A stretch of 64,000 bases of DNA from NCBI RefSeq assembly GCF_900236475.1, contig NZ_LT963352.1:4820001-4884000 (forward strand). Direction: 5' to 3'. The notes below the pieces were generated by a model. The model saw only the letters and a list, made by a program, of their open reading frames with translations. It was not told the origin of the DNA and searched no databases. The position numbers and the translations under genes were made by a program. The DNA comes from Streptomyces chartreusis NRRL 3882. GTDB lineage: Bacteria; Actinomycetota; Actinomycetes; Streptomycetales; Streptomycetaceae. Positions 1 to 64,000 of this stretch are shown here, one piece after another; position 1 is the first letter of the stretch; every line of letters begins with the position of its first letter.

Positions 1-2787
<2,787 letters not shown>

Positions 2788-2872
2788 TTGCTCGCGTCCA
2801 CTGTGTTGGTTCTGAAACCACGAACAGCCCCATGCCATGGTCATGGTGTGGTGCGGCTGACAGTTTCATAGT

Positions 2873-2991
2873 GTTTCGGTGGTTATAGCGTAGGGGAAAC
2901 GCCCGGTTACATCCGAACCCGGAAGCTAAGCCTTACAGCGCCGATGGTACTGCAGGGGGGACCCTGTGGGAGAGTAGGACGCCGCCGAACT
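2873..2991 (+). rRNA. 5S ribosomal RNA
   Basis: About 119 nt with the typical actinomycete 5S start (gtttcggtggttatagcg) and end (gacgccgccgaac), which pair to form the terminal helix. It follows 23S after a short spacer, as in a normal rRNA operon, and is followed within 10 nt by a terminator hairpin. Confidence 0.97.
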
Positions 2992-2998
2992 ATTATTG

Positions 2999-3031
2999 AA
3001 AAGGCCCACACCTTACGGTGTGGGCCTTTTT
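2999..3031. terminator. Bidirectional intrinsic terminator between the rRNA operon and the response regulator gene
   Basis: A perfect stem (aaaaggcccacacc / ggtgtgggcctttt) with a 4-nt loop and a T run on both strands. On the plus strand it ends the rRNA transcript. On the minus strand it lies only 5 nt past the stop codon of the convergent response-regulator operon, so one hairpin serves both. Confidence 0.92.
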
Positions 3032-3036
3032 GCGTT

Positions 3037-3708
3037 TCACGACGGCTGTACCAGCTTGGTGTCGTACGCCAGGATCACCGCCTGAATGCGGTCACGGGAG
3101 CCGGTCTTCGCGAGGATCCGGCCCACGTGCGTTTTCACCGTCGACTCGGCCAGGTGCAGGCGCGTGGCTATCTCCGTGTTCGTCCAGCCCTTGCCGATGA
3201 CCGTGAGGATTTCGCGTTCCCGGTCGGTGAGGGAAGCGAGGCGTGGGTCCTCCTCGGGCGAGGTTTCCGTAGCCGGATCGGTCGGCAGGTGGTGGACGTA
3301 GGCGTCGAGGAGGCGGCGGGTGAGGCTGGGGGCCACGACGGCGTCGCCGGTGGCGACCGCGCGGATGCCGGCGAGGAGTTCCTCGGGTTGGGCGTCCTTG
3401 ACGAGGAAGCCTGAGGCTCCGGCGCGGAGGCCGGCGTAGGCGTACTCGTCCAGGTCGAAGGTGGTGACGATCAGGATGCGGGTGCGGTCGCCGGCGGCGG
3501 TGATGCGGCGGGTCGCCTCGATGCCGTCCAGGCCGGGCATGCGGATGTCCATGAGGACGACGTCGGGGTGGAGCTCCGCCGCCATGCGGACCGCTTCGCT
3601 GCCGTTCGCCGCCTCGCCCACGACCGTCATGTCGTCCTGGCTCTCCAGGAGCATGCGGGAGCCGAAACGCTGAAGGGGCTGGTCGTCGGCGATCAGGACC
3701 GTGGTCAC
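3037..3708 (-). CDS. NarL/LuxR-family response regulator
   Basis: A 223-aa two-domain response regulator. The receiver domain occupies about residues 1-120, with acidic pocket ADD at 7-9 and phospho-acceptor D54 in VLMDIRMPG. A LuxR-type DNA-binding helix-turn-helix covers about 155-215 (LTDREREIL, then IATRLHLAESTVKTHV). It would be phosphorylated by the histidine kinase encoded immediately upstream; the two genes overlap by 4 nt (ATGA). The next genes upstream encode an ABC exporter, so it most likely controls that transporter in response to an envelope signal. This is inference from operon structure; the signal is unknown. Confidence 0.93.
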   Translation of the reverse strand: MTTVLIADDQPLQRFGSRMLLESQDDMTVVGEAANGSEAVRMAAELHPDVVLMDIRMPGLDGIEATRRITAAGDRTRILIVTTFDLDEYAYAGLRAGASGFLVKDAQPEELLAGIRAVATGDAVVAPSLTRRLLDAYVHHLPTDPATETSPEEDPRLASLTDREREILTVIGKGWTNTEIATRLHLAESTVKTHVGRILAKTGSRDRIQAVILAYDTKLVQPS

Positions 3709-4949
3709 TGCGGGTTTTCCTCCGGGAGGTGTAGGCGGACGCGCCAGCCCTGCTCGGGGTGCGGGCGGGGGCCGGCCTCAAGTGTGCCGCCGTACAGGGC
3801 GGTTCGCTCGCGCATTCCGGGAAGGCCACGACCGCCTGGGGCCGGGCCGTCGGTTCGGCTGCCGGTGCCCGTGTCCGTGATTGTCACTGTCACCGCTGCC
3901 TTGTCCGCGTAGGACAGTTCTATCTGGGCGGTGGCGTCGGGGCCGGCGTGTTTGAGGGTGTTGGTGAGGGCTTCCTGGATGACGCGGTAGACCGTGAGCT
4001 GGCGGCCCGGGGGGAGGGTGGGGTTGCCGTGGGTGGTGGTGTGGACGGGGAGGCCTGCGGATCGGACGCCGTCGAGGAGGTGGTCGAGGTCCGCGAGGCC
4101 GGGTTGGGGGGTCAGGTCGGCCTGGTTCTGTTCGTCCTCCCGCATGACGTCCAGGACGCGGCGGAGTTCGGTGAGGGCCTGGCGGCTGGTGGTGGCGATG
4201 GCGTCGAGGGCCTGGGCGGCGCGTTCGGGGGACTTGGCGGCCGCGTATCTGCCGCCGTCGGCGAGGCCGGTGATGACGGAGAGGTTGTGGCCGATGATGT
4301 CGTGCATCTCGCGGGCGATGCGGGCGCGTTCGGCGGCGGTGGCGAGCTGGGCCTGCTGGTCGCGTTCGGTCTCCAGTCGGCGGGCGCGGTCCTCCAGGGC
4401 CTCGGTGTAGTTGCGGCGGGTGCGCACCGTGATGCCGATGAGGGCGGCCACGGTGATGGACATCAGCTGGGATCCGACCTGCTGGTCCCAGGTGCCCTCA
4501 CCGTGGCGGGCGACCGACACCAGGACGGGGGCGATCACCAGGGCTGTCGCCCACCACAGGTTGCGCAGGGCCCGGCGCAGGGCGATGTGGTAGACGACGG
4601 CGAGCTGGAGCAGGGCCGCCTGGAGGGCCGCGCCGGTCCAGGCGTTGACGAGGGCGAAGGGGGCCATGGCGACGAGGACGGCCCTGGGGTGGGTGCGTCG
4701 CCAGAGGAGGGGGACCGAGAAGCCGAGGGTCAGGGTGAGGAGCAGCCAGCCCGGGACGTCGAGATTGTGGGCGATGTTGCGCCAGCCGCCACCGACGTAG
4801 TCGATCAGGGCCGCGGTCACCCAGAAACCGGTGATGTGCAGGTCCCACAGCAGGGGGTGGCGTCGGTCGAAGGCGCGCACCCGGCGGGTGAGGCGGTGGG
4901 CGTACTCGGTGAGGGGCTCCGGCGCCCGGTCTTCCGTCACGGGGTCCAT
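3705..4949 (-). CDS. Sensor histidine kinase, HisKA_3 (NarL-type) family
   Basis: A 414-aa membrane kinase. Four or five hydrophobic segments lie between about residues 40 and 178, followed by a short coiled coil (190-212). The dimerisation/H-box is EMHDIIGHNL with phospho-acceptor H216, and a C-terminal HATPase domain ends in a glycine-rich ATP lid (about 370-390). This is the usual partner architecture for NarL/LuxR regulators. It shares an ATGA overlap with the downstream regulator and sits 24 nt after the ABC permease stop. No extracytoplasmic sensor domain is evident, so sensing is probably within the membrane, as in bacitracin- or lantibiotic-type detector kinases (inference). Confidence 0.92.
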   Translation of the reverse strand: MDPVTEDRAPEPLTEYAHRLTRRVRAFDRRHPLLWDLHITGFWVTAALIDYVGGGWRNIAHNLDVPGWLLLTLTLGFSVPLLWRRTHPRAVLVAMAPFALVNAWTGAALQAALLQLAVVYHIALRRALRNLWWATALVIAPVLVSVARHGEGTWDQQVGSQLMSITVAALIGITVRTRRNYTEALEDRARRLETERDQQAQLATAAERARIAREMHDIIGHNLSVITGLADGGRYAAAKSPERAAQALDAIATTSRQALTELRRVLDVMREDEQNQADLTPQPGLADLDHLLDGVRSAGLPVHTTTHGNPTLPPGRQLTVYRVIQEALTNTLKHAGPDATAQIELSYADKAAVTVTITDTGTGSRTDGPAPGGRGLPGMRERTALYGGTLEAGPRPHPEQGWRVRLHLPEENPQ

Positions 4950-4973
4950 CGTGCGGGTTTCCGATGCCTCGTG

Positions 4974-5753
4974 TCAGACGTCTCGGCGTCGTAGGACCGC
5001 AGCGGCCAGTGTGAGGGTCGCCGTCGTCCACAGGATCATGGCGAGGAGGGCGGTGCCCGGGGAGGCCGTGCCGGGCAGGGGCTGGGCGGTGGTGAGGGTC
5101 TCCAGGGCCTTGCCGGGGAAGTAGCGGACGGCGTCGTCGACGATCTCGTACGGGAGCATGGCCAGGACCTCCGGGACGATCATGATGAGGCCGATGAAGA
5201 CGCCGATGGCCATCGGGACCGAGCGGACGAGGGCGCCGATGCCGAGGGCGAGGACGGCGAGCAGGGTGAGGCCGGCCGCGTTGCCGACGAGGGCGCGCAG
5301 GACGCCGGGATCCCCGAGGGAGGCCGCCTGGTCGGTGCCGGAGAGGAAGGACTGGGCGAGGGGGAAGGTGATCAGGTTCGTCAGCAGGGTGAGGGGGAAG
5401 GCGATCGCGGCCAGGACGGCTGCCTTGGACCACAGGACGGGCAGGCGGCGTGGGACGGCGGTCATCGTGGCGCGGATCTGGCCCGTGGAGTACTCGCCGG
5501 CCGTGGCGAGGACGCCCAGCACGCCGAGGTTGATCGTGGCGAACTGGGTGCCGAGGAGGATGAAGAGGACCGTGTCCATCCCGCCCTCGTCGCTGCCGTC
5601 GTAGGCGGCGGCCAGGCCCGCGCCCATGGCGACGGTGAGGGCGCTGGTGGCGATGAGGGTGATCCAGGTGGAGCGCAGGGTCCGGAGCTTGTGCCACTCG
5701 GAGCGCAGGACGCGGGCCGGGGTCACGCGGTAGGGGAGGGTCGCCGTGGTCAT
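4974..5753 (-). CDS. ABC transporter permease (ABC-2 type)
   Basis: A 259-aa integral membrane protein with about six transmembrane segments. The start is taken at 5753 (MTTATLPYRVTPARVLRSEW) because this methionine overlaps the stop of the ATPase gene in an ATGA junction and the N-terminus ARVLRSEWHKL is typical of this permease group. The frame stays open far upstream, but that part is antisense or out-of-frame to the ATPase gene and is not coding. It pairs with the adjacent ATPase, probably to export a drug, peptide or lipid; substrate unknown. Confidence 0.9.
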   Translation of the reverse strand: MTTATLPYRVTPARVLRSEWHKLRTLRSTWITLIATSALTVAMGAGLAAAYDGSDEGGMDTVLFILLGTQFATINLGVLGVLATAGEYSTGQIRATMTAVPRRLPVLWSKAAVLAAIAFPLTLLTNLITFPLAQSFLSGTDQAASLGDPGVLRALVGNAAGLTLLAVLALGIGALVRSVPMAIGVFIGLIMIVPEVLAMLPYEIVDDAVRYFPGKALETLTTAQPLPGTASPGTALLAMILWTTATLTLAAAVLRRRDV

Positions 5754-6670
5754 GCTGCCGCTCCTTCGAGGGTCGCCGTGTACTCGACCGCGTCGCGGGT
5801 GAGGTCCATGAAGGCCTCTTCCAGGGAGGCGGCGTTGGGGGTCAGTTCGTAGACGGGGATGCCGTGGGCGGCTGCCGTGCGGCCGATGTGTTCGGCGTCC
5901 GTGCCGCGGACCTGGAGGGTGCCGGGGGTGTCGGTGGTGATGTCGACGCCGGGGGCGGCGAGGAGGCGTACGAGGTCGGAGGACTGCGGGGTGACGACCT
6001 TGACGGTGCCGGCGCCCGAGTCGCGTACGAAGTCGGTGACCGTGGTGTCGGCGAGGAGCCGGCCGCGGCCGATGATGACCAGGTGCTCGGCGGTGAGGGC
6101 CATCTCGCTCATCAGGTGGGAGGAGACGAGGACGGTGCGGCCCTCGGCGGCGAGGGACTTGAGGAGGTTGCGGATCCACAGCACGCCCTCCGGGTCGAGA
6201 CCGTTGACCGGCTCGTCGAGGATGAGCGTGGCCGGGTCGCCGAGCAGGGCGGCGGCGATGCCGAGGCGTTGGCCCATGCCGAGGGAGAAGCCCTTGACGC
6301 GGCGGTGGGCCACCTCGGTCAGGCCGGTGAGGCCGAGGACCTGTTCGACCCGTGCCCGGGGGATGCCGTGGGTGAGGGCGAGGGCGCGCAGGTGGTGGTA
6401 GGCCGTGCGGCCGGGGTGGACGGAGCGGGCCTCCAGCAGGGCGCCGACCTCCGTGAGGGGCGCGGGGTGGGCGGCGTAGGAGCGTCCGCCCACGGTCGCG
6501 TGTCCCCGGGTGGGGGCGTCGAGGCCGAGGAGCATGCGCATCGTCGTGGACTTGCCGGCGCCGTTCGGGCCGAGGAAGCCGGTGACGGTGCCGGGGCGGA
6601 CGGTGAAGGACAGGTCCGTGACGACCGTCCGGTCGCCGTAGCGTTTGGTCAGTTCGTGTGCCGTCAGCAT
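5750..6670 (-). CDS. ABC transporter ATP-binding protein
   Basis: A 306-aa ATPase. Walker A is GPNGAGKST (about 34-42). The signature is SLGMGQ in place of LSGGQ, which is common in this drug-exporter branch. Walker B is ATLILDEPVNGLDP. The start at 6670 (MLTAHELTKRYGDR) places the first beta strand at the N-terminus; a longer in-frame start exists at 6766 but adds a low-complexity tail. It is the first gene of the ATPase-permease-kinase-regulator operon and is divergent from the GNAT gene across 94 nt. The order suggests a self-regulating resistance or detoxification module. Confidence 0.92.
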   Translation of the reverse strand: MLTAHELTKRYGDRTVVTDLSFTVRPGTVTGFLGPNGAGKSTTMRMLLGLDAPTRGHATVGGRSYAAHPAPLTEVGALLEARSVHPGRTAYHHLRALALTHGIPRARVEQVLGLTGLTEVAHRRVKGFSLGMGQRLGIAAALLGDPATLILDEPVNGLDPEGVLWIRNLLKSLAAEGRTVLVSSHLMSEMALTAEHLVIIGRGRLLADTTVTDFVRDSGAGTVKVVTPQSSDLVRLLAAPGVDITTDTPGTLQVRGTDAEHIGRTAAAHGIPVYELTPNAASLEEAFMDLTRDAVEYTATLEGAAA

Positions 6671-6764
6671 GCTTCGATGCTCGTGCGTGCGGGGGCGGCG
6701 GGCGTCGGACCGGCGGTGGTAATCGGGGTGAGGCGTGTCGTACCCGGGTACTACCGTTGCCGGC

Positions 6765-7334
6765 ATGAGCTATGTGATCCGGTCCGTCCGTGCTGATGAG
6801 TGGCCTGCGGCGAAGGAGCTGCGGCTCGCGGCGCTGCGGGATCCGGTGGCGCACCTGGCCTTCCTGGAGACGTACGAGGAGGCCGCGGCCAGGCCGGACT
6901 CCTTCTGGCGGGAGCGGACGGCCGGTGCCGCCGAAGGGGCGGACCGGGCGCAGCAGATCATCGCCGAGGGGCCGGACGGGCGGTGGGTGGGGACGCTGAC
7001 CGTGCTCGTGGAGGAGCCCGGGACGACGGACTGGGCCGGGTTTCCCGTGGAGCGGAAGCAGGGGCATGTCGTCGGCGTGTTCGTGCGGCCCGAGGAGCGC
7101 GGGAGTGGGCTCACCGAGGTGCTGTTCGACGCGGCCCTGGAGTGGGCGTGGGGGCGGGGGCTGGAGCGGGTGCGGCTCATCGTGCACGAGGAGAACGGGC
7201 GGGCGCAGCGGTTCTACCGCCGGGCCGGGTTCCTGCCGAGCGGGTTGGCCGTGCCGCTCGGGGACTCGGGGGAGCGGGAGTTGGAGTTCGTGCTCGAGCG
7301 AAGCTCCGTGGGGGTGCCCTTCTCAGACCGGTAG
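6765..7334 (+). CDS. GNAT-family N-acetyltransferase
   Basis: A 189-aa acetyltransferase. Motif A is readable (VVGVFVRPEERGSG, an R/QxxGxG/A-type acetyl-CoA loop at about 104-117), followed by the late motif ENGRAQRFYRRAGF. The ATG at 6765 (MSYVIRSVRADEWP) is chosen because it begins the first GNAT strand; a GTG at 6735 would add ten unlikely residues. No clear ribosome-binding site precedes it, so the transcript may be leaderless. The last codons run into a repeat-like sequence (7291-7304), and the stop overlaps by 12 nt the convergent gene at 7323. Acceptor substrate unknown. Confidence 0.85.
   Translation: MSYVIRSVRADEWPAAKELRLAALRDPVAHLAFLETYEEAAARPDSFWRERTAGAAEGADRAQQIIAEGPDGRWVGTLTVLVEEPGTTDWAGFPVERKQGHVVGVFVRPEERGSGLTEVLFDAALEWAWGRGLERVRLIVHEENGRAQRFYRRAGFLPSGLAVPLGDSGERELEFVLERSSVGVPFSDR
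7291..7315. repeat. Fragment of a dispersed Streptomyces hairpin repeat inside the GNAT 3' end
   Basis: The 14-mer tgctcgagcgaagc at 7291-7304, followed by a ggggg-tgcc stretch, matches in reverse complement the core of the full repeat at 19537-19585. Here it lies within the last codons of the GNAT gene, at the convergent junction with the VirD4-like gene. Confidence 0.45.
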
Positions 7335-9011
7335 TTCGTCGTGCGGCCAGCGGGCGCGGCCCTGTTCGCGGGAGCGGAGCAGGGCCAGGGTCGGCATGCC
7401 CCGGTCCGCTCCGGTGGCCAGCAGCTCCGGGAGCTGGGGAAGCGGGGCCACGGCGGCGACGTCGTCCAGGACGAGCGTGAATGGTGGGTCGAGGCGACCG
7501 GAGGATGACCGTTCGGCCATGCGCCGGCCGCGCTCGACCACGCTGGAGACGAGGGCCGTCAGGAGGGGCATCGCGCCCGGCTTCGTCCTGGGGTCCTCGA
7601 TGGATTCACCCACCACATAAAGCGTGCCCCCTTCATGGACGAAGGAATCCAGGGCGAGGGCATCATTTCGGTTGGGAGTGCAAGCCTCGCGGATATTGAC
7701 CGTGGAGAGGGCCGCGAGGGCACGGGTCGTCAGCTGCTGGGCCATGTCCCGGCGTTCGGGGTGGGCGGTGAGGGCGCCTTCGAGTTCGCCCGCGGAGCCG
7801 GGGGCGGCCTTGGGGTTGGTACGGAGGATGCGTACGGCGTCCTGGATCTGGGTGCCCTGGGACCAGCGGTGGACGTGGCGGATGGTGCGGCCGTCGATGG
7901 CGGCGGCGTGCAGGTAGCTCCGCAGGAGTGTCTCGGCGGTGTCGCCGAGGGCCTGGTCGAGTTTGGCGGTGGGGCGGACGGGGGTGAGGAGGGCGGTGGC
8001 TCGTTGGGTTGCCGTCGCCTTGTCCTCGCAGCCGGCTGTGGGGGACCAGTGGAGGCGGGCCGGGGTGGAGCAGAGGTGGGTGGGGTCGTAGAGGTGGGTG
8101 GGGCCCAGTTTGGCCCGGGCGTCCTTGGTCTCCTGCCAGAGGGCGGGGTTCGAGGTGACGATGAGGGCTGGGCCCTCCGCGTCGCGTACCGCCTGGGTGG
8201 CGGTCGTCTGGCGGGTCTCCCTCGGGGCTACGAGGATTCTTTCCCACCCGTTCACCCGGTCCTGCCCGAACAGGGGGGCCGGGGTCGTGGGCGCGGCCGC
8301 CGCGTCGGGGGCCGCGCGGCGGGGGGTGGGGACGTCGTGCTGCGTCGGCGCGGGGGTGCTGTGGTGCGTCGGTGCGCTGGCCGTGTGCGGCGGCGGTGGC
8401 GTCTGTACGTCGTGTGGTGAGGGCGTGGGCGCCGTGTACTGCGTCGGCGTCGGCGTGCCGTGTGGGGGCGAGGCCGGGGTCGGTACGCCGTGTTGGGCCG
8501 GTGCCGGCGTCGGTGCGCCGGGCTGGGGCGATGTCGGTGTCCCGTGCTGCCCCGTCGCCGGCACCTCGTGCTGCGTCGGCCCTCCCTCGTACGCAACCCT
8601 CGCCGCACCCGGAGGTGCCGCAGATGCCGCCCGCTCCGCACGGCGCCTCGCCCGGACCGCCCGCCATCTGGCCAGCGTGCCCATCACGAACACCGCCAGG
8701 ACGATCAGGATCATCAGCTGGCCGATGAACAGGCCCCAGAACAGGCCGTAGCCCGAGAGTTCGCCGGGGGGTGTGTCGGGCCAGGCGCCGGGGATGTCGT
8801 GGGGCTGGGCGATGAGGCCGCGCATGGCGAGGGGCGTGCGGGTGAAGGTGACGCCGGACGGCCAGGAGCCGTGGGCGAACAGGGCGGCGAGGCCGGTGGC
8901 CGTCCACACCAGCAGGGTCATGCCGAGGAGGAACGCGAGTATGCCGACCAGCAGGCCGTCGGGGATGCCTCCCTGGCTCTCGCGCTGGATGCGGCGGTCG
9001 TCCGGTCTCAC
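7323..9011 (-). CDS. VirD4/TraG-like coupling protein with degenerate P-loop
   Basis: A 562-aa protein at the end of the type IV secretion-like operon. Two transmembrane helices (about 17-45 and 93-113) are followed by a Pro/Thr/Gln/His-rich linker (about 145-235) built from imperfect PTP-QHG-type repeats, then an ATPase-like domain. Position, topology and the C-terminal strand TLVLDDVAAV followed by ADRGMPTLALLRSREQ resemble VirD4/TraG coupling proteins. Where the Walker A loop should be, the text reads ILVAPRETRQTTA, with no GxGKS/T; the Walker B acid is DD. It may therefore act as a non-hydrolysing partner or substrate adaptor. GTG start with GGAGGA upstream. The family assignment is inferred from context and remote resemblance. 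Confidence 0.72.
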   Translation of the reverse strand: MRPDDRRIQRESQGGIPDGLLVGILAFLLGMTLLVWTATGLAALFAHGSWPSGVTFTRTPLAMRGLIAQPHDIPGAWPDTPPGELSGYGLFWGLFIGQLMILIVLAVFVMGTLARWRAVRARRRAERAASAAPPGAARVAYEGGPTQHEVPATGQHGTPTSPQPGAPTPAPAQHGVPTPASPPHGTPTPTQYTAPTPSPHDVQTPPPPHTASAPTHHSTPAPTQHDVPTPRRAAPDAAAAPTTPAPLFGQDRVNGWERILVAPRETRQTTATQAVRDAEGPALIVTSNPALWQETKDARAKLGPTHLYDPTHLCSTPARLHWSPTAGCEDKATATQRATALLTPVRPTAKLDQALGDTAETLLRSYLHAAAIDGRTIRHVHRWSQGTQIQDAVRILRTNPKAAPGSAGELEGALTAHPERRDMAQQLTTRALAALSTVNIREACTPNRNDALALDSFVHEGGTLYVVGESIEDPRTKPGAMPLLTALVSSVVERGRRMAERSSSGRLDPPFTLVLDDVAAVAPLPQLPELLATGADRGMPTLALLRSREQGRARWPHDELPV

Positions 9012-9022
9012 GCGTCCTCCCC

Positions 9023-10432
9023 CTACGCCACCGTCGATTCGGAGTCACCCAGGTGGTGTTCCACGAAGGCCGCCGCGCGTTCCTCCGCCTCGAGTTCGGC
9101 GGCGCGCAGGGCGTCGTCCTCGAGGTCGGCGGAGGACTCGGTCATCGCGCGGTCGGTGAACACCAGGGGGCGTTCGGTCTCCGTGACCAGGTGTTTGACG
9201 ACCTGGACGTTGCCGTTGACGTCCCAGACGGCGATGCCGGGGGTGAGGGTCGGGATGATCTCGACCGCCCAGCGGGGCAGGCCGAGGACCCGGCCCGTGG
9301 CCCTCGCCTCGTCGGCCTTCTGGGCGTAGATCGTCCGCGTCGAGGCCATCTTCAGGATCGCCGCCGCCTCCTTCGCCGCCGCGCCGTCCACCACGTCGGA
9401 CAGGTGGTGGACGACCGCCACGAACGACAGGCCCAGTCGCCGGCCGAACTTCAGCAGGCGCTGGAAGAGCTGGGCCACGAAGGGGCTGTTGATGATGTGC
9501 CAGGCCTCCTCGACCAGGAAGATGCGCTTCTTCCGGTCGGGGCGGATCCAGGTGTGCTCCAGCCACACGCCGACGATCGCCATGAGGATGGGCATGGCGA
9601 TGGAGTTGCGGTCGATGTGGGACAGGTCGAAGACGATGAGCGGGGCGTCCAGGTCGATGCCGACCGTCGTCGGGCCGTCGAACATGCCGCGCAGGTCACC
9701 GTCGACCAGGCGGTCCAGGACCAGGGCCACGTCCAGGCCCCAGGCCCGTACGTCGTCTATGGCGACGTTCATCGCCTCGGCCGACTCGGGCTCGGGGTGG
9801 CGCAGCTGCTCGACGATGTCGGTGAGGACCGGCTGGCGGTCGACGATGGTCTCGTTGACGTAGGCGTGCGCGACCTTCAGGGCGAAGCCGGAGCGTTCGT
9901 CCAGGCCGTGGCCCATCGCGACCTCGATGATCGTGCGGAGCAGCGCGAGCTGGCCCGTCGTCGTGATCGCGGGGTCGAGCGGGTTGAGGCGGATCCCCAT
10001 GTCCAGGGCCGCCATCGGGTCCAGGCGGATGGGAGTTATCCCCAGCTCCTGGGCGATGAGGTTCCATTCACCCACCCCGTCCTCGCCCTGGGCGTCCAGC
10101 ACGACGACCTGACGGTCGCGGAAGCGGAGCTGGCGCAGGACGTACGTCTTCTCCAGCGCCGACTTGCCGTTGCCGGACTCGCCGAGGACCAGCCAGTGGG
10201 GTGCGGGGAGCTGCTGGCCGTACAGCTGGAAGGGGTCGTAGATGTAGCCCTTCCCGGAGTACACCTCGCGGCCGATGATGACGCCGGAGTCGCCGAGGCC
10301 GGGGGCGGCGGTCGGGAGGTAGACCGCCTGGGCCTGGCCCGTGGACGTGCGCACCGGGAGCCGGGTCGTCTCGACCTTCCCGAAGAGGAAGGACGTGAAG
10401 GCGTCGGTGAGGACGGACAGCGGGTCCCGCAT
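9023..10432 (-). CDS. VirB4-like ATPase (C-terminal motor domain)
   Basis: A 469-aa cytoplasmic ATPase. Walker A is GESGNGKSA (about 83-91) and Walker B IFLVEEAWHII, followed by the FGRRLGLSFVAVVHHLSD region that characterises VirB4/TraC proteins. It corresponds to the motor half of canonical VirB4; the N-terminal half appears to be encoded by the next gene upstream (10439-11995). It would power pilus or secretion-channel assembly. It lies 6 nt from the upstream gene and 11 nt from the VirD4-like gene, consistent with one transcript. Confidence 0.87.
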   Translation of the reverse strand: MRDPLSVLTDAFTSFLFGKVETTRLPVRTSTGQAQAVYLPTAAPGLGDSGVIIGREVYSGKGYIYDPFQLYGQQLPAPHWLVLGESGNGKSALEKTYVLRQLRFRDRQVVVLDAQGEDGVGEWNLIAQELGITPIRLDPMAALDMGIRLNPLDPAITTTGQLALLRTIIEVAMGHGLDERSGFALKVAHAYVNETIVDRQPVLTDIVEQLRHPEPESAEAMNVAIDDVRAWGLDVALVLDRLVDGDLRGMFDGPTTVGIDLDAPLIVFDLSHIDRNSIAMPILMAIVGVWLEHTWIRPDRKKRIFLVEEAWHIINSPFVAQLFQRLLKFGRRLGLSFVAVVHHLSDVVDGAAAKEAAAILKMASTRTIYAQKADEARATGRVLGLPRWAVEIIPTLTPGIAVWDVNGNVQVVKHLVTETERPLVFTDRAMTESSADLEDDALRAAELEAEERAAAFVEHHLGDSESTVA

Positions 10433-10438
10433 CAGGTC

Positions 10439-11995
10439 CTACCTCCGAATGCCGGTGGCGAAGGGAAGGGTGTTCACGAAGGCGCGGTGGTGCTCGCGGT
10501 CGCACCATTCCAGCTTGAGGTACGACTTTCCTGCCGAGGCCCTTATCGTGCGCTTGTCGCGGGCGAGCGCGTCGGGGGAACGCGAGGAGACGGTGATGTA
10601 GCCGACGAGGTTCACACCGGCGGCGCCGCTGGCGAGGTCCTCGCCGCGCTGGTCGAGCCGGGAGTGGGCGGCGACGTCACGCGGGTCGACGGTGCGGTTC
10701 ATCTTGGCGGCGCGGGACGCCTCGGCCTCGTCGTTGGTCTTCTCCGTGAGCATGCGCTCGATGGCGACCTCGGTGGGTTCGAGGTCCATGGTGACGGCGA
10801 CCGTGCGGATGACGTCCGGGGTGTGGACGAGCAGCGGGGCGAGGAAGTTGACGCCGACGGGGGTCATCGGCCACTCCTTCACCCAGGCGGTGGCGTGGCA
10901 CCAGGGGGCGCGGGTGGAGGACTCGCGGGTCTTGGCCTGGAGGTAGGTGGGCTCCATGGCGTCCAGCTCGGCCGGCCAGGCATTACGTTTCGTCATCGCC
11001 TGGATGTGGTCGATCGGGTGGTCCGGGTCGTACATGGAGTGGATCAGCGAGGACAGCCTGCTCTGGCCGAGCGGCTGCCGTACGCGGATGTCGGCCTCCT
11101 GGAGGCGCGAGCAGATGTCGGTCAGCTCGCGGGCCATGACGACGGCGAGTCCGGCGTCCCGGTCGACCTTGCCGCCGTGGGCGCGGGCGGCCCGGGCCAT
11201 GGCGTTCGCCTCGGCGGCGAGGTCGCGGGTGTAGTGCATGCAGGCGACGAGGTAGGCGCGGTGCTGCTCGCTGCTGGTGGACACCATCGACTGGAGCTGG
11301 TCGTAGGACTGCTGCAGCCACGGCGGTGCCTTGTCGTCGCCGCGGACGGCGACGTCCTTGGCGTGGGCGTCCGGGTCGGCGGGGAGGGTGCGGGCGAGCA
11401 TCTGCAGGCGGGTGACGAAGCCGTCGCCGTTGGCCACGTGCTTGAGCAGCGTGCCGAAGCGGTCGACGAGGGCCTCCTGGTCCTCGCTGTCGCGCAGGCC
11501 GACGCCGGGGCCCTCGATCTCGATGGCGGCGGTGACGGTCTTGCGGTCGGCGTGTAGCAGGACGGCGATCTCGTCGGGGCCGAAGGGGGCGGACAGCCAG
11601 GTGATCCGGCCGATTCCCGGGGGTGGGCCGATCTCGACCTCCCGGCCGTCGAGCCGGGTGCCGGCCTCGATGACGGCGGAGCGGTAGGTGGCGCCCTGCT
11701 TCAGGGTCCGCTTGTAGCTGCGGTTGATCTCGAACCACTTGTAGAAGGTGCGGTGCTTGTACGGCACGTACACGGCGGCCAGCGCCAGCATCGGGAACCC
11801 GGCGAGCAGCACGATGCGCAGGGACAGCACGGGGACGAGGAGCCCGCACATCATGCCGAGGAACGCGCCCACGACGATCAGGGCGATCTCGCCGGTCTCG
11901 CGGTTGCGGCCGATGATCGCGTTCGGCCGGGCGCGGCCGATCAGATACGTACGGCGGGGCGTGACCGGATGGGACACGTGGGACTCGGTCGTCAA
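10439..11995 (-). CDS. SCO6880-family protein (VirB3/VirB4 N-domain-like)
   Basis: A 518-aa protein. Residues 10-30 carry the conserved TYLIGRARPNAIIGRNRETGE segment, followed by two transmembrane helices (about 35-75) resembling VirB3/PrgI-type inner-membrane proteins. A long soluble region shares the layout of the VirB4 N-terminal domain, with the HHRAFVNTLPFATGI ending that often precedes the motor domain. Together with the 9023-10432 ATPase it makes a split VirB3-VirB4. The start overlaps the upstream stop by 4 nt (ATGA). From memory, the family is actinobacterial and found both in conjugative elements and in chromosomal loci. Confidence 0.85.
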   Translation of the reverse strand: MTTESHVSHPVTPRRTYLIGRARPNAIIGRNRETGEIALIVVGAFLGMMCGLLVPVLSLRIVLLAGFPMLALAAVYVPYKHRTFYKWFEINRSYKRTLKQGATYRSAVIEAGTRLDGREVEIGPPPGIGRITWLSAPFGPDEIAVLLHADRKTVTAAIEIEGPGVGLRDSEDQEALVDRFGTLLKHVANGDGFVTRLQMLARTLPADPDAHAKDVAVRGDDKAPPWLQQSYDQLQSMVSTSSEQHRAYLVACMHYTRDLAAEANAMARAARAHGGKVDRDAGLAVVMARELTDICSRLQEADIRVRQPLGQSRLSSLIHSMYDPDHPIDHIQAMTKRNAWPAELDAMEPTYLQAKTRESSTRAPWCHATAWVKEWPMTPVGVNFLAPLLVHTPDVIRTVAVTMDLEPTEVAIERMLTEKTNDEAEASRAAKMNRTVDPRDVAAHSRLDQRGEDLASGAAGVNLVGYITVSSRSPDALARDKRTIRASAGKSYLKLEWCDREHHRAFVNTLPFATGIRR

Positions 11996-13326
11996 CGCCC
12001 TTCACCTCCCGTGCGATTGGTACTGCTGTTGCGGGTGTTGCTGGCGTGGGGAGTGTTGACGGGGCTGCCCGAACGGGGTGCGGGTGCGGCGGAGGGGACA
12101 GATCCGCCGCCGCCGTTCGAGGGGCGCGAGCTGTGCGCGGCGACTCCGCCGGAGGCGGGGTTGCTGGGGCGGGGGGCGGAGGACTGGCTGCCTCCGCCGT
12201 TGTTGTCGGCGCGGGAGCTGTGGGTCTTGATGCCCTGCGCGACCAGGGTCGCGGGGGAGCTGATGACCGCGGCGGCCTTGCTCTCCGCGCCCTGCATGAG
12301 GCGGTTGTTGCGGGAGCCGGCGATCTCGTCGCCGAAGCCGGGGACGAAGCGGTAGATCATCGCGCTGGCGAAGATGGCGAGCAGGATGATGGCGAGGCCG
12401 GAGACGACGGCGGAGAAGGCGTCGGGGCCGTCGTCGGCGGAGAGCGCGCCGGCGAGGCCGAGCACGATCACGATCACGGGCTTCACCAGGATCACGGCGA
12501 TCATGATCCCCGCCCAGCGGCGGACGTGGCCCCACAGGTTCTTGTCGACGAGGCCGGCGTAGACGACGGTGCCGAGGAGTGCGCCGACGTAGAGGAGCGC
12601 CGCGCGGATGACGAGCTCCAGCCACAGCACTCCGGCGGCGAGGATGCTGACCAGGGAGACGACGATCAGCATGATCGGGCCGCCGCCGATGTCCTCGCCC
12701 TTGTTGAGGGCCTCGGAGAACGTGCCGAAGAAGGCGTCGGTCTGGTCGCCGGTGGCTTTGGCGAGGACCTCGGTGATGCCGTCCGTCGCGGAGACGACGG
12801 TGTAGAGGATCAGCGGGGTGAAGGCGGAGGCGAGCACGGTCAGCCAGAGGAACCCGATGGCCTCGGACAGGGCGGTGGTGAGGGGCACGCCGCGGACGGC
12901 TCGCTTGGCGACGGCCAGGAGCCAGAGCAGGAGCGTGAGGATCGTCGACGCGGCGAAGACGACGGCGTACTGCTGGAGGAACTTGGGGTTCGTGAAGTCG
13001 ACGTTCGCCGTCTCCTTCACGGCGTCGCTGAGCTTGTCGACGGTCCAGGAGGCGGCGTCGGCACAGCCCTTGGCGAGCGAGGAGAGGGGGTCGAGGGTGG
13101 AGGTGGGGTCTAGGCGGGGTGCGGAACCGCCCCCTCCGCCGGCGCCGCCACCTTCCTCGCAGTACTTCCTGGCAGGCGGAGCGATCAGCGAACAGTCGCT
13201 GCTCTCGCTCGGTGTCGGCGAGGGTGTGGGCGCTGCCAGGGCTCGTGCGGCGAACATTAGGGCGGACGCCTGTGCGGCGGCCACGAAGCCGACGAGCCTG
13301 AGCACGCGGTGCGAGCTACCGGGCAT
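11992..13326 (-). CDS. Polytopic membrane protein, VirB6/TrbL-like
   Basis: 444 aa with an N-terminal hydrophobic segment resembling a signal sequence (8-30), a short cysteine-containing extracytoplasmic loop, then about six strongly hydrophobic helices between roughly 130 and 345. The C-terminal 110 residues are low-complexity Ser/Gly/Pro/Asn-rich. This is the layout of VirB6/TrbL inner-membrane channel subunits. The start at 13326 (MPGSSHRVLRLVG) is chosen because it overlaps the preceding stop by 11 nt; an upstream in-frame start would lie wholly within the previous gene. It probably forms the membrane core of the apparatus. No enzymatic motif was seen. Confidence 0.8.
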   Translation of the reverse strand: MPGSSHRVLRLVGFVAAAQASALMFAARALAAPTPSPTPSESSDCSLIAPPARKYCEEGGGAGGGGGSAPRLDPTSTLDPLSSLAKGCADAASWTVDKLSDAVKETANVDFTNPKFLQQYAVVFAASTILTLLLWLLAVAKRAVRGVPLTTALSEAIGFLWLTVLASAFTPLILYTVVSATDGITEVLAKATGDQTDAFFGTFSEALNKGEDIGGGPIMLIVVSLVSILAAGVLWLELVIRAALLYVGALLGTVVYAGLVDKNLWGHVRRWAGIMIAVILVKPVIVIVLGLAGALSADDGPDAFSAVVSGLAIILLAIFASAMIYRFVPGFGDEIAGSRNNRLMQGAESKAAAVISSPATLVAQGIKTHSSRADNNGGGSQSSAPRPSNPASGGVAAHSSRPSNGGGGSVPSAAPAPRSGSPVNTPHASNTRNSSTNRTGGEGR

Positions 13327-14140
13327 ACGTGAAGCCTCCGTACTCCTCGACGGCCTTCGCCATCTCCTCGGCGCTGGAGGCCCTGTCATCGCCGGGAACG
13401 GGCGTCGGGCCGTCCTTCTGAGAGTGCGTCACGATTTTCCAGTCGCCGTTGGCCCACTCGAGTTGCATCGTGATGGTGAACCAACTGCTCGTGACCGGAG
13501 TCGTGGAATTCTCGCCCGCAAGGCCAAGGAGACCGCTGCACCAGACCTCGACGGTCGCGCTGCTGGCGGAATACTCAGTGACCTTGGTGCCGATCGGGCT
13601 CGTTCGGGACACGAACGTGAAGCCCGCGGGCGCTGAGCCGTCCTCGTTGAGGCCGATGTTCTTGTTGAACTCCGGTGTGTAGGCCTTGTCCAGTCTCGCT
13701 TCGAAGTCGGCCACCCGGGAGGGAGCGATGATGGCCCGCAGGACGGCGTCACGCCTTGCCTTGTCGAACATGTCGGCCGAGCCCAGTGCAACGGCGTAGT
13801 TGGCCGCCGCGCTCTCCACTCCCTGCTGGTCTTGCGCGAACCCCGATGGAGTGCCGCCGGTCTTCGACTGCACCGGCCGTTTTCCCGAAGGCGCCGTCGC
13901 CGCTGCCTCCGGTTTGTCGGCGCTGCCCGCGGACGAGGGTTCGCCTCCGCCCCGGTTCGCGAAGGCGATCGCGGCGATGAGGAGGACCACTACGCCGACC
14001 ACCGTGACCAGGCTGCGGGACGACGAGCGGGGGCGGCGGGGGGTGCCGTAGGGGTCGGCTCCGGTGTCGGGCAGGCGGGTGCGGGTCTGGCCCGTGCCGC
14101 CGTAACCGCCGGAGGCCTCGTGCTCGTCACCGAGACTCAT
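13316..14140 (-). CDS. VirB8-like bitopic membrane protein
   Basis: 274 aa: a charged, Gly/Pro-rich cytoplasmic N-terminus (1-50), one transmembrane helix (about 52-72, SLVTVVGVVVLLIAAIAF), a disordered linker and a soluble C-terminal domain (about 110-270). Size, topology and position between VirB6-like and VirB2-like genes fit VirB8/TcpC, which has an NTF2-like periplasmic domain and bridges channel parts. The ATG at 14140 overlaps the stop of a 32-aa ORF (ATGA). The C-terminal domain contains a single cysteine (EVWCSGLLG). Identification is by topology and context, not by a definitive motif. Confidence 0.75.
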   Translation of the reverse strand: MSLGDEHEASGGYGGTGQTRTRLPDTGADPYGTPRRPRSSSRSLVTVVGVVVLLIAAIAFANRGGGEPSSAGSADKPEAAATAPSGKRPVQSKTGGTPSGFAQDQQGVESAAANYAVALGSADMFDKARRDAVLRAIIAPSRVADFEARLDKAYTPEFNKNIGLNEDGSAPAGFTFVSRTSPIGTKVTEYSASSATVEVWCSGLLGLAGENSTTPVTSSWFTITMQLEWANGDWKIVTHSQKDGPTPVPGDDRASSAEEMAKAVEEYGGFTYAR

Positions 14141-14235
14141 GCCGCGTACGCCCCCTCGACGTCGTACCGCTCGTACTCCTCGTACGACGGTAGCCGTGCT
14201 GGTTCCCGCGCGGGCGCGGTGTGGTGACTCGACAT
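14137..14235 (-). CDS. 32-aa microprotein translationally coupled to the VirB8-like gene
   Basis: A short ORF starting MSSHHTAPAREPARLPSYEE and ending in an acidic/tyrosine-rich segment. Its stop overlaps the start of the VirB8-like gene in an ATGA junction, the same coupling used by other members of this operon; this is the main evidence that it is translated. There is no transmembrane helix or known motif, and the upstream Shine-Dalgarno is weak. It could be a small structural or regulatory subunit, or simply a ribosome-delivery ORF. Confidence 0.55.
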   Translation of the reverse strand: MSSHHTAPAREPARLPSYEEYERYDVEGAYAA

Positions 14236-14326
14236 CAGGGAAACGCAACCTTCGCCGGTGGGCACGACGGGCGGGTGGGATGGAGGGGGAGCCGGGCGTG
14301 CCCGGCCGGGGCGGGTGGGGCCCGGC

Positions 14327-14635
14327 CTACACGGCCATGCCGTACACGATGGTGAAGAGCGTGCCGAGCGAGCCGATGATGAAGACTCCGGTGAGGCCCG
14401 CGATGATGAGGCCCTTGCCCTGCTCCGCGCTGAAGGTGTCCCGCAGGGCGGTGGCACCGATGCGCTGCTTGGCGGCGCCCCAGATGGCGATGCCGAGGCA
14501 GAGCAGGATGGCCACCGCCATCACGACCTCGATCATCACCTTGGCCTCGTTGCCCAGGCTGCCGAAGGGGCCCCAGTCCGGAGCGATCCCGCCGATGATC
14601 GTGTTGATGTCTCCCTTATCGGCCGCAAAGAGCAT
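14327..14635 (-). CDS. VirB2/TrbC-like small membrane protein (pilin-like)
   Basis: 102 aa with two hydrophobic helices (about residues 33-53 and 77-100) joined by a short basic loop (AAKQRIGATALRD), the usual layout of VirB2/TrbC pilins. It is the first gene of the secretion-like operon. The start at 14635 (MLFAADKGDINTI) has AGGGG 11 nt upstream; an in-frame ATG at 14668 has its AGAGG directly adjacent to the start codon and is less likely. There is no obvious cleavable signal peptide, so it may sit in the membrane as a channel or scaffold subunit rather than a long pilus. Confidence 0.72.
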   Translation of the reverse strand: MLFAADKGDINTIIGGIAPDWGPFGSLGNEAKVMIEVVMAVAILLCLGIAIWGAAKQRIGATALRDTFSAEQGKGLIIAGLTGVFIIGSLGTLFTIVYGMAV

Positions 14636-15002
14636 GTAAGTCACCGCCCCTGTTGGGTAGTTCCGCATCCTCTGCGGTCGTGCAGAGGTCAGGCCTCATT
14701 CTCGCCGACAATGACGCTGTCGTATGTCGACTTGGCGTCATTGATTGGCGGGTTTCGTACGAATACCTTGCCACTGTTCCGTGCCGGCCCCTAAGGGAGG
14801 GGACGGACGGTGCACGAAGGATCGTATAGTCACTCTGTGTATCACGGCAGTTCACGCCGGGCAATGAGGCCTGAGTGGAACCTGTCGTGTGGTTCCGTCG
14901 TTGTGCCCTTTTGCGACCTGCGTCACCTTCCGGACCGTTCCTGACGGTCGGTCGGGTGAGGGATCGTCCCGGTGTTCTCCGGGTGAAGGCTACCTGGCGC
15001 GG
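14636..15002. other. Intergenic region upstream of the secretion-like operon
   Basis: About 370 nt without a convincing gene. It must hold the promoter of the minus-strand operon. A -10-like TATACGAT on the minus strand (14821-14828) and an AT-richer stretch at 14700-14760 are candidates, but I see no clear -35 partner. No known operator was recognised. Confidence 0.4.
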
Positions 15003-15038
15003 CGAACGGGCCGCGGCTGGGTTGCCGCGGCCCGTTCG
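15003..15038 (-). terminator. Hairpin terminator after the sedolisin-like protease gene
   Basis: A perfect 14-bp inverted repeat (cgaacgggccgcgg / ccgcggcccgttcg) around an 8-nt loop, 35 nt beyond the protease stop codon. There is no T run, as is common for Streptomyces terminators. Confidence 0.8.
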
Positions 15039-15072
15039 TCCCACCGGTGACGGTCCGTCACGAGAGGGAGGG

Positions 15073-16362
15073 TCAGCCGGTGAAGGCGCCGACTCCGTTC
15101 GGGGTGCCCCAGCCGGTCGGGCCGTCATAGCCCGTTCGGGCGGTGCAGAAGTAGCTGGTGGCGCAGGTGCCGTTGGTCCCGCTGGTGACGTCGTTCAGGG
15201 CGGAGGTCTTCGCGTAGGGGAACCTCGCCGGGTAGGAGCCGCTGGAGGGGGTGCCCGCGAGGGCGTAGACGCTCGCGATGATCGGGGCGGAGGCGCTGGT
15301 GCCGCCGTAGGTGGCCCAGCCCTGGCCGTCGGCGCCGTAGGTGTCGTAGACGGAGACTCCGGTCGCCGGGTCGGCCACGGCCGAGACGTCGGCGATCATG
15401 CGCTTGGCGCAGCCGGTGTCGGTCTGCCAGGCGGGCTTGGCGTCGTAGGCGGAGCAGCCGGAGCCGGTGCCTTCGGTGCTGCTGGTCCGCCAGACGCTCT
15501 CGGTCCAGCCGCGGGTGGTGGAGGAGGTGGTGAGCCTGGTGCCGCCGACGGCCGTGACGTACTTGGAGGCCGCCGGGTACTCGGCGCCGTAGCCCCCGTC
15601 GCCCGCGCTGACGGTGATGGCGACGCCCGGGTGGTTGAAGTAGGCGGAGTCGTACGTCGCGTCGGAGGAGGATTCGCCGCCGCCGTAGCTGTTGGAGACG
15701 TACTTGGCGCCCAGGCTGACGGCCTCGTTGACGGCGGTGCCCAGGTTTGCCATGGAGGCGGACTTGGCCTCGACGAGGAGGATGTGGCAGTTCGGGCAGA
15801 GCGCACTGGCCATGTCGAGGTCGAGGGATATCTCGCCGGCCCAGCCGCTGTCGGCGGTGGGGAGGGCGGTGGTGGAGCCGGTCTGGCTCACCTTCTTGAA
15901 GCAGCCGCCGGCAGTGGTGCAGGCGGGCAGGCCGTAGTGCGAGCGGTAGGCGGCGAGGTCGGACTCGGCATTGGGGTCGTCGTAGGCGTCGACGATGGCG
16001 ATGGTGCGGCCGGTGCCGTTGCTCGCGGCGGCGGAGGTCAGGCCGTAGGCGGCCCGGAGGTCGGAGGGGCCGTAGCCGGAGGGGGAGGAGGCCTCGGCGG
16101 CCCCGGGTGAGATGCCGTGCTGCTGCTGGAAGGCGGTGCGGCCGCCCGTGACGCGCAGGGCGTTGCAGGCCATCTCGTCCTTGTGGCGGGGGAGCGCGCA
16201 GGAGCGGGTCCAGGTGACCCGGGAGGTGCTCGCCCGGGCGGTGTCGGCGTGGGCGGCGGTGGTGAGGCCGGTGAGGAGGAGTGCGGCGGTGGCGGTGACG
16301 GCGGCGCCTGTGCGGCGCCATCTGCGGCGGCCGGCGGGAGAGTTGTGCGGTGTCGTGCGCAA
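15073..16362 (-). CDS. Secreted sedolisin-type (S53) serine carboxyl peptidase
   Basis: A 429-aa exported protease. A signal peptide with a basic n-region (RRRWRR) and hydrophobic core ends near residue 39. Catalytic residues of family S53 are visible: E177 and D181 in GEISLDLDMA, and S356 in the GGTSASAP motif. A large pro-kumamolisin domain is absent; only about 50 residues precede the SGYGPSDLRAAYGL start of the catalytic domain. The start codon is TTG at 16362, supported by AGGAGG 7 nt upstream. Three cysteine pairs suggest a disulfide-stabilised extracellular enzyme. Probable role: nutrient proteolysis at acidic pH, inferred from the family. Confidence 0.88.
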   Translation of the reverse strand: MRTTPHNSPAGRRRWRRTGAAVTATAALLLTGLTTAAHADTARASTSRVTWTRSCALPRHKDEMACNALRVTGGRTAFQQQHGISPGAAEASSPSGYGPSDLRAAYGLTSAAASNGTGRTIAIVDAYDDPNAESDLAAYRSHYGLPACTTAGGCFKKVSQTGSTTALPTADSGWAGEISLDLDMASALCPNCHILLVEAKSASMANLGTAVNEAVSLGAKYVSNSYGGGESSSDATYDSAYFNHPGVAITVSAGDGGYGAEYPAASKYVTAVGGTRLTTSSTTRGWTESVWRTSSTEGTGSGCSAYDAKPAWQTDTGCAKRMIADVSAVADPATGVSVYDTYGADGQGWATYGGTSASAPIIASVYALAGTPSSGSYPARFPYAKTSALNDVTSGTNGTCATSYFCTARTGYDGPTGWGTPNGVGAFTG

Positions 16363-16651
16363 GGTACAGCCTCCTGGCAGTGGTGGACAGAGGCCTGCGG
16401 GTGGGGGATCCGCCGGTACGGTTCCCGGCGGGGGCGGCGACCCGCGACGACGATCGCTTGTTGAGTACGCGACAACAAGACGGGTTTCGGAATCCTGACT
16501 TCCGCCTTACTGAAGCGGGTGCGGGGCTTACCGATCGGTGACGGGCCGATGGCCGCGGGATGGGCGCGGCTTGACCCAAGGGGCCGGGATCCAGGGGTGC
16601 TTGGGGTCGGCGGCAACGTTTTTCTCACCTTCGTCGGACACAGTGGCCCCG

Positions 16652-17389
16652 ATGAAGCGCGTCCTGTCCCTCGCCGTGGTCCTTGTCGCCCTCACCTCCG
16701 CGTCCACCGCGGTGGCCGACGACGGGGCCGGGCCCCTCGGTGTGACCGTCACCGCGGGGGCGGTCGCGGGGAGCGCGCGGGTCGGGGTGCTCGTCCCGGC
16801 CGGCCGGGCGGCCCACCCGGCCGGTGCCCACTTCTGCACCGCGTCCGTGGTGCGGGCGCCGTACCGGAATCTCGTCGTCACCGCGGCGCACTGCCTGGAC
16901 GGGCGTGGGGAGCTCGTGTTCGTGCCCGGGTACCGGAACGGCCGTGCGCCCTACGGGGTGTGGAAGGTGAAGCGACGGTTCCTGCCCCATGGGTGGGTCG
17001 AGGGGCGGCGGGAGGACAGTGACGTGGCGTTCGCCGTGGTCGCGCCGCGGGGCGGGAAGGGAGTCGAGGACGTCGTCGGTGGTTACCGGTTCGCCACCGG
17101 TACGGCGACGGGGGCGACGGCCGTGACCCTCACCGGATACCCCGACTCCCGCGAGACGCCCGTCAGCTGCACCAACAAGCCGACCGTGCACAGCCCCACC
17201 CAGCAGCGCATCGTGTGCCCTGGATTCACCGGCGGCACCAGCGGGAGTCCCTGGGTGAACGGCGACGGGCAGGTCGTTGGGGTCCTCGGCGGCCATGACG
17301 ACGGCGGGACGACCCCCGACGTGTCCTACAGCGTGGTGCTCCGCGCGGAGGCGGAGCGGCTGTACCGGGAGGCGGCGGGTGACCCGTGA
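16652..17389 (+). CDS. Secreted trypsin-like (V8/S1 family) serine protease
   Basis: 245 aa with a signal peptide (1-22, ending STAVADD). The catalytic triad is readable: H80 in VVTAAHC, D124 in SDVAFAVV and S197 in GGTSGSPW. The G-T-S-G-S-P form is typical of the small glutamyl/V8-like branch. The start at 16652 is chosen because the signal peptide begins there; a longer in-frame start at 16538 adds a non-secretory tail. It is divergent from the sedolisin gene, making a pair of extracellular proteases that separates the secretion-like operon from its likely cell-wall hydrolase at 17546. Confidence 0.87.
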   Translation: MKRVLSLAVVLVALTSASTAVADDGAGPLGVTVTAGAVAGSARVGVLVPAGRAAHPAGAHFCTASVVRAPYRNLVVTAAHCLDGRGELVFVPGYRNGRAPYGVWKVKRRFLPHGWVEGRREDSDVAFAVVAPRGGKGVEDVVGGYRFATGTATGATAVTLTGYPDSRETPVSCTNKPTVHSPTQQRIVCPGFTGGTSGSPWVNGDGQVVGVLGGHDDGGTTPDVSYSVVLRAEAERLYREAAGDP

Positions 17390-17545
17390 CGGGGCCGTGC
17401 GCCGGTTGCCCCCGGTGTGCCGCCCCGTGCTGTCGGCTGTTCCCCTTTCCGCCCCGACTCTCCTCCCCGTGATCATTCCGGCCTTCGGCGGCCCCCTCTA
17501 CACTGACCAGGCGACGGACTCCTGGCCGGCGAGGGGCGGTTGACG

Positions 17546-18547
17546 GTGCGTAAGGCATGGATCGTGGCGACTGTTGCGATCAGCTCCGCCCTGGCCTTCG
17601 TGATGCTGCTCGTCGTCGGGGTCTACATCGTCGCCGGAAACCTGGTCAACGGGGTCGGCGGTGGGGCGAAGGCGCTGGCCAAGGGGTCGGTGCCCGCCGC
17701 GTACTCGGCCCTCGTGCAGAAGTGGGGCAATCTCTGCCCCGCCATCAGCCCGGCCCTGCTCGCCGCCCAGCTCTACCAGGAGAGCGGCTTCAACCCCAGG
17801 GCACAGAGCCACGCCGCCGCGCAGGGGATAGCGCAGTTCATCCCCGGCACCTGGGCCTCCCACGGCATCGACGGCGACGGCGACGGCGACCGTGACGTGT
17901 GGGACCCGAAGGACGCGATTCCCTCCGCCGCCTCGTACGACTGCGAACTCGCGTCGTACGTGAAGAAGGTTGGCGGGAATCTGACCGAAAACATGCTGGC
18001 TGCATACAACGCGGGGGCGTACGCGGTGATCAAGTACGGGGGCGTGCCGCCGTACACCGAGACCCGGAACTACGTGAAGCGGATCACGACGCTCTCGGAG
18101 AGCTTCGCGGCGCCCGTCGGGCGGGTCGACCCCTCCGAGCAGGCCGCCGGCGCCATCGAGTACGCGCAGAAGAAACTCGGCACGCCCTACCTCTGGGGCG
18201 GCACCGGCACCGCTGAGCAGGGCGGACGCTTCGACTGCTCGGGATTGACCCAGGCCGCCTACGAGACCGTCGGCATCAAGCTGCCGCGCGTCGCCAACGA
18301 CCAGTACAACGCCGGGCCGCACCCCGCGCGGGACGAACTGCTCCCCGGAGACCTCGTGTTCTTCTCGGACGACCTCACCAATTCGCGTGCCATCCGGCAT
18401 GTCGGCATTTATGTCGGAGGTGGGTACATGATCGACGCGCCGCGAACGGGTGCGGTGATCCGGTTCGACCCGATCGACACCCCCGACTACTTCGGGGCCA
18501 CCCGGGTCACCGAAGATGGCGCGAAAGCACTGCCGACGACGGTGTGA
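17546..18547 (+). CDS. Membrane-anchored bifunctional peptidoglycan hydrolase (SLT + NlpC/P60)
   Basis: 333 aa. One N-terminal transmembrane anchor (about 8-30) is followed by a lytic transglycosylase domain with catalytic E79 in YQESGFNP and the AQGIAQFIPGTWASHG and AAYNAG motifs. A C-terminal NlpC/P60 endopeptidase domain has C231 (FDCSGL) and H285 (RHVGIYV). Such two-domain enzymes are the VirB1-type wall-opening components of Gram-positive type IV systems, and this gene lies near the VirB-like operon. It could also act in growth or sporulation. The GTG at 17546 has GAGGGG 9 nt upstream; a TTG at 17540 is too close to it. Confidence 0.9.
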   Translation: MRKAWIVATVAISSALAFVMLLVVGVYIVAGNLVNGVGGGAKALAKGSVPAAYSALVQKWGNLCPAISPALLAAQLYQESGFNPRAQSHAAAQGIAQFIPGTWASHGIDGDGDGDRDVWDPKDAIPSAASYDCELASYVKKVGGNLTENMLAAYNAGAYAVIKYGGVPPYTETRNYVKRITTLSESFAAPVGRVDPSEQAAGAIEYAQKKLGTPYLWGGTGTAEQGGRFDCSGLTQAAYETVGIKLPRVANDQYNAGPHPARDELLPGDLVFFSDDLTNSRAIRHVGIYVGGGYMIDAPRTGAVIRFDPIDTPDYFGATRVTEDGAKALPTTV

Positions 18548-18792
18548 GCCGTGCGTGAACCCACCCCCTGAGCTGCAAAGACGTGTCTCTCTTCGATAAC
18601 GTCTGCGTGATCATTCGGTGGAGTGTGGAACGTATCGACGGGGACCATGCGTTCCTGGTGACGTAGCCGAGCAGACGTAAGTCGGCACGTGTCACGGACG
18701 CGTGCAGCGGAAGCGGATCTACAACCACGGGGGTGGCAGGAGCGGCGCACACTCAGGTGCGCCGGGAGAGACGACGAAGGGGCCGCAGCATC

Positions 18793-19512
18793 ATGGCTGG
18801 ACTCGCCGAATCCGGGTCGAACCCCGACGTCGACCTGCTCTATGACATCAATGGCCTGGCCAAGGACGCGCCGCCGTGGTTCGACCGGGTCATGGAGTTC
18901 GTCGGCGAGTACGGGTTGTTGTTCGCCATCGTCCTGCTCGTGCTCTGGTGCTGGTGGTCCGTGCGGCGCCGGGGCGAGGAGGACGCGGCGTCCTCCGTCG
19001 CGGCGCTGGTCTGGGCGCCGCTCGCGGCGGGTATCGCCGTGCTGGTCAACGTGCCGATACGGGGGTTCGTGGAGCGGCCCCGGCCGTTCCTCGACCATCA
19101 AGGGCTCGAGGTGCTCGTCGCCGGCAAGACCGACTACTCGTTCGTGAGCGACCACGCGACGATCGTCATGGCGATGGCGGTCGGACTGTTCGTGGCGAAC
19201 CGGAAGTTCGGGCTGGTCGCATTGGTGCTGGCCGTGTTCGGCGGGTTCATTCGCGTCTACATGGGTGTGCACTACCCGACGGACGTCGTGGGTGGGTTCG
19301 CGCTGGGGACGGCTGTGGCACTGCTGTTGTCCCCGGTGGCGATGGCGCTGTTGACGCCCGTCACGCGGGCGATCGAGCGGTCGCCTCGGGTGGGGTGGCT
19401 GGTGCGGGCTCGTGGGCGCGGGGGCGTCGGTGACGGGTCGGACACGGTGGTTCCTGGGACGCGGAGTGAGCGGGCCGGGGCCGGGGCGTCCGAGCGGGAC
19501 CTCGCTGCGTAG
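18793..19512 (+). CDS. PAP2-superfamily membrane phosphatase
   Basis: 239 aa with about five or six transmembrane helices. The three phosphatase motifs are present: R90-GFVERPRP (KX6RP-like), SFVSDH121 (PSGH-like, with Asp for Gly) and R154-VYMGVH-YPTD. It probably dephosphorylates undecaprenyl pyrophosphate or another lipid phosphate at the outer membrane face. The start at 18793 is supported by GAAGGGG 9-15 nt upstream. The C-terminal 35 residues are Gly/Arg/Ser-rich and hydrophilic. A 245-nt gap upstream (18548-18792) holds no recognisable gene. Confidence 0.88.
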   Translation: MAGLAESGSNPDVDLLYDINGLAKDAPPWFDRVMEFVGEYGLLFAIVLLVLWCWWSVRRRGEEDAASSVAALVWAPLAAGIAVLVNVPIRGFVERPRPFLDHQGLEVLVAGKTDYSFVSDHATIVMAMAVGLFVANRKFGLVALVLAVFGGFIRVYMGVHYPTDVVGGFALGTAVALLLSPVAMALLTPVTRAIERSPRVGWLVRARGRGGVGDGSDTVVPGTRSERAGAGASERDLAA

Positions 19513-19536
19513 TTCTCGGCGGTTGTGCGGGAGCGG

Positions 19537-19585
19537 GGTGCCTCCCCGGGGCTCTCGGCTTCGCTCGAGCAGGGGGGACCCCCAA
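19537..19585. repeat. Dispersed Streptomyces hairpin repeat downstream of the PAP2 gene
   Basis: The sequence ggtgcctccccgggg...cgctcgagcaggggggaccccca contains nested inverted repeats (tgcctcccc/gggga-type ends, ctcggcttcgctcgag core). I recall this element as a recurrent intergenic hairpin in Streptomyces genomes. Its core 14-mer recurs at 7291-7304. Confidence 0.6.
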
Positions 19586-19616
19586 CGCCCACCCGGCCGC
19601 CCGACTGCCCGCAGCT
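19586..19616. repeat. Short copy of a second dispersed repeat
   Basis: The sequence begins cgcccacccg and ends gactgcccgcagct. Its reverse complement aligns with 62042-62082 (agctgccggcagtcg ... cgggtgggcg), except that the internal hairpin of that copy is shortened here. It directly abuts the preceding repeat and ends 4 nt before the stop of the convergent oxidoreductase gene. Confidence 0.5.
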
Positions 19617-19619
19617 AGG

Positions 19620-21164
19620 TCAGAGCGCCTGCGGGTACGTGAAGAAGCGCGTGGGGTCGTATTGCTTCTTCAGTTTCTTCAGGCGGGCCGCCGCGTCGCC
19701 GTAGTACGCCTCGCGCCAGTTGGTGAGGGTCGGGTCCGTGTAGTTCTGGTAGGCCGCGCCTGAGGCGTACGGGCGCATGGACTTGTGGGCGGAGGCCAGC
19801 CAGTCCCGGGCCGTGGCGCCCGTCGTGCCCGGGCGCCAGGCGGCGATGTACTGGGCCAGCATCCGGGAGCGGCGGTGGACGAAGGCCGTGGACGTCGGGG
19901 AGACACGGTTCACCGCTCCGCCGAGGGCCGTGAGGGCGATGCTGCCCGTGCCACCGCGTACCGACCTGATCTGGGACAGCAGCGTGCGGATACCGGCCGC
20001 CGAGAGGGAGCGGTCGAAGAAGTCGGACGCCGCGGCGTACGTCTCGCGGCCCAGCGCGCCCTTCGGGGAACGGCCCGGGGTCGAGCCGGGCAGATGGCAC
20101 TGGGCGTCCGTCGGGAACGAGGAGCAGCCGGCGTACACCTCCATCGACTCCTCGTACGAGCGGCGCCGCAGGGAGACGCTGCTCGCCGATGCGCCGACGC
20201 GGTCGGCGAGGCGGTCGACCGCGTTCTGGAGCTCGCCGTAGGTGCCGAGGGAGAAGGCCGCGACGGAGACGGTCGGGTTGCCGCCGGCGGCGTTCGCCAG
20301 GTGGAGGGACGACCAGATCTCGTCCGGCTGCGCGGGGCCCCACTCCTGCCAGGCCTTCACCACCGCGGCCGCCTTCGACCCCGGCCAGGACAGGTACGCC
20401 GAGACGCCCTGCGGGGCCGGGTGGGTCGTGAAGTGCAGTTCCGTCACGACGCCGAAGTTGCCGTTCCCTGCGCCGCGCAGGGCCCAGAAGAGGTCCTTGT
20501 GCTCGCGGGCGCCCGCGGTGAGCTGCTTGCCGTCCGCGGTGATCAGGGTGGCCTGGGTGAGGCTGTCGCAGGTCAGGCCGTAGGCGCGGGAGACCACGCC
20601 GTGTCCGCCGCCGAGGGTGAGGCCGGAGACGCCGACGGTGGGGCAGGAGCCGGCGGGGATCGTCACGCCCTTCGCGGCGAGCGCGCGGTAGACGTCGATG
20701 AGTTTGGCGCCGGCGCCGATCACCGCGGTGTTGCCGGAGGCCCGGACGCGGTTGAGTTTGGAGACGTCGATGATCAGGCGCCCGTCGCCGGAGGACCAGC
20801 CGGCGTAGGAGTGGCCGCCGTTGCGGATCGCCACGCGCAGGGCGTGGCTGCGGGCGTAGGCCAGGGCGGTGCGGATGTCGTCCGGGTGGGACACGTACGC
20901 GACCGCGGCGGGCTTGAGGGTGTCGAAACGGGTGTTGTAGAGCTGCCGGGCCGTCTTCCAGTCGGCGTCGCCCGGGCGGACGAGGGGGCCGTCGAGGTCG
21001 CGCGCGAGGGCGGACCAGTTGGCGGCGGTGGTTTTCGTGGCGCTGGTTCTGGCGGTGGCCGTGGTCCTGGAGCGGGTGTCCGGTGTCGTGCAGGCGGCGG
21101 TGAGCGGGGTTGCGGTCGCGGCGATGCCCGCCGTGCCGACTGCGAGGAATGTACGCCGTTCCAT
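19620..21164 (-). CDS. Exported FAD-linked oxidoreductase (BBE/VAO family), predicted bicovalent flavin
   Basis: 514 aa. A twin-arginine-type signal (MERRTFLAVGTAG) with a near-lipobox at C25 is followed by a PCMH/FAD-binding domain (about 85-260) and a C-terminal BBE segment (NYTDP ... YYGDAAARLKKLKKQYDPTRFF). H118 in NGGHSYAG and C174 in AGSCPTVGVSGL occupy the positions used for 8alpha-N1-histidyl plus 6-S-cysteinyl flavin attachment in berberine-bridge-like oxidases. Tat export fits pre-folded flavoprotein secretion. The start at 21164 is fixed by the signal peptide; the frame is open far upstream, but that is not coding. Substrate unknown, perhaps a sugar or aromatic alcohol. Confidence 0.88.
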   Translation of the reverse strand: MERRTFLAVGTAGIAATATPLTAACTTPDTRSRTTATARTSATKTTAANWSALARDLDGPLVRPGDADWKTARQLYNTRFDTLKPAAVAYVSHPDDIRTALAYARSHALRVAIRNGGHSYAGWSSGDGRLIIDVSKLNRVRASGNTAVIGAGAKLIDVYRALAAKGVTIPAGSCPTVGVSGLTLGGGHGVVSRAYGLTCDSLTQATLITADGKQLTAGAREHKDLFWALRGAGNGNFGVVTELHFTTHPAPQGVSAYLSWPGSKAAAVVKAWQEWGPAQPDEIWSSLHLANAAGGNPTVSVAAFSLGTYGELQNAVDRLADRVGASASSVSLRRRSYEESMEVYAGCSSFPTDAQCHLPGSTPGRSPKGALGRETYAAASDFFDRSLSAAGIRTLLSQIRSVRGGTGSIALTALGGAVNRVSPTSTAFVHRRSRMLAQYIAAWRPGTTGATARDWLASAHKSMRPYASGAAYQNYTDPTLTNWREAYYGDAAARLKKLKKQYDPTRFFTYPQAL

Positions 21165-21252
21165 GGGGCCTCCCGGTGGTTCCGTCGTGGGAGACGGGGT
21201 GGCGAGGGTGAGGGTTCCATGCGGACCCCGTCGCCCCGGTGAGACGACCGGG

Positions 21253-21432
21253 TCAGCCGACCCGGTGGTTCTCCGCGTCCGTGCGCGCCATGCTTCTCGC
21301 CCTTCTGGCCGGCCCGCGCCAGCCGCAGGTGCAGTGGGCCATGCAGAAGCGGCCCTTGTCCTGTGTCGTCGTGCGGTGTTCCGGGAGGTTGGGGGGAGGT
21401 TCCAGCCCGTCCTGCTGCGCCACGGCGACCAC
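21253..21432 (-). CDS. Small cysteine-containing protein of unknown function (59 aa)
   Basis: An ORF beginning VVAVAQQDGLEPPPNLPEHR with a GTG start (an alternative GTG at 21423 gives 56 aa). It carries a compact FCMAHCTCGW motif and a basic tail (RGPARRARSMARTD). Codon positions show normal Streptomyces third-base G/C bias, and I recall nearly identical small hypothetical proteins in other Streptomyces. The clustered Cys/His residues could bind a metal. It lies between the oxidoreductase and the divergent lipoprotein gene. No strong ribosome-binding site was seen. Confidence 0.55.
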   Translation of the reverse strand: MVAVAQQDGLEPPPNLPEHRTTTQDKGRFCMAHCTCGWRGPARRARSMARTDAENHRVG

Positions 21433-21561
21433 GTTACCCAGCGCGGGTAAAGGCTTCGTATACCGACTCCCGCGGGCTCGCGTGACGGGCTCACATACCG
21501 GTCGTTAACCGGAACAACAAGGGGGCCCGTGACGGACGTACCGGCTGGGGGTAGGCAGGCG

Positions 21562-22410
21562 ATGACTGGGCGGCAGCGGGAACGGCGGCACAGGCGGACG
21601 GGCGCGGCGGTCGTCGCGGCCGTCGTCGTGGCCGGGGTGGGGCTGGGGGCCGGAGGGTGCGCCGGCGGTGACGCGGTGGCCGGCGATGCCCGCGGCGGGG
21701 ACGCGGTCGTCGTGCTGCACCGGGCCGCGGACCGGCTGGCGGAGGCGGGGAGTTCGAAGGCCCGTACGTCGATGGAGATGGCGACCGGCGGGACGCGGGT
21801 GACCATCCGGGGCGCGGGGGTCTACGACTACCGGAAGCGGATGGGGCGGCTGAAGGTGCTGCTGCCGCAGGACCCCGCGGGGGCCACCGAGCGCCGGCCC
21901 ATCACCGAACTGCTCGCGCCGGGAGCGCTCTTCATGAAGAACCGGGGCGCCGGTGTGCCCCCGGACAAGTGGGTGCGGGTGGACACGCGGACCCTGCCCG
22001 ACGGCAACCTCGTCACCGGCGGGGCCACCGATCCGTTCGCGGCGGCCGAGGTGCTGCGCGGGACGCGGTCGGCGACGTTCGTGGGCCGGACCGAGGTCGC
22101 GGGCACCGGGGTGCGCCACTACCGGGGCACGGCGGATCTCGGCGCTGCCGCGAAGAAGGCCTCCGGCGGCAACAAGGCGCCCCTGAGCGCGGCGGCGAAA
22201 GGGTTCGCCACGGCCGAAGTGCCGTTCGACGTCTACCTCGACGACGAGGGACGGATCCGCAAGGTCCGGCACCGGTTCAGCTTCGTGGGCGGGCAGAAGA
22301 GCCCCGTGGCCGTCGCCTCGACCACGTTGCTCTACGATTTCGGGGCCTCGGTGCGCGTACGACTGCCGGACACCGACGACATCTACGCGGGCAAGATCGC
22401 CGAGGAGTGA
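21562..22410 (+). CDS. Putative lipoprotein, LppX/LprG-like layout
   Basis: 282 aa. The basic N-terminus (RQRERRHRRTG) and hydrophobic helix end at a lipobox-like GAGGC (C33), predicting membrane attachment. The mature part is rich in beta-type segments (TSMEMATGGTRVTIRGAGVY, VPFDVYLDDEGRIRKVRHRF), as in LppX/LprAFG-like or MucB-like lipid-binding domains. The fold assignment is tentative. Start 21562 has GGTAGG 6 nt upstream; a GTG at 21529 gives an 11-residue longer form. No catalytic motif. Confidence 0.7.
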   Translation: MTGRQRERRHRRTGAAVVAAVVVAGVGLGAGGCAGGDAVAGDARGGDAVVVLHRAADRLAEAGSSKARTSMEMATGGTRVTIRGAGVYDYRKRMGRLKVLLPQDPAGATERRPITELLAPGALFMKNRGAGVPPDKWVRVDTRTLPDGNLVTGGATDPFAAAEVLRGTRSATFVGRTEVAGTGVRHYRGTADLGAAAKKASGGNKAPLSAAAKGFATAEVPFDVYLDDEGRIRKVRHRFSFVGGQKSPVAVASTTLLYDFGASVRVRLPDTDDIYAGKIAEE

Positions 22411-22501
22411 CCGGCGCGAACTAGCCCGTCCGTGCCATGCGCGGTGTGTAGGCCGCTCCCTACTCTAGGAAGTCGGTAACGGCAGAGATGAGGTGATGCA
22501 C

Positions 22502-22672
22502 GTGGCTCCGGTCGGCGGTACGGCAGTTCAGGACCACGTGGCCCTCGCCGAGATCGAGCTGTGCGGAGAGCTGATCATCGCGGCCTCGGCCGCCCACGAG
22601 GAGCGGCTCAGCCTGGAGAGCATCGACGAGGTGCTGAAAGTGGCCGAGGAGCGCGACTCCTCCCGGGACTGA
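22502..22672 (+). CDS. Small conserved acidic protein (56 aa)
   Basis: An ORF starting MAPVGGTAVQDHVALAEIEL and ending in LSLESIDEVLKVAEERDSS, predicted as two amphipathic helices. The GTG at 22502 is preferred because GAGG lies 8 nt upstream; an ATG at 22496 would be only 2 nt from it. Codon usage is typical for the genome. It ends 7 nt from the stop of the convergent csoR gene. I recall the same small protein beside csoR in other Streptomyces. Function unknown. Confidence 0.65.
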   Translation: MAPVGGTAVQDHVALAEIELCGELIIAASAAHEERLSLESIDEVLKVAEERDSSRD

Positions 22673-22679
22673 GGCGGGC

Positions 22680-23066
22680 TCAGGTCCGCAGCATGCGCGC
22701 GATCGCCTGGGTCGCCTCCTTGACCTTCGCGTCGATCTCGTCACCGCCCTTGAGGGCCGCGTCGGCGACGCAGTGCCGCAGATGCTCCTCCAGCAGCTGG
22801 AGGGCGAAGGACTGCAGGGCCTTGGTGGAGGCGGAGACCTGCGTGAGTATGTCGATGCAGTAGACGTCCTCGTCGACCATGCGCTGCAGGCCGCGGATCT
22901 GGCCCTCGATCCGGCGCAGGCGCTTGAGGTGTTCGTCCTTCTGCTTGTGGTAGCCGTGCACGCCCCGGTCGTGGTCGGTCACGACGTCCGCGTCGGCGGT
23001 GACATCCGCTCCGGCGGTGACATCCGCGACATCCCCGGCATCCGTGACGTCGGTCACGTCCGTCAT
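22680..23066 (-). CDS. csoR: Copper-sensing repressor CsoR
   Basis: 128-aa CsoR/RcnR-family all-helical repressor. The copper ligands have the family spacing: C70 in VYCIDIL, H95 and C99 in EEHLRHC (offsets 25 and 29, as in M. tuberculosis CsoR). Apo-protein binds DNA; Cu(I) releases it. The first 35 residues are an unusual Asp/Val/Thr repeat tail (DVT and VTD units) not needed for the fold. Strong AGGAGG precedes the ATG. A near-perfect inverted repeat upstream (23095-23117) is the likely autoregulatory operator. Gene symbol from motif plus recalled synteny (SCO4136). Confidence 0.92.
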   Translation of the reverse strand: MTDVTDVTDAGDVADVTAGADVTADADVVTDHDRGVHGYHKQKDEHLKRLRRIEGQIRGLQRMVDEDVYCIDILTQVSASTKALQSFALQLLEEHLRHCVADAALKGGDEIDAKVKEATQAIARMLRT

Positions 23067-23094
23067 CGCGTCCTCCTGGTGAGCAGTGAGCCGA

Positions 23095-23117
23095 CATATA
23101 CCCCTAGTGGGTATATG
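23095..23117. promoter_or_regulatory. Predicted CsoR operator
   Basis: Inverted repeat CATATACCC-CTAGT-GGGTATATG: 9-bp perfect arms around 5 nt, located 29 nt before the csoR start codon. The TACCC...GGGTA core is the pattern expected for CsoR sites. The AT-rich arms may double as a -10 region on either strand. Confidence 0.8.
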
Positions 23118-23269
23118 GTATCGAACTTTGCTGGGTATACGGCCCTTGGACCGCCCCCGTGCTCATCACTGTGCCTGATGGGCGACACTGGTGGGCGGCC
23201 CGATAGCCGTGGCCGGATGATGCGCCTAGCATCAGCCTGACCGAAACCGAAGCAAGCCGAGGACCCCAC

Positions 23270-23890
23270 GTGCGATTTCGTCTGACCCCCAGGGAGACGA
23301 GCTTCTACGACATGTTCGCCGCGTCCGCGGACAACATCGTCACGGGCTCGAAACTCCTGATGGAACTGCTCGGGGCGGACGCTTCCGCCCGGGCCGAGAT
23401 CGCAGAGCGTATGCGGGCAGCGGAACACGCAGGTGACGACGCCACGCACGCGATCTTCCACCAGCTGAACTCCTCGTTCATCACGCCCTTCGACCGCGAG
23501 GACATCTACTCCCTCGCCTCGTCCCTCGACGACATCATGGACTTCATGGAGGAGGCCGTCGACCTGGTCGTCCTCTACAACGTCGAGGAACTGCCCAAGG
23601 GCGTCGACCAGCAGATCGAGGTACTGGCGCGCGCTGCCGAACTGACGGCCGAAGCGATGCCGCACCTGCGGACGATGGAGAACCTCACCGAGTACTGGAT
23701 CGAGGTCAACCGGCTGGAGAACCAGGCCGACCAGATCCACCGCAAGCTGCTCGCGCACCTCTTCAACGGCAAGTACGACGCCATCGAGGTCCTCAAGCTC
23801 AAGCAGATCGTGGACGTGCTGGAGGAAGCGGCGGACGCGTTCGAGCACGTGGCGAACACGGTGGAGACCATCGCCGTCAAGGAGTCCTGA
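23270..23890 (+). CDS. DUF47 (PhoU-like) partner of the Pit phosphate transporter
   Basis: 206 aa, nearly all helical, beginning MRFRLTPRETSFYDMFAASA. PhoU-like E/D-rich helices (FDREDIYSLASSLDDIMDFMEEA) form the metal-binding signature of DUF47. It lies 7 nt upstream of pitH, so the two are co-transcribed, and it probably modulates Pit activity as in other bacteria. GTG start with GAGGA upstream. A PHO box was sought in the 150 nt upstream and not found. Confidence 0.9.
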   Translation: MRFRLTPRETSFYDMFAASADNIVTGSKLLMELLGADASARAEIAERMRAAEHAGDDATHAIFHQLNSSFITPFDREDIYSLASSLDDIMDFMEEAVDLVVLYNVEELPKGVDQQIEVLARAAELTAEAMPHLRTMENLTEYWIEVNRLENQADQIHRKLLAHLFNGKYDAIEVLKLKQIVDVLEEAADAFEHVANTVETIAVKES

Positions 23891-23897
23891 GCCCTTC

Positions 23898-24896
23898 ATG
23901 GACACCTTTGCTCTGGTCGTGACCATCGCGGTCGCGCTGTTCTTCACGTACACCAACGGCTTCCACGACTCGGCGAACGCGATCGCCACGTCCGTGTCGA
24001 CGCGGGCGCTGACGCCGAAGGCCGCGCTGGCCATGGCCGCGGTGATGAACCTCGCCGGTGCGTTCATGGGATCCGGGGTCGCCAAGACCGTCAGCGAGGG
24101 ACTGATCCAGACGCCCGTGGGGTCGAAGGGGATGGGGATCCTCTTCGCCGCGCTGGTGGGTGCGATCGTCTGGAACCTCATCACCTGGTACTTCGGGCTG
24201 CCCTCTTCCTCCTCGCACGCGCTGTTCGGCGGCATGGTGGGGGCCGCGCTCGCCGGTGGGACGACGGTCTACTGGCACGGGGTGCTGGAGAAGGTCGTCA
24301 TCCCCATGTTCATCTCCCCGGTGGTCGGCCTGCTGGCCGGTTACCTGGTGATGACCGCGATCATGTGGATCTTCCGCAAGGCCAACCCGCACAAGGCCAA
24401 GCGCGGTTTCCGGATAGCCCAGACCGTCTCGGCGGCCGGGATGGCGCTGGGGCACGGTCTCCAGGACGCGCAGAAGACGATGGGCATCGTGGTGATGGCG
24501 CTCGTCATCGCCGATGTCGAGGACTACGGCGACCCGATCCCGGTGTGGGTGAAGATCGCCTGTGCGGTGATGCTGTCGCTGGGGACGTACGCCGGCGGGT
24601 GGCGGATCATGCGGACGCTGGGGCGGAAGATCATCGAGCTGGATCCGCCGCAGGGCTTCGCGGCGGAGACGACGGGGGCGTCGATCATGTTCGCCACGGC
24701 GTTCCTGTTCAAGGCGCCGATCTCCACGACGCACGTCATCACTTCGGCGATCATGGGCGTCGGGGCGACGAAGCGGGTGAACGCCGTGCGGTGGGGCGTC
24801 GCCAAGAACATCATCCTGGGGTGGTTCATCACGATGCCGGCCGCCGCGCTGGTGGCCGCGGCGTCGTACGGGATCGTCAGTCTGGCGTTTCTGTAG
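23898..24896 (+). CDS. pitH: Low-affinity inorganic phosphate transporter PitH
   Basis: 332 aa with about ten transmembrane helices. PHO4/PiT-family signatures occur in both halves: FTYTNGFHDSANAIATSVST near the N-terminus and the corresponding SAAGMALGHGLQDAQKTMGI segment at about 175-195. A GLPSSSSHALFGG motif and a later KAPISTTHVITSAIMGVG repeat it. It imports metal-phosphate with protons when phosphate is plentiful, complementing the high-affinity Pst system encoded convergently. A shared bidirectional terminator follows. Symbol by family and recalled synteny (SCO4138). Confidence 0.93.
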   Translation: MDTFALVVTIAVALFFTYTNGFHDSANAIATSVSTRALTPKAALAMAAVMNLAGAFMGSGVAKTVSEGLIQTPVGSKGMGILFAALVGAIVWNLITWYFGLPSSSSHALFGGMVGAALAGGTTVYWHGVLEKVVIPMFISPVVGLLAGYLVMTAIMWIFRKANPHKAKRGFRIAQTVSAAGMALGHGLQDAQKTMGIVVMALVIADVEDYGDPIPVWVKIACAVMLSLGTYAGGWRIMRTLGRKIIELDPPQGFAAETTGASIMFATAFLFKAPISTTHVITSAIMGVGATKRVNAVRWGVAKNIILGWFITMPAAALVAAASYGIVSLAFL

Positions 24897-24924
24897 CCGG
24901 AGCAGAACCACCGCGTACGCGAAC

Positions 24925-24958
24925 GGGCCCGCCCCTGGGAGTAGGGGCGGGCCCTTTT
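24925..24958. terminator. Terminator between pitH and pstB
   Basis: A 12-bp perfect stem (gggcccgcccct / aggggcgggccc) with a 6-nt loop and TTTT on the plus strand. The genes converge here, so it probably serves both. Confidence 0.9.
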
Positions 24959-25013
24959 CGGCCTCGCGATGGCACCGCCATGCAGCACCGCGAGGGGTCT
25001 CGGCGAGGGTGGC

Positions 25014-25790
25014 TCAGCCGAAGCGGCCGGAGATGTAGTCCTCCGTGGCCTGGACCGACGGGTTGGAGAAGATGCGCTCCGTGTCGTCGATCTCTATGAG
25101 CTTGCCGGGCTGGCCCACCGCCGACAGGTTGAAGAACGCCGTGCGGTCGGAGACCCGCGCCGCCTGCTGCATGTTGTGCGTCACGATGACGATCGTGAAG
25201 CGCTCCTTCAGCTCACCGATCAGGTCCTCGATGGCGAGGGTGGAGATCGGGTCGAGGGCGGAGCAGGGCTCGTCCATGAGCAGGACGTTCGGCTCGACCG
25301 CGATCGCCCGCGCGATGCACAGCCGCTGCTGCTGACCGCCGGAGAGGCCGGAGCCGGGCTTGTTCAGGCGGTCCTTGACCTCGTTCCAGAGGTTGGCGCC
25401 CTTGAGCGACCGCTCGACGATGTCGGAGAGCTCGCTCTTGTTGTAGTTGCCGTTCAGCCGCAGCCCCGCCGCCACGTTGTCGAAGATCGACATGGTGGGG
25501 AACGGGTTCGGCCGCTGGAACACCATGCCGACCTCGCGGCGCACGGACACCGGGTCGATGCCCGTGCCGTAGAGGTCCTCGTCGTCCAGGAGCACCTTGC
25601 CCTCGACCCGGCCGCCCGAGGTCACCTCGTGCATCCGGTTCAGCGTGCGCAGGAACGTCGACTTGCCGCAGCCGGACGGGCCGATGAACGCCGTCACCGA
25701 GCGCGGCTCGACGGTCATCGAGATGTCCTCGATCGCCTTGTGGGAGCCGTAGTAGGCGGTCAGTCCGCTCACGTCGATTCGCTTGGCCAT
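25014..25790 (-). CDS. pstB: Phosphate ABC transporter ATP-binding protein PstB
   Basis: 258-aa ATPase. Walker A is GPSGCGKST (37-45). The C-loop is [16 protein letters not shown] and Walker B is [13 protein letters not shown]. The family-specific features of PstB are clear: NRMHEV after Walker [17 protein letters not shown] at the Q-loop, and [13 protein letters not shown]. It energises high-affinity phosphate import through PstC/PstA. Last gene of pstSCAB; 44 nt separate it from pstA. Confidence 0.97.
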
Positions 25791-25834
25791 GATTACTTCA
25801 CTTCCAGACAGTCAGATCAGTCGCTGTGGCCGCG

Positions 25835-26893
25835 TCAGCGACCGGTCTTCGGGGCCTTCCAGCGGGCGATCCCGCGGGCCACCAGGTTCAGGATCATCAC
25901 GAAGGCGATCAGGGTGAGGGACGCCGCCCAGGCGCGGTCGTACGCCGTGACCTCGCCCGATCCGTACTGCTGGTAGATGTACAGCGGGAGCGACGCCTGC
26001 GCGCCCTCGAAGGGGTTGGCGTTGATGAACTTGCTGCCGAAGACGAGCAGCAGCACGGGCGCGGTCTCACCGGCGATGCGGGCGATGGCCAGCATGATGC
26101 CGGTGGTGATGCCGCCGATCGACGTCGGCAGGACCACCTTCAGGATGGTGCGCCACTTGGGCACGCCGAGCGCGAGAGAGGCTTCGCGCAGCTCGTTCGG
26201 GACGAGCTTGAGCATCTCCTCCGTGGAGCGGACGACGACCGGCATCATCAGGATCGCGAGGGCGAGTGACCCGGCGAAGCCGAAGGGCTCCATGTCGAAC
26301 ATCAGCATGAGGCTGAGGATGAACAGGCCGGCGACGATCGACGGGATGCCGGTCATGACGTCGACGAAGAAGGTGACGGCCCGGGCGAGGTTGCCGCGCC
26401 CGTACTCCACCAGGTAGATCGCGGTGAGCACGCCGATCGGCGCGGCGATCAGCGTGGCGAGGCCGACCTGCTCCAGCGTGCCGAGAATGGCGTGGTAGAT
26501 GCCGCCGCCCGTCTCCGAGTCGGCGACCACACCCATCGAGTGGGTCAGGAAGTAGACGTCGAGGACCTTCACGCCGCGTTGGACGGTCGACCACACCAGC
26601 GAGGCCAGCGGCACCACGGCGAGCAGGAAAGCGACCCACACCAGCGAGGTGACCACGCGGTCCTTGGCCTGGCGGCGGTTCTCGACCCGGGCCGCGATGA
26701 CGTACGTACCGAGGACGTGCAGGATCGCGGCGATCAGCGCCCACTGGACGCTGCTGTGCAGGCCGGCGGCGGCGCTGATGCCGAGTCCGAGGGCGACGGA
26801 TCCGGCGGCGATGGCCCACGGAGCCCACTTGGGCAGGTGGCCGCCGCGCAGGGTACTGGGCCGCTTGGGGGCGAGGGAGGATGTGGTGCTCAT
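25835..26893 (-). CDS. pstA: Phosphate ABC transporter permease PstA
   Basis: 352 aa with an N-terminal extension and about eight hydrophobic helices. The permease EAA loop ELREASLALGVPKWRTILKV precedes the last helices, and GIPSIVAGLF is a PstA hallmark. It forms the membrane channel with PstC. The start codon overlaps the pstC stop in an ATGA junction, so the two subunits are translationally coupled. Confidence 0.96.
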   Translation of the reverse strand: MSTTSSLAPKRPSTLRGGHLPKWAPWAIAAGSVALGLGISAAAGLHSSVQWALIAAILHVLGTYVIAARVENRRQAKDRVVTSLVWVAFLLAVVPLASLVWSTVQRGVKVLDVYFLTHSMGVVADSETGGGIYHAILGTLEQVGLATLIAAPIGVLTAIYLVEYGRGNLARAVTFFVDVMTGIPSIVAGLFILSLMLMFDMEPFGFAGSLALAILMMPVVVRSTEEMLKLVPNELREASLALGVPKWRTILKVVLPTSIGGITTGIMLAIARIAGETAPVLLLVFGSKFINANPFEGAQASLPLYIYQQYGSGEVTAYDRAWAASLTLIAFVMILNLVARGIARWKAPKTGR

Positions 26894-27891
26894 GCGTTGG
26901 CCCCCGAGTACTCCTTGCGGCGGGCGATGATCGCGCGGGCCGCGCCGTTGACCAGCAGGGTGATGACGAACAGGACCAGACCGGAGGCGATCAGCGCGTC
27001 ACGGCCGAACTCGGTGGCCTCGCTGAACTTGCTGGCGATGTTCTGGGCGAAGGTGCCGCCGCCCGGGTCGAGCAGGCTGGTGTGGATCAGGAAGTCGGGC
27101 GAGAGCACGGTGGCGACGGCCATCGTCTCGCCGAGGGCGCGGCCGAGGCCGAGCATCGAGGCCGAGATGACGCCGGAGCGGCCGAAGGGGATCACCGCCA
27201 TGCGGATGACCTCCCAGCGCGTGGCGCCGAGCGCCAGGGCCGCCTCCTCGTGCATCTGCGGGACCTGGCGGAAGACCTCGCGGCTCACGTTGGTGATGAT
27301 CGGCAGGATCATGATCGCGAGCAGGATGCCCACGGTGAGCATGGAGCGCGCGGCGCCGCCCTGCCAGGAGAAGATGCCGGTCCAGCCGAGGTAGTCGTTC
27401 AGCCAGCCGAAGAGGCCGTTCATGTGCGGGACGAGGACCAGGGCGCCCCACAGGCCGTAGACGATGGACGGCACGGCGGCCAGCAGGTCGATCACATAGG
27501 CGATGGGGCCGCGCAGCCGGCGCGGGGCGTAGTGAGTGAGGAACAGCGCGATGGCGACCGAGACCGGGACCGCGATGACCATGGCGATGATCGAGGAGAC
27601 GATCGTGCCGTAGGCCAGGACCGCGATGCCGAAGACCGGCGGGTTGACACCGGTGTTCCACTCGAAGGTGGTCAGGAAGTTGCCGTCGTCCTTGCTGATG
27701 GCGAGGACGGCACGGTAGGTGAGGAAGCCCGCGATCGCGGCCATGATCAGCAGCAGCAGAATGCCCGAGCCACGGGACAGACCGAGGAAGATCCGGTCTC
27801 CGGGTCGGGTGGCGCCACGGGCCGCGCGCTTCTGCTCGGCCGTGGGCGGCTGCGTGGGGGGAGGTGCGTCAGCTATCTGTGTTGTGTCCAT
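26890..27891 (-). CDS. pstC: Phosphate ABC transporter permease PstC
   Basis: 333 aa. The cytoplasmic N-terminus is followed by six main helices. PstC signatures include AAVPSIVYGLWG, and the EAA loop reads HEEAALALGATRWEVIRMA. The start at 27891 (MDTTQIADAPP) has GGAG 8 nt upstream; an in-frame upstream ATG at 27918 lacks support. It follows pstS across 105 nt that contain a strong hairpin (27954-27991), which probably lowers its expression relative to pstS. Confidence 0.95.
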   Translation of the reverse strand: MDTTQIADAPPPTQPPTAEQKRAARGATRPGDRIFLGLSRGSGILLLLIMAAIAGFLTYRAVLAISKDDGNFLTTFEWNTGVNPPVFGIAVLAYGTIVSSIIAMVIAVPVSVAIALFLTHYAPRRLRGPIAYVIDLLAAVPSIVYGLWGALVLVPHMNGLFGWLNDYLGWTGIFSWQGGAARSMLTVGILLAIMILPIITNVSREVFRQVPQMHEEAALALGATRWEVIRMAVIPFGRSGVISASMLGLGRALGETMAVATVLSPDFLIHTSLLDPGGGTFAQNIASKFSEATEFGRDALIASGLVLFVITLLVNGAARAIIARRKEYSGANA

Positions 27892-27953
27892 CGGGTTCTC
27901 CGGTCTGCGGAACCGCACGTGCTGTGCGGCCCTTGGCGGCGGTGCACCGGACG

Positions 27954-27991
27954 GTGCGGTCCGGTCTCCCGCGGGGAGATCCGGACCGCAC
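27954..27991 (-). terminator. pstS/pstC intercistronic hairpin (attenuator or partial terminator)
   Basis: An 11-bp perfect outer stem (gtgcggtccgg / ccggaccgcac) extended by a tctccc/ggggaga inner stem with one bulged base. It begins 5 nt after the pstS stop codon. It probably terminates most transcripts or protects the pstS 3' end, allowing far more PstS than membrane subunits. Confidence 0.85.
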
Positions 27992-27996
27992 TCAGG

Positions 27997-29118
27997 TCAG
28001 CTCAGGCTCTCGACGGTCGTGCGAACCTTGCCGATGATCTCCTCGGGCATGGGCGCGTAGTCGTTCTCGGCGAGGATCTTCTGGCCGTCCTCCGAGGCCG
28101 CGTAGCGCAGGAACGCCTTGACCGCGGGCAGGGTCTCGGCCTTGTTGCCCTTGTCGCAGACGATCTCGTACGTCACCAGGACCATCGGGTAGGCGCCGTC
28201 GGCCTTGGTCCCGTAGTTCAGCTTCAGGGCGAGGTCCTTGCCGGTGCCGACGACCTTGGCCTCCGCGATCGCCTTGGTGGCGTTCTCGACGGTCGCCTCG
28301 ACCGGCTTGGCGGCGCCGGTGTCGATGGCGACGGTCTTGATTCCGTCCTTGGCGTACGACAGCTCGAAGTAGCCGATCGCGCCGGCGGTCTGCTTGACCT
28401 GCGCGGCGACCCCGGAGGACTGCGGAGCGGACTGGCCGCCCTTGGCCTGCCAGGCCTTGCCGCCCTCGTAGGGGAAGTCCTTCTTGGCGGTGGCGATCAG
28501 GTACTTGGTGAAGTTGTCCGTGGTGCCGGACTCGTCCGAGCGGTGGAACGCCTGGATCTTGAGGTTGGGCAGCTTCGCGTCGGGGTTCAGCTTCGCGATC
28601 GCCGGGTCGTTCCAGTTGGTGATCTTGCTGTCGAAGATCTTGGCGATCGTCGACGAGTCCAGGACGAGCTTGTCGACGCCCGGGACGTTGTAGCCCACGG
28701 CGATCGGGCCGCCGACCATCGGCAGGTCGATGCCCTGGCCGCCGGAGCAGATCTTCTTGGAGGCCTCGACCTCTTCGGGCTTCAGCGCCGAGTCCGAACC
28801 GGCCCAGGGGACCTGGCCCTGCGTGAACGCGGTGACACCCGCACCGGAACCGCCGGCCTTGTAGTTGATCTCCACCTTGCAGGCCGCCGAGAACTGCTTG
28901 ACCCACGCGTCGACCGCGTTCTTCTGCGCGGAGGAGCCGTCGGCGAGCACCTGGCCCGAGGCGTCGTCACACTTGATGTTGCTCGGGGCGGCGGCGTTGG
29001 AGGAGCCTCCGCCCGGGTTGCCGGTCTCGTCGGAGCCGCACGCCGTGAGGGCCAGGGCGCCGGAGACGGCGAGAGCACCGAGAGCGAGGGCCCGCCGGTT
29101 CATGCGCTGAAGCTTCAC
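27997..29118 (-). CDS. pstS: Phosphate-binding lipoprotein PstS
   Basis: 373-aa lipoprotein. Signal peptide and lipobox LTAC give lipidation at C27, followed by a Gly/Ser linker. Phosphate-site motifs of PstS are present: DGSSAQKNAVDAW, GAGVTAFTQGQVPWAGSDSAL and FHRSDESGTTDNFTKYL. It captures extracellular phosphate for PstCAB. The GTG at 29118 is chosen on GGAAGGA 6 nt upstream and the signal peptide; an ATG at 29193 would add a non-secretory tail. A PHO box and a TAATTT -10 lie upstream (29225-29279). Confidence 0.96.
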   Translation of the reverse strand: MKLQRMNRRALALGALAVSGALALTACGSDETGNPGGGSSNAAAPSNIKCDDASGQVLADGSSAQKNAVDAWVKQFSAACKVEINYKAGGSGAGVTAFTQGQVPWAGSDSALKPEEVEASKKICSGGQGIDLPMVGGPIAVGYNVPGVDKLVLDSSTIAKIFDSKITNWNDPAIAKLNPDAKLPNLKIQAFHRSDESGTTDNFTKYLIATAKKDFPYEGGKAWQAKGGQSAPQSSGVAAQVKQTAGAIGYFELSYAKDGIKTVAIDTGAAKPVEATVENATKAIAEAKVVGTGKDLALKLNYGTKADGAYPMVLVTYEIVCDKGNKAETLPAVKAFLRYAASEDGQKILAENDYAPMPEEIIGKVRTTVESLS

Positions 29119-29224
29119 TTGAGTTCCTTCCAGGAGCCGCCGTCCTGAATCGGCGGCGTGCGAAGTCTGGTGACGCTGGACGAGGCCGCGCACGGCAGGC
29201 GCGGCTCGCTATCTGGTACGGCCG

Positions 29225-29230
29225 AAATTA
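29225..29230 (-). promoter_or_regulatory. pstS promoter -10 element
   Basis: TAATTT on the minus strand, 6 nt downstream of the PHO-box array that would replace the -35 region. It lies about 107 nt before the pstS GTG. Confidence 0.55.
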
Positions 29231-29235
29231 GGCAG

Positions 29236-29279
29236 ATCAGGTGAAGGCGCCGATGGCCAGACATGAACGACGGGTGAAC
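29236..29279 (-). promoter_or_regulatory. PHO box array (PhoP binding site) of pstS
   Basis: Four consecutive 11-nt direct-repeat units on the minus strand: GTTCACCCGTC, GTTCATGTCTG, GCCATCGGCGC, CTTCACCTGAT. The first, second and fourth match the Streptomyces PhoP direct-repeat consensus (GTTCACC-type). This predicts activation of pstSCAB by PhoR-PhoP under phosphate starvation. Confidence 0.87.
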
Positions 29280-29358
29280 CCCTGCCGACGGTGTGGTTAG
29301 GTCACGGAATGCTTACGGGGAGAGCACGTGAGGGTTCCGCTTTCCGAAGCTGAGGGGT

Positions 29359-29838
29359 TCAGTCCGCTTCCGGCCGGTTCGGTCCGCTCTCCCGGCCGGT
29401 TGTGGCCGGTTCTGACCGGTTCAGCACGGCGAGCAGCGCGTCGACCAAGGGGCGGTCGTGGGGCTGGGTCAGGCGGGCGCGGGCGGCGACAGGTGTCAGC
29501 CACAGCACCCGGTCCACCTCGTCCGTCGGGGCGAACGCGCAGGACCTCGCCTCGGCCGCCCAGTAGCGGACCTGCTTGGGGCGGCCGTTCGCCAGGTAGC
29601 GCTGGGTGGGCAGCTCGGCGCCCGGCTCGGCCCGGCAGCCCGTCTCCTCGGCCACCTCGCGCAGGGCGCCGGCAAGCGGCTCCTCGTCCCGCTTCAGCTT
29701 GCCCTTCGGCCAGGACCAGTCGTCGTATTTCGGCCGGTGCACGAGGCAGAGCTCCAGCCCGCCGGTGACGGGGGAGCGGCGCCACAGGACACAGCCGGCC
29801 GCCTGGACGGTGGTGTCCTCGGGGGAGCCGGAGCTCAC
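29359..29838 (-). CDS. NUDIX hydrolase
   Basis: 159 aa with a complete Nudix box at residues 46-68: GKLKRDEEPLAGALREVAEE followed by TGC (GX5EX7REUXEEXGU). Other blocks, CVLWRRSP and VHRPKYDDWSWPKGK, resemble actinobacterial MutT-like or (di)nucleoside-polyphosphate hydrolases. It is the last gene of the ppk-CHAD-nudix operon and overlaps the CHAD gene by 4 nt (ATGA), so a role in (poly)phosphate or nucleotide housekeeping is likely. The exact substrate cannot be read. Confidence 0.9.
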   Translation of the reverse strand: MSSGSPEDTTVQAAGCVLWRRSPVTGGLELCLVHRPKYDDWSWPKGKLKRDEEPLAGALREVAEETGCRAEPGAELPTQRYLANGRPKQVRYWAAEARSCAFAPTDEVDRVLWLTPVAARARLTQPHDRPLVDALLAVLNRSEPATTGRESGPNRPEAD

Positions 29839-30959
29839 CGGGTGCTCACCGCCTCCGCCTCCTTCTGCCAGGCCTGCTGGAAGGCGAAACGTGCCGCCTC
29901 CACCTCGTGCCGCTGGTCGGCGTGGAGGACGCCGAGGGCGTATGCAGTGGCCGGGGCGATCCGTGGGGTACGGGCCGCCTGGGCCGCCGCTGCCGCCGCC
30001 TCCGAGGCGTCACGGTGGCGGTTCAGGGCCTGGCCGGCGGAGAGCAGGCGCAGGTCGACGACGGCGTTGCCCTTGGGTCCGCTGACGGCTTCGCGGGCGT
30101 AGCGGTGCAGGCGCAGGAGCAGGCGGACCTGGTGCCAGGGGGCGTCCTGCGGGTGCGGGACCGTGTCCGGGGACAGGCCGTGGATGAGGGCGGCGGCGTT
30201 GTACGGATGGCCCGCGGTGATGAGGGGGAGGGCGGCTACGGCGTCGGTGAGGCGGTCCTTCGCGGCGGTGGCCAGGGGGCGGAGGTCCGCGGTGGCCGCG
30301 GCTGGGGTCAGGGGGACCTCGCTGGCCAGGACGGCGACCTTGTCCGCGATGGCGTGGAAGCGGCTGGAGCCCATGGCTTGCAGGGCGGTGGAGTGGGCTC
30401 GGGTGCGGGCCAGTGTCAGTTGGCGGTCGAGCAGGGCGCCTGCCTTTGCTGCGCCGACTGTGAGGTTGCCGCGTTCTGTGGTGCTGGTCGGGGGGGTCCG
30501 CAGCCCGGCGTCTCGGGGTGCCGCTGTCCTGGGGACGGGTGCCGCCCCGGCGGCACGACCGCCCGCAGCCGAGTCGGCGGTCTGGGACGGGAGCGCTGTC
30601 GAACCCGACAAGCGGTGCAAGGCGTTCAACAGGCGTTCCAGGCGGGCCGTGTACGCGTGTTCCATGGCCAGCGTGCCGGACACCCAGGCCAGTTCCGGGC
30701 GCATGCCCTCGCACCAGTCCGTGTCGAGGAGGGACTGGAACGTGTGCAGGGTGGCGCTGATGCGGCGGGCCGAGCGGCGTAGCGCGCGGGCCGCCTCGAC
30801 GGGCCCCTCCGCGCCGTTCGCCCCGGAGCCGGTCTCCCGGTGCAGGCGCAGCGCGCGGAGGAACTCCGTGGCCTGGGCCCGCAGGTAGCCCGCGAGGGTG
30901 TCCCCGGTGGGGGAGGGCCCGGCCAGGGGGTCCGTCGGGTCAAGGTGTCGCTGTGCCAC
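29835..30959 (-). CDS. CHAD-domain protein (polyphosphate-associated)
   Basis: 374-aa helical protein with the CHAD fold: conserved Arg/His-rich helices ([45 protein letters not shown]). CHAD domains bind polyphosphate through their basic channel. The gene is sandwiched between ppk (20-nt overlap) and a NUDIX gene (4-nt overlap), which supports a polyphosphate-related role. A Pro/Ala/Thr-rich insertion of about 60 residues interrupts the domain near 125-185. No catalytic domain is fused. Confidence 0.85.
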
Positions 30960-33306
30960 GCCGGCGCCTCCGGGCGTCTATGAGCATCTCCTGGACGTTG
31001 CGCAGGGGCTGGCCGTCCGCGTCGGTCGCATGCCGGGTCCAGTCGCCGTCCGGGCCGAGGTGCCAGGAGGCGGTGGCGTCGGACATGCCGGTCTCCAGCA
31101 GCCGGTTCAGGGCCGCCCGGTGCGCCGGGTCGGTGACCCGGACCAGGGCCTCTATCCGGCGGTCGAGATTGCGGTGCATCATGTCGGCGCTGCCGAACCA
31201 CACCTCGGGCTCGCCGCCGTTGCCGAAGGCGAACACCCGTGAGTGCTCCAGGAAGCGGCCGAGGATGGAGCGGACCCGGATGTTCTCCGACAGGCCCGCC
31301 ACGCCCGGGCGCAGCGCGCAGATGCCGCGCACCCAGACGTCCACCGGCACGCCCGCCTGGGCCGCGCGGTAGCAGGCGTCGATGACGGCCTCGTCGACCA
31401 TCGAGTTGACCTTGATCCGGACGTACGCGGGCCGCCCGGCGCGGTGGTGCTGGATCTCCTTGGTGATCCGCGAGACCAGGCCGTCGCGCAGCGACTTGGG
31501 GGCGACGAGCAGACGGCGGTAGGTCTCTCGGCGCGAGTAGCCGGAGAGGCGGTTGAAGAGGTCCGAGAGGTCCGCGCCGACCTGCGGGTCGGCCGTGAGC
31601 AGGCCGAGGTCCTCGTAGAGGCGGGCCGTCTTCGGGTGGTAGTTGCCGGTGCCGACGTGGCTGTAGCGGCGGAGCGTCTCGCCCTCCTGGCGGACCACCA
31701 GCGACAGCTTGCAGTGGGTCTTCAGGCCGACCAGGCCGTAGACCACGTGGCAGCCGGCCTCCTCCAGCTTGCGCGCCCACTTGATGTTGGCGTGCTCGTC
31801 GAAGCGGGCCTTGATCTCGACCAGCACGAGGACCTGCTTGCCGGTCTCGGCGGCCTCGATGAGGGCGTCGACTATGGGGGAGTCGCCCGAGGTCCGGTAC
31901 AGGGTCTGCTTGATCGCGAGGACGTCCGGGTCGCCGGCCGCCTGCTCCAGGAAGGCCTGGACGGAGGTGGAGAACGAGTCGTACGGGTGGTGCAGCAGGA
32001 CGTCCCGCTCGCGCAGCGCGGCGAAGATGTCCGGCGCGGACGCCGACTCGACCTCGGCGAGGTCGCGGTGGGTGCCGGCGACGAACTTGCGGTACTTCAG
32101 CTCGGGCCGGTCGAGGGAGGCGATCCGGAACAGGCCCGTGAGGTCCAGCGGGCCCGGCAGCGGGTACACCTCGGCCTCGCTGATCTTCAGCTCGCGCACC
32201 AGCAGGTCCAGGACCTCGCGGTCGATGGACTCCTCGACCTCCAGGCGCACCGGCGGCCCGAAGCGGCGCCGCATGAGCTCCTTCTCCAGGGCCTGGAGCA
32301 GGTTCTCGGCGTCGTCCTCCTCGACCTCGAGGTCCTCGTTCCGGGTCAGGCGGAAGGCGTGGTGCTCCAGCACCTCCATCCCCGGGAACAGCTCCTCCAG
32401 GTGGGCGGCGATGACGTCCTCGATGGGGACGTAGCGGCCCGGGGAGCTCTCCAGGAACCTCGACAGCAGCGGCGGCACCTTCACGCGGGCGAAGTGCTTG
32501 TGGCCCGTGACCGGGTTCCGTACGACGACGGCCAGGTTCAGGGACAGGCCGGAGATGTACGGGAAGGGGTGCGCCGGGTCGACCGCCAGGGGCGTCAGGA
32601 CGGGGAAGATCTGGTGCCGGAACAGGGTGAACAGGCGGGCCTGCTCCTTCTCCTGGAGCTCGCTCCAGCGGACCAGGTGGATGCCCTCCTCCGCGAGTGC
32701 GGGGGCGACGTCCTCGTGGTAGCAGGCGGCGTGCCGGGCCATGAGCTCCCGGGAGCGGGCCCAGATCATCTCCAGCACCTCGCGGGGCTGGAGGCCGGAG
32801 GCGGAGCGGGTGGCCACGCCGGTGGCGATGCGGCGCTTCAGGCCGGCCACCCGGACCATGAAGAACTCGTCCAGGTTGCTGGCGAAGATCGCGAGGAAGT
32901 TGGCCCGCTCCAGCAGCGGCGTGTTCGGGTCCTCGGCGAGTTCGAGAACGCGCTCGTTGAACGCGAGCCAGCTGCGCTCCCGGTCGAGGAAACGTCCCTG
33001 GGGCAGCTGGACGCCGTCGACCTGCGACTCCTCGTACGCGTCGAGGTCCGCGTCGATGTCGGGTTCGAGGTCGGAGACGGCCGCCGCGATGGTGTGAGGG
33101 CGGTGGGCTGCTATGGAGCCCACGGAGGGCTGCGCGTGCTGGACCTGTGCCTGGGTGTTCGGCTGGCTCATGGCCCCATTCTTCCGCGCCGCGAGCATCA
33201 CGGGCGCGTCGGAGAGCGCGGGCGGGAGCGGGGGCGTCACATGAGTGTTCCCGTTCCCCCCAGGCCCCTCTTGGGGCGGTGAAGGCTCTGGCACGGCGGG
33301 AGTCAT
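30940..33306 (-). CDS. ppk: Polyphosphate kinase 1
   Basis: 788 aa by the longest supported start. It makes and degrades polyphosphate from ATP. Family hallmarks: [19 protein letters not shown] at the start of the N domain, [17 protein letters not shown], and the catalytic [20 protein letters not shown] segment with the phospho-accepting histidine near residue 555. The start at 33306 has GAGG 8 nt upstream; a shorter form from 33171 (MSQPNTQ) would remove 45 low-complexity residues. It heads the ppk-CHAD-nudix operon, divergent from the ECF sigma operon. A GTTC pair in the promoter region (33420-33437) has 9-nt rather than 11-nt spacing. Confidence 0.95.
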
Positions 33307-33458
33307 TGGCCGAGCCTCGCAAGCTCGTCTGAATCGATGGTTACGGAGACATGACGTGTGGGATAGCGGGGGGCGGCTCGCGGGGGTGCGTCCGGTGCCG
33401 GCGGAAAGTCGGGCGTGCTTTCGTGAACCGGTCGAACGGGGTCGTCCGATGAGGAGAC

Positions 33459-34001
33459 GTGAGCGAAACGAGAAGCGACGGGGAGCTGCTGCGGGCCGTT
33501 GCCGCGGACGCCGACCGGCGGGCCTTCGAGGAGCTGTACCGGCGGTACGCGCCGTGGCTCCGTGCCCGGCTGCGGGGCCGGTGCGCCGACGCGGGTGTCG
33601 TCGACGACGTCGTACAGGAGACGTTCCTCGCGGTGTGGCGGGGCAAGGCCCGCTACCGGGAGGAGGGCGATGTGGCCGGGTGGCTGTGGCGCATCGGGTC
33701 GCGGCGGCTGGTGGACGCGCTGCGGGGTGACGGGGCCCGGGGGCGGCTGCGGCAGGCGCTGGCGCGGCTCAGGCACCGGGACGAGGTGTCGGCGGAGGAG
33801 CGCGTGCTCGCGGGGGTGGAGCACGGGGACCTCGCGGGCGCGCTGGTCCGGCTGTCGCCGGAGCTGCGGGCGGTGTTGCAGGCGACCGTCATCGACGGGC
33901 TCTCGACCCGGGAGGCGGCCGTGCTGCTGGGGATTCCGCCGGGGACGGTCAAGACGCGGGCGATGCGGGCCCGCAAGCAGTTGCGGGAGGCGTTGGCATG
34001 A
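33459..34001 (+). CDS. ECF-type RNA polymerase sigma factor
   Basis: 180 aa. Region 2 spans about residues 18-90 ([39 protein letters not shown]). Region 4 spans 125-178 ([40 protein letters not shown]). GTG start with GAGG 4 nt upstream. The next gene overlaps by 4 nt and encodes a zinc-type anti-sigma factor, so this is a partner-switched envelope-signal sigma. It probably drives its own operon, which includes an ABC exporter. Confidence 0.93.
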
Positions 34002-34834
34002 GCTGGCATGTGCCTGAAGAGGATCTGCGCGCCTACGCGCGCGGCGAGCTGGCGGCACCGGCTCTGTGGTCCGCCGACACGCACCTGGGCGCCTGTGCCG
34101 CGTGCCGGGGCGTGCTCGCCGAGGTGAGTGATCCGGTCGCGCTCGACGCGGGGTGGGAGCGGCTCGACGCCGAGCTCGACGCGCCCCGGGCAGGGGTGCT
34201 GGAGTCGCTGTTGGTGCGGGCCGGGGTCGCCGGGCACACCGCGCGGCTGCTGGCGGCGGCGCCGGTGCTGCGGCGGTCGTGGCTGGGGGCCGTCGTCGCC
34301 GTGCTGCTGCTGAGCGTCGGGGCGGGGCACGCCGTGCGGGGCGGGGAGTTCCCCACGCTGTTCCTCGCGCTCGCGCCGCTGCTGCCGCTGGCGGGGGTGG
34401 CGCTGTCGTACGGGCCCGCGCTGGATCCGGCGTACGAGATGGCCGTCGTCGCGCCGATGCACGGGTTCCGGCTGCTGATGATCCGGACGGTGGCCGTGCT
34501 GGGCGTGGTGCTGGGGCTGAACGGGCTCGCGACGCTCGCGCTGCCCGCGTACGGGCTGCATGCGCTGGCCTGGTTGCTGCCCGCGCTCGCGCTCACCGCG
34601 ACCGGGCTGGCGCTGACGCCCCGGCTGGGTCCGGTGCTCGCGCCGTCGCTGGTCGGCGGGGCGTGGGTCGGGCTGCTGGTGCTGGCCGACGCCCTGCGGG
34701 CGGACCCCGGGCTGCCGCTCGCGCCGTTCACCGTCGCCGGGCAGGGCGTGGCGGCCCTGGTCGCCGCGCTCGCCGCCGGGCTGCTCTTCCTCCTCCGTGA
34801 CCGCTTCGATCTCTTCCAGGGACGTGCCGTATGA
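33998..34834 (+). CDS. Membrane anti-sigma factor with HxxxCxxC zinc motif
   Basis: 278 aa. The N-terminal anti-sigma domain carries H29-x3-C33-x2-C36 (THLGACAACRG), the ZAS metal motif. About six transmembrane helices follow from residue 95 to 270 (LGAVVAVLLLSVG; TLFLALAPLLPLAGVAL), more than the single helix of typical anti-sigmas. It should hold the ECF sigma at the membrane until signal. ATGA overlaps with both neighbours indicate tight stoichiometric coupling. Confidence 0.85.
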   Translation: MSWHVPEEDLRAYARGELAAPALWSADTHLGACAACRGVLAEVSDPVALDAGWERLDAELDAPRAGVLESLLVRAGVAGHTARLLAAAPVLRRSWLGAVVAVLLLSVGAGHAVRGGEFPTLFLALAPLLPLAGVALSYGPALDPAYEMAVVAPMHGFRLLMIRTVAVLGVVLGLNGLATLALPAYGLHALAWLLPALALTATGLALTPRLGPVLAPSLVGGAWVGLLVLADALRADPGLPLAPFTVAGQGVAALVAALAAGLLFLLRDRFDLFQGRAV

Positions 34835-35691
34835 CTCCGACCGTGTCCGCCTCCGGGCTCAGCCTCCGCTACGGCGGCACCCGGGCCCTCGACGACGTGT
34901 CGCTGCGGCTGACCGGCGGCGTCACCGGGCTGCTCGGCCCCAACGGCGCGGGCAAGACCACGCTGCTGCGGGTCCTCGCCACGGCCCTGCCCGCCGACCG
35001 GGGTGCCTTCACCGTGCTCGGGCACGACCCGGGCACCGCGCGGGGCAGGCAGGAGGTACGGCGCCGGCTGGGCTATCTGCCGCAGACGCCGGGGTTCCAC
35101 CCGGACTTCACCGCCTTCGAGTTCGTCGACTACGTGGCGATCCTCAAGGAGATGACCGACCGGGCAGCCCGGCACCGCGAGGTGCGGCGGGTGCTCGACG
35201 AGGTGGGGCTGGCCGACGTACGGGGCAAGCGGATCCGCAAACTCTCCGGCGGGATGCGGCAGCGGGTCGCCCTGGGGGCCGCCCTGGTCGGTGATCCCGG
35301 CTTCCTGGTGCTGGACGAGCCCACCGTCGGGCTGGACCCCGAACAGCGCATGCGGTTCCGGGAGCTGATCGCGGGGGCCGGGGAGGGGCGCACGGTGCTG
35401 CTCTCCACCCACCAGACCGAGGACGTGGCGATGCTCTGTCACCGGGTGCTGGTCATGGCCGGCGGCCGGGTCCGGTTCGAGGGCACTCCGGCCGAGCTGA
35501 CGGCGCGGGCCGCGGGGCGGGTGTGGAGCAGCACGGAGCGCGATCCGGGCGCCAGGGCGGGGTGGCGTACGGGGACCGGGTCCTTCCGGAACGTGGGGGA
35601 TCCGCCGGACGGGGCGGAGCTGCTCGAACCCACCCTGGAGGACGGCTACCTGCTCACCCTCGACGGTGACGCCGTGGAGGTGGCGGCATGA
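34831..35691 (+). CDS. ABC transporter ATP-binding protein
   Basis: 286-aa exporter-type ATPase: Walker A GPNGAGKTT (about 34-42), signature KLSGGMRQR, Walker B FLVLDEPTVGLDP, and an H-loop in LLSTHQTEDV. A C-terminal accessory segment (205-285) is typical of drug or bacteriocin immunity exporters. It overlaps the anti-sigma and the next permease gene by 4 nt each, placing the transporter directly under the ECF sigma module. Confidence 0.93.
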   Translation: MTPTVSASGLSLRYGGTRALDDVSLRLTGGVTGLLGPNGAGKTTLLRVLATALPADRGAFTVLGHDPGTARGRQEVRRRLGYLPQTPGFHPDFTAFEFVDYVAILKEMTDRAARHREVRRVLDEVGLADVRGKRIRKLSGGMRQRVALGAALVGDPGFLVLDEPTVGLDPEQRMRFRELIAGAGEGRTVLLSTHQTEDVAMLCHRVLVMAGGRVRFEGTPAELTARAAGRVWSSTERDPGARAGWRTGTGSFRNVGDPPDGAELLEPTLEDGYLLTLDGDAVEVAA

Positions 35692-37205
35692 CCGCGGTGG
35701 TGGAGCAGCCGGTCCGGCCCGCCGTGGAGACCGAGGCGGGCGGGGCCCGGGCCGCCGTGTTCGCGCTGGCCCTGTTCGAGACGCGCCGGCTGCTGACGAG
35801 ACTGCCGGTGGTCATCGCCTTCCTCGTGTACCTGGGCTGGACCGTGTGGCGCAGCGGGAAGGCCTGGGGCGGCTACCCGGCCCTCCAGGACGCCGACCGG
35901 GCCACCCAGAGCGCGCCGATGCTGGTCGGTCTCGCGGTGCTGCTGGCCGTCAACCGCGCCGCGCTGCGCTCGTGGCGGCACGGGACGGAGCAGCACTTCG
36001 CGGTGCTGGTCCTCCCGCCGTGGCGGCGTACGGCCGCCCATGCGCTGTCGGTCGTGGCCGTGGCCCTGCTCACCGCCGGGTGCGTGGCCGCGCAGTTCGG
36101 CTGGGAGGCGCTCAGGCCCGGGGCGATCGGGCACGGTTCGGTGGCCGAACTGCTCGTGGGGCCGCTGACCGTGCTGCTGTCCGGGTTGGCCGGGCTGCTC
36201 ATGGCCCAGCTGGTGAGGTCGGCGCTCGCCGCCCCGCTGACGGTCGTGTTCTTCCTGTTCCTGTTCCTCTTCGGCACGGGCGCTGGCGACGGCGTGACCC
36301 GGTGGCTCGTGCCGGTGGTCGGCGAGTCGACCTCCAACACGCTGCCGTCCGACCTGCTGGGCCGGCCCGCCGCCTGGCACGCGCTGTATCTGGCCGGGCT
36401 GGCGCTGTGCGCGGGCCTGGTGGCGGTGCTGGTCGCCGGTGGCCGTAAGCCGGTGGTGGTGGCCGGGGTCGCCGGGGCGGTGGCCATGACGCTGGTGGGC
36501 GGAGTGGCCCAGGCCGGCGGCGACTCCGCCGGGCTGGCGCGAGCCCGGGAGCGGGCCACCGTGCACCCGGAGCAGGTGCAGTCCTGTGTCCGGCGGGACG
36601 GGTCGACGTACTGCGCGTTCCCCGAGTGGGGGCCGCGGGTCGCGGACTGGGCCGGGGTCGTGGACCGGGTGCGGTCCCTGGCCGGGGGCGGCGCGCAGGA
36701 GCAGGACGTCGTCGTACGGCAGCGGGTCGAGGCCCGTTACGGGCTCTCCGGCGACGGTGCGCTGATGCCTCTGGAGCGGCCGCACGAGGTGACCGTGGGC
36801 ACGCAGTGGGGCGGGAACCGCGTCCCCGAGTTCTCCGCCGCCGTGGCCGGCGTGCTGGTCGCGGGGGACGAGAAGGCGTCGACCTCGATGTGCGACGGCC
36901 GCATGGTCACCGTCATGTGGCTGGCCCTGGGCTGGGAGTCCGACCCGATGGCGGCGCTGCGCCGCGTCCGCCTCGACGACAGCGTGACCGGCTCGGCCTT
37001 CGTGCTCCAGCCGACGGACGGGATGTACATGACGGCCGCTCAGACGGAGGTGCTGCGCGAGCTGTTCGACCGGCCCCGGGGCGAGGTCACCGCGCGGGTG
37101 AAGTCCCACTGGGCCGAGCTGACCGCGCCGAAGGTGACGGCGGCCCGGGCGGCGCGGCTGCTGGGTGTGCGTGCGCCCGATGGGGACGACAAGTGCCTCG
37201 ACTGA
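35688..37205 (+). CDS. ABC transporter permease with large extracytoplasmic domain
   Basis: 505 aa. About seven hydrophobic helices lie between residues 35 and 280, followed by a soluble domain of about 220 residues containing cysteines in SCVRRDGSTYC and SMCDGRMV, presumably outside the membrane. Partner of the upstream ATPase (ATGA overlap). The extracellular domain could bind the exported or sensed compound, linking to the ECF sigma/anti-sigma pair. Family cannot be named from motifs alone. Confidence 0.8.
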   Translation: MTAVVEQPVRPAVETEAGGARAAVFALALFETRRLLTRLPVVIAFLVYLGWTVWRSGKAWGGYPALQDADRATQSAPMLVGLAVLLAVNRAALRSWRHGTEQHFAVLVLPPWRRTAAHALSVVAVALLTAGCVAAQFGWEALRPGAIGHGSVAELLVGPLTVLLSGLAGLLMAQLVRSALAAPLTVVFFLFLFLFGTGAGDGVTRWLVPVVGESTSNTLPSDLLGRPAAWHALYLAGLALCAGLVAVLVAGGRKPVVVAGVAGAVAMTLVGGVAQAGGDSAGLARARERATVHPEQVQSCVRRDGSTYCAFPEWGPRVADWAGVVDRVRSLAGGGAQEQDVVVRQRVEARYGLSGDGALMPLERPHEVTVGTQWGGNRVPEFSAAVAGVLVAGDEKASTSMCDGRMVTVMWLALGWESDPMAALRRVRLDDSVTGSAFVLQPTDGMYMTAAQTEVLRELFDRPRGEVTARVKSHWAELTAPKVTAARAARLLGVRAPDGDDKCLD

Positions 37206-37840
37206 CACGGGAGTTGGTCCTCCCCGTCTGCCGGACCCTGCCCCTGGGCGTGGTCGGCACGGCCGGCGGCGCGGGGTTGCTGCTCGCCGCGCTCCCCCGG
37301 ATGACCGGCGAGACGGGCGAACGCCTCTCCCTGCACCTGCTGCGGGCCGCGGTCCTGGCCTTCGCGATGGGCCTGGTGTTCCTCCTGGACGACCCGGCCC
37401 GGCACACCACGGCCACCGTGCCGACCCCGCGCCCCGTCCGGGTCGCGCTGCGGGTGGCCCTCGCCGTCCCGGCCACGGCGGCCTGGTGGGTCCTGGCCCT
37501 GCTCCTCGTGCCGCCGGACCTGCGGCCGCCGGTCGCCGACATCACGCTGGAGGCCGGGGCGGCGTTCGCCCTGGCGGTGGCCGGTGCGGCGGTCACGGTG
37601 CGCTGCAGCGAGACGCCGCGGCCCGGCCCGCGGGTCGCGGCCGGCCTGCTGACCTCGGCGGTCCTGGTCATGCTGTTCTGGCCCGGCCGGTGGGCGCTGT
37701 TCGTCCCGGTGGAGGACGACCGGTGGCCGGCGGCGCACGACCGGTGGGCGGTGGTGCTGGTGGGGGCGGTGCTCGGGGGAGCGCTGGCGGCGGTGGAGCC
37801 GTTGCGGCGCCGGCGGTGGCGGCTGGCTGCGGGTGGGTGA
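37193..37840 (+). CDS. Integral membrane protein, last gene of the ECF-ABC operon
   Basis: 215 aa with about five transmembrane helices and Arg/Pro-rich loops. The GTG start at 37193 overlaps the previous gene by 13 nt and has GGGGA upstream; the same frame is open much further upstream, but there it is antisense-like shadow over the permease. Its conserved order in the sigma-antisigma-ATPase-permease operon suggests a second small membrane subunit of the exporter. No recognised family. Confidence 0.75.
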   Translation: MPRLTRELVLPVCRTLPLGVVGTAGGAGLLLAALPRMTGETGERLSLHLLRAAVLAFAMGLVFLLDDPARHTTATVPTPRPVRVALRVALAVPATAAWWVLALLLVPPDLRPPVADITLEAGAAFALAVAGAAVTVRCSETPRPGPRVAAGLLTSAVLVMLFWPGRWALFVPVEDDRWPAAHDRWAVVLVGAVLGGALAAVEPLRRRRWRLAAGG

Positions 37841-37896
37841 TCCTGGCGGGTGGTCCCCGGGGGGCTGATCCCGGACGGGGGCCCTGGGGGGGGCGA

Positions 37897-37967
37897 CGCG
37901 CTTCGGCTACGGCTCGATCAGCGCTCCGGACACCGAGCCGGGGCTGCACCGCGTGCTCGGCGCATGA
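37897..37967 (+). pseudogene. Possible C-terminal remnant of a decayed gene (MocR-like ending)
   Basis: After an in-frame TGA, a short stretch reads ATRFGYGSISAPDTEPGLHR and stops at 37965-37967. Codon bias is coding-like, and the end resembles the C-terminus of MocR/aminotransferase-type regulators (GFG-I-A-x-I-x-EGL-R). No start codon or upstream domain remains. It ends 17 nt before the LysR start. Confidence 0.35.
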
Positions 37968-37984
37968 GATGGAAAGCTGTCGCC

Positions 37985-38929
37985 GTGGACCTCAAAGCCG
38001 TACGGGCCTTTGTCGCGATCGCCGACGCCGGGCAGTTCCAGAAGGCCGCCGTGGACCTGTCGCTCACCCAGCAGGCGGTCTCCAAGCGCATCGCCGCGCT
38101 GGAGAAGGACCTCGGGGTGCGGCTGCTGGTGCGTACGCCGCGTGGAGCGGAGCTCACCATCGACGGGCAGGTGCTCCTGCCGCACGCCCGGGCCCTCCTC
38201 CAGGCGGAGGAGCGGGCGGTGGCGGCCGTGCGCCCCGGGGAACGCGCGCTGCGGGTGGACGTCCTGGGTCGCAGGGCCGCCACCGCGGGGCTGGTACGGG
38301 ACTTCCACCGGGCGCATCCTGAGATTCCCCTGGACGTCGTCACGCTCTTCGACGCGGACACGGCGGTGGCCGCCGTGCGGGACGGGTCCGTCGACGCCAC
38401 GTTCCGTGCGGTCACCATGCCCGGGCGCCGGCTCCCCGACGGCATCGAGGCCGTCCCCGTCCTGGACGAGCCGCTCCGGCTGTGCGTCGGCCCCGACCAC
38501 GAGTTCGCCCGCGCCGCCTCGGTGACACCCGCGCAGCTGGCTGGGCAGCGGATCTGGATGCCGGGCAACGCACCCGGCACGGAGTGGTCGGCCTACTACG
38601 ACGAACTCGCCGAGACCTTCGGCCCGTCCATCGACACGATCGGCCCCAACTTCGGCATCGAGGCCCTCCTCGACACCATCGCGGGTTCCGCGACCCTGGC
38701 GACGTTCCTCAGCGAGCGGACCCCGCTCGTCTGGCCGGCCGACCACGACCTGCGCCTCGTCCCCGTGTGCGACCCGACCCCGGTCTACCCGCACTCCCTC
38801 CTCTGGCGCACGGACAATCCGCATCCCGGCCTGACGGCCCTCCGCGACCACCTGCTGGCGACGCGCCCGCGGTTGACGGAGGGGGAGGTCTGGAAACCGT
38901 CGTGGGCGAAGCGACCGGCCCGGCCCTGA
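37985..38929 (+). CDS. LysR-family transcriptional regulator
   Basis: 314 aa. N-terminal winged helix-turn-helix (MDLKAVRAFVAIADAGQFQK, then AVDLSLTQQAVSKRIAALEK at about 20-42) and a periplasmic-binding-like effector domain (about 90-300). GTG start at 37985 with GGAAAG 9 nt upstream; ATG at 37964 is an alternative seven codons longer. No divergent partner gene remains beside it: the space upstream holds only the remnant at 37897-37967, so its target is unclear. Confidence 0.9.
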   Translation: MDLKAVRAFVAIADAGQFQKAAVDLSLTQQAVSKRIAALEKDLGVRLLVRTPRGAELTIDGQVLLPHARALLQAEERAVAAVRPGERALRVDVLGRRAATAGLVRDFHRAHPEIPLDVVTLFDADTAVAAVRDGSVDATFRAVTMPGRRLPDGIEAVPVLDEPLRLCVGPDHEFARAASVTPAQLAGQRIWMPGNAPGTEWSAYYDELAETFGPSIDTIGPNFGIEALLDTIAGSATLATFLSERTPLVWPADHDLRLVPVCDPTPVYPHSLLWRTDNPHPGLTALRDHLLATRPRLTEGEVWKPSWAKRPARP

Positions 38930-38932
38930 CAG

Positions 38933-39109
38933 TTACTCGGTGACGTACGTGAGGAACGACGCCCAGGGGCTTTCGCCGAACACGAGTATCGGGCCGTCCG
39001 GCTGTTTGCTGTCGCGGACGGGGACGACGCCGGGGTGTCCGTCGGCGACCTCCAGGCAGTTGTTGTCGCCCCCGTCGCTGTAACTGGACTTACGCCAGCT
39101 GAGCTTCAT
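38933..39109 (-). CDS. DUF397-family small protein
   Basis: 58 aa beginning MKLSWRKSSYSDGGDNNCLE, containing VADGHPGVVPVRDSK and ending WASFLTYVTE: the full DUF397 pattern. Its ATG overlaps the stop of the upstream XRE regulator (ATGA). These pairs are abundant in Streptomyces (WhiJ/BldB-neighbourhood type) and act together in developmental or secondary-metabolite control; the DUF397 protein is thought to antagonise or modulate its XRE partner. TAA stop. Confidence 0.93.
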   Translation of the reverse strand: MKLSWRKSSYSDGGDNNCLEVADGHPGVVPVRDSKQPDGPILVFGESPWASFLTYVTE

Positions 39110-39936
39110 GATCTGTGCTCCTCCAGTACGTCCCTGATGAACGTCAGCGAGTCCGACGGGGACAGCGCCAGATCCCGCAGCAGATCGTAGGACAAACGGT
39201 GGTGCAGAACGTCCTCTGGATCGTCCATCAACAGACCGCTGCTGTCACCTTCCGTGTAGGCCACGGCACTGCCGTCCTCCTGCCACAGCAGGGTGAGTGA
39301 CCCCTTTGCCATGAAGGGGTGGATGCCGGCGGAGAACGGCAGCACCTGGATGGCGATGCTGGGCCACTGAGCCGCGTCCTCGATGTGCTGCAACTGGCCA
39401 CGCCACACCTCCGGGCTTGCGGAGGGACGGCGGAAGGCCAACTCGTCGATGATGAAACGGACGTTTGGCATTGGAGGCCTGCGCAGCAGGAGTTGCCGTC
39501 CCAGGCAGGCGGCCACCTGTTCCTCGATCGCCTCTGTGTCCTGAGGGTCCGTTGCCTGGGGGTCAGACAACACCTCACGGGCGAATTCCTCGGTCTGCAG
39601 CAGGCCAGGCACGTTCGGCGTGTACTTGTGCATGACCCGGGCCGTCGCCTCAAGCCCCATGAACCTCTTGTACTTGTTCTTGAAGGCGTCGAGCCGTGCC
39701 AACGCCCAGAGGCCCACCAATAGGTCGCCGGACCCGTAATAGCTGTCCAGGTCCCCCATGACCGCAATCTTGGACAGCCGCTCTCCCGATTCCAGGCGGC
39801 TCAGGTAGCTCTTGTCGTACCCGGTCTCGTCGGCCAACTGGCCCAGAGACTTGCCCTCCTTCTCCCGCAGGAACCGAAGGGTTCGTCCCAACACTGCCCG
39901 CCCCGATTCCCGCTCCCCGTCAACCACTTCGCCCAC
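39106..39936 (-). CDS. XRE-type helix-turn-helix regulator with DUF5753 domain (WhiJ-like)
   Basis: 276 aa. The Cro/CI-type HTH lies near residues 12-50 (SLGQLADETGYDKSYLSRLE). The long C-terminal DUF5753 domain has its standard landmarks: ARVMHKYTPNVPGLLQTEEF, RPPMPNVRFIIDELAFRRP and IQVLPFSAGIHPFM. The start at GTG 39936 follows AGGGG at 4 nt; a longer ATG frame (40032) lacks a ribosome site. Operon partner of the DUF397 gene and divergent from the microORF at 40077. Confidence 0.88.
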   Translation of the reverse strand: MGEVVDGERESGRAVLGRTLRFLREKEGKSLGQLADETGYDKSYLSRLESGERLSKIAVMGDLDSYYGSGDLLVGLWALARLDAFKNKYKRFMGLEATARVMHKYTPNVPGLLQTEEFAREVLSDPQATDPQDTEAIEEQVAACLGRQLLLRRPPMPNVRFIIDELAFRRPSASPEVWRGQLQHIEDAAQWPSIAIQVLPFSAGIHPFMAKGSLTLLWQEDGSAVAYTEGDSSGLLMDDPEDVLHHRLSYDLLRDLALSPSDSLTFIRDVLEEHRS

Positions 39937-40076
39937 GTCACCCCTCACCGTTGCCTGGAGCGCCAGGCAACACCTGGCCCCTTCCGCAGCGTACGTGCGA
40001 CCAGTGACCATGAGGGCACGAACGGTAATCACCGCTCGTCAAACCCCAAGTCCCTGCCCTGAGAAGGGATACTTCC

Positions 40077-40154
40077 GTGCGCCTGCGTATCGCTGAACTC
40101 TGCGAGTCGCCGCTCGTACGGCCGTACCTCGACACCGTGGAGGTCTCCGCATGA
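40077..40154 (+). CDS. 25-aa microORF translationally coupled to the next gene
   Basis: GTG ORF beginning MRLRIAELCESPLVRPYLDT, with AAGGGA 7 nt upstream and its TGA overlapping the ATG of the 91-aa gene. The coupling and good ribosome site suggest real translation. The residues are compatible with an amphipathic helix; no known motif. It is divergent from an XRE/DUF397 pair, where such tiny ORFs are, as far as I recall, common in Streptomyces. Confidence 0.5.
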   Translation: MRLRIAELCESPLVRPYLDTVEVSA

Positions 40155-40426
40155 GGCTCCTCCCCTGGACCGGCACCGACGGCAAGCCCTGCTACCTCAG
40201 CACCGACGACCCGGACAGCCGCCTCTCACGGCTCGCCGATGACGTCGAGCAAGCTCAGCTCGCCTCCGCCGAACAGGTCCTGGCCGGCGCCGAGGCCGTA
40301 CTCCGTGACCCCAAGGCCGGTGAACGCGCCGTGCATTTCGCGTTGGTGAGGGCCCTGGAGTCGCTGGGGGACGTGCTGCGCGTCGCGGTCAGCCGGGGTG
40401 AGCGCCTCCGCGAGGGCGATGGGTGA
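40151..40426 (+). CDS. Hypothetical protein (91 aa), helical
   Basis: Starts MRLLPWTGTDGKPCYLSTDD; the remainder is a predicted helical bundle (RLADDVEQAQLASAEQVLAG; HFALVRALESLGDVLRVAVS). Soluble, acidic, with no signal peptide and no recognised domain. It is coupled to the preceding 25-aa ORF by ATGA and ends 4 nt before the stop of the convergent PIN-domain gene. Similar small proteins sit beside XRE/DUF397 pairs in other Streptomyces, suggesting a shared module; function unknown. Confidence 0.65.
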   Translation: MRLLPWTGTDGKPCYLSTDDPDSRLSRLADDVEQAQLASAEQVLAGAEAVLRDPKAGERAVHFALVRALESLGDVLRVAVSRGERLREGDG

Positions 40427-40430
40427 CCCG

Positions 40431-40829
40431 TCAGTGGAAGCCGAGCATCCCGGGGGAGTCGATGTCGACGGTGAGGATGCCGGGAGGGTAGCCGCTCTCG
40501 TTGCCTGTAAGGATGATGGACATACCGCCGGTCTCCATGTGCGGTGTCGCGACATAGAGGGCGTGGCAGAGGTCGGGGCCACCCCAGCCGTCCCTGAACA
40601 TCGCCCCGACCGTCGCTGCACCGGTCTGGTTCAGCGGGTCGACCATGACACCCGGCAGAGCGAGCACGTCACCGGCGACGCCCTTCTCCATGGACTCGGC
40701 ATACATCAGGCACAGCGCCGGGATGTGCAGCCAGTCCCCCGGCGTGTGTGCGACGTTGTCGGCGAGGAGGTGGAGGGCACGGTGCCCCCGCACCAGGGCG
40801 ACCACAGCGCTGGTGTCGAGGATGATCAC
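40431..40829 (-). CDS. PIN-domain protein (VapC-like toxin candidate)
   Basis: 132 aa beginning MIILDTSAVVALVRG. PIN-fold acidic residues are present at D5, E45 and D86 (GGPDLCHALYVA), but the fourth position reads ILTGN (N110) where an aspartate is usual. It overlaps by 4 nt an upstream RHH-like antitoxin gene, the order and coupling of VapBC modules. Predicted Mg-dependent endoribonuclease. The Asn substitution and low sequence signature make activity uncertain. Confidence 0.72.
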   Translation of the reverse strand: MIILDTSAVVALVRGHRALHLLADNVAHTPGDWLHIPALCLMYAESMEKGVAGDVLALPGVMVDPLNQTGAATVGAMFRDGWGGPDLCHALYVATPHMETGGMSIILTGNESGYPPGILTVDIDSPGMLGFH

Positions 40830-41113
40830 GCGGCCTTGCCTCGCAGGTTGTGCATCTTCTCGGCGGCCACTGCGTAGATGTTGGCCAAGACGTCCGGCCC
40901 CTCGTCGAACTCCTCGTCCGTCAGCGTGCAGCCCATCCGCTCGCGGAGCACCTTTCTGGTGGCGGACACGCGTTCGGCGATCTGGGCCGCTGTGAGCTGC
41001 TCGGAGGCCAACTGCTCCACAAGTTGCCCAAGAGTCATCCCCCGCTCTTTGGCCACCTGCGCGAGATGGTCACGGGCCTCGCGTGACACCTGGATGGTCG
41101 TGTTGTCTGCCAT
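40826..41113 (-). CDS. Ribbon-helix-helix-type antitoxin candidate
   Basis: 95 aa with an N-terminal RHH-like segment (TTIQVSREARDHLAQVAKER, then GMTLGQLVEQLA) for DNA binding and a helical C-terminus that would neutralise the PIN protein. It precedes the PIN gene with a 4-nt overlap, as VapB does VapC. No perfect operator palindrome was found in the 145-nt region to the divergent pectinase gene. Confidence 0.7.
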   Translation of the reverse strand: MADNTTIQVSREARDHLAQVAKERGMTLGQLVEQLASEQLTAAQIAERVSATRKVLRERMGCTLTDEEFDEGPDVLANIYAVAAEKMHNLRGKAA

Positions 41114-41258
41114 GGGAACACTGTAGCCACACCACAGCAGGAGGCACCCCGGCCTCTGCCCCCCTCACACGATCGTGTTCAGACCCGGCAACCTTTCCGC
41201 GCCGAGCGGCAACCCACCCCCCGGACCATCCCCCCGCCGCATGGAACGGATTCGCCGC

Positions 41259-43319
41259 ATGAGTGAGCTGCGCAGCAAGCCCCGGCACCGCAGAAGCCGC
41301 ACGGCCCTGGCGGTCGGCGTCCCGCTGGCCCTGACCGCCGCCGGCACCCTCGCGTACGGCACCGACCTCGGCGTCCTCGGCTCCACCGCCCAGCAGGCCT
41401 CCGCCGCCGTCCCGGCCTGGGCCGCCGACACCGCCGACGGGTTCGCCTCCGTCAACTCCCGCGGGCAGAACGGGACGTACGGCGGCCGGGACGGCAAGAC
41501 GGTCACCGTGAAGACGCAGGCCGATCTGGAGAAGTACGCGACGGCCACCGAGCCGTACGTGATCGTCGTCGCCGGCACGATCAACATGAACCCGGTCGGC
41601 AAAGAGATCAAGGTGCAGTCCGACAAGACCATCGTCGGGTCCGGGACCTCCGGGCACATCGTCGGCGGCGGGTTCTTCCTCGGCCAGGGCGTGCACAACG
41701 TGATCATCCGGAACCTGACCATCCGGGACTCGTACCAGGGTGTGTGGAACGACAAGGACCACGACTTCGACGCCGTCCAGATGGACGGCGCCCACCACGT
41801 CTGGATCGATCACAACGATCTGCGGCACATGGCCGACGGGCTCATCGACGTCCGCAAGGACAGCACGAACGTCACCGTCTCCTGGAACAAGCTGAGCGAC
41901 AACAACAAGACCTTCGGCATCGGCTGGACCGAGAACGTCAAGACGGACATCACGATCCACCACAACTGGATCCGCGAGACCGAGCAGCGCAACCCGTCCA
42001 CCGACAACGCCGCCCACGCGCACCTCTACAACAACTTCCTGGAGGACGCTCCGGGCACGGACATCAAGTCGTCGTACGGCAACTACTCGCGCGGCGCGAC
42101 GAAGATGGTCCTGGAGAACTCCCTCTTCCAGGGCATCAAGAACCCCGTCATCAAGGACAGCGCCGCCGCGATCGTCCAGCGCGGGAACTCCTTCTCCGGC
42201 ACCAGCGGGCGCAACGAGAGCGGCGGGACCGCCTTCGATCCGAAGGCCTACTACCCCTACTCCCTCGACAAGGCCGCCGACCTGCCGTCGATCCTCAGGT
42301 CCGGTGCCGGGCCGCGTGCCTCCATCGGCACGACCGCCGCCGCCTCCACCAAGGCAGCCGCCGCGACCACCCTCACCGTCGCCAAGGACGGCAGCGGGCA
42401 GTACACGACCGTCCAGGCCGCCGTGAACGCCGTACCCGCCAACAACCCCTCGCGCGTGGTGATCGCCGTGAAGCCGGGGACGTACCGGGAGACGGTGAGG
42501 GTCCCCTCCAACAAACCGCACGTCACCATCCAGGGCACCGGCGGCAGCCGCAAGGACACGACGATCGTCTACAACAACGCGTCCGGGACGCCGAAGCCCG
42601 GCGGCGGCACGTACGGCACGGGCGGCAGCGCCACCGTCGCCGTCGAGGCCGACGACTTCCAGGCGCGGAACCTGACCATCTCCAACGACTTCGACGAGAA
42701 GGCCAACCAGAACCTGAGCGGGCAGCAGGCCGTCGCCCTGCGGACCGCCGCCGACAAGGTGTTCCTGGACGGGATCATCGTCAGCGGCGACCAGGACACG
42801 CTGCTGCTCGACACCGCCGCCAAGGACAAGCTGGGACGGGTCTACGTCAGCAACTCGTACGTCATCGGGAACGTCGACTTCATCTTCGGGCGGGCCACGG
42901 CCGTCGTCGACAAGTCCGTCATCACGCTGAAGAAGCGCTGGAACGGCGACTCGGCCGGTTACGTCACCGCGCCGAGCACCGCCGCGAACCGCAAGGGCAT
43001 CCTGATCGCCAACTCCACGGTGAACGGCGATGTGTCGAACGGCAGCTTCTACCTCGGCCGGCCCTGGCACGCGGGCGGTGACGCCTCGCTCGACCCGCAG
43101 ACCACGGTCCGCAACACCAACCTGAGTGCCGCGATCAAGTCCACGCCGTGGACCGACATGAGCGGCTTCTCGTGGAAGGACGACCGGTTCGCCGAGTACA
43201 AGAACACCGGTGCGGGGGCGGGTCCGGCGACCTCCGACCGGCCGCACCTGACCGACGCGCAGGCCGCGAACCAGGAGGTCGCGGACTGGCTCGCGGGCTG
43301 GACGCCCTCGGCGTCCTGA
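41259..43319 (+). CDS. Secreted two-domain pectinase: pectate lyase (PL1) fused to pectin methylesterase (CE8)
   Basis: 686 aa. A signal peptide (basic RSKPRHRRSR, hydrophobic core to about residue 50) precedes a parallel beta-helix pectate lyase domain (about 60-350) with FDAVQMDGAHHVWIDHNDL and DGLIDVRKDSTNVTVSWN. A short Thr/Ala linker leads to a pectin methylesterase domain (about 370-680) with QYTTVQAAVNAVP, ISGDQDTLLL-type (VSGDQDTLLLDT) and YVIGNVDFIFGRATAV catalytic blocks and YLGRPWHAGG. De-esterification and cleavage of pectin are thus joined in one chain. Start 41259 has ACGGA 8 nt upstream; ATG 41241 is an alternative. Confidence 0.93.
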   Translation: MSELRSKPRHRRSRTALAVGVPLALTAAGTLAYGTDLGVLGSTAQQASAAVPAWAADTADGFASVNSRGQNGTYGGRDGKTVTVKTQADLEKYATATEPYVIVVAGTINMNPVGKEIKVQSDKTIVGSGTSGHIVGGGFFLGQGVHNVIIRNLTIRDSYQGVWNDKDHDFDAVQMDGAHHVWIDHNDLRHMADGLIDVRKDSTNVTVSWNKLSDNNKTFGIGWTENVKTDITIHHNWIRETEQRNPSTDNAAHAHLYNNFLEDAPGTDIKSSYGNYSRGATKMVLENSLFQGIKNPVIKDSAAAIVQRGNSFSGTSGRNESGGTAFDPKAYYPYSLDKAADLPSILRSGAGPRASIGTTAAASTKAAAATTLTVAKDGSGQYTTVQAAVNAVPANNPSRVVIAVKPGTYRETVRVPSNKPHVTIQGTGGSRKDTTIVYNNASGTPKPGGGTYGTGGSATVAVEADDFQARNLTISNDFDEKANQNLSGQQAVALRTAADKVFLDGIIVSGDQDTLLLDTAAKDKLGRVYVSNSYVIGNVDFIFGRATAVVDKSVITLKKRWNGDSAGYVTAPSTAANRKGILIANSTVNGDVSNGSFYLGRPWHAGGDASLDPQTTVRNTNLSAAIKSTPWTDMSGFSWKDDRFAEYKNTGAGAGPATSDRPHLTDAQAANQEVADWLAGWTPSAS

Positions 43320-43324
43320 CGGCT

Positions 43325-43367
43325 CCCTTCCGGGTCCGGCTGACGAGCGGCGCCGGACCCGGAAGGG
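43325..43367. terminator. Bidirectional terminator between the pectinase and cellulase genes
   Basis: A 16-bp perfect stem (cccttccgggtccggc / gccggacccggaaggg) with an 11-nt loop, 5 nt after the pectinase stop and 8 nt from the convergent cellulase stop. No T run. Confidence 0.88.
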
Positions 43368-43375
43368 CACCATTC

Positions 43376-44398
43376 CTACTGGTTCCAGGCGTAGTGCAGC
43401 CGGTCCAGGCCGCTCTGGTTGTTCACCGTCAGGCTGAGGTTCGTGCCCGTGCCCTGGAGCGTGGTGAGGGAGTAGGTGTCACCGTTGCGCAGGCCGGGCC
43501 AGTAGACGGAGCCCAGGCCCAGCTCGCGGATGGTGTCGGTCGCGGCCTGGATGTACGCGACCTCGTTGGAGCCGTTGACCGGGCCGTTGTAGTCCAGGCC
43601 GGTCGTCATGGACGCGCCGAACTCGTCGAGGATCGTGCGCGACGCGCAGTCGCCGATGCGCGCCTTGAAGTCCTGCTTCCACTGGTCGACGCTGGTCCAG
43701 TCGGTGTGCCAGAACCCGTAGTTGTGCAGGGCCAGGCGGGTGCCCTTGAGGCGCGGGTCGGCGCACACCGGCTTGACGTCCTCGCTGTACTTGTAGCCGC
43801 CGATCAGGATCCGGTCGCGGGGCACGTTGCCGTGGGTGGCCACCCACTTCGCGGCGATGTCGGTCCACTCCTGGGCGGTGTAGCCGAACGGCTCGTTCAT
43901 CGGCTCGAAGTACACCTTGGAGTTGCGGGCGTAGGCGGAGGTGATCCGCGCCCACATCTGGTCCCAGGACGCCTGGTTGTCGATCTTGCCGTCCTTGGCG
44001 TTGTCGGCCTCCCAGTAGCCCAGGATGACCTTGAAGCCCTTGGCGGTGGCGGCGTCGATCGCGCCCCGGTACGACTTCCAGAACGGGCCGTTCACGGAGG
44101 TGGGGTTGACCGGGAGGCGGACGGTGTTGGCGCCCAGCTTGGAGAATCCGCCGATGATCGCCGTGGACTTGGCGTACGTGGTGGCGTAGCTGTCGGAGGT
44201 GGACAGGCCCGAGGGCACGACCGCGTCGTGCGCGTAGTTGTCGCGCGGGTCGGCCCAGTTGACGCCCTTGAAGTCGCTGACGGGCGGCGGGGCGGTGGGG
44301 GAGGCGGCTGCGGGGGAGGCGAGTGCTCCGCCGAATGCCGTGACGCAGGCGAGCAGCGCCCCCAGGCCGGCTATCCCCCTATGAGTCTTTCGTGACAC
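43376..44398 (-). CDS. Secreted GH5 endoglucanase/cellulase
   Basis: 340 aa with a signal peptide (1-32). The (beta/alpha)8 glycoside hydrolase family 5 catalytic pair is readable: acid/base E169 in YFEPMNEPFG and nucleophile E259 in ILDEFGAS. Other blocks, GVNWADPRD and NTVRLPVNP, are GH5-like. No carbohydrate-binding module is attached. The GTG at 44398 has AAGGGG 6 nt upstream. With the convergent pectinase it forms a plant-cell-wall degradation pair. No CebR-type palindrome was found upstream. Confidence 0.9.
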   Translation of the reverse strand: MSRKTHRGIAGLGALLACVTAFGGALASPAAASPTAPPPVSDFKGVNWADPRDNYAHDAVVPSGLSTSDSYATTYAKSTAIIGGFSKLGANTVRLPVNPTSVNGPFWKSYRGAIDAATAKGFKVILGYWEADNAKDGKIDNQASWDQMWARITSAYARNSKVYFEPMNEPFGYTAQEWTDIAAKWVATHGNVPRDRILIGGYKYSEDVKPVCADPRLKGTRLALHNYGFWHTDWTSVDQWKQDFKARIGDCASRTILDEFGASMTTGLDYNGPVNGSNEVAYIQAATDTIRELGLGSVYWPGLRNGDTYSLTTLQGTGTNLSLTVNNQSGLDRLHYAWNQ

Positions 44399-44492
44399 GA
44401 CGTCCCCTTCTGAGCAGTTGCGTGAGCGAGACCTCGCGCATAGAGCGGCGGCTCGTTGGCTCCCGCAAACTAGAAGAGGACTCAAACAGAGG

Positions 44493-44645
44493 TCAACACA
44501 TCTGCTCACCAAATTTCATCAAGAACGCAGACTTCCACGGGCCGTGGAGGCGGATCGTGCCGTTGAGGATCAGAGTCTCCTGCGGCAGCAGGGTCACGTT
44601 CTCGCGCAGGAACTCCAGGGGCCCGAATCGCAATTCACGCAGAAC
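44493..44645 (-). pseudogene. Coding-like remnant downstream of the trypsin-NACHT gene
   Basis: Fifty sense codons run between an upstream TAA (44646-44648) and TGA (44493-44495). They include LEFLRENVTLLPQETLILNG and IRLHGPWKSAFLMKFGEQMC. Codon third positions are G/C-rich through the middle, like real genes here, but there is no ribosome site or normal start (only internal GTG/TTG). It is most likely the 3' end of a gene lost when the neighbouring region was inserted or rearranged. Confidence 0.35.
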
Positions 44646-47600
44646 TTACGCGCGTGTCCGAAGTCAGCCATGCCAGCAGCTGCTCGGCGCCCTGCTTGGC
44701 TTCTGGGGCGTACCCGTCCCCATCGATCACGGCACGAAGCAGGCGCATGGCCTCCGGCCGAAACTCCGCGCCCAGGTCGACCAGGTCCTTGACGTCCCGG
44801 CCGCGATCCTCGGCGGTCGTCCACGGGCTGGTGATGAGGCCGGCGAGGACATCGGCGGCCGACGTCCGGTGCCTGCCGCCGACCGTGGCCATGAAGCGGG
44901 CCAGATCGCGGCGGTCGCGGGCGACGACCAGCCGGCCATGGGCGAATGCCCTGAAGACCTCCACGGCTTCGTCGGTGTACGGGCCACCGAGGCCGGCCAG
45001 TTCCTCCGCTGCGCGCACCCGGTCCCGGCGGGACGTCGAGCGGCGTCTGATGAGACCTTTCAGGATCCTGGCCGCAGCCGGCTCGTGCGTCTCCCCCAGC
45101 GCGGTCAGGAGCCCGGCCATCGCGATGCGGTCGCGGGCACGGGTCCACGGCCGTCCGGCCGCCCTGCGGACCGCTCGCGCGCTGTCATCGGCATACGGCT
45201 CACCCAGATCGACGAGGATGTCCTCGGCGAGGCTCCTGTTCCCACTGGTGGTCCAGTCCATCTCACCGGAACTACGCCGTGTGGCAATCGTGCGGACCAC
45301 TCGAGCCACCTCTTCGGCCCGCTGACCGTCGACGCAGAGCAGGGCGCGGGCGGCCAGCAGCCGTTCCCTGCCGCTGGTCCGACGATCGGTGGCGAGAGCG
45401 AACAGGACCGCCGGATCCGTGGGTACATGGCTGCCACCGAGCGCCAACAACGCCCGCGCGGCGTTCCGCCGGTGCCTGCTGTCGCGGTCAGGACGGTTCA
45501 GGTCGGCCCGCAACCCGGTCACGATCAGGCCCAGCCAGGGTTCGCCGAGCGAGTGAAGCCGCTGTGCGACCTGCTCCCGCTGCTCCGCGTCCAGCCGGGG
45601 ATCGCTCAGTCGGCGACGCAGGGCGGCTGCTGTCTCCCCGACCTGACCACCACGTGTTCCGCGCAGGGCCTTCAGCGCCTTCTCCGCGTCACCCGGCTCG
45701 ACCTCACGGTCGGCCACCAGGTCCTGCCAGAGCGCCGGATCACTCACCGGCACCGGCACCTGGAGCTCGAGCAACGCGCGTGCCGCGATGAGGCGATCCT
45801 TCCGTGCGGTCCTGGTGTCCATGAGCCGGGACCGGATCCTCCGGACGGTCGTCTCCCGTTCCGCAGTACCGAGCTTCTGTAACGCCACCGCCGCCCCTGC
45901 CCTTTCACCGGGGCTGCTGTACCGGTCCACGAGCACGGAGTACAGCGCACACGCCACCTCGTCGGCGGCACCGCTTCCGGCCTCCGCCATGAGAGTCGCG
46001 GTGTGCAGGCGCAGCCCCGGGCTGGTCCGGCGGTCGTCCAGGATGCGCTGCCAAGCCGACCGCTGATCCCCCGGCGTTTCCTTCGGCGTACTGTCAACGA
46101 TCTGCTGCGCCGCCCTGCGCGCCCATTTGCCGCTGCTGCGCGCTTCGAGGATGCGCTGCGCCCGATGCCGTGCCTCCTCCGCGTAGGTGCCGCCCAGCCG
46201 CGCCAGAAACCGCCCTGCGTAGGCGCGGTGGTGGGCATCCAGGGTGACGTCGTCCATGATCGCCCGGCAGGCCCGGGCGGCGTACTCCCTTTGCTGGGGG
46301 CGAAAGTGGGTCAGCTCCATCGCGGACAGTGTCCGTTCCAGTGGATCGACGTCCGGATCGGCGGCGATGCCCTGGAGCACCTGTGCGGCCTCATCGGCGT
46401 ACGCCGAGCCGAGCGAGGCGAGCTGGTCGGCGGCGCGCCGGCGGAAATACGAAGGGCTGAGGGGATCGGACACCAGGTCCCGGATCACCTGAGCCGCGAC
46501 CGGGCGGTGCCGCTCACCGAAGCGGGGCAGCGCCATGGCGGCGGAGAGGCGGCGGCTCCAGTCCAGCAGGGGGTCGCCTGCGATCTCGGTGAGGATGCGC
46601 GCGGCCTGAGCGGCGTGATCGTCACCGAGTTCCGCGAGGGTGGCGGCAGCCTGCTGCCGGTCGTAATCCTCGGCCCGCCGGTGCCTCAGGACGGCCTGGA
46701 GAACCGTTGCGGCCTCGTCCTCGTGCTCGGGGTGGGTGTCGAGCAGGGCGCTCGCCGCGTGCCGTAGGTCGAACATCCTCGCGTTCGGCGCTGCGGAGAT
46801 CCGCACCAGGGCCTGCGCGGCATCCGCCGGACGGTGTGCCATCAGCGCCGTGGCAGCCTCCACCTGGTACGGGGCTCCGGCACGAAACGCCCGGTCATGG
46901 AGGTAGGCCTCGACCGCTGGGTGCCGAATGCCGGACAGCATCCTCCAGACGGCAGGGCCGGACCGCGCCTCGACGATCTCCAGGAACCGCTGATAGTGGG
47001 TGTCCTCGGCCGGGCACCGCCCCGCCAGCAGAGCGCCGGCCAGCTCCTGGCTTCCGTGCGCCTCCGTCAACAGCCATTCCAGCAACCGTCGTCCGCCGGC
47101 CCGGTGACGGTGGCAGTAGTGGACGAGCGCATCCCGGTGCAGCTCGCTGAGCGGATGGCCTGTGTGGCCCGACGCGGCCAGCAGGCTGGTACGCCAGGTC
47201 TCGTCCCGGAGATCGAAGGCCTCCGGAAGACCCGCGGCGAGCACTTCCGCGGCCAGATGCTCGGCGAACGTCGTGTGCAGGAACTCCACACCACTGCCTT
47301 CCCGCACGAGCAGCCCCGTTGCCAGGAGCGCGTCCATGACGGCGTTGGGCCAACCGTCGAGGGGCGGGACCGCACCGAATCGCCGGCCCTGCTCGTCCGT
47401 GCCGTGCTCCTCCCACCAGCGCAGCGCCGTCCACAGAAGGTCCTGGGCTCCGTCGGCGACCCGGGCGTGGGCGAGATGGAGTACCAGTTCCTCGAGATGC
47501 TCCCTGAGCCAGCCCACGGCACCCCGTGCGCGCGGCACACCGCCGGCGCGGGCCGTCAGCCGTCGCCACCCCTCCTCCGCCCGATCGCGCTTGGCAGTCA

Positions 47601-49209
47601 GCAACTGCATCCGGAACTGCTCGTACAGTGCCCAGCGGTGGTCCGGCAGCGGAGTTCCGGGCGCGTTCTCGAAGACGATGGCGGTGACGGTCGCCAGGAG
47701 TGGACTGCGCAGCAGATCGCTCAGTCCGCCCTCGTCCAGCTGTCGGAGGAAGTCCTCGGCCAGCTCCGGATGGCCGGAGTCCGTGAACCACGTGCGGGCG
47801 AACTCCTCCAGACGCGGCCGGCTGAAGGGATCCAGGCGGTAGGTGGGGAAACCGGCCTTCTTGAGCTCCTCCGTGGCCTCTGGGTCCGGGCGGGTGGTGA
47901 CCAGCACGCACAGCGTGCCGGGCGCGTCGCTCCCGGCATGGTCGGCCAGGCGGTGGATGAACCGGCCGCGCTGGTCGTGATGCACCTCGTCCAGCGCGTC
48001 GACAAGGATCAGCCAGCGGGCTCCGGGCGGCAGCCGCGGCAGCGTGCCGTCTCCGGTGTCGAGACCGGTGGTACGCGCCACGGCGCTCTCAAGCGAGTGT
48101 CCGGTCTCAGCCAGCCGCGAGGCGGTGACCATGAGAGGGACGAGAGCACCGGATGCGCTCGGAGCCGTGCGGACGGCGCCACCCATGTCCAGAGCGCAGC
48201 TGTTCAGCAGCGTGGACTTCCCGACGCCCGGCCCGGCCTCGACGAGCAGATGGCCGCCTGTGCCACCGCCCAGCACCTCCGCCAGGACGTCCTCCAGCCG
48301 CTGCGGCGGCCCGGCCTCCCGCGTAGGGCTGGTCCCGGGCCCGGTCTCCGCGCTCTCCCGCCCCACCGCGCCCTCCGCCTCCCGCTCCTCCGGCCGGCTC
48401 AGCACCTGCCGGACGTACACGGCCGTCAGCCGACGAGGACGGCGGTCCTGCCGGAAGCGGTAGGGAAGCTCGTCCGCCTCCTCCCGCTGGCGGTCCAGCA
48501 CCGCGTCGACGCCGGGCGGCAGCCAGTGCGGGGGGGAAGCGGCGGGAACGGTGACCTGCCGGGCCGGGAGGGGGGACGCCTCGACATCGTGCTCGGCGAG
48601 GACTCTCAGGAACTCGGGGTCCCGCAGGTCATCCAGGCCGGTTCCGGTCAGAACCCTGCGGTCACCGGTGGGTCGATGGCTGGTGACGACCCCGGCCAGC
48701 ATCCCCTCCGACACGGTGAGGATGCCCGCTCCCGAGTAACCGGACCACGGCGATCCGCTGGTGGTGGACGGCCACGGATCGCTCGTACCGACCGCCATCT
48801 GTATCTGGTGAGCGGTGCGGTCCGATCCGAGCTGGATGGTTCCGTTCATCTGATGGCTCCGCGGCTGGGCCTCCTCCAGCGTGAACTGCGGGAAGCCGAC
48901 CGCGTGCACCGCGATCTGTCCCATGTCACGCGGCAGTTCCGCGAACCGGACCGGTGGCAGCGAGTCCCGCTCCGCGTCCAGCACCAGAAGCGCGAGGTCA
49001 CGACCGGGGTGCGGCACCACTGTCCGGACCACGGCACGGCGAGCCGACGCCACGGTCCGTACCTCGTACCGCCTGGTTCCGTCCCGTACCGCGTGTGCGG
49101 CGGTGATCGCCAGGTCACCCACCAGCAGGAAGCCGGACCCCATCAACCGCGGCTGCGAGTCGTCTCCCGTACCGACGACCTGTGCGACCCGCTCGAACCG
49201 GCCCGTCAT
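44635..49209 (-). CDS. Trypsin-like peptidase / NACHT-type STAND NTPase / HEAT-repeat protein
   Basis: 1524 aa, no signal peptide. Residues 1-200 form a trypsin-fold protease with H39 (ITAAHAV), D71 (GRDLALLVLD) and S159 (GYSGAG). After a charged linker comes a NACHT-like NTPase: Walker A EAGPGVGKST (324-333), Walker B LILVDALDE (400-408) with the extra acidic residue of STAND ATPases, and sensor LVTTRPD (437-443). From about 770 to 1500 are HEAT-like repeats with 36-residue period (units at 861, 897 and 933). The architecture matches sensor-switch-effector conflict proteins: repeats detect, NTPase oligomerises, protease executes. It follows a Trypco2-family gene by 28 nt. Trigger and substrate unknown. 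Confidence 0.9.
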   Translation of the reverse strand: MTGRFERVAQVVGTGDDSQPRLMGSGFLLVGDLAITAAHAVRDGTRRYEVRTVASARRAVVRTVVPHPGRDLALLVLDAERDSLPPVRFAELPRDMGQIAVHAVGFPQFTLEEAQPRSHQMNGTIQLGSDRTAHQIQMAVGTSDPWPSTTSGSPWSGYSGAGILTVSEGMLAGVVTSHRPTGDRRVLTGTGLDDLRDPEFLRVLAEHDVEASPLPARQVTVPAASPPHWLPPGVDAVLDRQREEADELPYRFRQDRRPRRLTAVYVRQVLSRPEEREAEGAVGRESAETGPGTSPTREAGPPQRLEDVLAEVLGGGTGGHLLVEAGPGVGKSTLLNSCALDMGGAVRTAPSASGALVPLMVTASRLAETGHSLESAVARTTGLDTGDGTLPRLPPGARWLILVDALDEVHHDQRGRFIHRLADHAGSDAPGTLCVLVTTRPDPEATEELKKAGFPTYRLDPFSRPRLEEFARTWFTDSGHPELAEDFLRQLDEGGLSDLLRSPLLATVTAIVFENAPGTPLPDHRWALYEQFRMQLLTAKRDRAEEGWRRLTARAGGVPRARGAVGWLREHLEELVLHLAHARVADGAQDLLWTALRWWEEHGTDEQGRRFGAVPPLDGWPNAVMDALLATGLLVREGSGVEFLHTTFAEHLAAEVLAAGLPEAFDLRDETWRTSLLAASGHTGHPLSELHRDALVHYCHRHRAGGRRLLEWLLTEAHGSQELAGALLAGRCPAEDTHYQRFLEIVEARSGPAVWRMLSGIRHPAVEAYLHDRAFRAGAPYQVEAATALMAHRPADAAQALVRISAAPNARMFDLRHAASALLDTHPEHEDEAATVLQAVLRHRRAEDYDRQQAAATLAELGDDHAAQAARILTEIAGDPLLDWSRRLSAAMALPRFGERHRPVAAQVIRDLVSDPLSPSYFRRRAADQLASLGSAYADEAAQVLQGIAADPDVDPLERTLSAMELTHFRPQQREYAARACRAIMDDVTLDAHHRAYAGRFLARLGGTYAEEARHRAQRILEARSSGKWARRAAQQIVDSTPKETPGDQRSAWQRILDDRRTSPGLRLHTATLMAEAGSGAADEVACALYSVLVDRYSSPGERAGAAVALQKLGTAERETTVRRIRSRLMDTRTARKDRLIAARALLELQVPVPVSDPALWQDLVADREVEPGDAEKALKALRGTRGGQVGETAAALRRRLSDPRLDAEQREQVAQRLHSLGEPWLGLIVTGLRADLNRPDRDSRHRRNAARALLALGGSHVPTDPAVLFALATDRRTSGRERLLAARALLCVDGQRAEEVARVVRTIATRRSSGEMDWTTSGNRSLAEDILVDLGEPYADDSARAVRRAAGRPWTRARDRIAMAGLLTALGETHEPAAARILKGLIRRRSTSRRDRVRAAEELAGLGGPYTDEAVEVFRAFAHGRLVVARDRRDLARFMATVGGRHRTSAADVLAGLITSPWTTAEDRGRDVKDLVDLGAEFRPEAMRLLRAVIDGDGYAPEAKQGAEQLLAWLTSDTRVSSA

Positions 49210-49237
49210 GCCCAGTGCCCGTCAGCCCGTCGGTGCC

Positions 49238-49546
49238 TCAGTCCGGCAGGGGTACGGGGGCCGCCCCGTCCACGCCGGTGAGCACCCGGCCACCGTCGGA
49301 TGTCTCCGCTTTCAGCTGGAGCGACACAGTATGCGTGGTAGACGTGCTCCCGGACGCCTTTCCGTCCGCAGACAGGACCCAGAACTTCACCCCGCCGCCG
49401 CCCTCCCGGGCCTGGGTGACCGTCACCTGCAGATCCAGGTTGACGTTCTCCACGTGCAGCCGGACAGGCTGCCCCTCTGCCTGGAGCGTGGCCTCGGCCA
49501 GCTCGTCCCGCAGCGCCTTCAGCGCGTCCGCGAGTCTGATCTCCAT
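49238..49546 (-). CDS. Trypco2-family (trypsin-co-occurring domain 2) protein
   Basis: 102 aa: an N-terminal helix MEIRLADALKALRDELAEAT, then beta strands VRLHVENVNLDLQVTVTQAR and KFWVLSADGKASG, and a Ser/Thr-rich strand HTVSLQLKAE. This is the pattern of the small Trypco2 family defined by its co-occurrence with trypsin-like peptidases in bacterial conflict systems. GGGGGAGG lies 5 nt before the ATG. As first gene of the pair it is probably a regulator, inhibitor or substrate of the trypsin domain encoded next. Confidence 0.85.
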   Translation of the reverse strand: MEIRLADALKALRDELAEATLQAEGQPVRLHVENVNLDLQVTVTQAREGGGGVKFWVLSADGKASGSTSTTHTVSLQLKAETSDGGRVLTGVDGAAPVPLPD

Positions 49547-49643
49547 GGTCGCCTCCCCCGCCGGGCCGCTGCCCAGACACTCCTGCTGTCGCTGTCAGGC
49601 ATGGTAAGTGCCCTGTAGGACAGGGGGATCGGATTCCGCGTCG

Positions 49644-50879
49644 TCACCGCCCCAACGTCAGCCCCGAGCCCGACACCCGCACCCGGATGCCGTCCTCCTC
49701 CACCCGTACGTCGTCCAGCCGTACGTCCCCCTGCTCCGGCTTCGGCAGTTCGAACGCCAGGGCCAGCCGGTCGGCAAGGACCGGGCGGGTCAGGCCGGAC
49801 AGCTCGTCGAGGAGGTTGGGGTCCAGGCCGAGGCGGCGGAGCACGTCGGGGTTGTCCAGGGCCAGGTCGATGAGGTTGAGGCGCTCGGCCTGGCGGGCGA
49901 AGCGCGGGGAGCCGGTCAGCTCGGCGAGCTTGCCGTCGTCGGCCAGGGCGTCACGCACGGTCGCCTCGGGCACGCCCATCCGCTGCACGATGGCCGGGAC
50001 CGAGAGCAGCGCCCGGGCCTTGCGGGTCTCCCGGGCGAGGTCGGCGGTCCCCTTGGGCGTCAGGTGCAGGCCCTCCGAGGCGCGGGTGCCGGGGCGGTAG
50101 GTGGCCAGGTCCCCGATGTCGAGCCGCATGCCGCCGATCTCCGTGGCGATGCCGCGCTCGCCCTGCCGCTGGATCCGGGCCTCGGCGCGCAGCCGCAGGT
50201 CGTGCCCGGCGACGGGCAGGGTGCCGTTCGCCCGGACGCGGTCGCGGCCCTCGCCGGTGAACGTCACCTGGGAGGCGCCGAGTTCGCGGTTGAGGTCCTC
50301 GAAGGACAGCAGGACGTCCCCGTCGAACCGGGGGACGTGGGCGCCGCGCACGGAGGTGAGGCCGTCGGCGTCCAGCCGGATGTCGTGCGCCGTGGCCGAC
50401 ACCTTCGCCAGGGAGACCCGGTCGGCGGCGACGTCCGGGACGGTCACCTTCACCGACTCCAGGCGCTTGTCGGCGAGTTGGGTGAGGAAGGGGAACCCGC
50501 CGATCTCCACCTCGGGCGCCGCCGCGAGGTCGAGCCGGTCCTTGAGCGTGTCGGCGGCCCGGTGCTCGGCGTACAGCACGGCCCAGCGGTCCGCGAGGGC
50601 GACGAAGGCGGCGAGCACGACCAGTCCGACCACCGCCTTCACCGCGAGCGGCAGCCCGGCGAAACGATTCCGCCGACGCCTGCCGCCACGCCGGTGGTCG
50701 GGCGGCGACCACTCCGGTTCCACCTCGTCCCGCCGCGCGGCCTCCTCACCGAGGAAGTCCTCCAGAGGGGTCTCCTCCAGCGGGCCGTCGTCGAGTGCGC
50801 CGAGTTCCTCGTAGGGGTTGCGGGGCTGCTCAGAGCGGTCGTGGGGGTGTTGCGTGTCCATGCGGTGGGGGGTGCGCAT
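49644..50879 (-). CDS. DUF2993/LmeA-family membrane-anchored protein
   Basis: 411 aa. An acidic cytoplasmic N-terminus (1-65), an arginine cluster (RRGGRRRR) and one transmembrane helix (about 78-98) are followed by the DUF2993 domain (AAPEVEIGGFPFLTQLADKR; long beta-rich tail to 411). LmeA-like proteins act in the envelope; the smaller paralogue at 62273 shares the GGFPFLTQ-type motif. Start 50879 (MRTPHRM) or 50861 (MDTQHPH); neither has a strong ribosome site. It is separated from the Trypco2 gene by 97 nt. Confidence 0.82.
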   Translation of the reverse strand: MRTPHRMDTQHPHDRSEQPRNPYEELGALDDGPLEETPLEDFLGEEAARRDEVEPEWSPPDHRRGGRRRRNRFAGLPLAVKAVVGLVVLAAFVALADRWAVLYAEHRAADTLKDRLDLAAAPEVEIGGFPFLTQLADKRLESVKVTVPDVAADRVSLAKVSATAHDIRLDADGLTSVRGAHVPRFDGDVLLSFEDLNRELGASQVTFTGEGRDRVRANGTLPVAGHDLRLRAEARIQRQGERGIATEIGGMRLDIGDLATYRPGTRASEGLHLTPKGTADLARETRKARALLSVPAIVQRMGVPEATVRDALADDGKLAELTGSPRFARQAERLNLIDLALDNPDVLRRLGLDPNLLDELSGLTRPVLADRLALAFELPKPEQGDVRLDDVRVEEDGIRVRVSGSGLTLGR

Positions 50880-51125
50880 CGTCTCATCCGACCATGCGCA
50901 CCGCCCCTGCCCGCAACCTGAACCCCCGCTATGCGATCGATGTCACGGACACCGGTGCGTCGGAGACGAAGCGCTCCACCCCTGGGCGCGGTGTCCGGGT
51001 GCTCGGCGAAGAACTCGGTCACCCGGCGGCCGTGCGTGTCAGGCCAGGGTGACCGGTTGCCGACGGCGGGTCCCTCATCGTGCCGCAACGGCTCTGACCT
51101 GGGCAGGCATTCAACCGAAACGACG
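50880..51125. other. Intergenic region between the DUF2993 and 5'-nucleotidase genes
   Basis: No convincing gene. A 52-codon plus-strand frame starting at 50896 (MRTAPARNLNPRYAI) has no ribosome site and mixed codon bias, so it is not called. The stretch must contain the promoter of the DUF2993 gene; none was recognised. It ends at the nucleotidase terminator. Confidence 0.4.
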
Positions 51126-51154
51126 ACGGGGCCGGTGACACGCACCGGCCCCGT
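51126..51154 (-). terminator. Terminator of the 5'-nucleotidase gene
   Basis: A 12-bp perfect stem (acggggccggtg / caccggccccgt) with a 5-nt loop, 31 nt past the nucleotidase stop. A second small inverted repeat (ctccccggcggggag, 51161-51175) precedes it. Confidence 0.85.
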
Positions 51155-51185
51155 GCGGAGCTCCCCGGCGGGGAGCCCCGGTGGC

Positions 51186-53009
51186 CTACTGGACGATCGC
51201 GATACGGTCCGCCTTCGGCGGGGCCAGCGGGTTCGCGGCCGACGAGTTGGCCGTCAGGTACTGCTCCAGCGCGGTCAGGTCGTCGGCGCCGACGACGTCG
51301 TTCGTGCCCTGGCCGAGCGTGGGGAAGCCGTCGCCGCCGCCCGCGAGGAAGCTGTTCGTCGCGACGCGGTAGGTGGCCGCCGGGTCGATGGCCTGGCCGT
51401 TCAGCTTGACCGAGTCCGTGACCACGCGGTCGGCGCCGGACTTGGTGAGGTCCAGCGTGTAGGTGAGGCCGGACGACACCTGGAGGACCTTGGGCGCCGC
51501 CGCGTTCGGGCCGGACACCTGCTCCTTGAGCACCTGGATCAGCTGGGCGCCCGTGAAGTCCTGGAGGTTCACCGTGTTGGCGAACGGCTGGACCGTGAAG
51601 CCCTCGGCGTAGGTCACGACACCGTCGCCCTCACCGGCCTTGGCCGTGTAGGTCAGCGGTGCCCTGATGCCGCCGGGGTTCATCAGCGCCAGGTCGGTCT
51701 CCGGGTCGAGCTGCTTGCCGTGGGCGAGCTGGGCGTCGGCGATGAGGTCGCCGAGCGGGGACTCGGTGCCGGTGTTGCCGATGTCGCCGGAGATGTAGCC
51801 GATCGCGCGGTTGCCGATCGGGGCCGCCAGGGTGTTCCACTTGCTGATCAGCTCGGTCATGTCGGGCGCCTTGGGGACGTCCCGGGTGACCACGTGGTTC
51901 GCGGACTTCACGGCCGTACGGGCGATGTCGCCGGTCTTCCGGTCGTACGTCAGCGTGGTGTCGGTGTAGAGGCGGCCGAAGGACGCGGCCGAGGTGACCA
52001 TGCGGGGCTTGCCCGCCGGGTCGTCGATCGTGCACACGTACGCGTTGTGCGTGTGGCCGGTGACGAGCGCGTCCACCTGCGGCGTGACGTTCTTGGCGAT
52101 GTCGACGATCGGGCCGGAGATGCCGTCGCCCGCGCCCGGGGAGTCGCAGTCGTAGTTGTACGACGTCGACGCCGGGAAGCCGCCCTCGTGGATGAGGGCC
52201 ACGATCGACTTCACGCCCTGCTTCTGGAGCACCTTGGCGTACTTGTTGATCGTCTCGACCTCGTCCTTGAAGGCCAGGCCCTTGACGCCCTCGGCGGAGA
52301 CGATGTCCGGGGTGCCCTCCAGGGTCACGCCGATGAAGCCGACCTTGACGCCGTTCTTCTTCCACACCCAGTAGGGCTTGAGGAGCGGCTTCTGCGTCTT
52401 CTCGTCGAGGACGTTGGCGGCCAGGTAGGGGAAGTCGGCGCCCTGGAACTCCTCGTCCGCGTAGCAGCCGTCCTCGGGGTGGCAGCCGCCGTTCTGCAGG
52501 CGGGCCAGCTCCTTGGCGCCCTCGTCGAACTCGTGGTTGCCGACGGAGGTGACGTCGAGGTCGAGCTTGTTCAGCGCCTCGATGGTCGGCTCGTCGTGGA
52601 AGAGCCCGGAGATCAGCGGGGAGGCGCCGACCATGTCGCCGCCGGCCGCGGTGATGGAGTACTTCTCGCCCTCGCGGGCCTGACGCAGATGGGTGGCGAG
52701 GTACTCGACACCGCCCGCGTCGATGGTCTTCGTCGTGCCGTCGTGCTGGCGCTCGGTGACCCGGCCGGAGGAACCGGCGGGCGGCTCCAGGTTGCCGTGC
52801 AGGTCGTTGAAGGACAGCAACTGGACGTCCTGGTAGCGGCCCGGCCAGTGGCCGCCCCCGCCGTGGTTCTCGCCGGCCGACGCCGACCCGGGCACCGTCG
52901 CCGCGGCCAGCGCGCCGACGGTGGCGACACCGGCGGCGAGAGCGACGAGACGGTTCGTACGACGTCTGCGGCGCTCCTGGTGCGCCGGTGCCGGTGAAGT
53001 GGCTGGCAT
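51186..53009 (-). CDS. Secreted 5'-nucleotidase / UshA-like metallophosphoesterase
   Basis: 607 aa with a signal peptide (basic RRRRRTNR, core to about residue 45). The N-terminal metallophosphatase has the two-metal motifs LLSFNDLHGN, GGDMVGASP, TSVGNHEFDEG and VTGHTHNAY. The C-terminal 5'-nucleotidase domain (about 370-600) carries NPGGIRAPL and FANTVNLQDFTGAQL. It releases phosphate from extracellular nucleotides. From memory the S. coelicolor homologue is in the PhoP regulon; a degenerate 11-nt repeat lies in the divergent promoter region (53096-53117). Confidence 0.93.
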   Translation of the reverse strand: MPATSPAPAHQERRRRRTNRLVALAAGVATVGALAAATVPGSASAGENHGGGGHWPGRYQDVQLLSFNDLHGNLEPPAGSSGRVTERQHDGTTKTIDAGGVEYLATHLRQAREGEKYSITAAGGDMVGASPLISGLFHDEPTIEALNKLDLDVTSVGNHEFDEGAKELARLQNGGCHPEDGCYADEEFQGADFPYLAANVLDEKTQKPLLKPYWVWKKNGVKVGFIGVTLEGTPDIVSAEGVKGLAFKDEVETINKYAKVLQKQGVKSIVALIHEGGFPASTSYNYDCDSPGAGDGISGPIVDIAKNVTPQVDALVTGHTHNAYVCTIDDPAGKPRMVTSAASFGRLYTDTTLTYDRKTGDIARTAVKSANHVVTRDVPKAPDMTELISKWNTLAAPIGNRAIGYISGDIGNTGTESPLGDLIADAQLAHGKQLDPETDLALMNPGGIRAPLTYTAKAGEGDGVVTYAEGFTVQPFANTVNLQDFTGAQLIQVLKEQVSGPNAAAPKVLQVSSGLTYTLDLTKSGADRVVTDSVKLNGQAIDPAATYRVATNSFLAGGGDGFPTLGQGTNDVVGADDLTALEQYLTANSSAANPLAPPKADRIAIVQ

Positions 53010-53095
53010 ACGCCCCCCCCTGTGGGTCTGCTGGGACAGTGATGTCGTCCGGCGCAGCCTAGAGTCAACGCGCGTAGCGCGACAGAGCTTTCGTG

Positions 53096-53117
53096 GTTAC
53101 ATCCTGGTTGCTTCTTG
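53096..53117 (+). promoter_or_regulatory. Degenerate PHO-box-like direct repeat
   Basis: Two adjacent 11-nt units, GTTACATCCTG and GTTGCTTCTTG, with the GTT start and spacing of PhoP boxes but weak CACC core. They lie between the divergent 5'-nucleotidase and mshD genes. Tentative. Confidence 0.35.
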
Positions 53118-53155
53118 CCGCCGATTTGCCGGTGGTCCCCCGTACCCTCGTACGC

Positions 53156-54082
53156 ATGACCAGCGATGACACCGCCCGGCCCGGCCGCACCCGCTCGATC
53201 GACACGTATGCCGCCCTCTCCGCGGAGCAGACCGAGGCCGTCCTCGCACTGCTCGCCGAGGCCGCCCGCACCGACGGGCAGCAGGCGGTGTCCGAACAGG
53301 GCCGGTTGCAGTTGCGCGGGGGAGAACGCGCGGGCGTCGCCCATCTGCTGCTCACCGTCGACGGCGAACTCGTCGGGTACGCCCAGCTGGAGGACACCGA
53401 TCCGGTGGAGCCGCCGGCCGCCGAGCTGGTCGTGCACCCCGGGCACCGGGGCCAGGGGCACGGGCGGGCACTGGGCTCCGCGCTGCTGGCCGCGTCCGGC
53501 AAGCGGCTGCGGGTGTGGGCGCACGGCGGCCACTCCGCCGCCCGGCACCTCGCGCAGGTCCTCGGCCTGACGCTGTTCCGCGAACTGCGCCAGATGCGGC
53601 GTCCGTTGGCCGACTTCGACGCGCCCGAGCCGGTCCTCCCCGAGGGCGTCACCGTCCGCACCTTCGTCCCCGGCCGGGACGACGCGGCCTGGCTCGCCGT
53701 CAACGCCGCCGCCTTCGCCCACCACCCCGAGCAGGGCTCACTCACCCAGCGGGACCTCGACGACCGCAAGGCCGAGCCGTGGTTCGATCCCGCGGGGTTC
53801 TTCCTGGCCTTCCGCGGCGACGAGCTCATCGGCTTCCACTGGACCAAGATCCACGCCGGGGAGGGCCTGGGCGAGGTGTACGTCCTCGGCGTCGCCCCCG
53901 GCGCCCAGGGCGGCGGCCTCGGCAAGTCCCTCACGACGATCGGCCTGCGGCACCTGGCGGGCCGGGGGGTGCCGACCGCGATGCTGTACGTCGACGCCGA
54001 CAACACGGCCGCGGTGTCGGTGTACGAGCGGCTGGGGTTCGTCACGCACGAGGTGGATCTGATGTACCGGACGGAGACGTGA
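53156..54082 (+). CDS. mshD: Mycothiol synthase (acetyl-CoA:Cys-GlcN-Ins acetyltransferase)
   Basis: 308 aa with two tandem GNAT domains, the hallmark of MshD. The catalytic C-terminal copy carries VYVLGVAPGAQGGGLGKSLT and LYVDADNTAAVSVYERLGF, plus GFHWTKIH. It performs the last step of mycothiol synthesis. The start at 53156 (MTSDDTARPGR) sits 8 nt after a TACCCT -10-like hexamer (53143-53148), suggesting a leaderless transcript; an upstream in-frame start lies in the promoter. Divergent from the nucleotidase gene. Confidence 0.95.
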   Translation: MTSDDTARPGRTRSIDTYAALSAEQTEAVLALLAEAARTDGQQAVSEQGRLQLRGGERAGVAHLLLTVDGELVGYAQLEDTDPVEPPAAELVVHPGHRGQGHGRALGSALLAASGKRLRVWAHGGHSAARHLAQVLGLTLFRELRQMRRPLADFDAPEPVLPEGVTVRTFVPGRDDAAWLAVNAAAFAHHPEQGSLTQRDLDDRKAEPWFDPAGFFLAFRGDELIGFHWTKIHAGEGLGEVYVLGVAPGAQGGGLGKSLTTIGLRHLAGRGVPTAMLYVDADNTAAVSVYERLGFVTHEVDLMYRTET

Positions 54083-54148
54083 CGACCGGTCCCGGCGGGC
54101 GTCGGCGTCAGCCCACCGTGGTTCCGATGTCTCGATACCGCATCCGTC

Positions 54149-55603
54149 CTATTCGGCGGCGAAGGCCGGACTGTCCGGCGGAGGCGTAGCCGCCCCCGGC
54201 AGCCGCACCGTCGCCACCGTGCCGCCGCCCTCGGCGCGGGACAGCGACACCTCGCCGCCCGCCTGCTGCACCGTGCGCGCCACGATCGACAGGCCGAGGC
54301 CCGAACCGGGCAGCGCTCGCGCGCTCGGGGAGCGCCAGAAGCGGTCGAAGACGTGGGGGAGTTCGTCGGCGGGAATGCCCGGGCCGTGGTCGCGGACCGT
54401 CAGGACGCCCTCGGACAGGCGCACCTCGATCGTGCCGGCCTCCGGGCTGAACTTCACGGCGTTGTCGAGGACGTTGACCACCGCCCGTTCCAGGGCCGAG
54501 GGTTCCGCCCGGACGAACCAGGGCTGGACGTCCGCCGTGATCGTCAGTTCCGGGCCGCGCAGCCGTGCCCGCCGCAGCGCCGAGTCGACGATGTCGTGCC
54601 AGGCGATGATCTGAGTGCGGCCCGAGTGCTGGCCCGTGTCCGGTCGGGACAGCTCCTGCAGGTCGCCGATGAGCGCGGCCAGCTCCGTCATCTGCGCCTT
54701 CACCGAGGCGAGGAGCGCCTTGCGGTCGGCCTCGGGGATGGGGCGGCCCGTCTCCTCGCTGCGGGTGAGCAGCTCGATGTTGGTGCGCAGCGAGGTGAGC
54801 GGCGTGCGGAGTTCGTGGCCGGCGTCCGCGATGAGCTGTTGCTGGAGCTCGCGGGAGCTGGCCAGCGCGGAGGTCATCGAGTTGAACGAGTGGGAGAGCC
54901 GGGCCACCTCGTCCTCGCTGTCCTCGTCCACCGGGATGCGGATGCCCAGGTCTTCCGTGCGGGCCACGTGCTCGACGGCCTCGGTGAGTTTGTCGATGGG
55001 GCGCAGTCCGGCTCGGGCGACCGCCAGTCCGGCGGCTCCGGCGCCCAGGACCCCCACGCCCGAGACCAGCAGCAGGATCAGCGCGAGATCGTTGAGTGTG
55101 CCCTGGGTGTTCTTCAGGGGCAAGGCGAGGATCAGCGCGGCGTTGGGCGCGTCGGGCTGCTCGGACGCCAGCCGCAGGGTCATCACGCGCAGGGCGTTGC
55201 CGTGCTCGTCGGTGCCGTTTCGGACGATGCCGCGCCCGATGGGGGAGTTCTTGATCACGTCCCGGTCGGCCTCGGTGACCTTGACCAGGCCCACGGAGCT
55301 GGAGTGGACGCAGATGTCCCCGTCCGCCTTGACGACCTCGAAGTAGGAGCTGTTCCGGAAGCTGTTGCCGCCCTGCGGGGTCTGCGTGCAGGTGTCCACC
55401 GCCTGCTGGATGGCGATGTTCTGTCCCGGCTTCTGAAGCATCTTCTCCAGGTCTTCGTCCACCTGGTCGTACAGCTTCCCCTGCACGATGAACCAGCACG
55501 TCACGGAGACCGCCGCCACCGCGAACGCCACCGCCGCCGCCACCAGCAGCGCCAGTCGGGACCGGATCGGCAGCGAGCGGAACCGGCGCACCACCTTGTT
55601 CAC
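54149..55603 (-). CDS. Sensor histidine kinase (HAMP-HisKA-HATPase)
   Basis: 484 aa. TM1 (about 17-40), an extracytoplasmic domain with cysteines at 72 and 98 ([17 protein letters not shown]), TM2 (about 172-197), HAMP, HisKA with phospho-acceptor H263 in [14 protein letters not shown], and a HATPase with N-box [16 protein letters not shown] and G1 VRDHGPGIP. Its start overlaps the response-regulator stop by 4 nt. It acts with the adjacent HtrA-like protease locus, suggesting an envelope-stress or secretion-stress signal (inference). Confidence 0.93.
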
Positions 55604-56337
55604 TCCGCGCCGCCCTGCCGCAACACGTAGCCCACACCCCGCACCGTGTGCACGAGGCGCGGCTCGCCGCCCGCCTCGGTCTTGCGGCGCAGGTACATCA
55701 CGTACACGTCGAGGGAGTTCGACGACGGCTCGAAGTCGAAGCCCCAGACCGCCTTCAGGATCTGCTCCCGGGTGAGGACCTGGCGCGGGTGCGCCATGAA
55801 CATCTCCAGCAGCGTGAACTCCGTGCGGGTCAGCTCCACCTGGCGGCCGCCGCGCGTGACCTCGCGCGTCGCGAGGTCCATGCGCAGGTCGGCGAAGGCG
55901 AGGACGTCCTCGTCGTCGGGAGAGCCCGCGCCGACGGCCGCCGCGTAGGAGCTGCGGCGGAGCAGCGCGCGGATGCGGGCGAAGAGTTCGTCCAGTTCGA
56001 AGGGCTTGACCAGGTAGTCGTCGGCGCCCGCGTCGAGGCCCGTGACCCGGTCGCCGACCGTGTCACGGGCCGTGAGCATGAGGATCGGGGTCGTGTCGCC
56101 GGTGCCGCGGATGCGGCGCGCCGCCGTCAGGCCGTCCATGCGGGGCATCTGGATGTCCAGGACGACCAGGTCGGGCCGGTACGCCGCCGCCTTCTCCAGC
56201 GCGTCCGCGCCGTCCACGGCGACCTCGGTCTCGTACCCCTCGAAGGCGAGGCTGCGCTGGAGTGCTTCGCGCACCGCCGGCTCGTCGTCGACGATCAGGA
56301 TGCGCTGGGGGTCACGGTCGCCGTCTGCGGGGCTCAT
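55600..56337 (-). CDS. OmpR/PhoB-family response regulator
   Basis: 245 aa. Receiver domain with D61 in [14 protein letters not shown] and acidic pair VDDEP near residue 17. Winged-helix DNA-binding domain from about 145 to 240 ([33 protein letters not shown]-like [12 protein letters not shown]). Cognate of the kinase encoded next. An HtrA-type protease and a 62-aa protein lie immediately upstream in the same orientation and are plausible targets or co-members of the system. Confidence 0.95.
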
Positions 56338-56427
56338 GGGTCGGGGTCCTCGGGTGTGGTGTGACGGGGGCGGGGTGTCGCTGACGCTCTCAGCCTCGCA
56401 TGCCGGCGAGGCGGGCCGGGAGCAGGA

Positions 56428-56616
56428 TCAGCCCCGTACCTTGCGGCGCCGGGCGGCGGCCCGGCGTGCGGCGGCCCTGCCGGCGGGCCGGGCCTTGGCC
56501 GACGCCACCTCGGGCGCCCGGCCCGTCGGCGCGTGCAGTGCGTACGCCACCGCCAGGGCCAGCCCGACCCCTGCCGGGTCCCAGCCCGGCTCCTCGTGCG
56601 CGACCTGCTCGATCAT
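56428..56616 (-). CDS. Small protein with highly basic Ala/Arg tail (62 aa)
   Basis: Starts MIEQVAHEEPGWDPAGVGLA with GAGGAG 7 nt upstream, an excellent ribosome site. A short hydrophobic stretch (VGLALAVAYAL) is followed by a tail of Ala/Arg/Lys repeats (GRAAARRAAARRRKVRG). It begins 24 nt after the htrA-like stop and 90 nt before the response regulator, so it is likely in the same transcript. It could bind membrane or nucleic acid; no family recognised. Confidence 0.6.
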   Translation of the reverse strand: MIEQVAHEEPGWDPAGVGLALAVAYALHAPTGRAPEVASAKARPAGRAAARRAAARRRKVRG

Positions 56617-56639
56617 CGCCGTACTCCTCACTCGGGAAC

Positions 56640-57635
56640 TCAGTCCGTGGAACCGGCCCGCAGCTTGGCGAGGTCGGCCTTGACGGTGTTGATCGGGATG
56701 GCGAAGCCCAGGCCGACGCTGCCGGCGTCGGAGGACGAGGAGGCGGCGCCCGTCGGCGAGTACATCGCGGAGTTGATCCCGATGATGTTGCCGTTCATGT
56801 CGATCAGCGCGCCCCCGGAGTTGCCCGGGTTGAGGGACGCGTCGGTCTGGAGCGCCTTGTACGTCGTGGTGTCCGAGCCGGTGTCGCCGTTGAACTGCCG
56901 CCCGCCGAACTCGAACGGCCAGCCGTCGCCCTGCTGGAACTGCTGCTGGCCCTGGTCCTCCTCCGTCGGGACCGTGACGTCACGGTCGAGGGCGGAGATG
57001 ATGCCGCTGGTGACCGTGCCGGACAGGCCCTCGGGGGAGCCGATCGCCACGACCTCGTCGCCGACCTGCACCCCGGAGGAGTCGCCGAGCGTCGCCGCCT
57101 TCAGGCCGGAGGCGTTCTCCAGCTTGATCAGCGCCAGGTCCTTCTTGCTGTCGGTGCCGACGACCTTGGCGGAGTACGACTTGCCGTCGCTGGTCGTCAC
57201 CTTGATCTGCGAGGCGCCGGCGACGACGTGGTTGTTCGTGATGATCTCGCCGCCGCTCGTGATGATCACGCCGGAGCCGGTGGCGGAACCGGCGTTGGAG
57301 TCGGCGCTGATCTCGACGATGCTGGGGCTGACCGCCTTGGCGACCCCGGCGACCGTGCCCTTCTGGGCGGACGGCACCACGTTGGTGCTGGTGGAGCTGG
57401 AGGTGACGGTGTCGTTGCCCGTCAGCTCCTGTATGCCGTAGGCCGTGCCGCCGCCGATCGCCGCGGCGACGATCGCCACGGCGGCGAGCAGGGCGACCGG
57501 GCCACGCTTGCGCTTCTTCGGAGCGGGTGCCGGGGCGTACGCCGGCGGAGGCGGCCACTCGGGGTTCACCGGGGCCTGCTGCTGACCCTCGTAAGGGTTC
57601 TCGTACTCGCCACTGCGGTGGAAGCTCTCGGTCAT
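56640..57635 (-). CDS. Membrane-anchored HtrA-like serine protease lacking a PDZ domain
   Basis: 331 aa. Pro/Gln-rich cytoplasmic N-terminus, one transmembrane helix (about 46-69), Ser/Thr linker, and an S1C trypsin-like domain with H136 (TNNHVV), D166 (KKDLALIKL) and S273 (GNSGGAL). The chain ends after the protease domain, so the usual C-terminal PDZ is missing. A Gln/Gly-rich insertion (228-255) sits in the LA loop region. It probably degrades or guards misfolded exported proteins; the adjacent two-component genes suggest stress control. Confidence 0.92.
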   Translation of the reverse strand: MTESFHRSGEYENPYEGQQQAPVNPEWPPPPAYAPAPAPKKRKRGPVALLAAVAIVAAAIGGGTAYGIQELTGNDTVTSSSTSTNVVPSAQKGTVAGVAKAVSPSIVEISADSNAGSATGSGVIITSGGEIITNNHVVAGASQIKVTTSDGKSYSAKVVGTDSKKDLALIKLENASGLKAATLGDSSGVQVGDEVVAIGSPEGLSGTVTSGIISALDRDVTVPTEEDQGQQQFQQGDGWPFEFGGRQFNGDTGSDTTTYKALQTDASLNPGNSGGALIDMNGNIIGINSAMYSPTGAASSSSDAGSVGLGFAIPINTVKADLAKLRAGSTD

Positions 57636-57728
57636 GTCTCAGAGCTTGGATCCCGACCATGAGAGCTTCCTGAGTGCACCCTGAGAAGCCCGACAGAACC
57701 TCGTATGCCCGATATAAAGGCGCCTCGG

Positions 57729-57750
57729 CCGGGCGCACAAAGGCGCCCGG
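57729..57750 (-). terminator. Hairpin downstream of the lacI-type gene
   Basis: An 8-bp stem (ccgggcgc / gcgcccgg) with a 6-nt loop starting 6 nt after the stop of the regulator gene; CCTTTAT follows shortly on the minus strand. Confidence 0.6.
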
Positions 57751-57756
57751 AAAGGG

Positions 57757-58779
57757 CTAGGCGCAGCCGCAGGAGTGCCGAACCACCAGCCGCGACGGGA
57801 ACACCTTCAGCCGCTCCCGGCGGGCCCCCGCCACGCGCAGCCCGTCGTCGAGGACGAGGTCCACCGCCGCCCGGGCCATGGCCGGACGGTCCGAGGCGAT
57901 CGTCGTCAGGGGCGGGTCCGTCAGTGCCGCTTCCTTGATGTCGTCGAAGCCGGCCACCGCCAGCTCGCCGGGCACGTCGATCCGCAGTTCCCGAGCGGCC
58001 CGCAGCAGGCCGATCGCCTGGTCGTCGGTGGAGCAGAAGATCGCGGGCGGGCGCTCGGGGCCGGAGAGGATCTTCAGGGCTGCCTGGTAGGCGTCGTAGC
58101 GGTTGTAGAGGGCCTCGAAGAGGCGGCCCTCCGTGGAGATCCCCGCCTCGTCCATCGCCCGCCGCCAGCCCTCGACGTGGTCGGAGACCGGGTCGCCGAC
58201 CGCAGGGGTCTCGGCTATGCCGCCCATACAGGCGACGTACTCGTAACCGTGCTCCAGCAGGTGCCGTACGGCGAGCTGGGCGCCGCCCAGGTCGTCCGTG
58301 ACGACGGCGACGTCGTCGATGGCCTCGGGCCGCTCGTGCAGCAGCACGACGCGGGCGTCCCAGGCCTCGATCTCTGCGGCGGCCAGGTCGTTGAGCGCGT
58401 GGCTGACGAGGATCAGGCCCGAGACCCGCATGCCCAGGAAGGCCCGCAGGTAGTGGACCTCACGCTCACCCACGTAGTCCGTGTTGCCGACGAGCACCAT
58501 CTTTCCGCGCTCGGAGGCGGCCTGCTCGACCGCGTGCGCCATCTCCCCGAAGAAGGGCTGGCGCGCGTCCGGGATGATCAGGCCTATGAGGTCCGTACGC
58601 CGGGACGCCATCGCCTGCGCGACCCGGTCGGGCCGGTACCCCAGCTCCTTGATCGCGGCGAGGACACGCTCGCGCGTGGCCGGGGCGACCGGCCGGGGTC
58701 CGTTGTTGATGACATAACTGACCACGGCAGTGGAAGTCCCTGCCAGCCGCGCCACATCATCCCGAGTCACCTTGGCCAC
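57757..58779 (-). CDS. LacI-family transcriptional regulator
   Basis: 340 aa. N-terminal LacI HTH ([20 protein letters not shown]) and hinge, then a periplasmic-binding-like ligand domain ([32 protein letters not shown]). The C-terminus ends HSCGCA, a cysteine-containing tail seen in a subset of actinobacterial LacI proteins. The ligand is probably a sugar, but no transport or catabolic genes are adjacent, so the target is elsewhere or it autoregulates. It precedes glnR on the same strand. Confidence 0.92.
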
Positions 58780-58839
58780 GCGCGGAGTCTACGCGGATAT
58801 ACCCGCTCTGGGCAGGGCGTAAAGGAGCTTCCGTACGAT

Positions 58840-59619
58840 TTACGCCTTGCTGTGCGACTCGGCGGCGTCCAGAGCGGCCGACTCGTCCGCGTTGTCCGGC
58901 TTTTCCTTGGCCGCCTTGGCCTTCGCCTCCTCGGCGGCGCGCTCCACCTTCTCCGGCGTGACGAATCGATAACCGACGTTCCGGACGGTGCCGATCAGCG
59001 ACTCGTGCTCGGGGCCGAGCTTGGCGCGCAGCCGCCGTACGTGCACGTCGACCGTGCGCGTACCGCCGAAGTAGTCGTAGCCCCAGACCTCCTGGAGCAG
59101 CTGGGCGCGCGTGAAGACGCGGCCGGGGTGCTGCGCGAGGTACTTCAGGAGCTCGAACTCCTTGAAGGTGAGGTCGAGGACGCGGCCCTTGAGCTTGGCG
59201 GAGTACGTCGCCTCGTCGACCGACAGGTCGCCGTTGCGGATCTCCATCGGGGAGTCGTCGCTGACGATCTGCTGCCGTCCCATGGCCAGCCGCAGCCGCG
59301 CCTCGACCTCCGCGGGCCCGGCGGTGTCGAGCAGGACGTCGTCGATGCCCCAGTCGGCGGTGACGGCGGCGAGACCGCCCTCCGTGACGACGAGGACGAG
59401 CGGGCAGCCGGGCCCGGTCGAGCGCAGCAGCTGGCACAGGCTGCGGACCTGCGGCAGATCGCGGCGGCCGTCGACGAGGATGACGTCGGCGCCGGGGGTG
59501 TCGACGAGGGCGGGGCCCTCCGCCGGGGCCACTCGCACGTTGTGCAGGAGCAGTCCGAGGGCGGGGAGCACCTCCGTCGACGGCTGGAGGGCGTTGGTCA
59601 GGAGCAGCAGAGAACTCAT
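58840..59619 (-). CDS. glnR: Global nitrogen regulator GlnR (orphan OmpR-type)
   Basis: 259 aa. An atypical receiver domain (1-105) retains D50 (VILVDGRRD) but lacks the full acidic pocket, as expected for the phosphorylation-independent GlnR dimer. The winged-helix domain (about 120-225) has the [40 protein letters not shown] and [13 protein letters not shown] blocks. A Lys/Ala/Glu-rich tail follows. Start at 59619 with GAGGAGGAA upstream; longer frames exist but precede the domain. It activates glnA, amt and nir genes under nitrogen limitation. No partner kinase is encoded nearby. Confidence 0.94.
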
Positions 59620-59791
59620 ACGTCTGGTTCCTCCTCGGTCCCTGCGAGGACGTTTGTTGGCACAGCACAGCTCTGCGATCCCGAAGGCCCCGTACACCTG
59701 CGGTTTCCCGCGTCGTATACAACGCTTCCGAAAGCACAAAAGGACCCGGGGGCTACGCTGCCCGAGTCCTCTGCCCAGCAGAATAGCCCAC

Positions 59792-60643
59792 ATGAGCTCT
59801 GGTCCGGCAGGTCATGTGGCGCGTTCCACCGTTCGTCCGCACTCCGAGACGACCCGGGGAACGCATGTGCGGGCGCAATTGCGGACCTTTCTGCGCACGT
59901 CCGACGGTGTGACCATCGACGCCGTATACGACCCGGGTGCCGTCGTATACGACACCTCTCGGTCGCCTGCCGCTCACCCCGTGTTCGTCGTCGCCCACGG
60001 CTTCACCGGGGCCGTGGACCGGCCGCACGTCCGCCGGGTCGCGCGGGCCTTCGCCCGGTACGGGGCCGTCGTCACGTTCTCCTTCCGGGGCCACGGGGCC
60101 TCCGGCGGGCGGTCGACGGTCGGGGACCGGGAGGTGCTGGACCTGGCGGCGGCGGTGCGGTGGGCCCGGGAGCTCGGGCACGCGCGCGTGGGGACGGTGG
60201 GGTTCTCCATGGGCGGCTCGGTGGTGCTGCGGCACGGGGCGCTGTACCCGCGGCAGACCGACGCGGTGGTGTCGGTGAGCGCGCCGGCCCGGTGGTACTA
60301 CCGGGGGACCGCCCCCATGCGCCGGCTGCACTGGCTGGTGACGCGGCCGGAGGGCCGCGTGGTGAGCCGCTACGGATTCCGTACCCGCATCCACCACCGG
60401 GACTGGGACCCGGTCCCCCTCTCCCCGGTGGAGGCCGTGCCGAGGATCGCGCCCACGCCCCTGCTGATCGTGCACGGCGACGCCGACGGCTACTTCCCCG
60501 TCGACCATCCCCGCATGCTGGCCGCGGCGGCGGCTGACCAGGGCGAACTGTGGCTGGAGCCGGGCATGGGGCATGCCGAGCACGCGGCGAGTGACGAACT
60601 GCTGGGCCGGATCGGGGAGTGGGTGGTGGGCCGGGCGGGCTAG
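59792..60643 (+). CDS. Alpha/beta hydrolase
   Basis: 283 aa. Serine hydrolase fold with oxyanion motif VVAHGFTG, nucleophile elbow GFSMGGS, acid in HGDADGYFP and histidine in GMGHAEHA. There is no clear signal peptide; a 30-residue polar N-terminus precedes the first strand ([19 protein letters not shown]). Divergent from glnR across 172 nt and upstream of the MoaD/ThiS-type gene. Probable esterase, thioesterase or lipase; substrate unknown. Confidence 0.88.
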
Positions 60644-60680
60644 CCTGACGGGGTTCACCGACAAGCAATCGAGGAAGCAG

Positions 60681-60935
60681 ATGCCAAAGGTCACGGTGCG
60701 CTACTGGGCCGCCGCCAAGGCCGCGGCCGGGGTGGCCGAGGAGCCGTACGAGGCGGCCACGCTCGCCGAGGCGCTCGACGGGGTGCGTGAGCGGCACCCC
60801 GGCGAACTCGAGCGCGTGCTGCGGCGATGCTCGTTCCTCGTGGACGGTGACCCCGTGGGCACCCGCGGACATGAGACGGTACGGCTGGCCGACGGCGGCA
60901 CGGTCGAGGTGCTCCCGCCGTTCGCAGGAGGGTGA
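60681..60935 (+). CDS. MoaD/ThiS-family sulfur carrier protein
   Basis: 84 aa beginning MPKVTVRYWAAAKAAAGVAE with the beta-grasp fold and a C-terminal double glycine (PPFAGG) for adenylation/thiocarboxylation. GAGGAA lies 4 nt before the ATG. It could donate sulfur for molybdopterin or another sulfur-containing product. The sulfurtransferase CysA encoded 2.5 kb downstream is a possible sulfur source (inference). The stop TGA overlaps a GTG of the next gene's ribosome-site region. Confidence 0.88.
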   Translation: MPKVTVRYWAAAKAAAGVAEEPYEAATLAEALDGVRERHPGELERVLRRCSFLVDGDPVGTRGHETVRLADGGTVEVLPPFAGG

Positions 60936-60937
60936 CC

Positions 60938-61996
60938 ATGACCAATCAGCCCAACCAGCCGTACGACGGCTACGACCCCTACTGGCAGCAGGGGTACCAG
61001 CAAGGGCACCAGGGGTACGACGATCCGTACGCCGCCCAGCAGTACACGCAGCAGTGGCAGGGGCAGACCTGGGAGACGCAGACGCAGTCGCCGGTGTCCG
61101 CGCCGGTGACGGCGGCGGAGGAGACGGCGTATCTGCCGCCGCAGGGATACGGGACTCCCAGTGAGGCGGTTCCTGCTGCTGCGCCCGCTTCGCCTCCCGC
61201 TCCCGCTGCCGAGTACGGCCCGGCCACCGTCGCCGGGAACGCGCGCGTCACGGACGCGCAGCGGGCGCGGGCGGAAGGACGGTCGCCGATCATCGAGCCC
61301 GGGGTGCAGCCGGCCGCGCTGACGGCGCTGCTGGGGCTGTTGCTGGCGGGCGCGGCGGCGGTCGGCACGTATGCGCTCCTGGTGCCGCTCGTCGTCCTCC
61401 AGGCCGTCACTGCGGCGGGCTGGTTCCGGCTGAACGGGATGTGGCCGGCCCGGCAGGGCATCGCACTGGGCTTCGCGGGCGCGCTGGCCGCGGACGCGGC
61501 GCTGCTGGCGTCGGACGGCTCGCCCTCGGCGATCCTGGGCACGCTCGGGGTGTGGGTGCTGCTGGCGCTGGTGCTCCAGCTGCGGTCGCACGCCGACCCG
61601 GACGAGCGGATGTACGGCCTGATGGCGACGGTCGCGGCGTCGGCGCTGGCGATCGTGGCGGGCGGGTACCTCGCGGCCGAGGCGGACGCGGTGACCGTGG
61701 GCGCGATCGCGGTGGCGGTCGCGGTCCTGGCCCGTGCCCTGCCGCTGCCGACCCCGGTGTCCGTGGTGGTCGCGCTGCTCGCGGCGGCGGGCGGCGGCGT
61801 CGCGGGCGGCTCGCTGACGGGCCTGGGCACGTCGGGCGCCCTCCTGGGCGTGGGCGCGGCGGCCTGCGGCCTGATCGGCCACCGAGTCGCCGGCTACGAC
61901 TACCCGTCCCGCTTCGTCCACTTCACCGCAGGCGTGGCCCTGCCCCTGTCGGCGGCGGCCCCGGCGGTCTACGTACTCGGTCGGGCCCTGGTCTAG
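60938..61996 (+). CDS. Integral membrane protein with Gln/Tyr-rich N-terminus
   Basis: 352 aa. Residues 1-70 are Gln/Tyr/Pro-rich and disordered (YDPYWQQGYQQGHQGYDDPY). From about 125 to 350 there are eight or nine hydrophobic helices separated by short loops, ending GYDYPSRFVHFTAGVALPLS. ATG at 60938 has GGAGGG 5 nt upstream; a GTG six bases earlier is an alternative. No transporter motif is recognised. It is probably co-transcribed with the MoaD/ThiS-type gene (2-nt gap). Confidence 0.82.
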   Translation: MTNQPNQPYDGYDPYWQQGYQQGHQGYDDPYAAQQYTQQWQGQTWETQTQSPVSAPVTAAEETAYLPPQGYGTPSEAVPAAAPASPPAPAAEYGPATVAGNARVTDAQRARAEGRSPIIEPGVQPAALTALLGLLLAGAAAVGTYALLVPLVVLQAVTAAGWFRLNGMWPARQGIALGFAGALAADAALLASDGSPSAILGTLGVWVLLALVLQLRSHADPDERMYGLMATVAASALAIVAGGYLAAEADAVTVGAIAVAVAVLARALPLPTPVSVVVALLAAAGGGVAGGSLTGLGTSGALLGVGAAACGLIGHRVAGYDYPSRFVHFTAGVALPLSAAAPAVYVLGRALV

Positions 61997-62041
61997 CGCT
62001 TAGGCGGCGGTGGTGTTTGGGTCGCGTGCGCGGGCTGCCCC

Positions 62042-62093
62042 AGCTGCCGGCAGTCGTGCCGCTGGGGCGGCACGGGTGGGCGCAGCGGCACCC
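62042..62093. repeat. Dispersed palindromic repeat, full-length copy
   Basis: Begins agctgccggcagtcg, contains an internal hairpin cgtgccgc-tggg-gcggcacg and continues cgggtgggcgcagcggcacc. A shorter inverted copy lies at 19586-19616. I recall this as a common Streptomyces intergenic element. Confidence 0.55.
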
Positions 62094-62272
62094 CGTTCCG
62101 CCGGGCTGCGGACCCGCCCGGCACCGGGCACGGACGCCGGGCGCCCGGCCTGTCACAGATGATCGACAAACCCGTGGACCAGACCCACGCGGAGTTACCC
62201 TCACGCAAGGACGGCCGCTCGGTCGTCGAACGCCGGACCGCCGTCCAACCGCCTAGGTGAGGGAAACACCGC

Positions 62273-63013
62273 ATGCGCGCACTGCGAATACTGCTGATCT
62301 TCGTCGTGATCCTGGGCGGACTCTTCGTGATCGCCGACCGCGTCGCCGTGCACTTCGCCGAGGGCGAGGCCGCCGACCGCCTGAAGACCACCGAGAACCT
62401 CTCCGCCACCCCGGACGTGTCCATCAAGGGCTTCCCGTTCCTCACCCAGGTCGTCGGCGGCTCCCTGGACGACATCGAGGTCGGCATCACCGACTACGAG
62501 GCCGCCGCGGGCAACGGCGCCGAGAAGATCCGTATCGACGACCTCCGGGCCGACATGCGGGGCGTCGAGTTCTCCGGCGACTACAGCTCCGCCACCGCCA
62601 CCAGCGCCACCGGCACCGCGACCATCGCCTACGACGAGCTGCTGAAGACGGCGAAGTCCGAGCCCACCCAGGTCGCCCCGGGCGTCACCGCCCACGTCGT
62701 CGGCCTCTCCGACGGCGGCAACGGCAAGATCAAGGTCACCGTCGAGGCCACCGTCCTCGGCACCAAGCTGCCCGAACCGGTCTCCGTGCTCAGCTCGGTG
62801 ACGGTGATCGACGGCGACACCGTCCGGGTGAAGGCCGACGGCCTGCCCAAGTTCGGCGGTGTCGAGATCGCCGAGTCCCGGGTCCGGGCCATCACCGACT
62901 TCCAGCAGAAGATCGACGGCCTGCCGGGCGGCATCCAGCTGGACAAGGTCCAGGCCGCGCCCGACGGCGTCGAGATCACGGTGAAGGGTTCCAACGTCCG
63001 CCTGGCCGGGTAG
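62273..63013 (+). CDS. DUF2993/LmeA-family exported protein
   Basis: 246 aa: an uncleaved signal-anchor (LRILLIFVVILGGLFVIADR), then a beta-rich DUF2993 domain with VSIKGFPFLTQVVGGSLDDI and VKADGLPKFGGVEIAESRVR. Shorter paralogue of the 49644-50879 protein. AGGGAAA lies 6 nt before the ATG. A short stem (accggac / gtccggt, 63028-63048) follows the stop as a possible terminator. Envelope lipid-related role by family. Confidence 0.87.
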   Translation: MRALRILLIFVVILGGLFVIADRVAVHFAEGEAADRLKTTENLSATPDVSIKGFPFLTQVVGGSLDDIEVGITDYEAAAGNGAEKIRIDDLRADMRGVEFSGDYSSATATSATGTATIAYDELLKTAKSEPTQVAPGVTAHVVGLSDGGNGKIKVTVEATVLGTKLPEPVSVLSSVTVIDGDTVRVKADGLPKFGGVEIAESRVRAITDFQQKIDGLPGGIQLDKVQAAPDGVEITVKGSNVRLAG

Positions 63014-63178
63014 GAAGGCGCAGACGGACCGGACCTGCGGTGTCCGGTGGGCGAGACGGTGCTGTCCGCAGCTCAGATGTGATGGCGGATACATGCGACC
63101 GCGATCCTGGTCCCGCACGGGCGCGAACCCCTTCGGTCCCACATGGCGGATTATCTCGTCTCAGCATGCGACACACCG

Positions 63179-63208
63179 GTGACATGCGTGCCCGACCGTC
63201 CCTACGAT
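63179..63208 (+). promoter_or_regulatory. Predicted promoter of the cysA leader (leaderless transcript)
   Basis: -35 GTGACA (63179-63184), 18-nt spacer, -10 TACGAT (63203-63208). The leader ATG begins 8 nt after the -10, so transcription probably starts at or next to the A of ATG. Confidence 0.6.
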
Positions 63209-63215
63209 CGACAGC

Positions 63216-63296
63216 ATGAAGCGACAGGCGGATCTCACGAAGCGGCGGGCAGTAGACCTGTGCCGCGTCGCCGCCATGCTCTGTCGCACCTTCTGA
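63216..63296 (+). CDS. Cysteine-containing leader peptide upstream of cysA (26 aa)
   Basis: ORF beginning MKRQADLTKRRAVDLCRVAA and ending MLCRTF, with cysteines at 16 and 23. Highly similar peptides precede sulfur-assimilation genes in many actinobacteria and are annotated as putative leader peptides; related polycysteine leaderless ORFs attenuate downstream genes in mycobacteria. Translation through the Cys codons could report cysteine supply to the following cysA. There is no ribosome site, consistent with leaderless translation. A 138-nt GC-rich gap with possible stem-loops follows. Confidence 0.8.
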   Translation: MKRQADLTKRRAVDLCRVAAMLCRTF

Positions 63297-63434
63297 GCGA
63301 CCGCGCCGGCCCATGCGCCGACGCGCGCATCCCCGCCGCCCTGCACCAAGGGCACCTGTGCGCCGCCCTCGTCATGGGCGCGCGCCCCGCAGACCTCGCA
63401 CGCCCCGCCGCAACTGCCCCGGAGGAGAAAGAGC

Positions 63435-64000
63435 ATGAGCCGCAGCGACGTCCTGGTCGACGCCGACTGGCTCCAGGAGCACCTGGACGACCCGACCATC
63501 GCCATCGTCGAGGTGGACGAGGACACGTCCGCCTACGAGAAGAACCACATCAAGAACGCCATCCGGATCGACTGGACCAAGGACCTCCAGGACCCGGTCC
63601 GCCGTGACTTCGTCGACCAGGAGGGCTTCGAGAAGCTCCTGTCGGAGAAGGGCATCGGCAACGACCACACCGTGGTCCTCTACGGCGGCAACAACAACTG
63701 GTTCGCCTCGTACGCGTACTGGTACTTCAAGCTGTACGGCCACGAGAACGTCAAGCTCCTCGACGGCGGCCGCAAGAAGTGGGAGCTCGACGCCCGCGAG
63801 CTGGTCGCCGGCGACGACGTGCCGGAGCGCCCGAAGACCGACTACAAGGCCAAGCCGCAGGACACGTCGATCCGTGCCTTCCGCGACGACGTGGTGGCGG
63901 CCATCGGCTCGCAGAACCTCGTCGACGTGCGCTCGCCCGACGAGTTCTCCGGCAAGCTGCTCGCCCCGGCCCACCTGCCGCAGGAGCAGTCCCAGCGCCC
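63435..64000 (+). CDS. cysA: Thiosulfate sulfurtransferase CysA (rhodanese), partial at window end
   Basis: The first 188 codons are visible. The N-terminal rhodanese domain (MSRSDVLVDADWLQEHLDDP; YEKNHIKNAIRIDWTKDLQD; VVLYGGNNNWFASYAYWYFK; DGGRKKWE) is complete. The second domain has begun (LVDVRSPDEFSGKLLAPAHL), but its catalytic cysteine lies beyond the window. GGAGGAG precedes the ATG. It transfers sulfane sulfur and is preceded by a cysteine leader peptide; symbol from family and recalled synteny (SCO4164). Confidence 0.94.
   Translation, partial: MSRSDVLVDADWLQEHLDDPTIAIVEVDEDTSAYEKNHIKNAIRIDWTKDLQDPVRRDFVDQEGFEKLLSEKGIGNDHTVVLYGGNNNWFASYAYWYFKLYGHENVKLLDGGRKKWELDARELVAGDDVPERPKTDYKAKPQDTSIRAFRDDVVAAIGSQNLVDVRSPDEFSGKLLAPAHLPQEQSQR

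Follow-up and report, generated by a model that had tools for sequence, protein, structure and literature searches.

The cmd gene row and the anatomy of cmdA

The window, a 64,000-nucleotide stretch of the 8.98-Mb chromosome of Streptomyces chartreusis NRRL 3882, contains the gene row cmdA-cmdF including the VirB4-like CmdB, as in S. coelicolor, where the same six-gene row cmdABCDEF has been described (PMC2782261) and can be taken as orthologous by position. The name cmdA for the gene at 7323..9011 (minus strand, GTG start, 562 aa) follows from this operon position, by a comparison of gene rows with that paper. The gene product has no P-loop, is truncated at its C-terminus and derives from VirD4/TrwB-type proteins, and the best 80 named matches of cmdA are from Streptomyces throughout, except for one unclassified actinobacterium. 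The remaining genes of the row are also encoded on the minus strand: cmdB (9023..10432) for a VirB4-like ATPase with an intact GESGNGKS motif, cmdC (10439..11995) for a member of the SCO6880 family, cmdD (11992..13389) with a SCO6881-family match under the curated cut-off and a putative VirB6-like role, cmdE (13316..14248) for a protein of 310 aa without confident family and with a presumed VirB8-like role, and cmdF (14327..14668) for a small membrane protein of 113 aa that may be pilin-like. The GESGNGKS motif of CmdB is intact at 80 of 80 named loci and at seven of eight further loci, the exception being a second cluster with GDTGRGKS.

A gene for a cell-wall hydrolase with SLT and NlpC/P60 domains (17540..18547, plus strand) is the divergent neighbour of the operon; this arrangement was also found at three further loci (L160, L164 and L165), and in the second cluster (L166) the hydrolase gene and the operon share a strand. 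Between cmdF and the hydrolase, positions 15073-17389 of the window hold a 429-aa open reading frame, which has no Pfam match and resembles a secreted serine peptidase by eye, together with a gene for a trypsin-like peptidase. Among the 44 loci holding both cmdF and the hydrolase, seven contain a homologue of the 429-aa frame, and in 13 the gap between both genes is within about 0.55 kb. The sole PF03432 match in the genome, the one family used in the relaxase search, is located about 380 kb away (C1:5207117). On the other side, cmdA and a convergent gene for a GNAT acetyltransferase (6735-7334) share their terminal 12 bases (7323-7334), and a homologue of the acetyltransferase is present at 80 of 80 named cmd loci.

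CmdA starts with a predicted transmembrane domain (8622..9011, residues 1-130) with long helices at 18-47 and 88-130 followed by a basic stretch, a prediction that rests on model helices, hydrophobic sequence and the fact that the profile match of the relatives starts there. It is followed by a fast-evolving linker (8241..8621, residues 131-257) of 25% Pro, 17% Ala and 15% Thr, in which PTP occurs five times, compared with a mean of 1.16 expected from 10,000 shuffles (p 0.005). The Pro/Thr repeat linker described in the initial annotation of this DNA is therefore real, and its length ranges from 55 to 182 residues with a median of 90 in the 127 of 134 orthologues with placeable anchors. The former Walker A position (8199..8237, residues 259-271) reads ILVAPRETRQTTA, and further downstream lie a putative all-alpha domain with a modelled TrwB/Cag-beta-like fold (7683..8054, residues ~320-443) and the Walker B remnant LVLDD (7461..7475, residues 513-517), which contains the Walker-B-like LDD already recognized in the initial annotation and has Asp in place of the Glu of LDE. 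The sole Pfam family above cut-off in CmdA is TraG-D_C at residues 510-559 (7335..7484), which covers positions 1-50 of 126 of PF12696 and ends with LLRSREQGRARWP, where the relatives carry LQS and run on.

Catalytic elements of the nucleotide-binding site

These positions were compared in 134 CmdA orthologues (L002-L110 and L131-L155, that is 109 and 25 sequences, excluding the window's own copy), which include some species probably counted twice and do not represent 134 independent species. A Walker A-like motif at the former P-loop was found in 0 of the 134, with the site of L155 read by eye because the script had misplaced its anchor. Therefore, chance or sequencing error does not fit, and the loss of the P-loop, proposed from the single sequence, extends throughout the clade. 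A functional P-loop elsewhere in the chain, which would have spoken against this proposal, was sought in the same set: no [A/G]x4GK[S/T] is common to the orthologues, and the scattered matches in five of them are found in differing places.

The losses go beyond those listed in the initial annotation, as they also concern the Walker B Glu, the Gln of LQS and the C-terminal end within TraG-D_C. LDE at Walker B was seen in none of the 134 orthologues, which carry LDD (124), LED (5), LHD (2), LEL (1) or LDT (1) or have no such motif (1), and the Gln position of LQS is occupied by Arg in 132 of the 132 orthologues that reach it, compared with Gln in the relatives and in TrwB. Furthermore, 132 of 134 chains stop 5-23 residues past an RSxEQxxxRW motif and the other two (L155 and L147, the latter with a stop codon at Walker B) terminate before it. 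The C-terminal ~100 residues, which account for half of TraG-D_C, are missing and this truncation is common to the orthologues, so that CmdA does not contain a complete C-terminal RecA-like part. From this clade-wide loss of catalytic motifs we infer that CmdA does not hydrolyse ATP.

The comparison set consisted of 16 chromosomal relatives (L112-L122 and L124-L128), which without exception keep GK[S/T], the Gln at the sensor place (read by eye) and an extra C-terminal stretch, which comprises 120-162 residues in the eight that could be measured by script; the Asp-Glu of Walker B was found in 15 of them by script and in L118 by eye. The last part of L124 appears frame-shifted. Of the two plasmid relatives examined, one (L130) has GKT and the other (L129) GKG, as in Cag5.

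A sequencing error, a frameshift or a wrongly placed gene end in cmdA is highly improbable. The stop codon of cmdA does overlap the convergent acetyltransferase gene, and truncation by a rearrangement is imaginable, but the orthologues share the same end and the acetyltransferase homologue accompanies every named locus. In addition, no remnant of a coupling-protein C-terminus is readable 3' of the cmdA stop (best tblastn E 0.08).

It is also improbable, though somewhat less so, that CmdA is still an ATPase or a nucleotide-binding protein, either with a non-canonical site or in a mixed oligomer with catalytic residues of CmdB. The Walker B Asp is retained in most orthologues and all 81 aligned cores carry R267 at the former P-loop, which would be in line with such an activity; against it stand the missing shared P-loop motif and the missing Glu, Gln and C-terminal part, as well as the behaviour of TrwB K136T, which is reported to be transfer-deficient and in its soluble form without ATPase activity (PMC7431656). 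The nucleotide-binding domain is said in the same source to define the coupling protein family. In view of the K136T defect, CmdA is hardly able to work in the way of an ordinary coupling protein.

Descent of CmdA and the domains it keeps

Distant relatives of CmdA were gathered from other actinobacterial genomes and plasmids. An hhalign comparison of 52 CmdA sequences with a profile of 12 relatives, one of which is the intermediate L111 discussed below, gave a probability of 100% and an E-value of 1.8e-55 over 441 columns including part of the membrane region. This profile-profile alignment pairs ILVAPRETRQTTA with the Walker A motif of the relatives, which reads VLIGPPRSGKGLHL in a Citricoccus plasmid protein, and thus confirms the loss at the expected place. 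The relatives' profile in turn matches the solved structures of TrwB (E 5e-19) and Cag5 (E 1e-10), whereas the CmdA profile alone gave no match to solved structures by sequence, so that the relatives' profile is needed for this step. Both matches together substantiate the earlier designation of CmdA as VirD4-like. In the phylogenetic tree CmdA forms a single clade (100/100) which is adjoined by L111 (98/94), with the caveat that long branches meet at this join. Taken together, the descent of CmdA from a coupling protein of the VirD4/TrwB type is well supported by these sequence comparisons.

A plasmid search with CmdA matched 439 records, none of which covers 80% of the query and all of which are below 60% identity, and two plasmid regions among the matches listed (40 of 439) were examined. 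The Citricoccus plasmid NZ_CP133844 (L129) carries the same row of a SCO6880-family gene, a TraC (VirB4-like) gene and a gene for a coupling protein with a TraM-recognition domain. Its TraC is 28% identical to CmdB and its coupling protein is 36% identical to CmdA over residues 274-555, but the latter differs from CmdA in having GPPRSGKG, LDE, LQS and a full C-terminus, with GKG, as in Cag5, instead of GK[S/T]. A search of viral contigs for further relatives gave nothing usable.

An intermediate state was found in a sister-lineage genome of another family of the same order (G037), which contains a complete cmd operon with a divergent wall hydrolase gene (identities: cmdB 83%, cmdC 73%, cmdD 54%, cmdE 41%, cmdF 80%). 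Its CmdA (L111) is 41% identical to that of the window, reads GPARSGKATH, LVLDDPAE and ALRS, and continues for 86 more residues past the motif where Streptomyces CmdA ends. Read simply and from this one genome, the sequence suggests that the first losses were those of the Walker B Glu and of the Gln of LQS, and that Walker A and the C-terminus would have followed later on the Streptomyces stem.

A second T4SS-like cluster in one Streptomyces genome (L166, G025), probably of the SCO6871-6884 type, shows 43% identity for cmdB, 40% for cmdC, 39% for cmdD, 41% for cmdF and 50% for the hydrolase, and its coupling protein, unlike CmdA, keeps GPMGSGKT and the C-terminus. As it holds relatives of cmdA-F, with two cmdE-like matches, this cluster represents a natural control within the same genome. 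In the S. chartreusis genome itself no second TraG-D_C protein was detected above the Pfam cut-off (PF12696), and a second canonical coupling protein serving the Cmd machine was therefore rejected at this threshold; a weak TraG-D_C match (E 0.115) lies at C1:3813274.

The structure prediction suggested earlier for a comparison with VirD4/TrwB was informative for one part of the protein. Two models of CmdA, both of low overall confidence (mean pLDDT 57 and 60), share a confidently predicted helical domain at ~320-443, which resembles the all-alpha domain of TrwB, and the nucleotide-binding part has no confident model. For this domain the seven best rows of a second-look structure aligner are all coupling proteins (TrwB with Z 7.9-10.9 and Cag-beta with Z 7.8-8.0), the first unrelated row following at Z 4.9, and in another run the same seven led with Z 7.7-10.5, all values to be read with the aligner's own caveat that a Z under about 13 may reflect a common arrangement in helical bundles. 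The rows beneath the coupling proteins in the latter run were viral NS3 helicases (Z 6.1 and 6.0, residues 254-546), a likeness too weak to use. Foldseek alone gave no significant match with the CmdA models (best E 0.6 and 0.32). On the basis of these models CmdA appears to retain a TrwB-type all-alpha domain, a predicted fold shared with TrwB of R388 and Cag-beta. In related coupling proteins the all-alpha domain recognises cargo. TrwB (PMC7431656) and Cag-beta (PMC9886983) are described as ATPases, whereas CmdA is without the catalytic elements.

Constraint on cmdA and its proposed role in the Cmd machine

The pN/pS values of CmdA, calculated from 81 codon-aligned sequences and 600 random pairs, are 0.45 for the membrane part, 0.76 for the linker, 0.58 for the former P-loop and 0.26 for the core (residues 278-562), compared with 0.064 for cmdB. 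The estimates indicate that the CmdA core is under purifying selection, weaker than that on CmdB, and that CmdA evolves faster. All 62 genomes of the same genus that were searched (37 including the window's own and 25 others) contain CmdA, with two of them (G017 and G032) showing the N-terminal part only, probably at contig ends.

These data bear on the main rival to a functional CmdA, which is that the machine no longer moves DNA, the coupling protein has become unneeded and cmdA is a slowly eroding vestige with little function. In favour of it, deletion of cmdA in S. coelicolor caused no apparent change in sporulation and no overproduction of pigment (PMC2782261), and a mutagenesis study of actinorhodin down-modulators names SCO4127-4131 and, in the accessible part of the paper, not SCO4126 (PMC6585502). 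Moreover, cmdA and cmdE are the most divergent operon genes in G013 and G037, CmdA is shortened or interrupted by a stop codon in G079 and G064, and cmdA lies in two distant pieces in G012. On the other hand, the presence of the gene in all same-genus genomes searched, the low pN/pS of the core and the 128 of 307 core columns invariant among 81 sequences speak against slow erosion, and we regard it as rather unlikely.

Single genomes show the state of the gene in detail. In G079 (L155/L162) the CmdA chain stops short of Walker B, in G064 (L147/L165) a stop codon is located at Walker B, and in G085 (L154/L163) Walker B reads LDT; CmdB keeps GESGNGKS in all three. In G012, cmdA is split into two pieces about 1.25 Mb apart (L168 from 6157 and L167 from 7075), with the membrane part remaining with the operon, the core at C1:8920783 and the break in the linker region, which is due to either a rearrangement or a misassembly.

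The published work on the operon, as far as its accessible text goes, connects cmdABCDEF of S. coelicolor (SCO4126-4131) with defects in sporulation and chromosome segregation, with aberrant branching and chromosome mis-segregation in cmdB and whole-operon mutants (PMC2782261). Changing lysines 90 and 404 of CmdB abolished complementation, although the authors did not exclude protein instability, and deletion of the whole cluster left the transfer of an SLP2-derived plasmid with its own transfer genes unchanged (PMC2782261). A type IV-like channel was raised there as a possibility in 2009. According to these mutant phenotypes CmdB is likely the motor and CmdA an accessory protein, or one with a role outside the assays used.

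We therefore favour, with some reservation, the interpretation that CmdA is a pseudo-ATPase coupling protein. In this view Cmd would be a chromosomal, domesticated T4SS that goes back to a conjugation machine of actinobacteria, is powered by CmdB and has been taken into use for sporulation in Streptomyces, and CmdA would be its docking, receptor or scaffold subunit, anchored in the membrane. The long linker might let the all-alpha domain reach the base of the Cmd channel, where this domain could still bind substrate, adaptor or channel subunit, and CmdB would supply all energy. That CmdA works through the neighbouring VirB4-like CmdB, as suggested in the initial annotation, is plausible in view of the intact Walker A of CmdB and the effect of its lysine changes; as cmdA deletion caused no sporulation defect, the coupling role, like a contact with CmdB, is one that we infer. 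Apart from the missing deletion phenotype, several points speak against the pseudo-ATPase docking subunit, namely that SCO4126 is unnamed among the down-modulators, the faster evolution compared with CmdB, the Walker B defects in G079, G064 and G085, the low confidence of the models, the Foldseek null result and the long branches at L111. A more far-reaching version, which we put forward only tentatively, is that a whole conjugation machine has become a permanent apparatus of Streptomyces development, where cargo would be recognised without ATP hydrolysis by the coupling protein. CmdA as a dead-ATPase receptor would present protein or DNA cargo via its all-alpha domain, CmdB alone would drive the process at sporulation and the ATPase would have been dismantled stepwise.

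The Cmd operon was already known, as was its VirB4-like member, and PMC2782261 treats CmdA, in its accessible text, as a predicted membrane protein only and does not mention a coupling-protein descent or a lost ATPase site. Both were likewise not found in the other literature searched, mostly titles and the starts of abstracts, and the terms cmdA, cmdB and SLP2 do not occur in a 2025 review on T4SS. A genus-wide and selected descendant of coupling proteins without a working nucleotide-binding domain would separate the receptor from the motor role and make this split testable. It also supports the view that the Cmd operon, so far poorly understood, encodes a domesticated T4SS, and an ATPase-dead CmdA offers an explanation for the deletion of cmdA behaving unlike the deletions of its neighbours. 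Furthermore, every strain of one Streptomyces population is reported to carry a defective ICE close to the chromosome centre (PMC9513070), and our guess is that this element may be the cmd operon.
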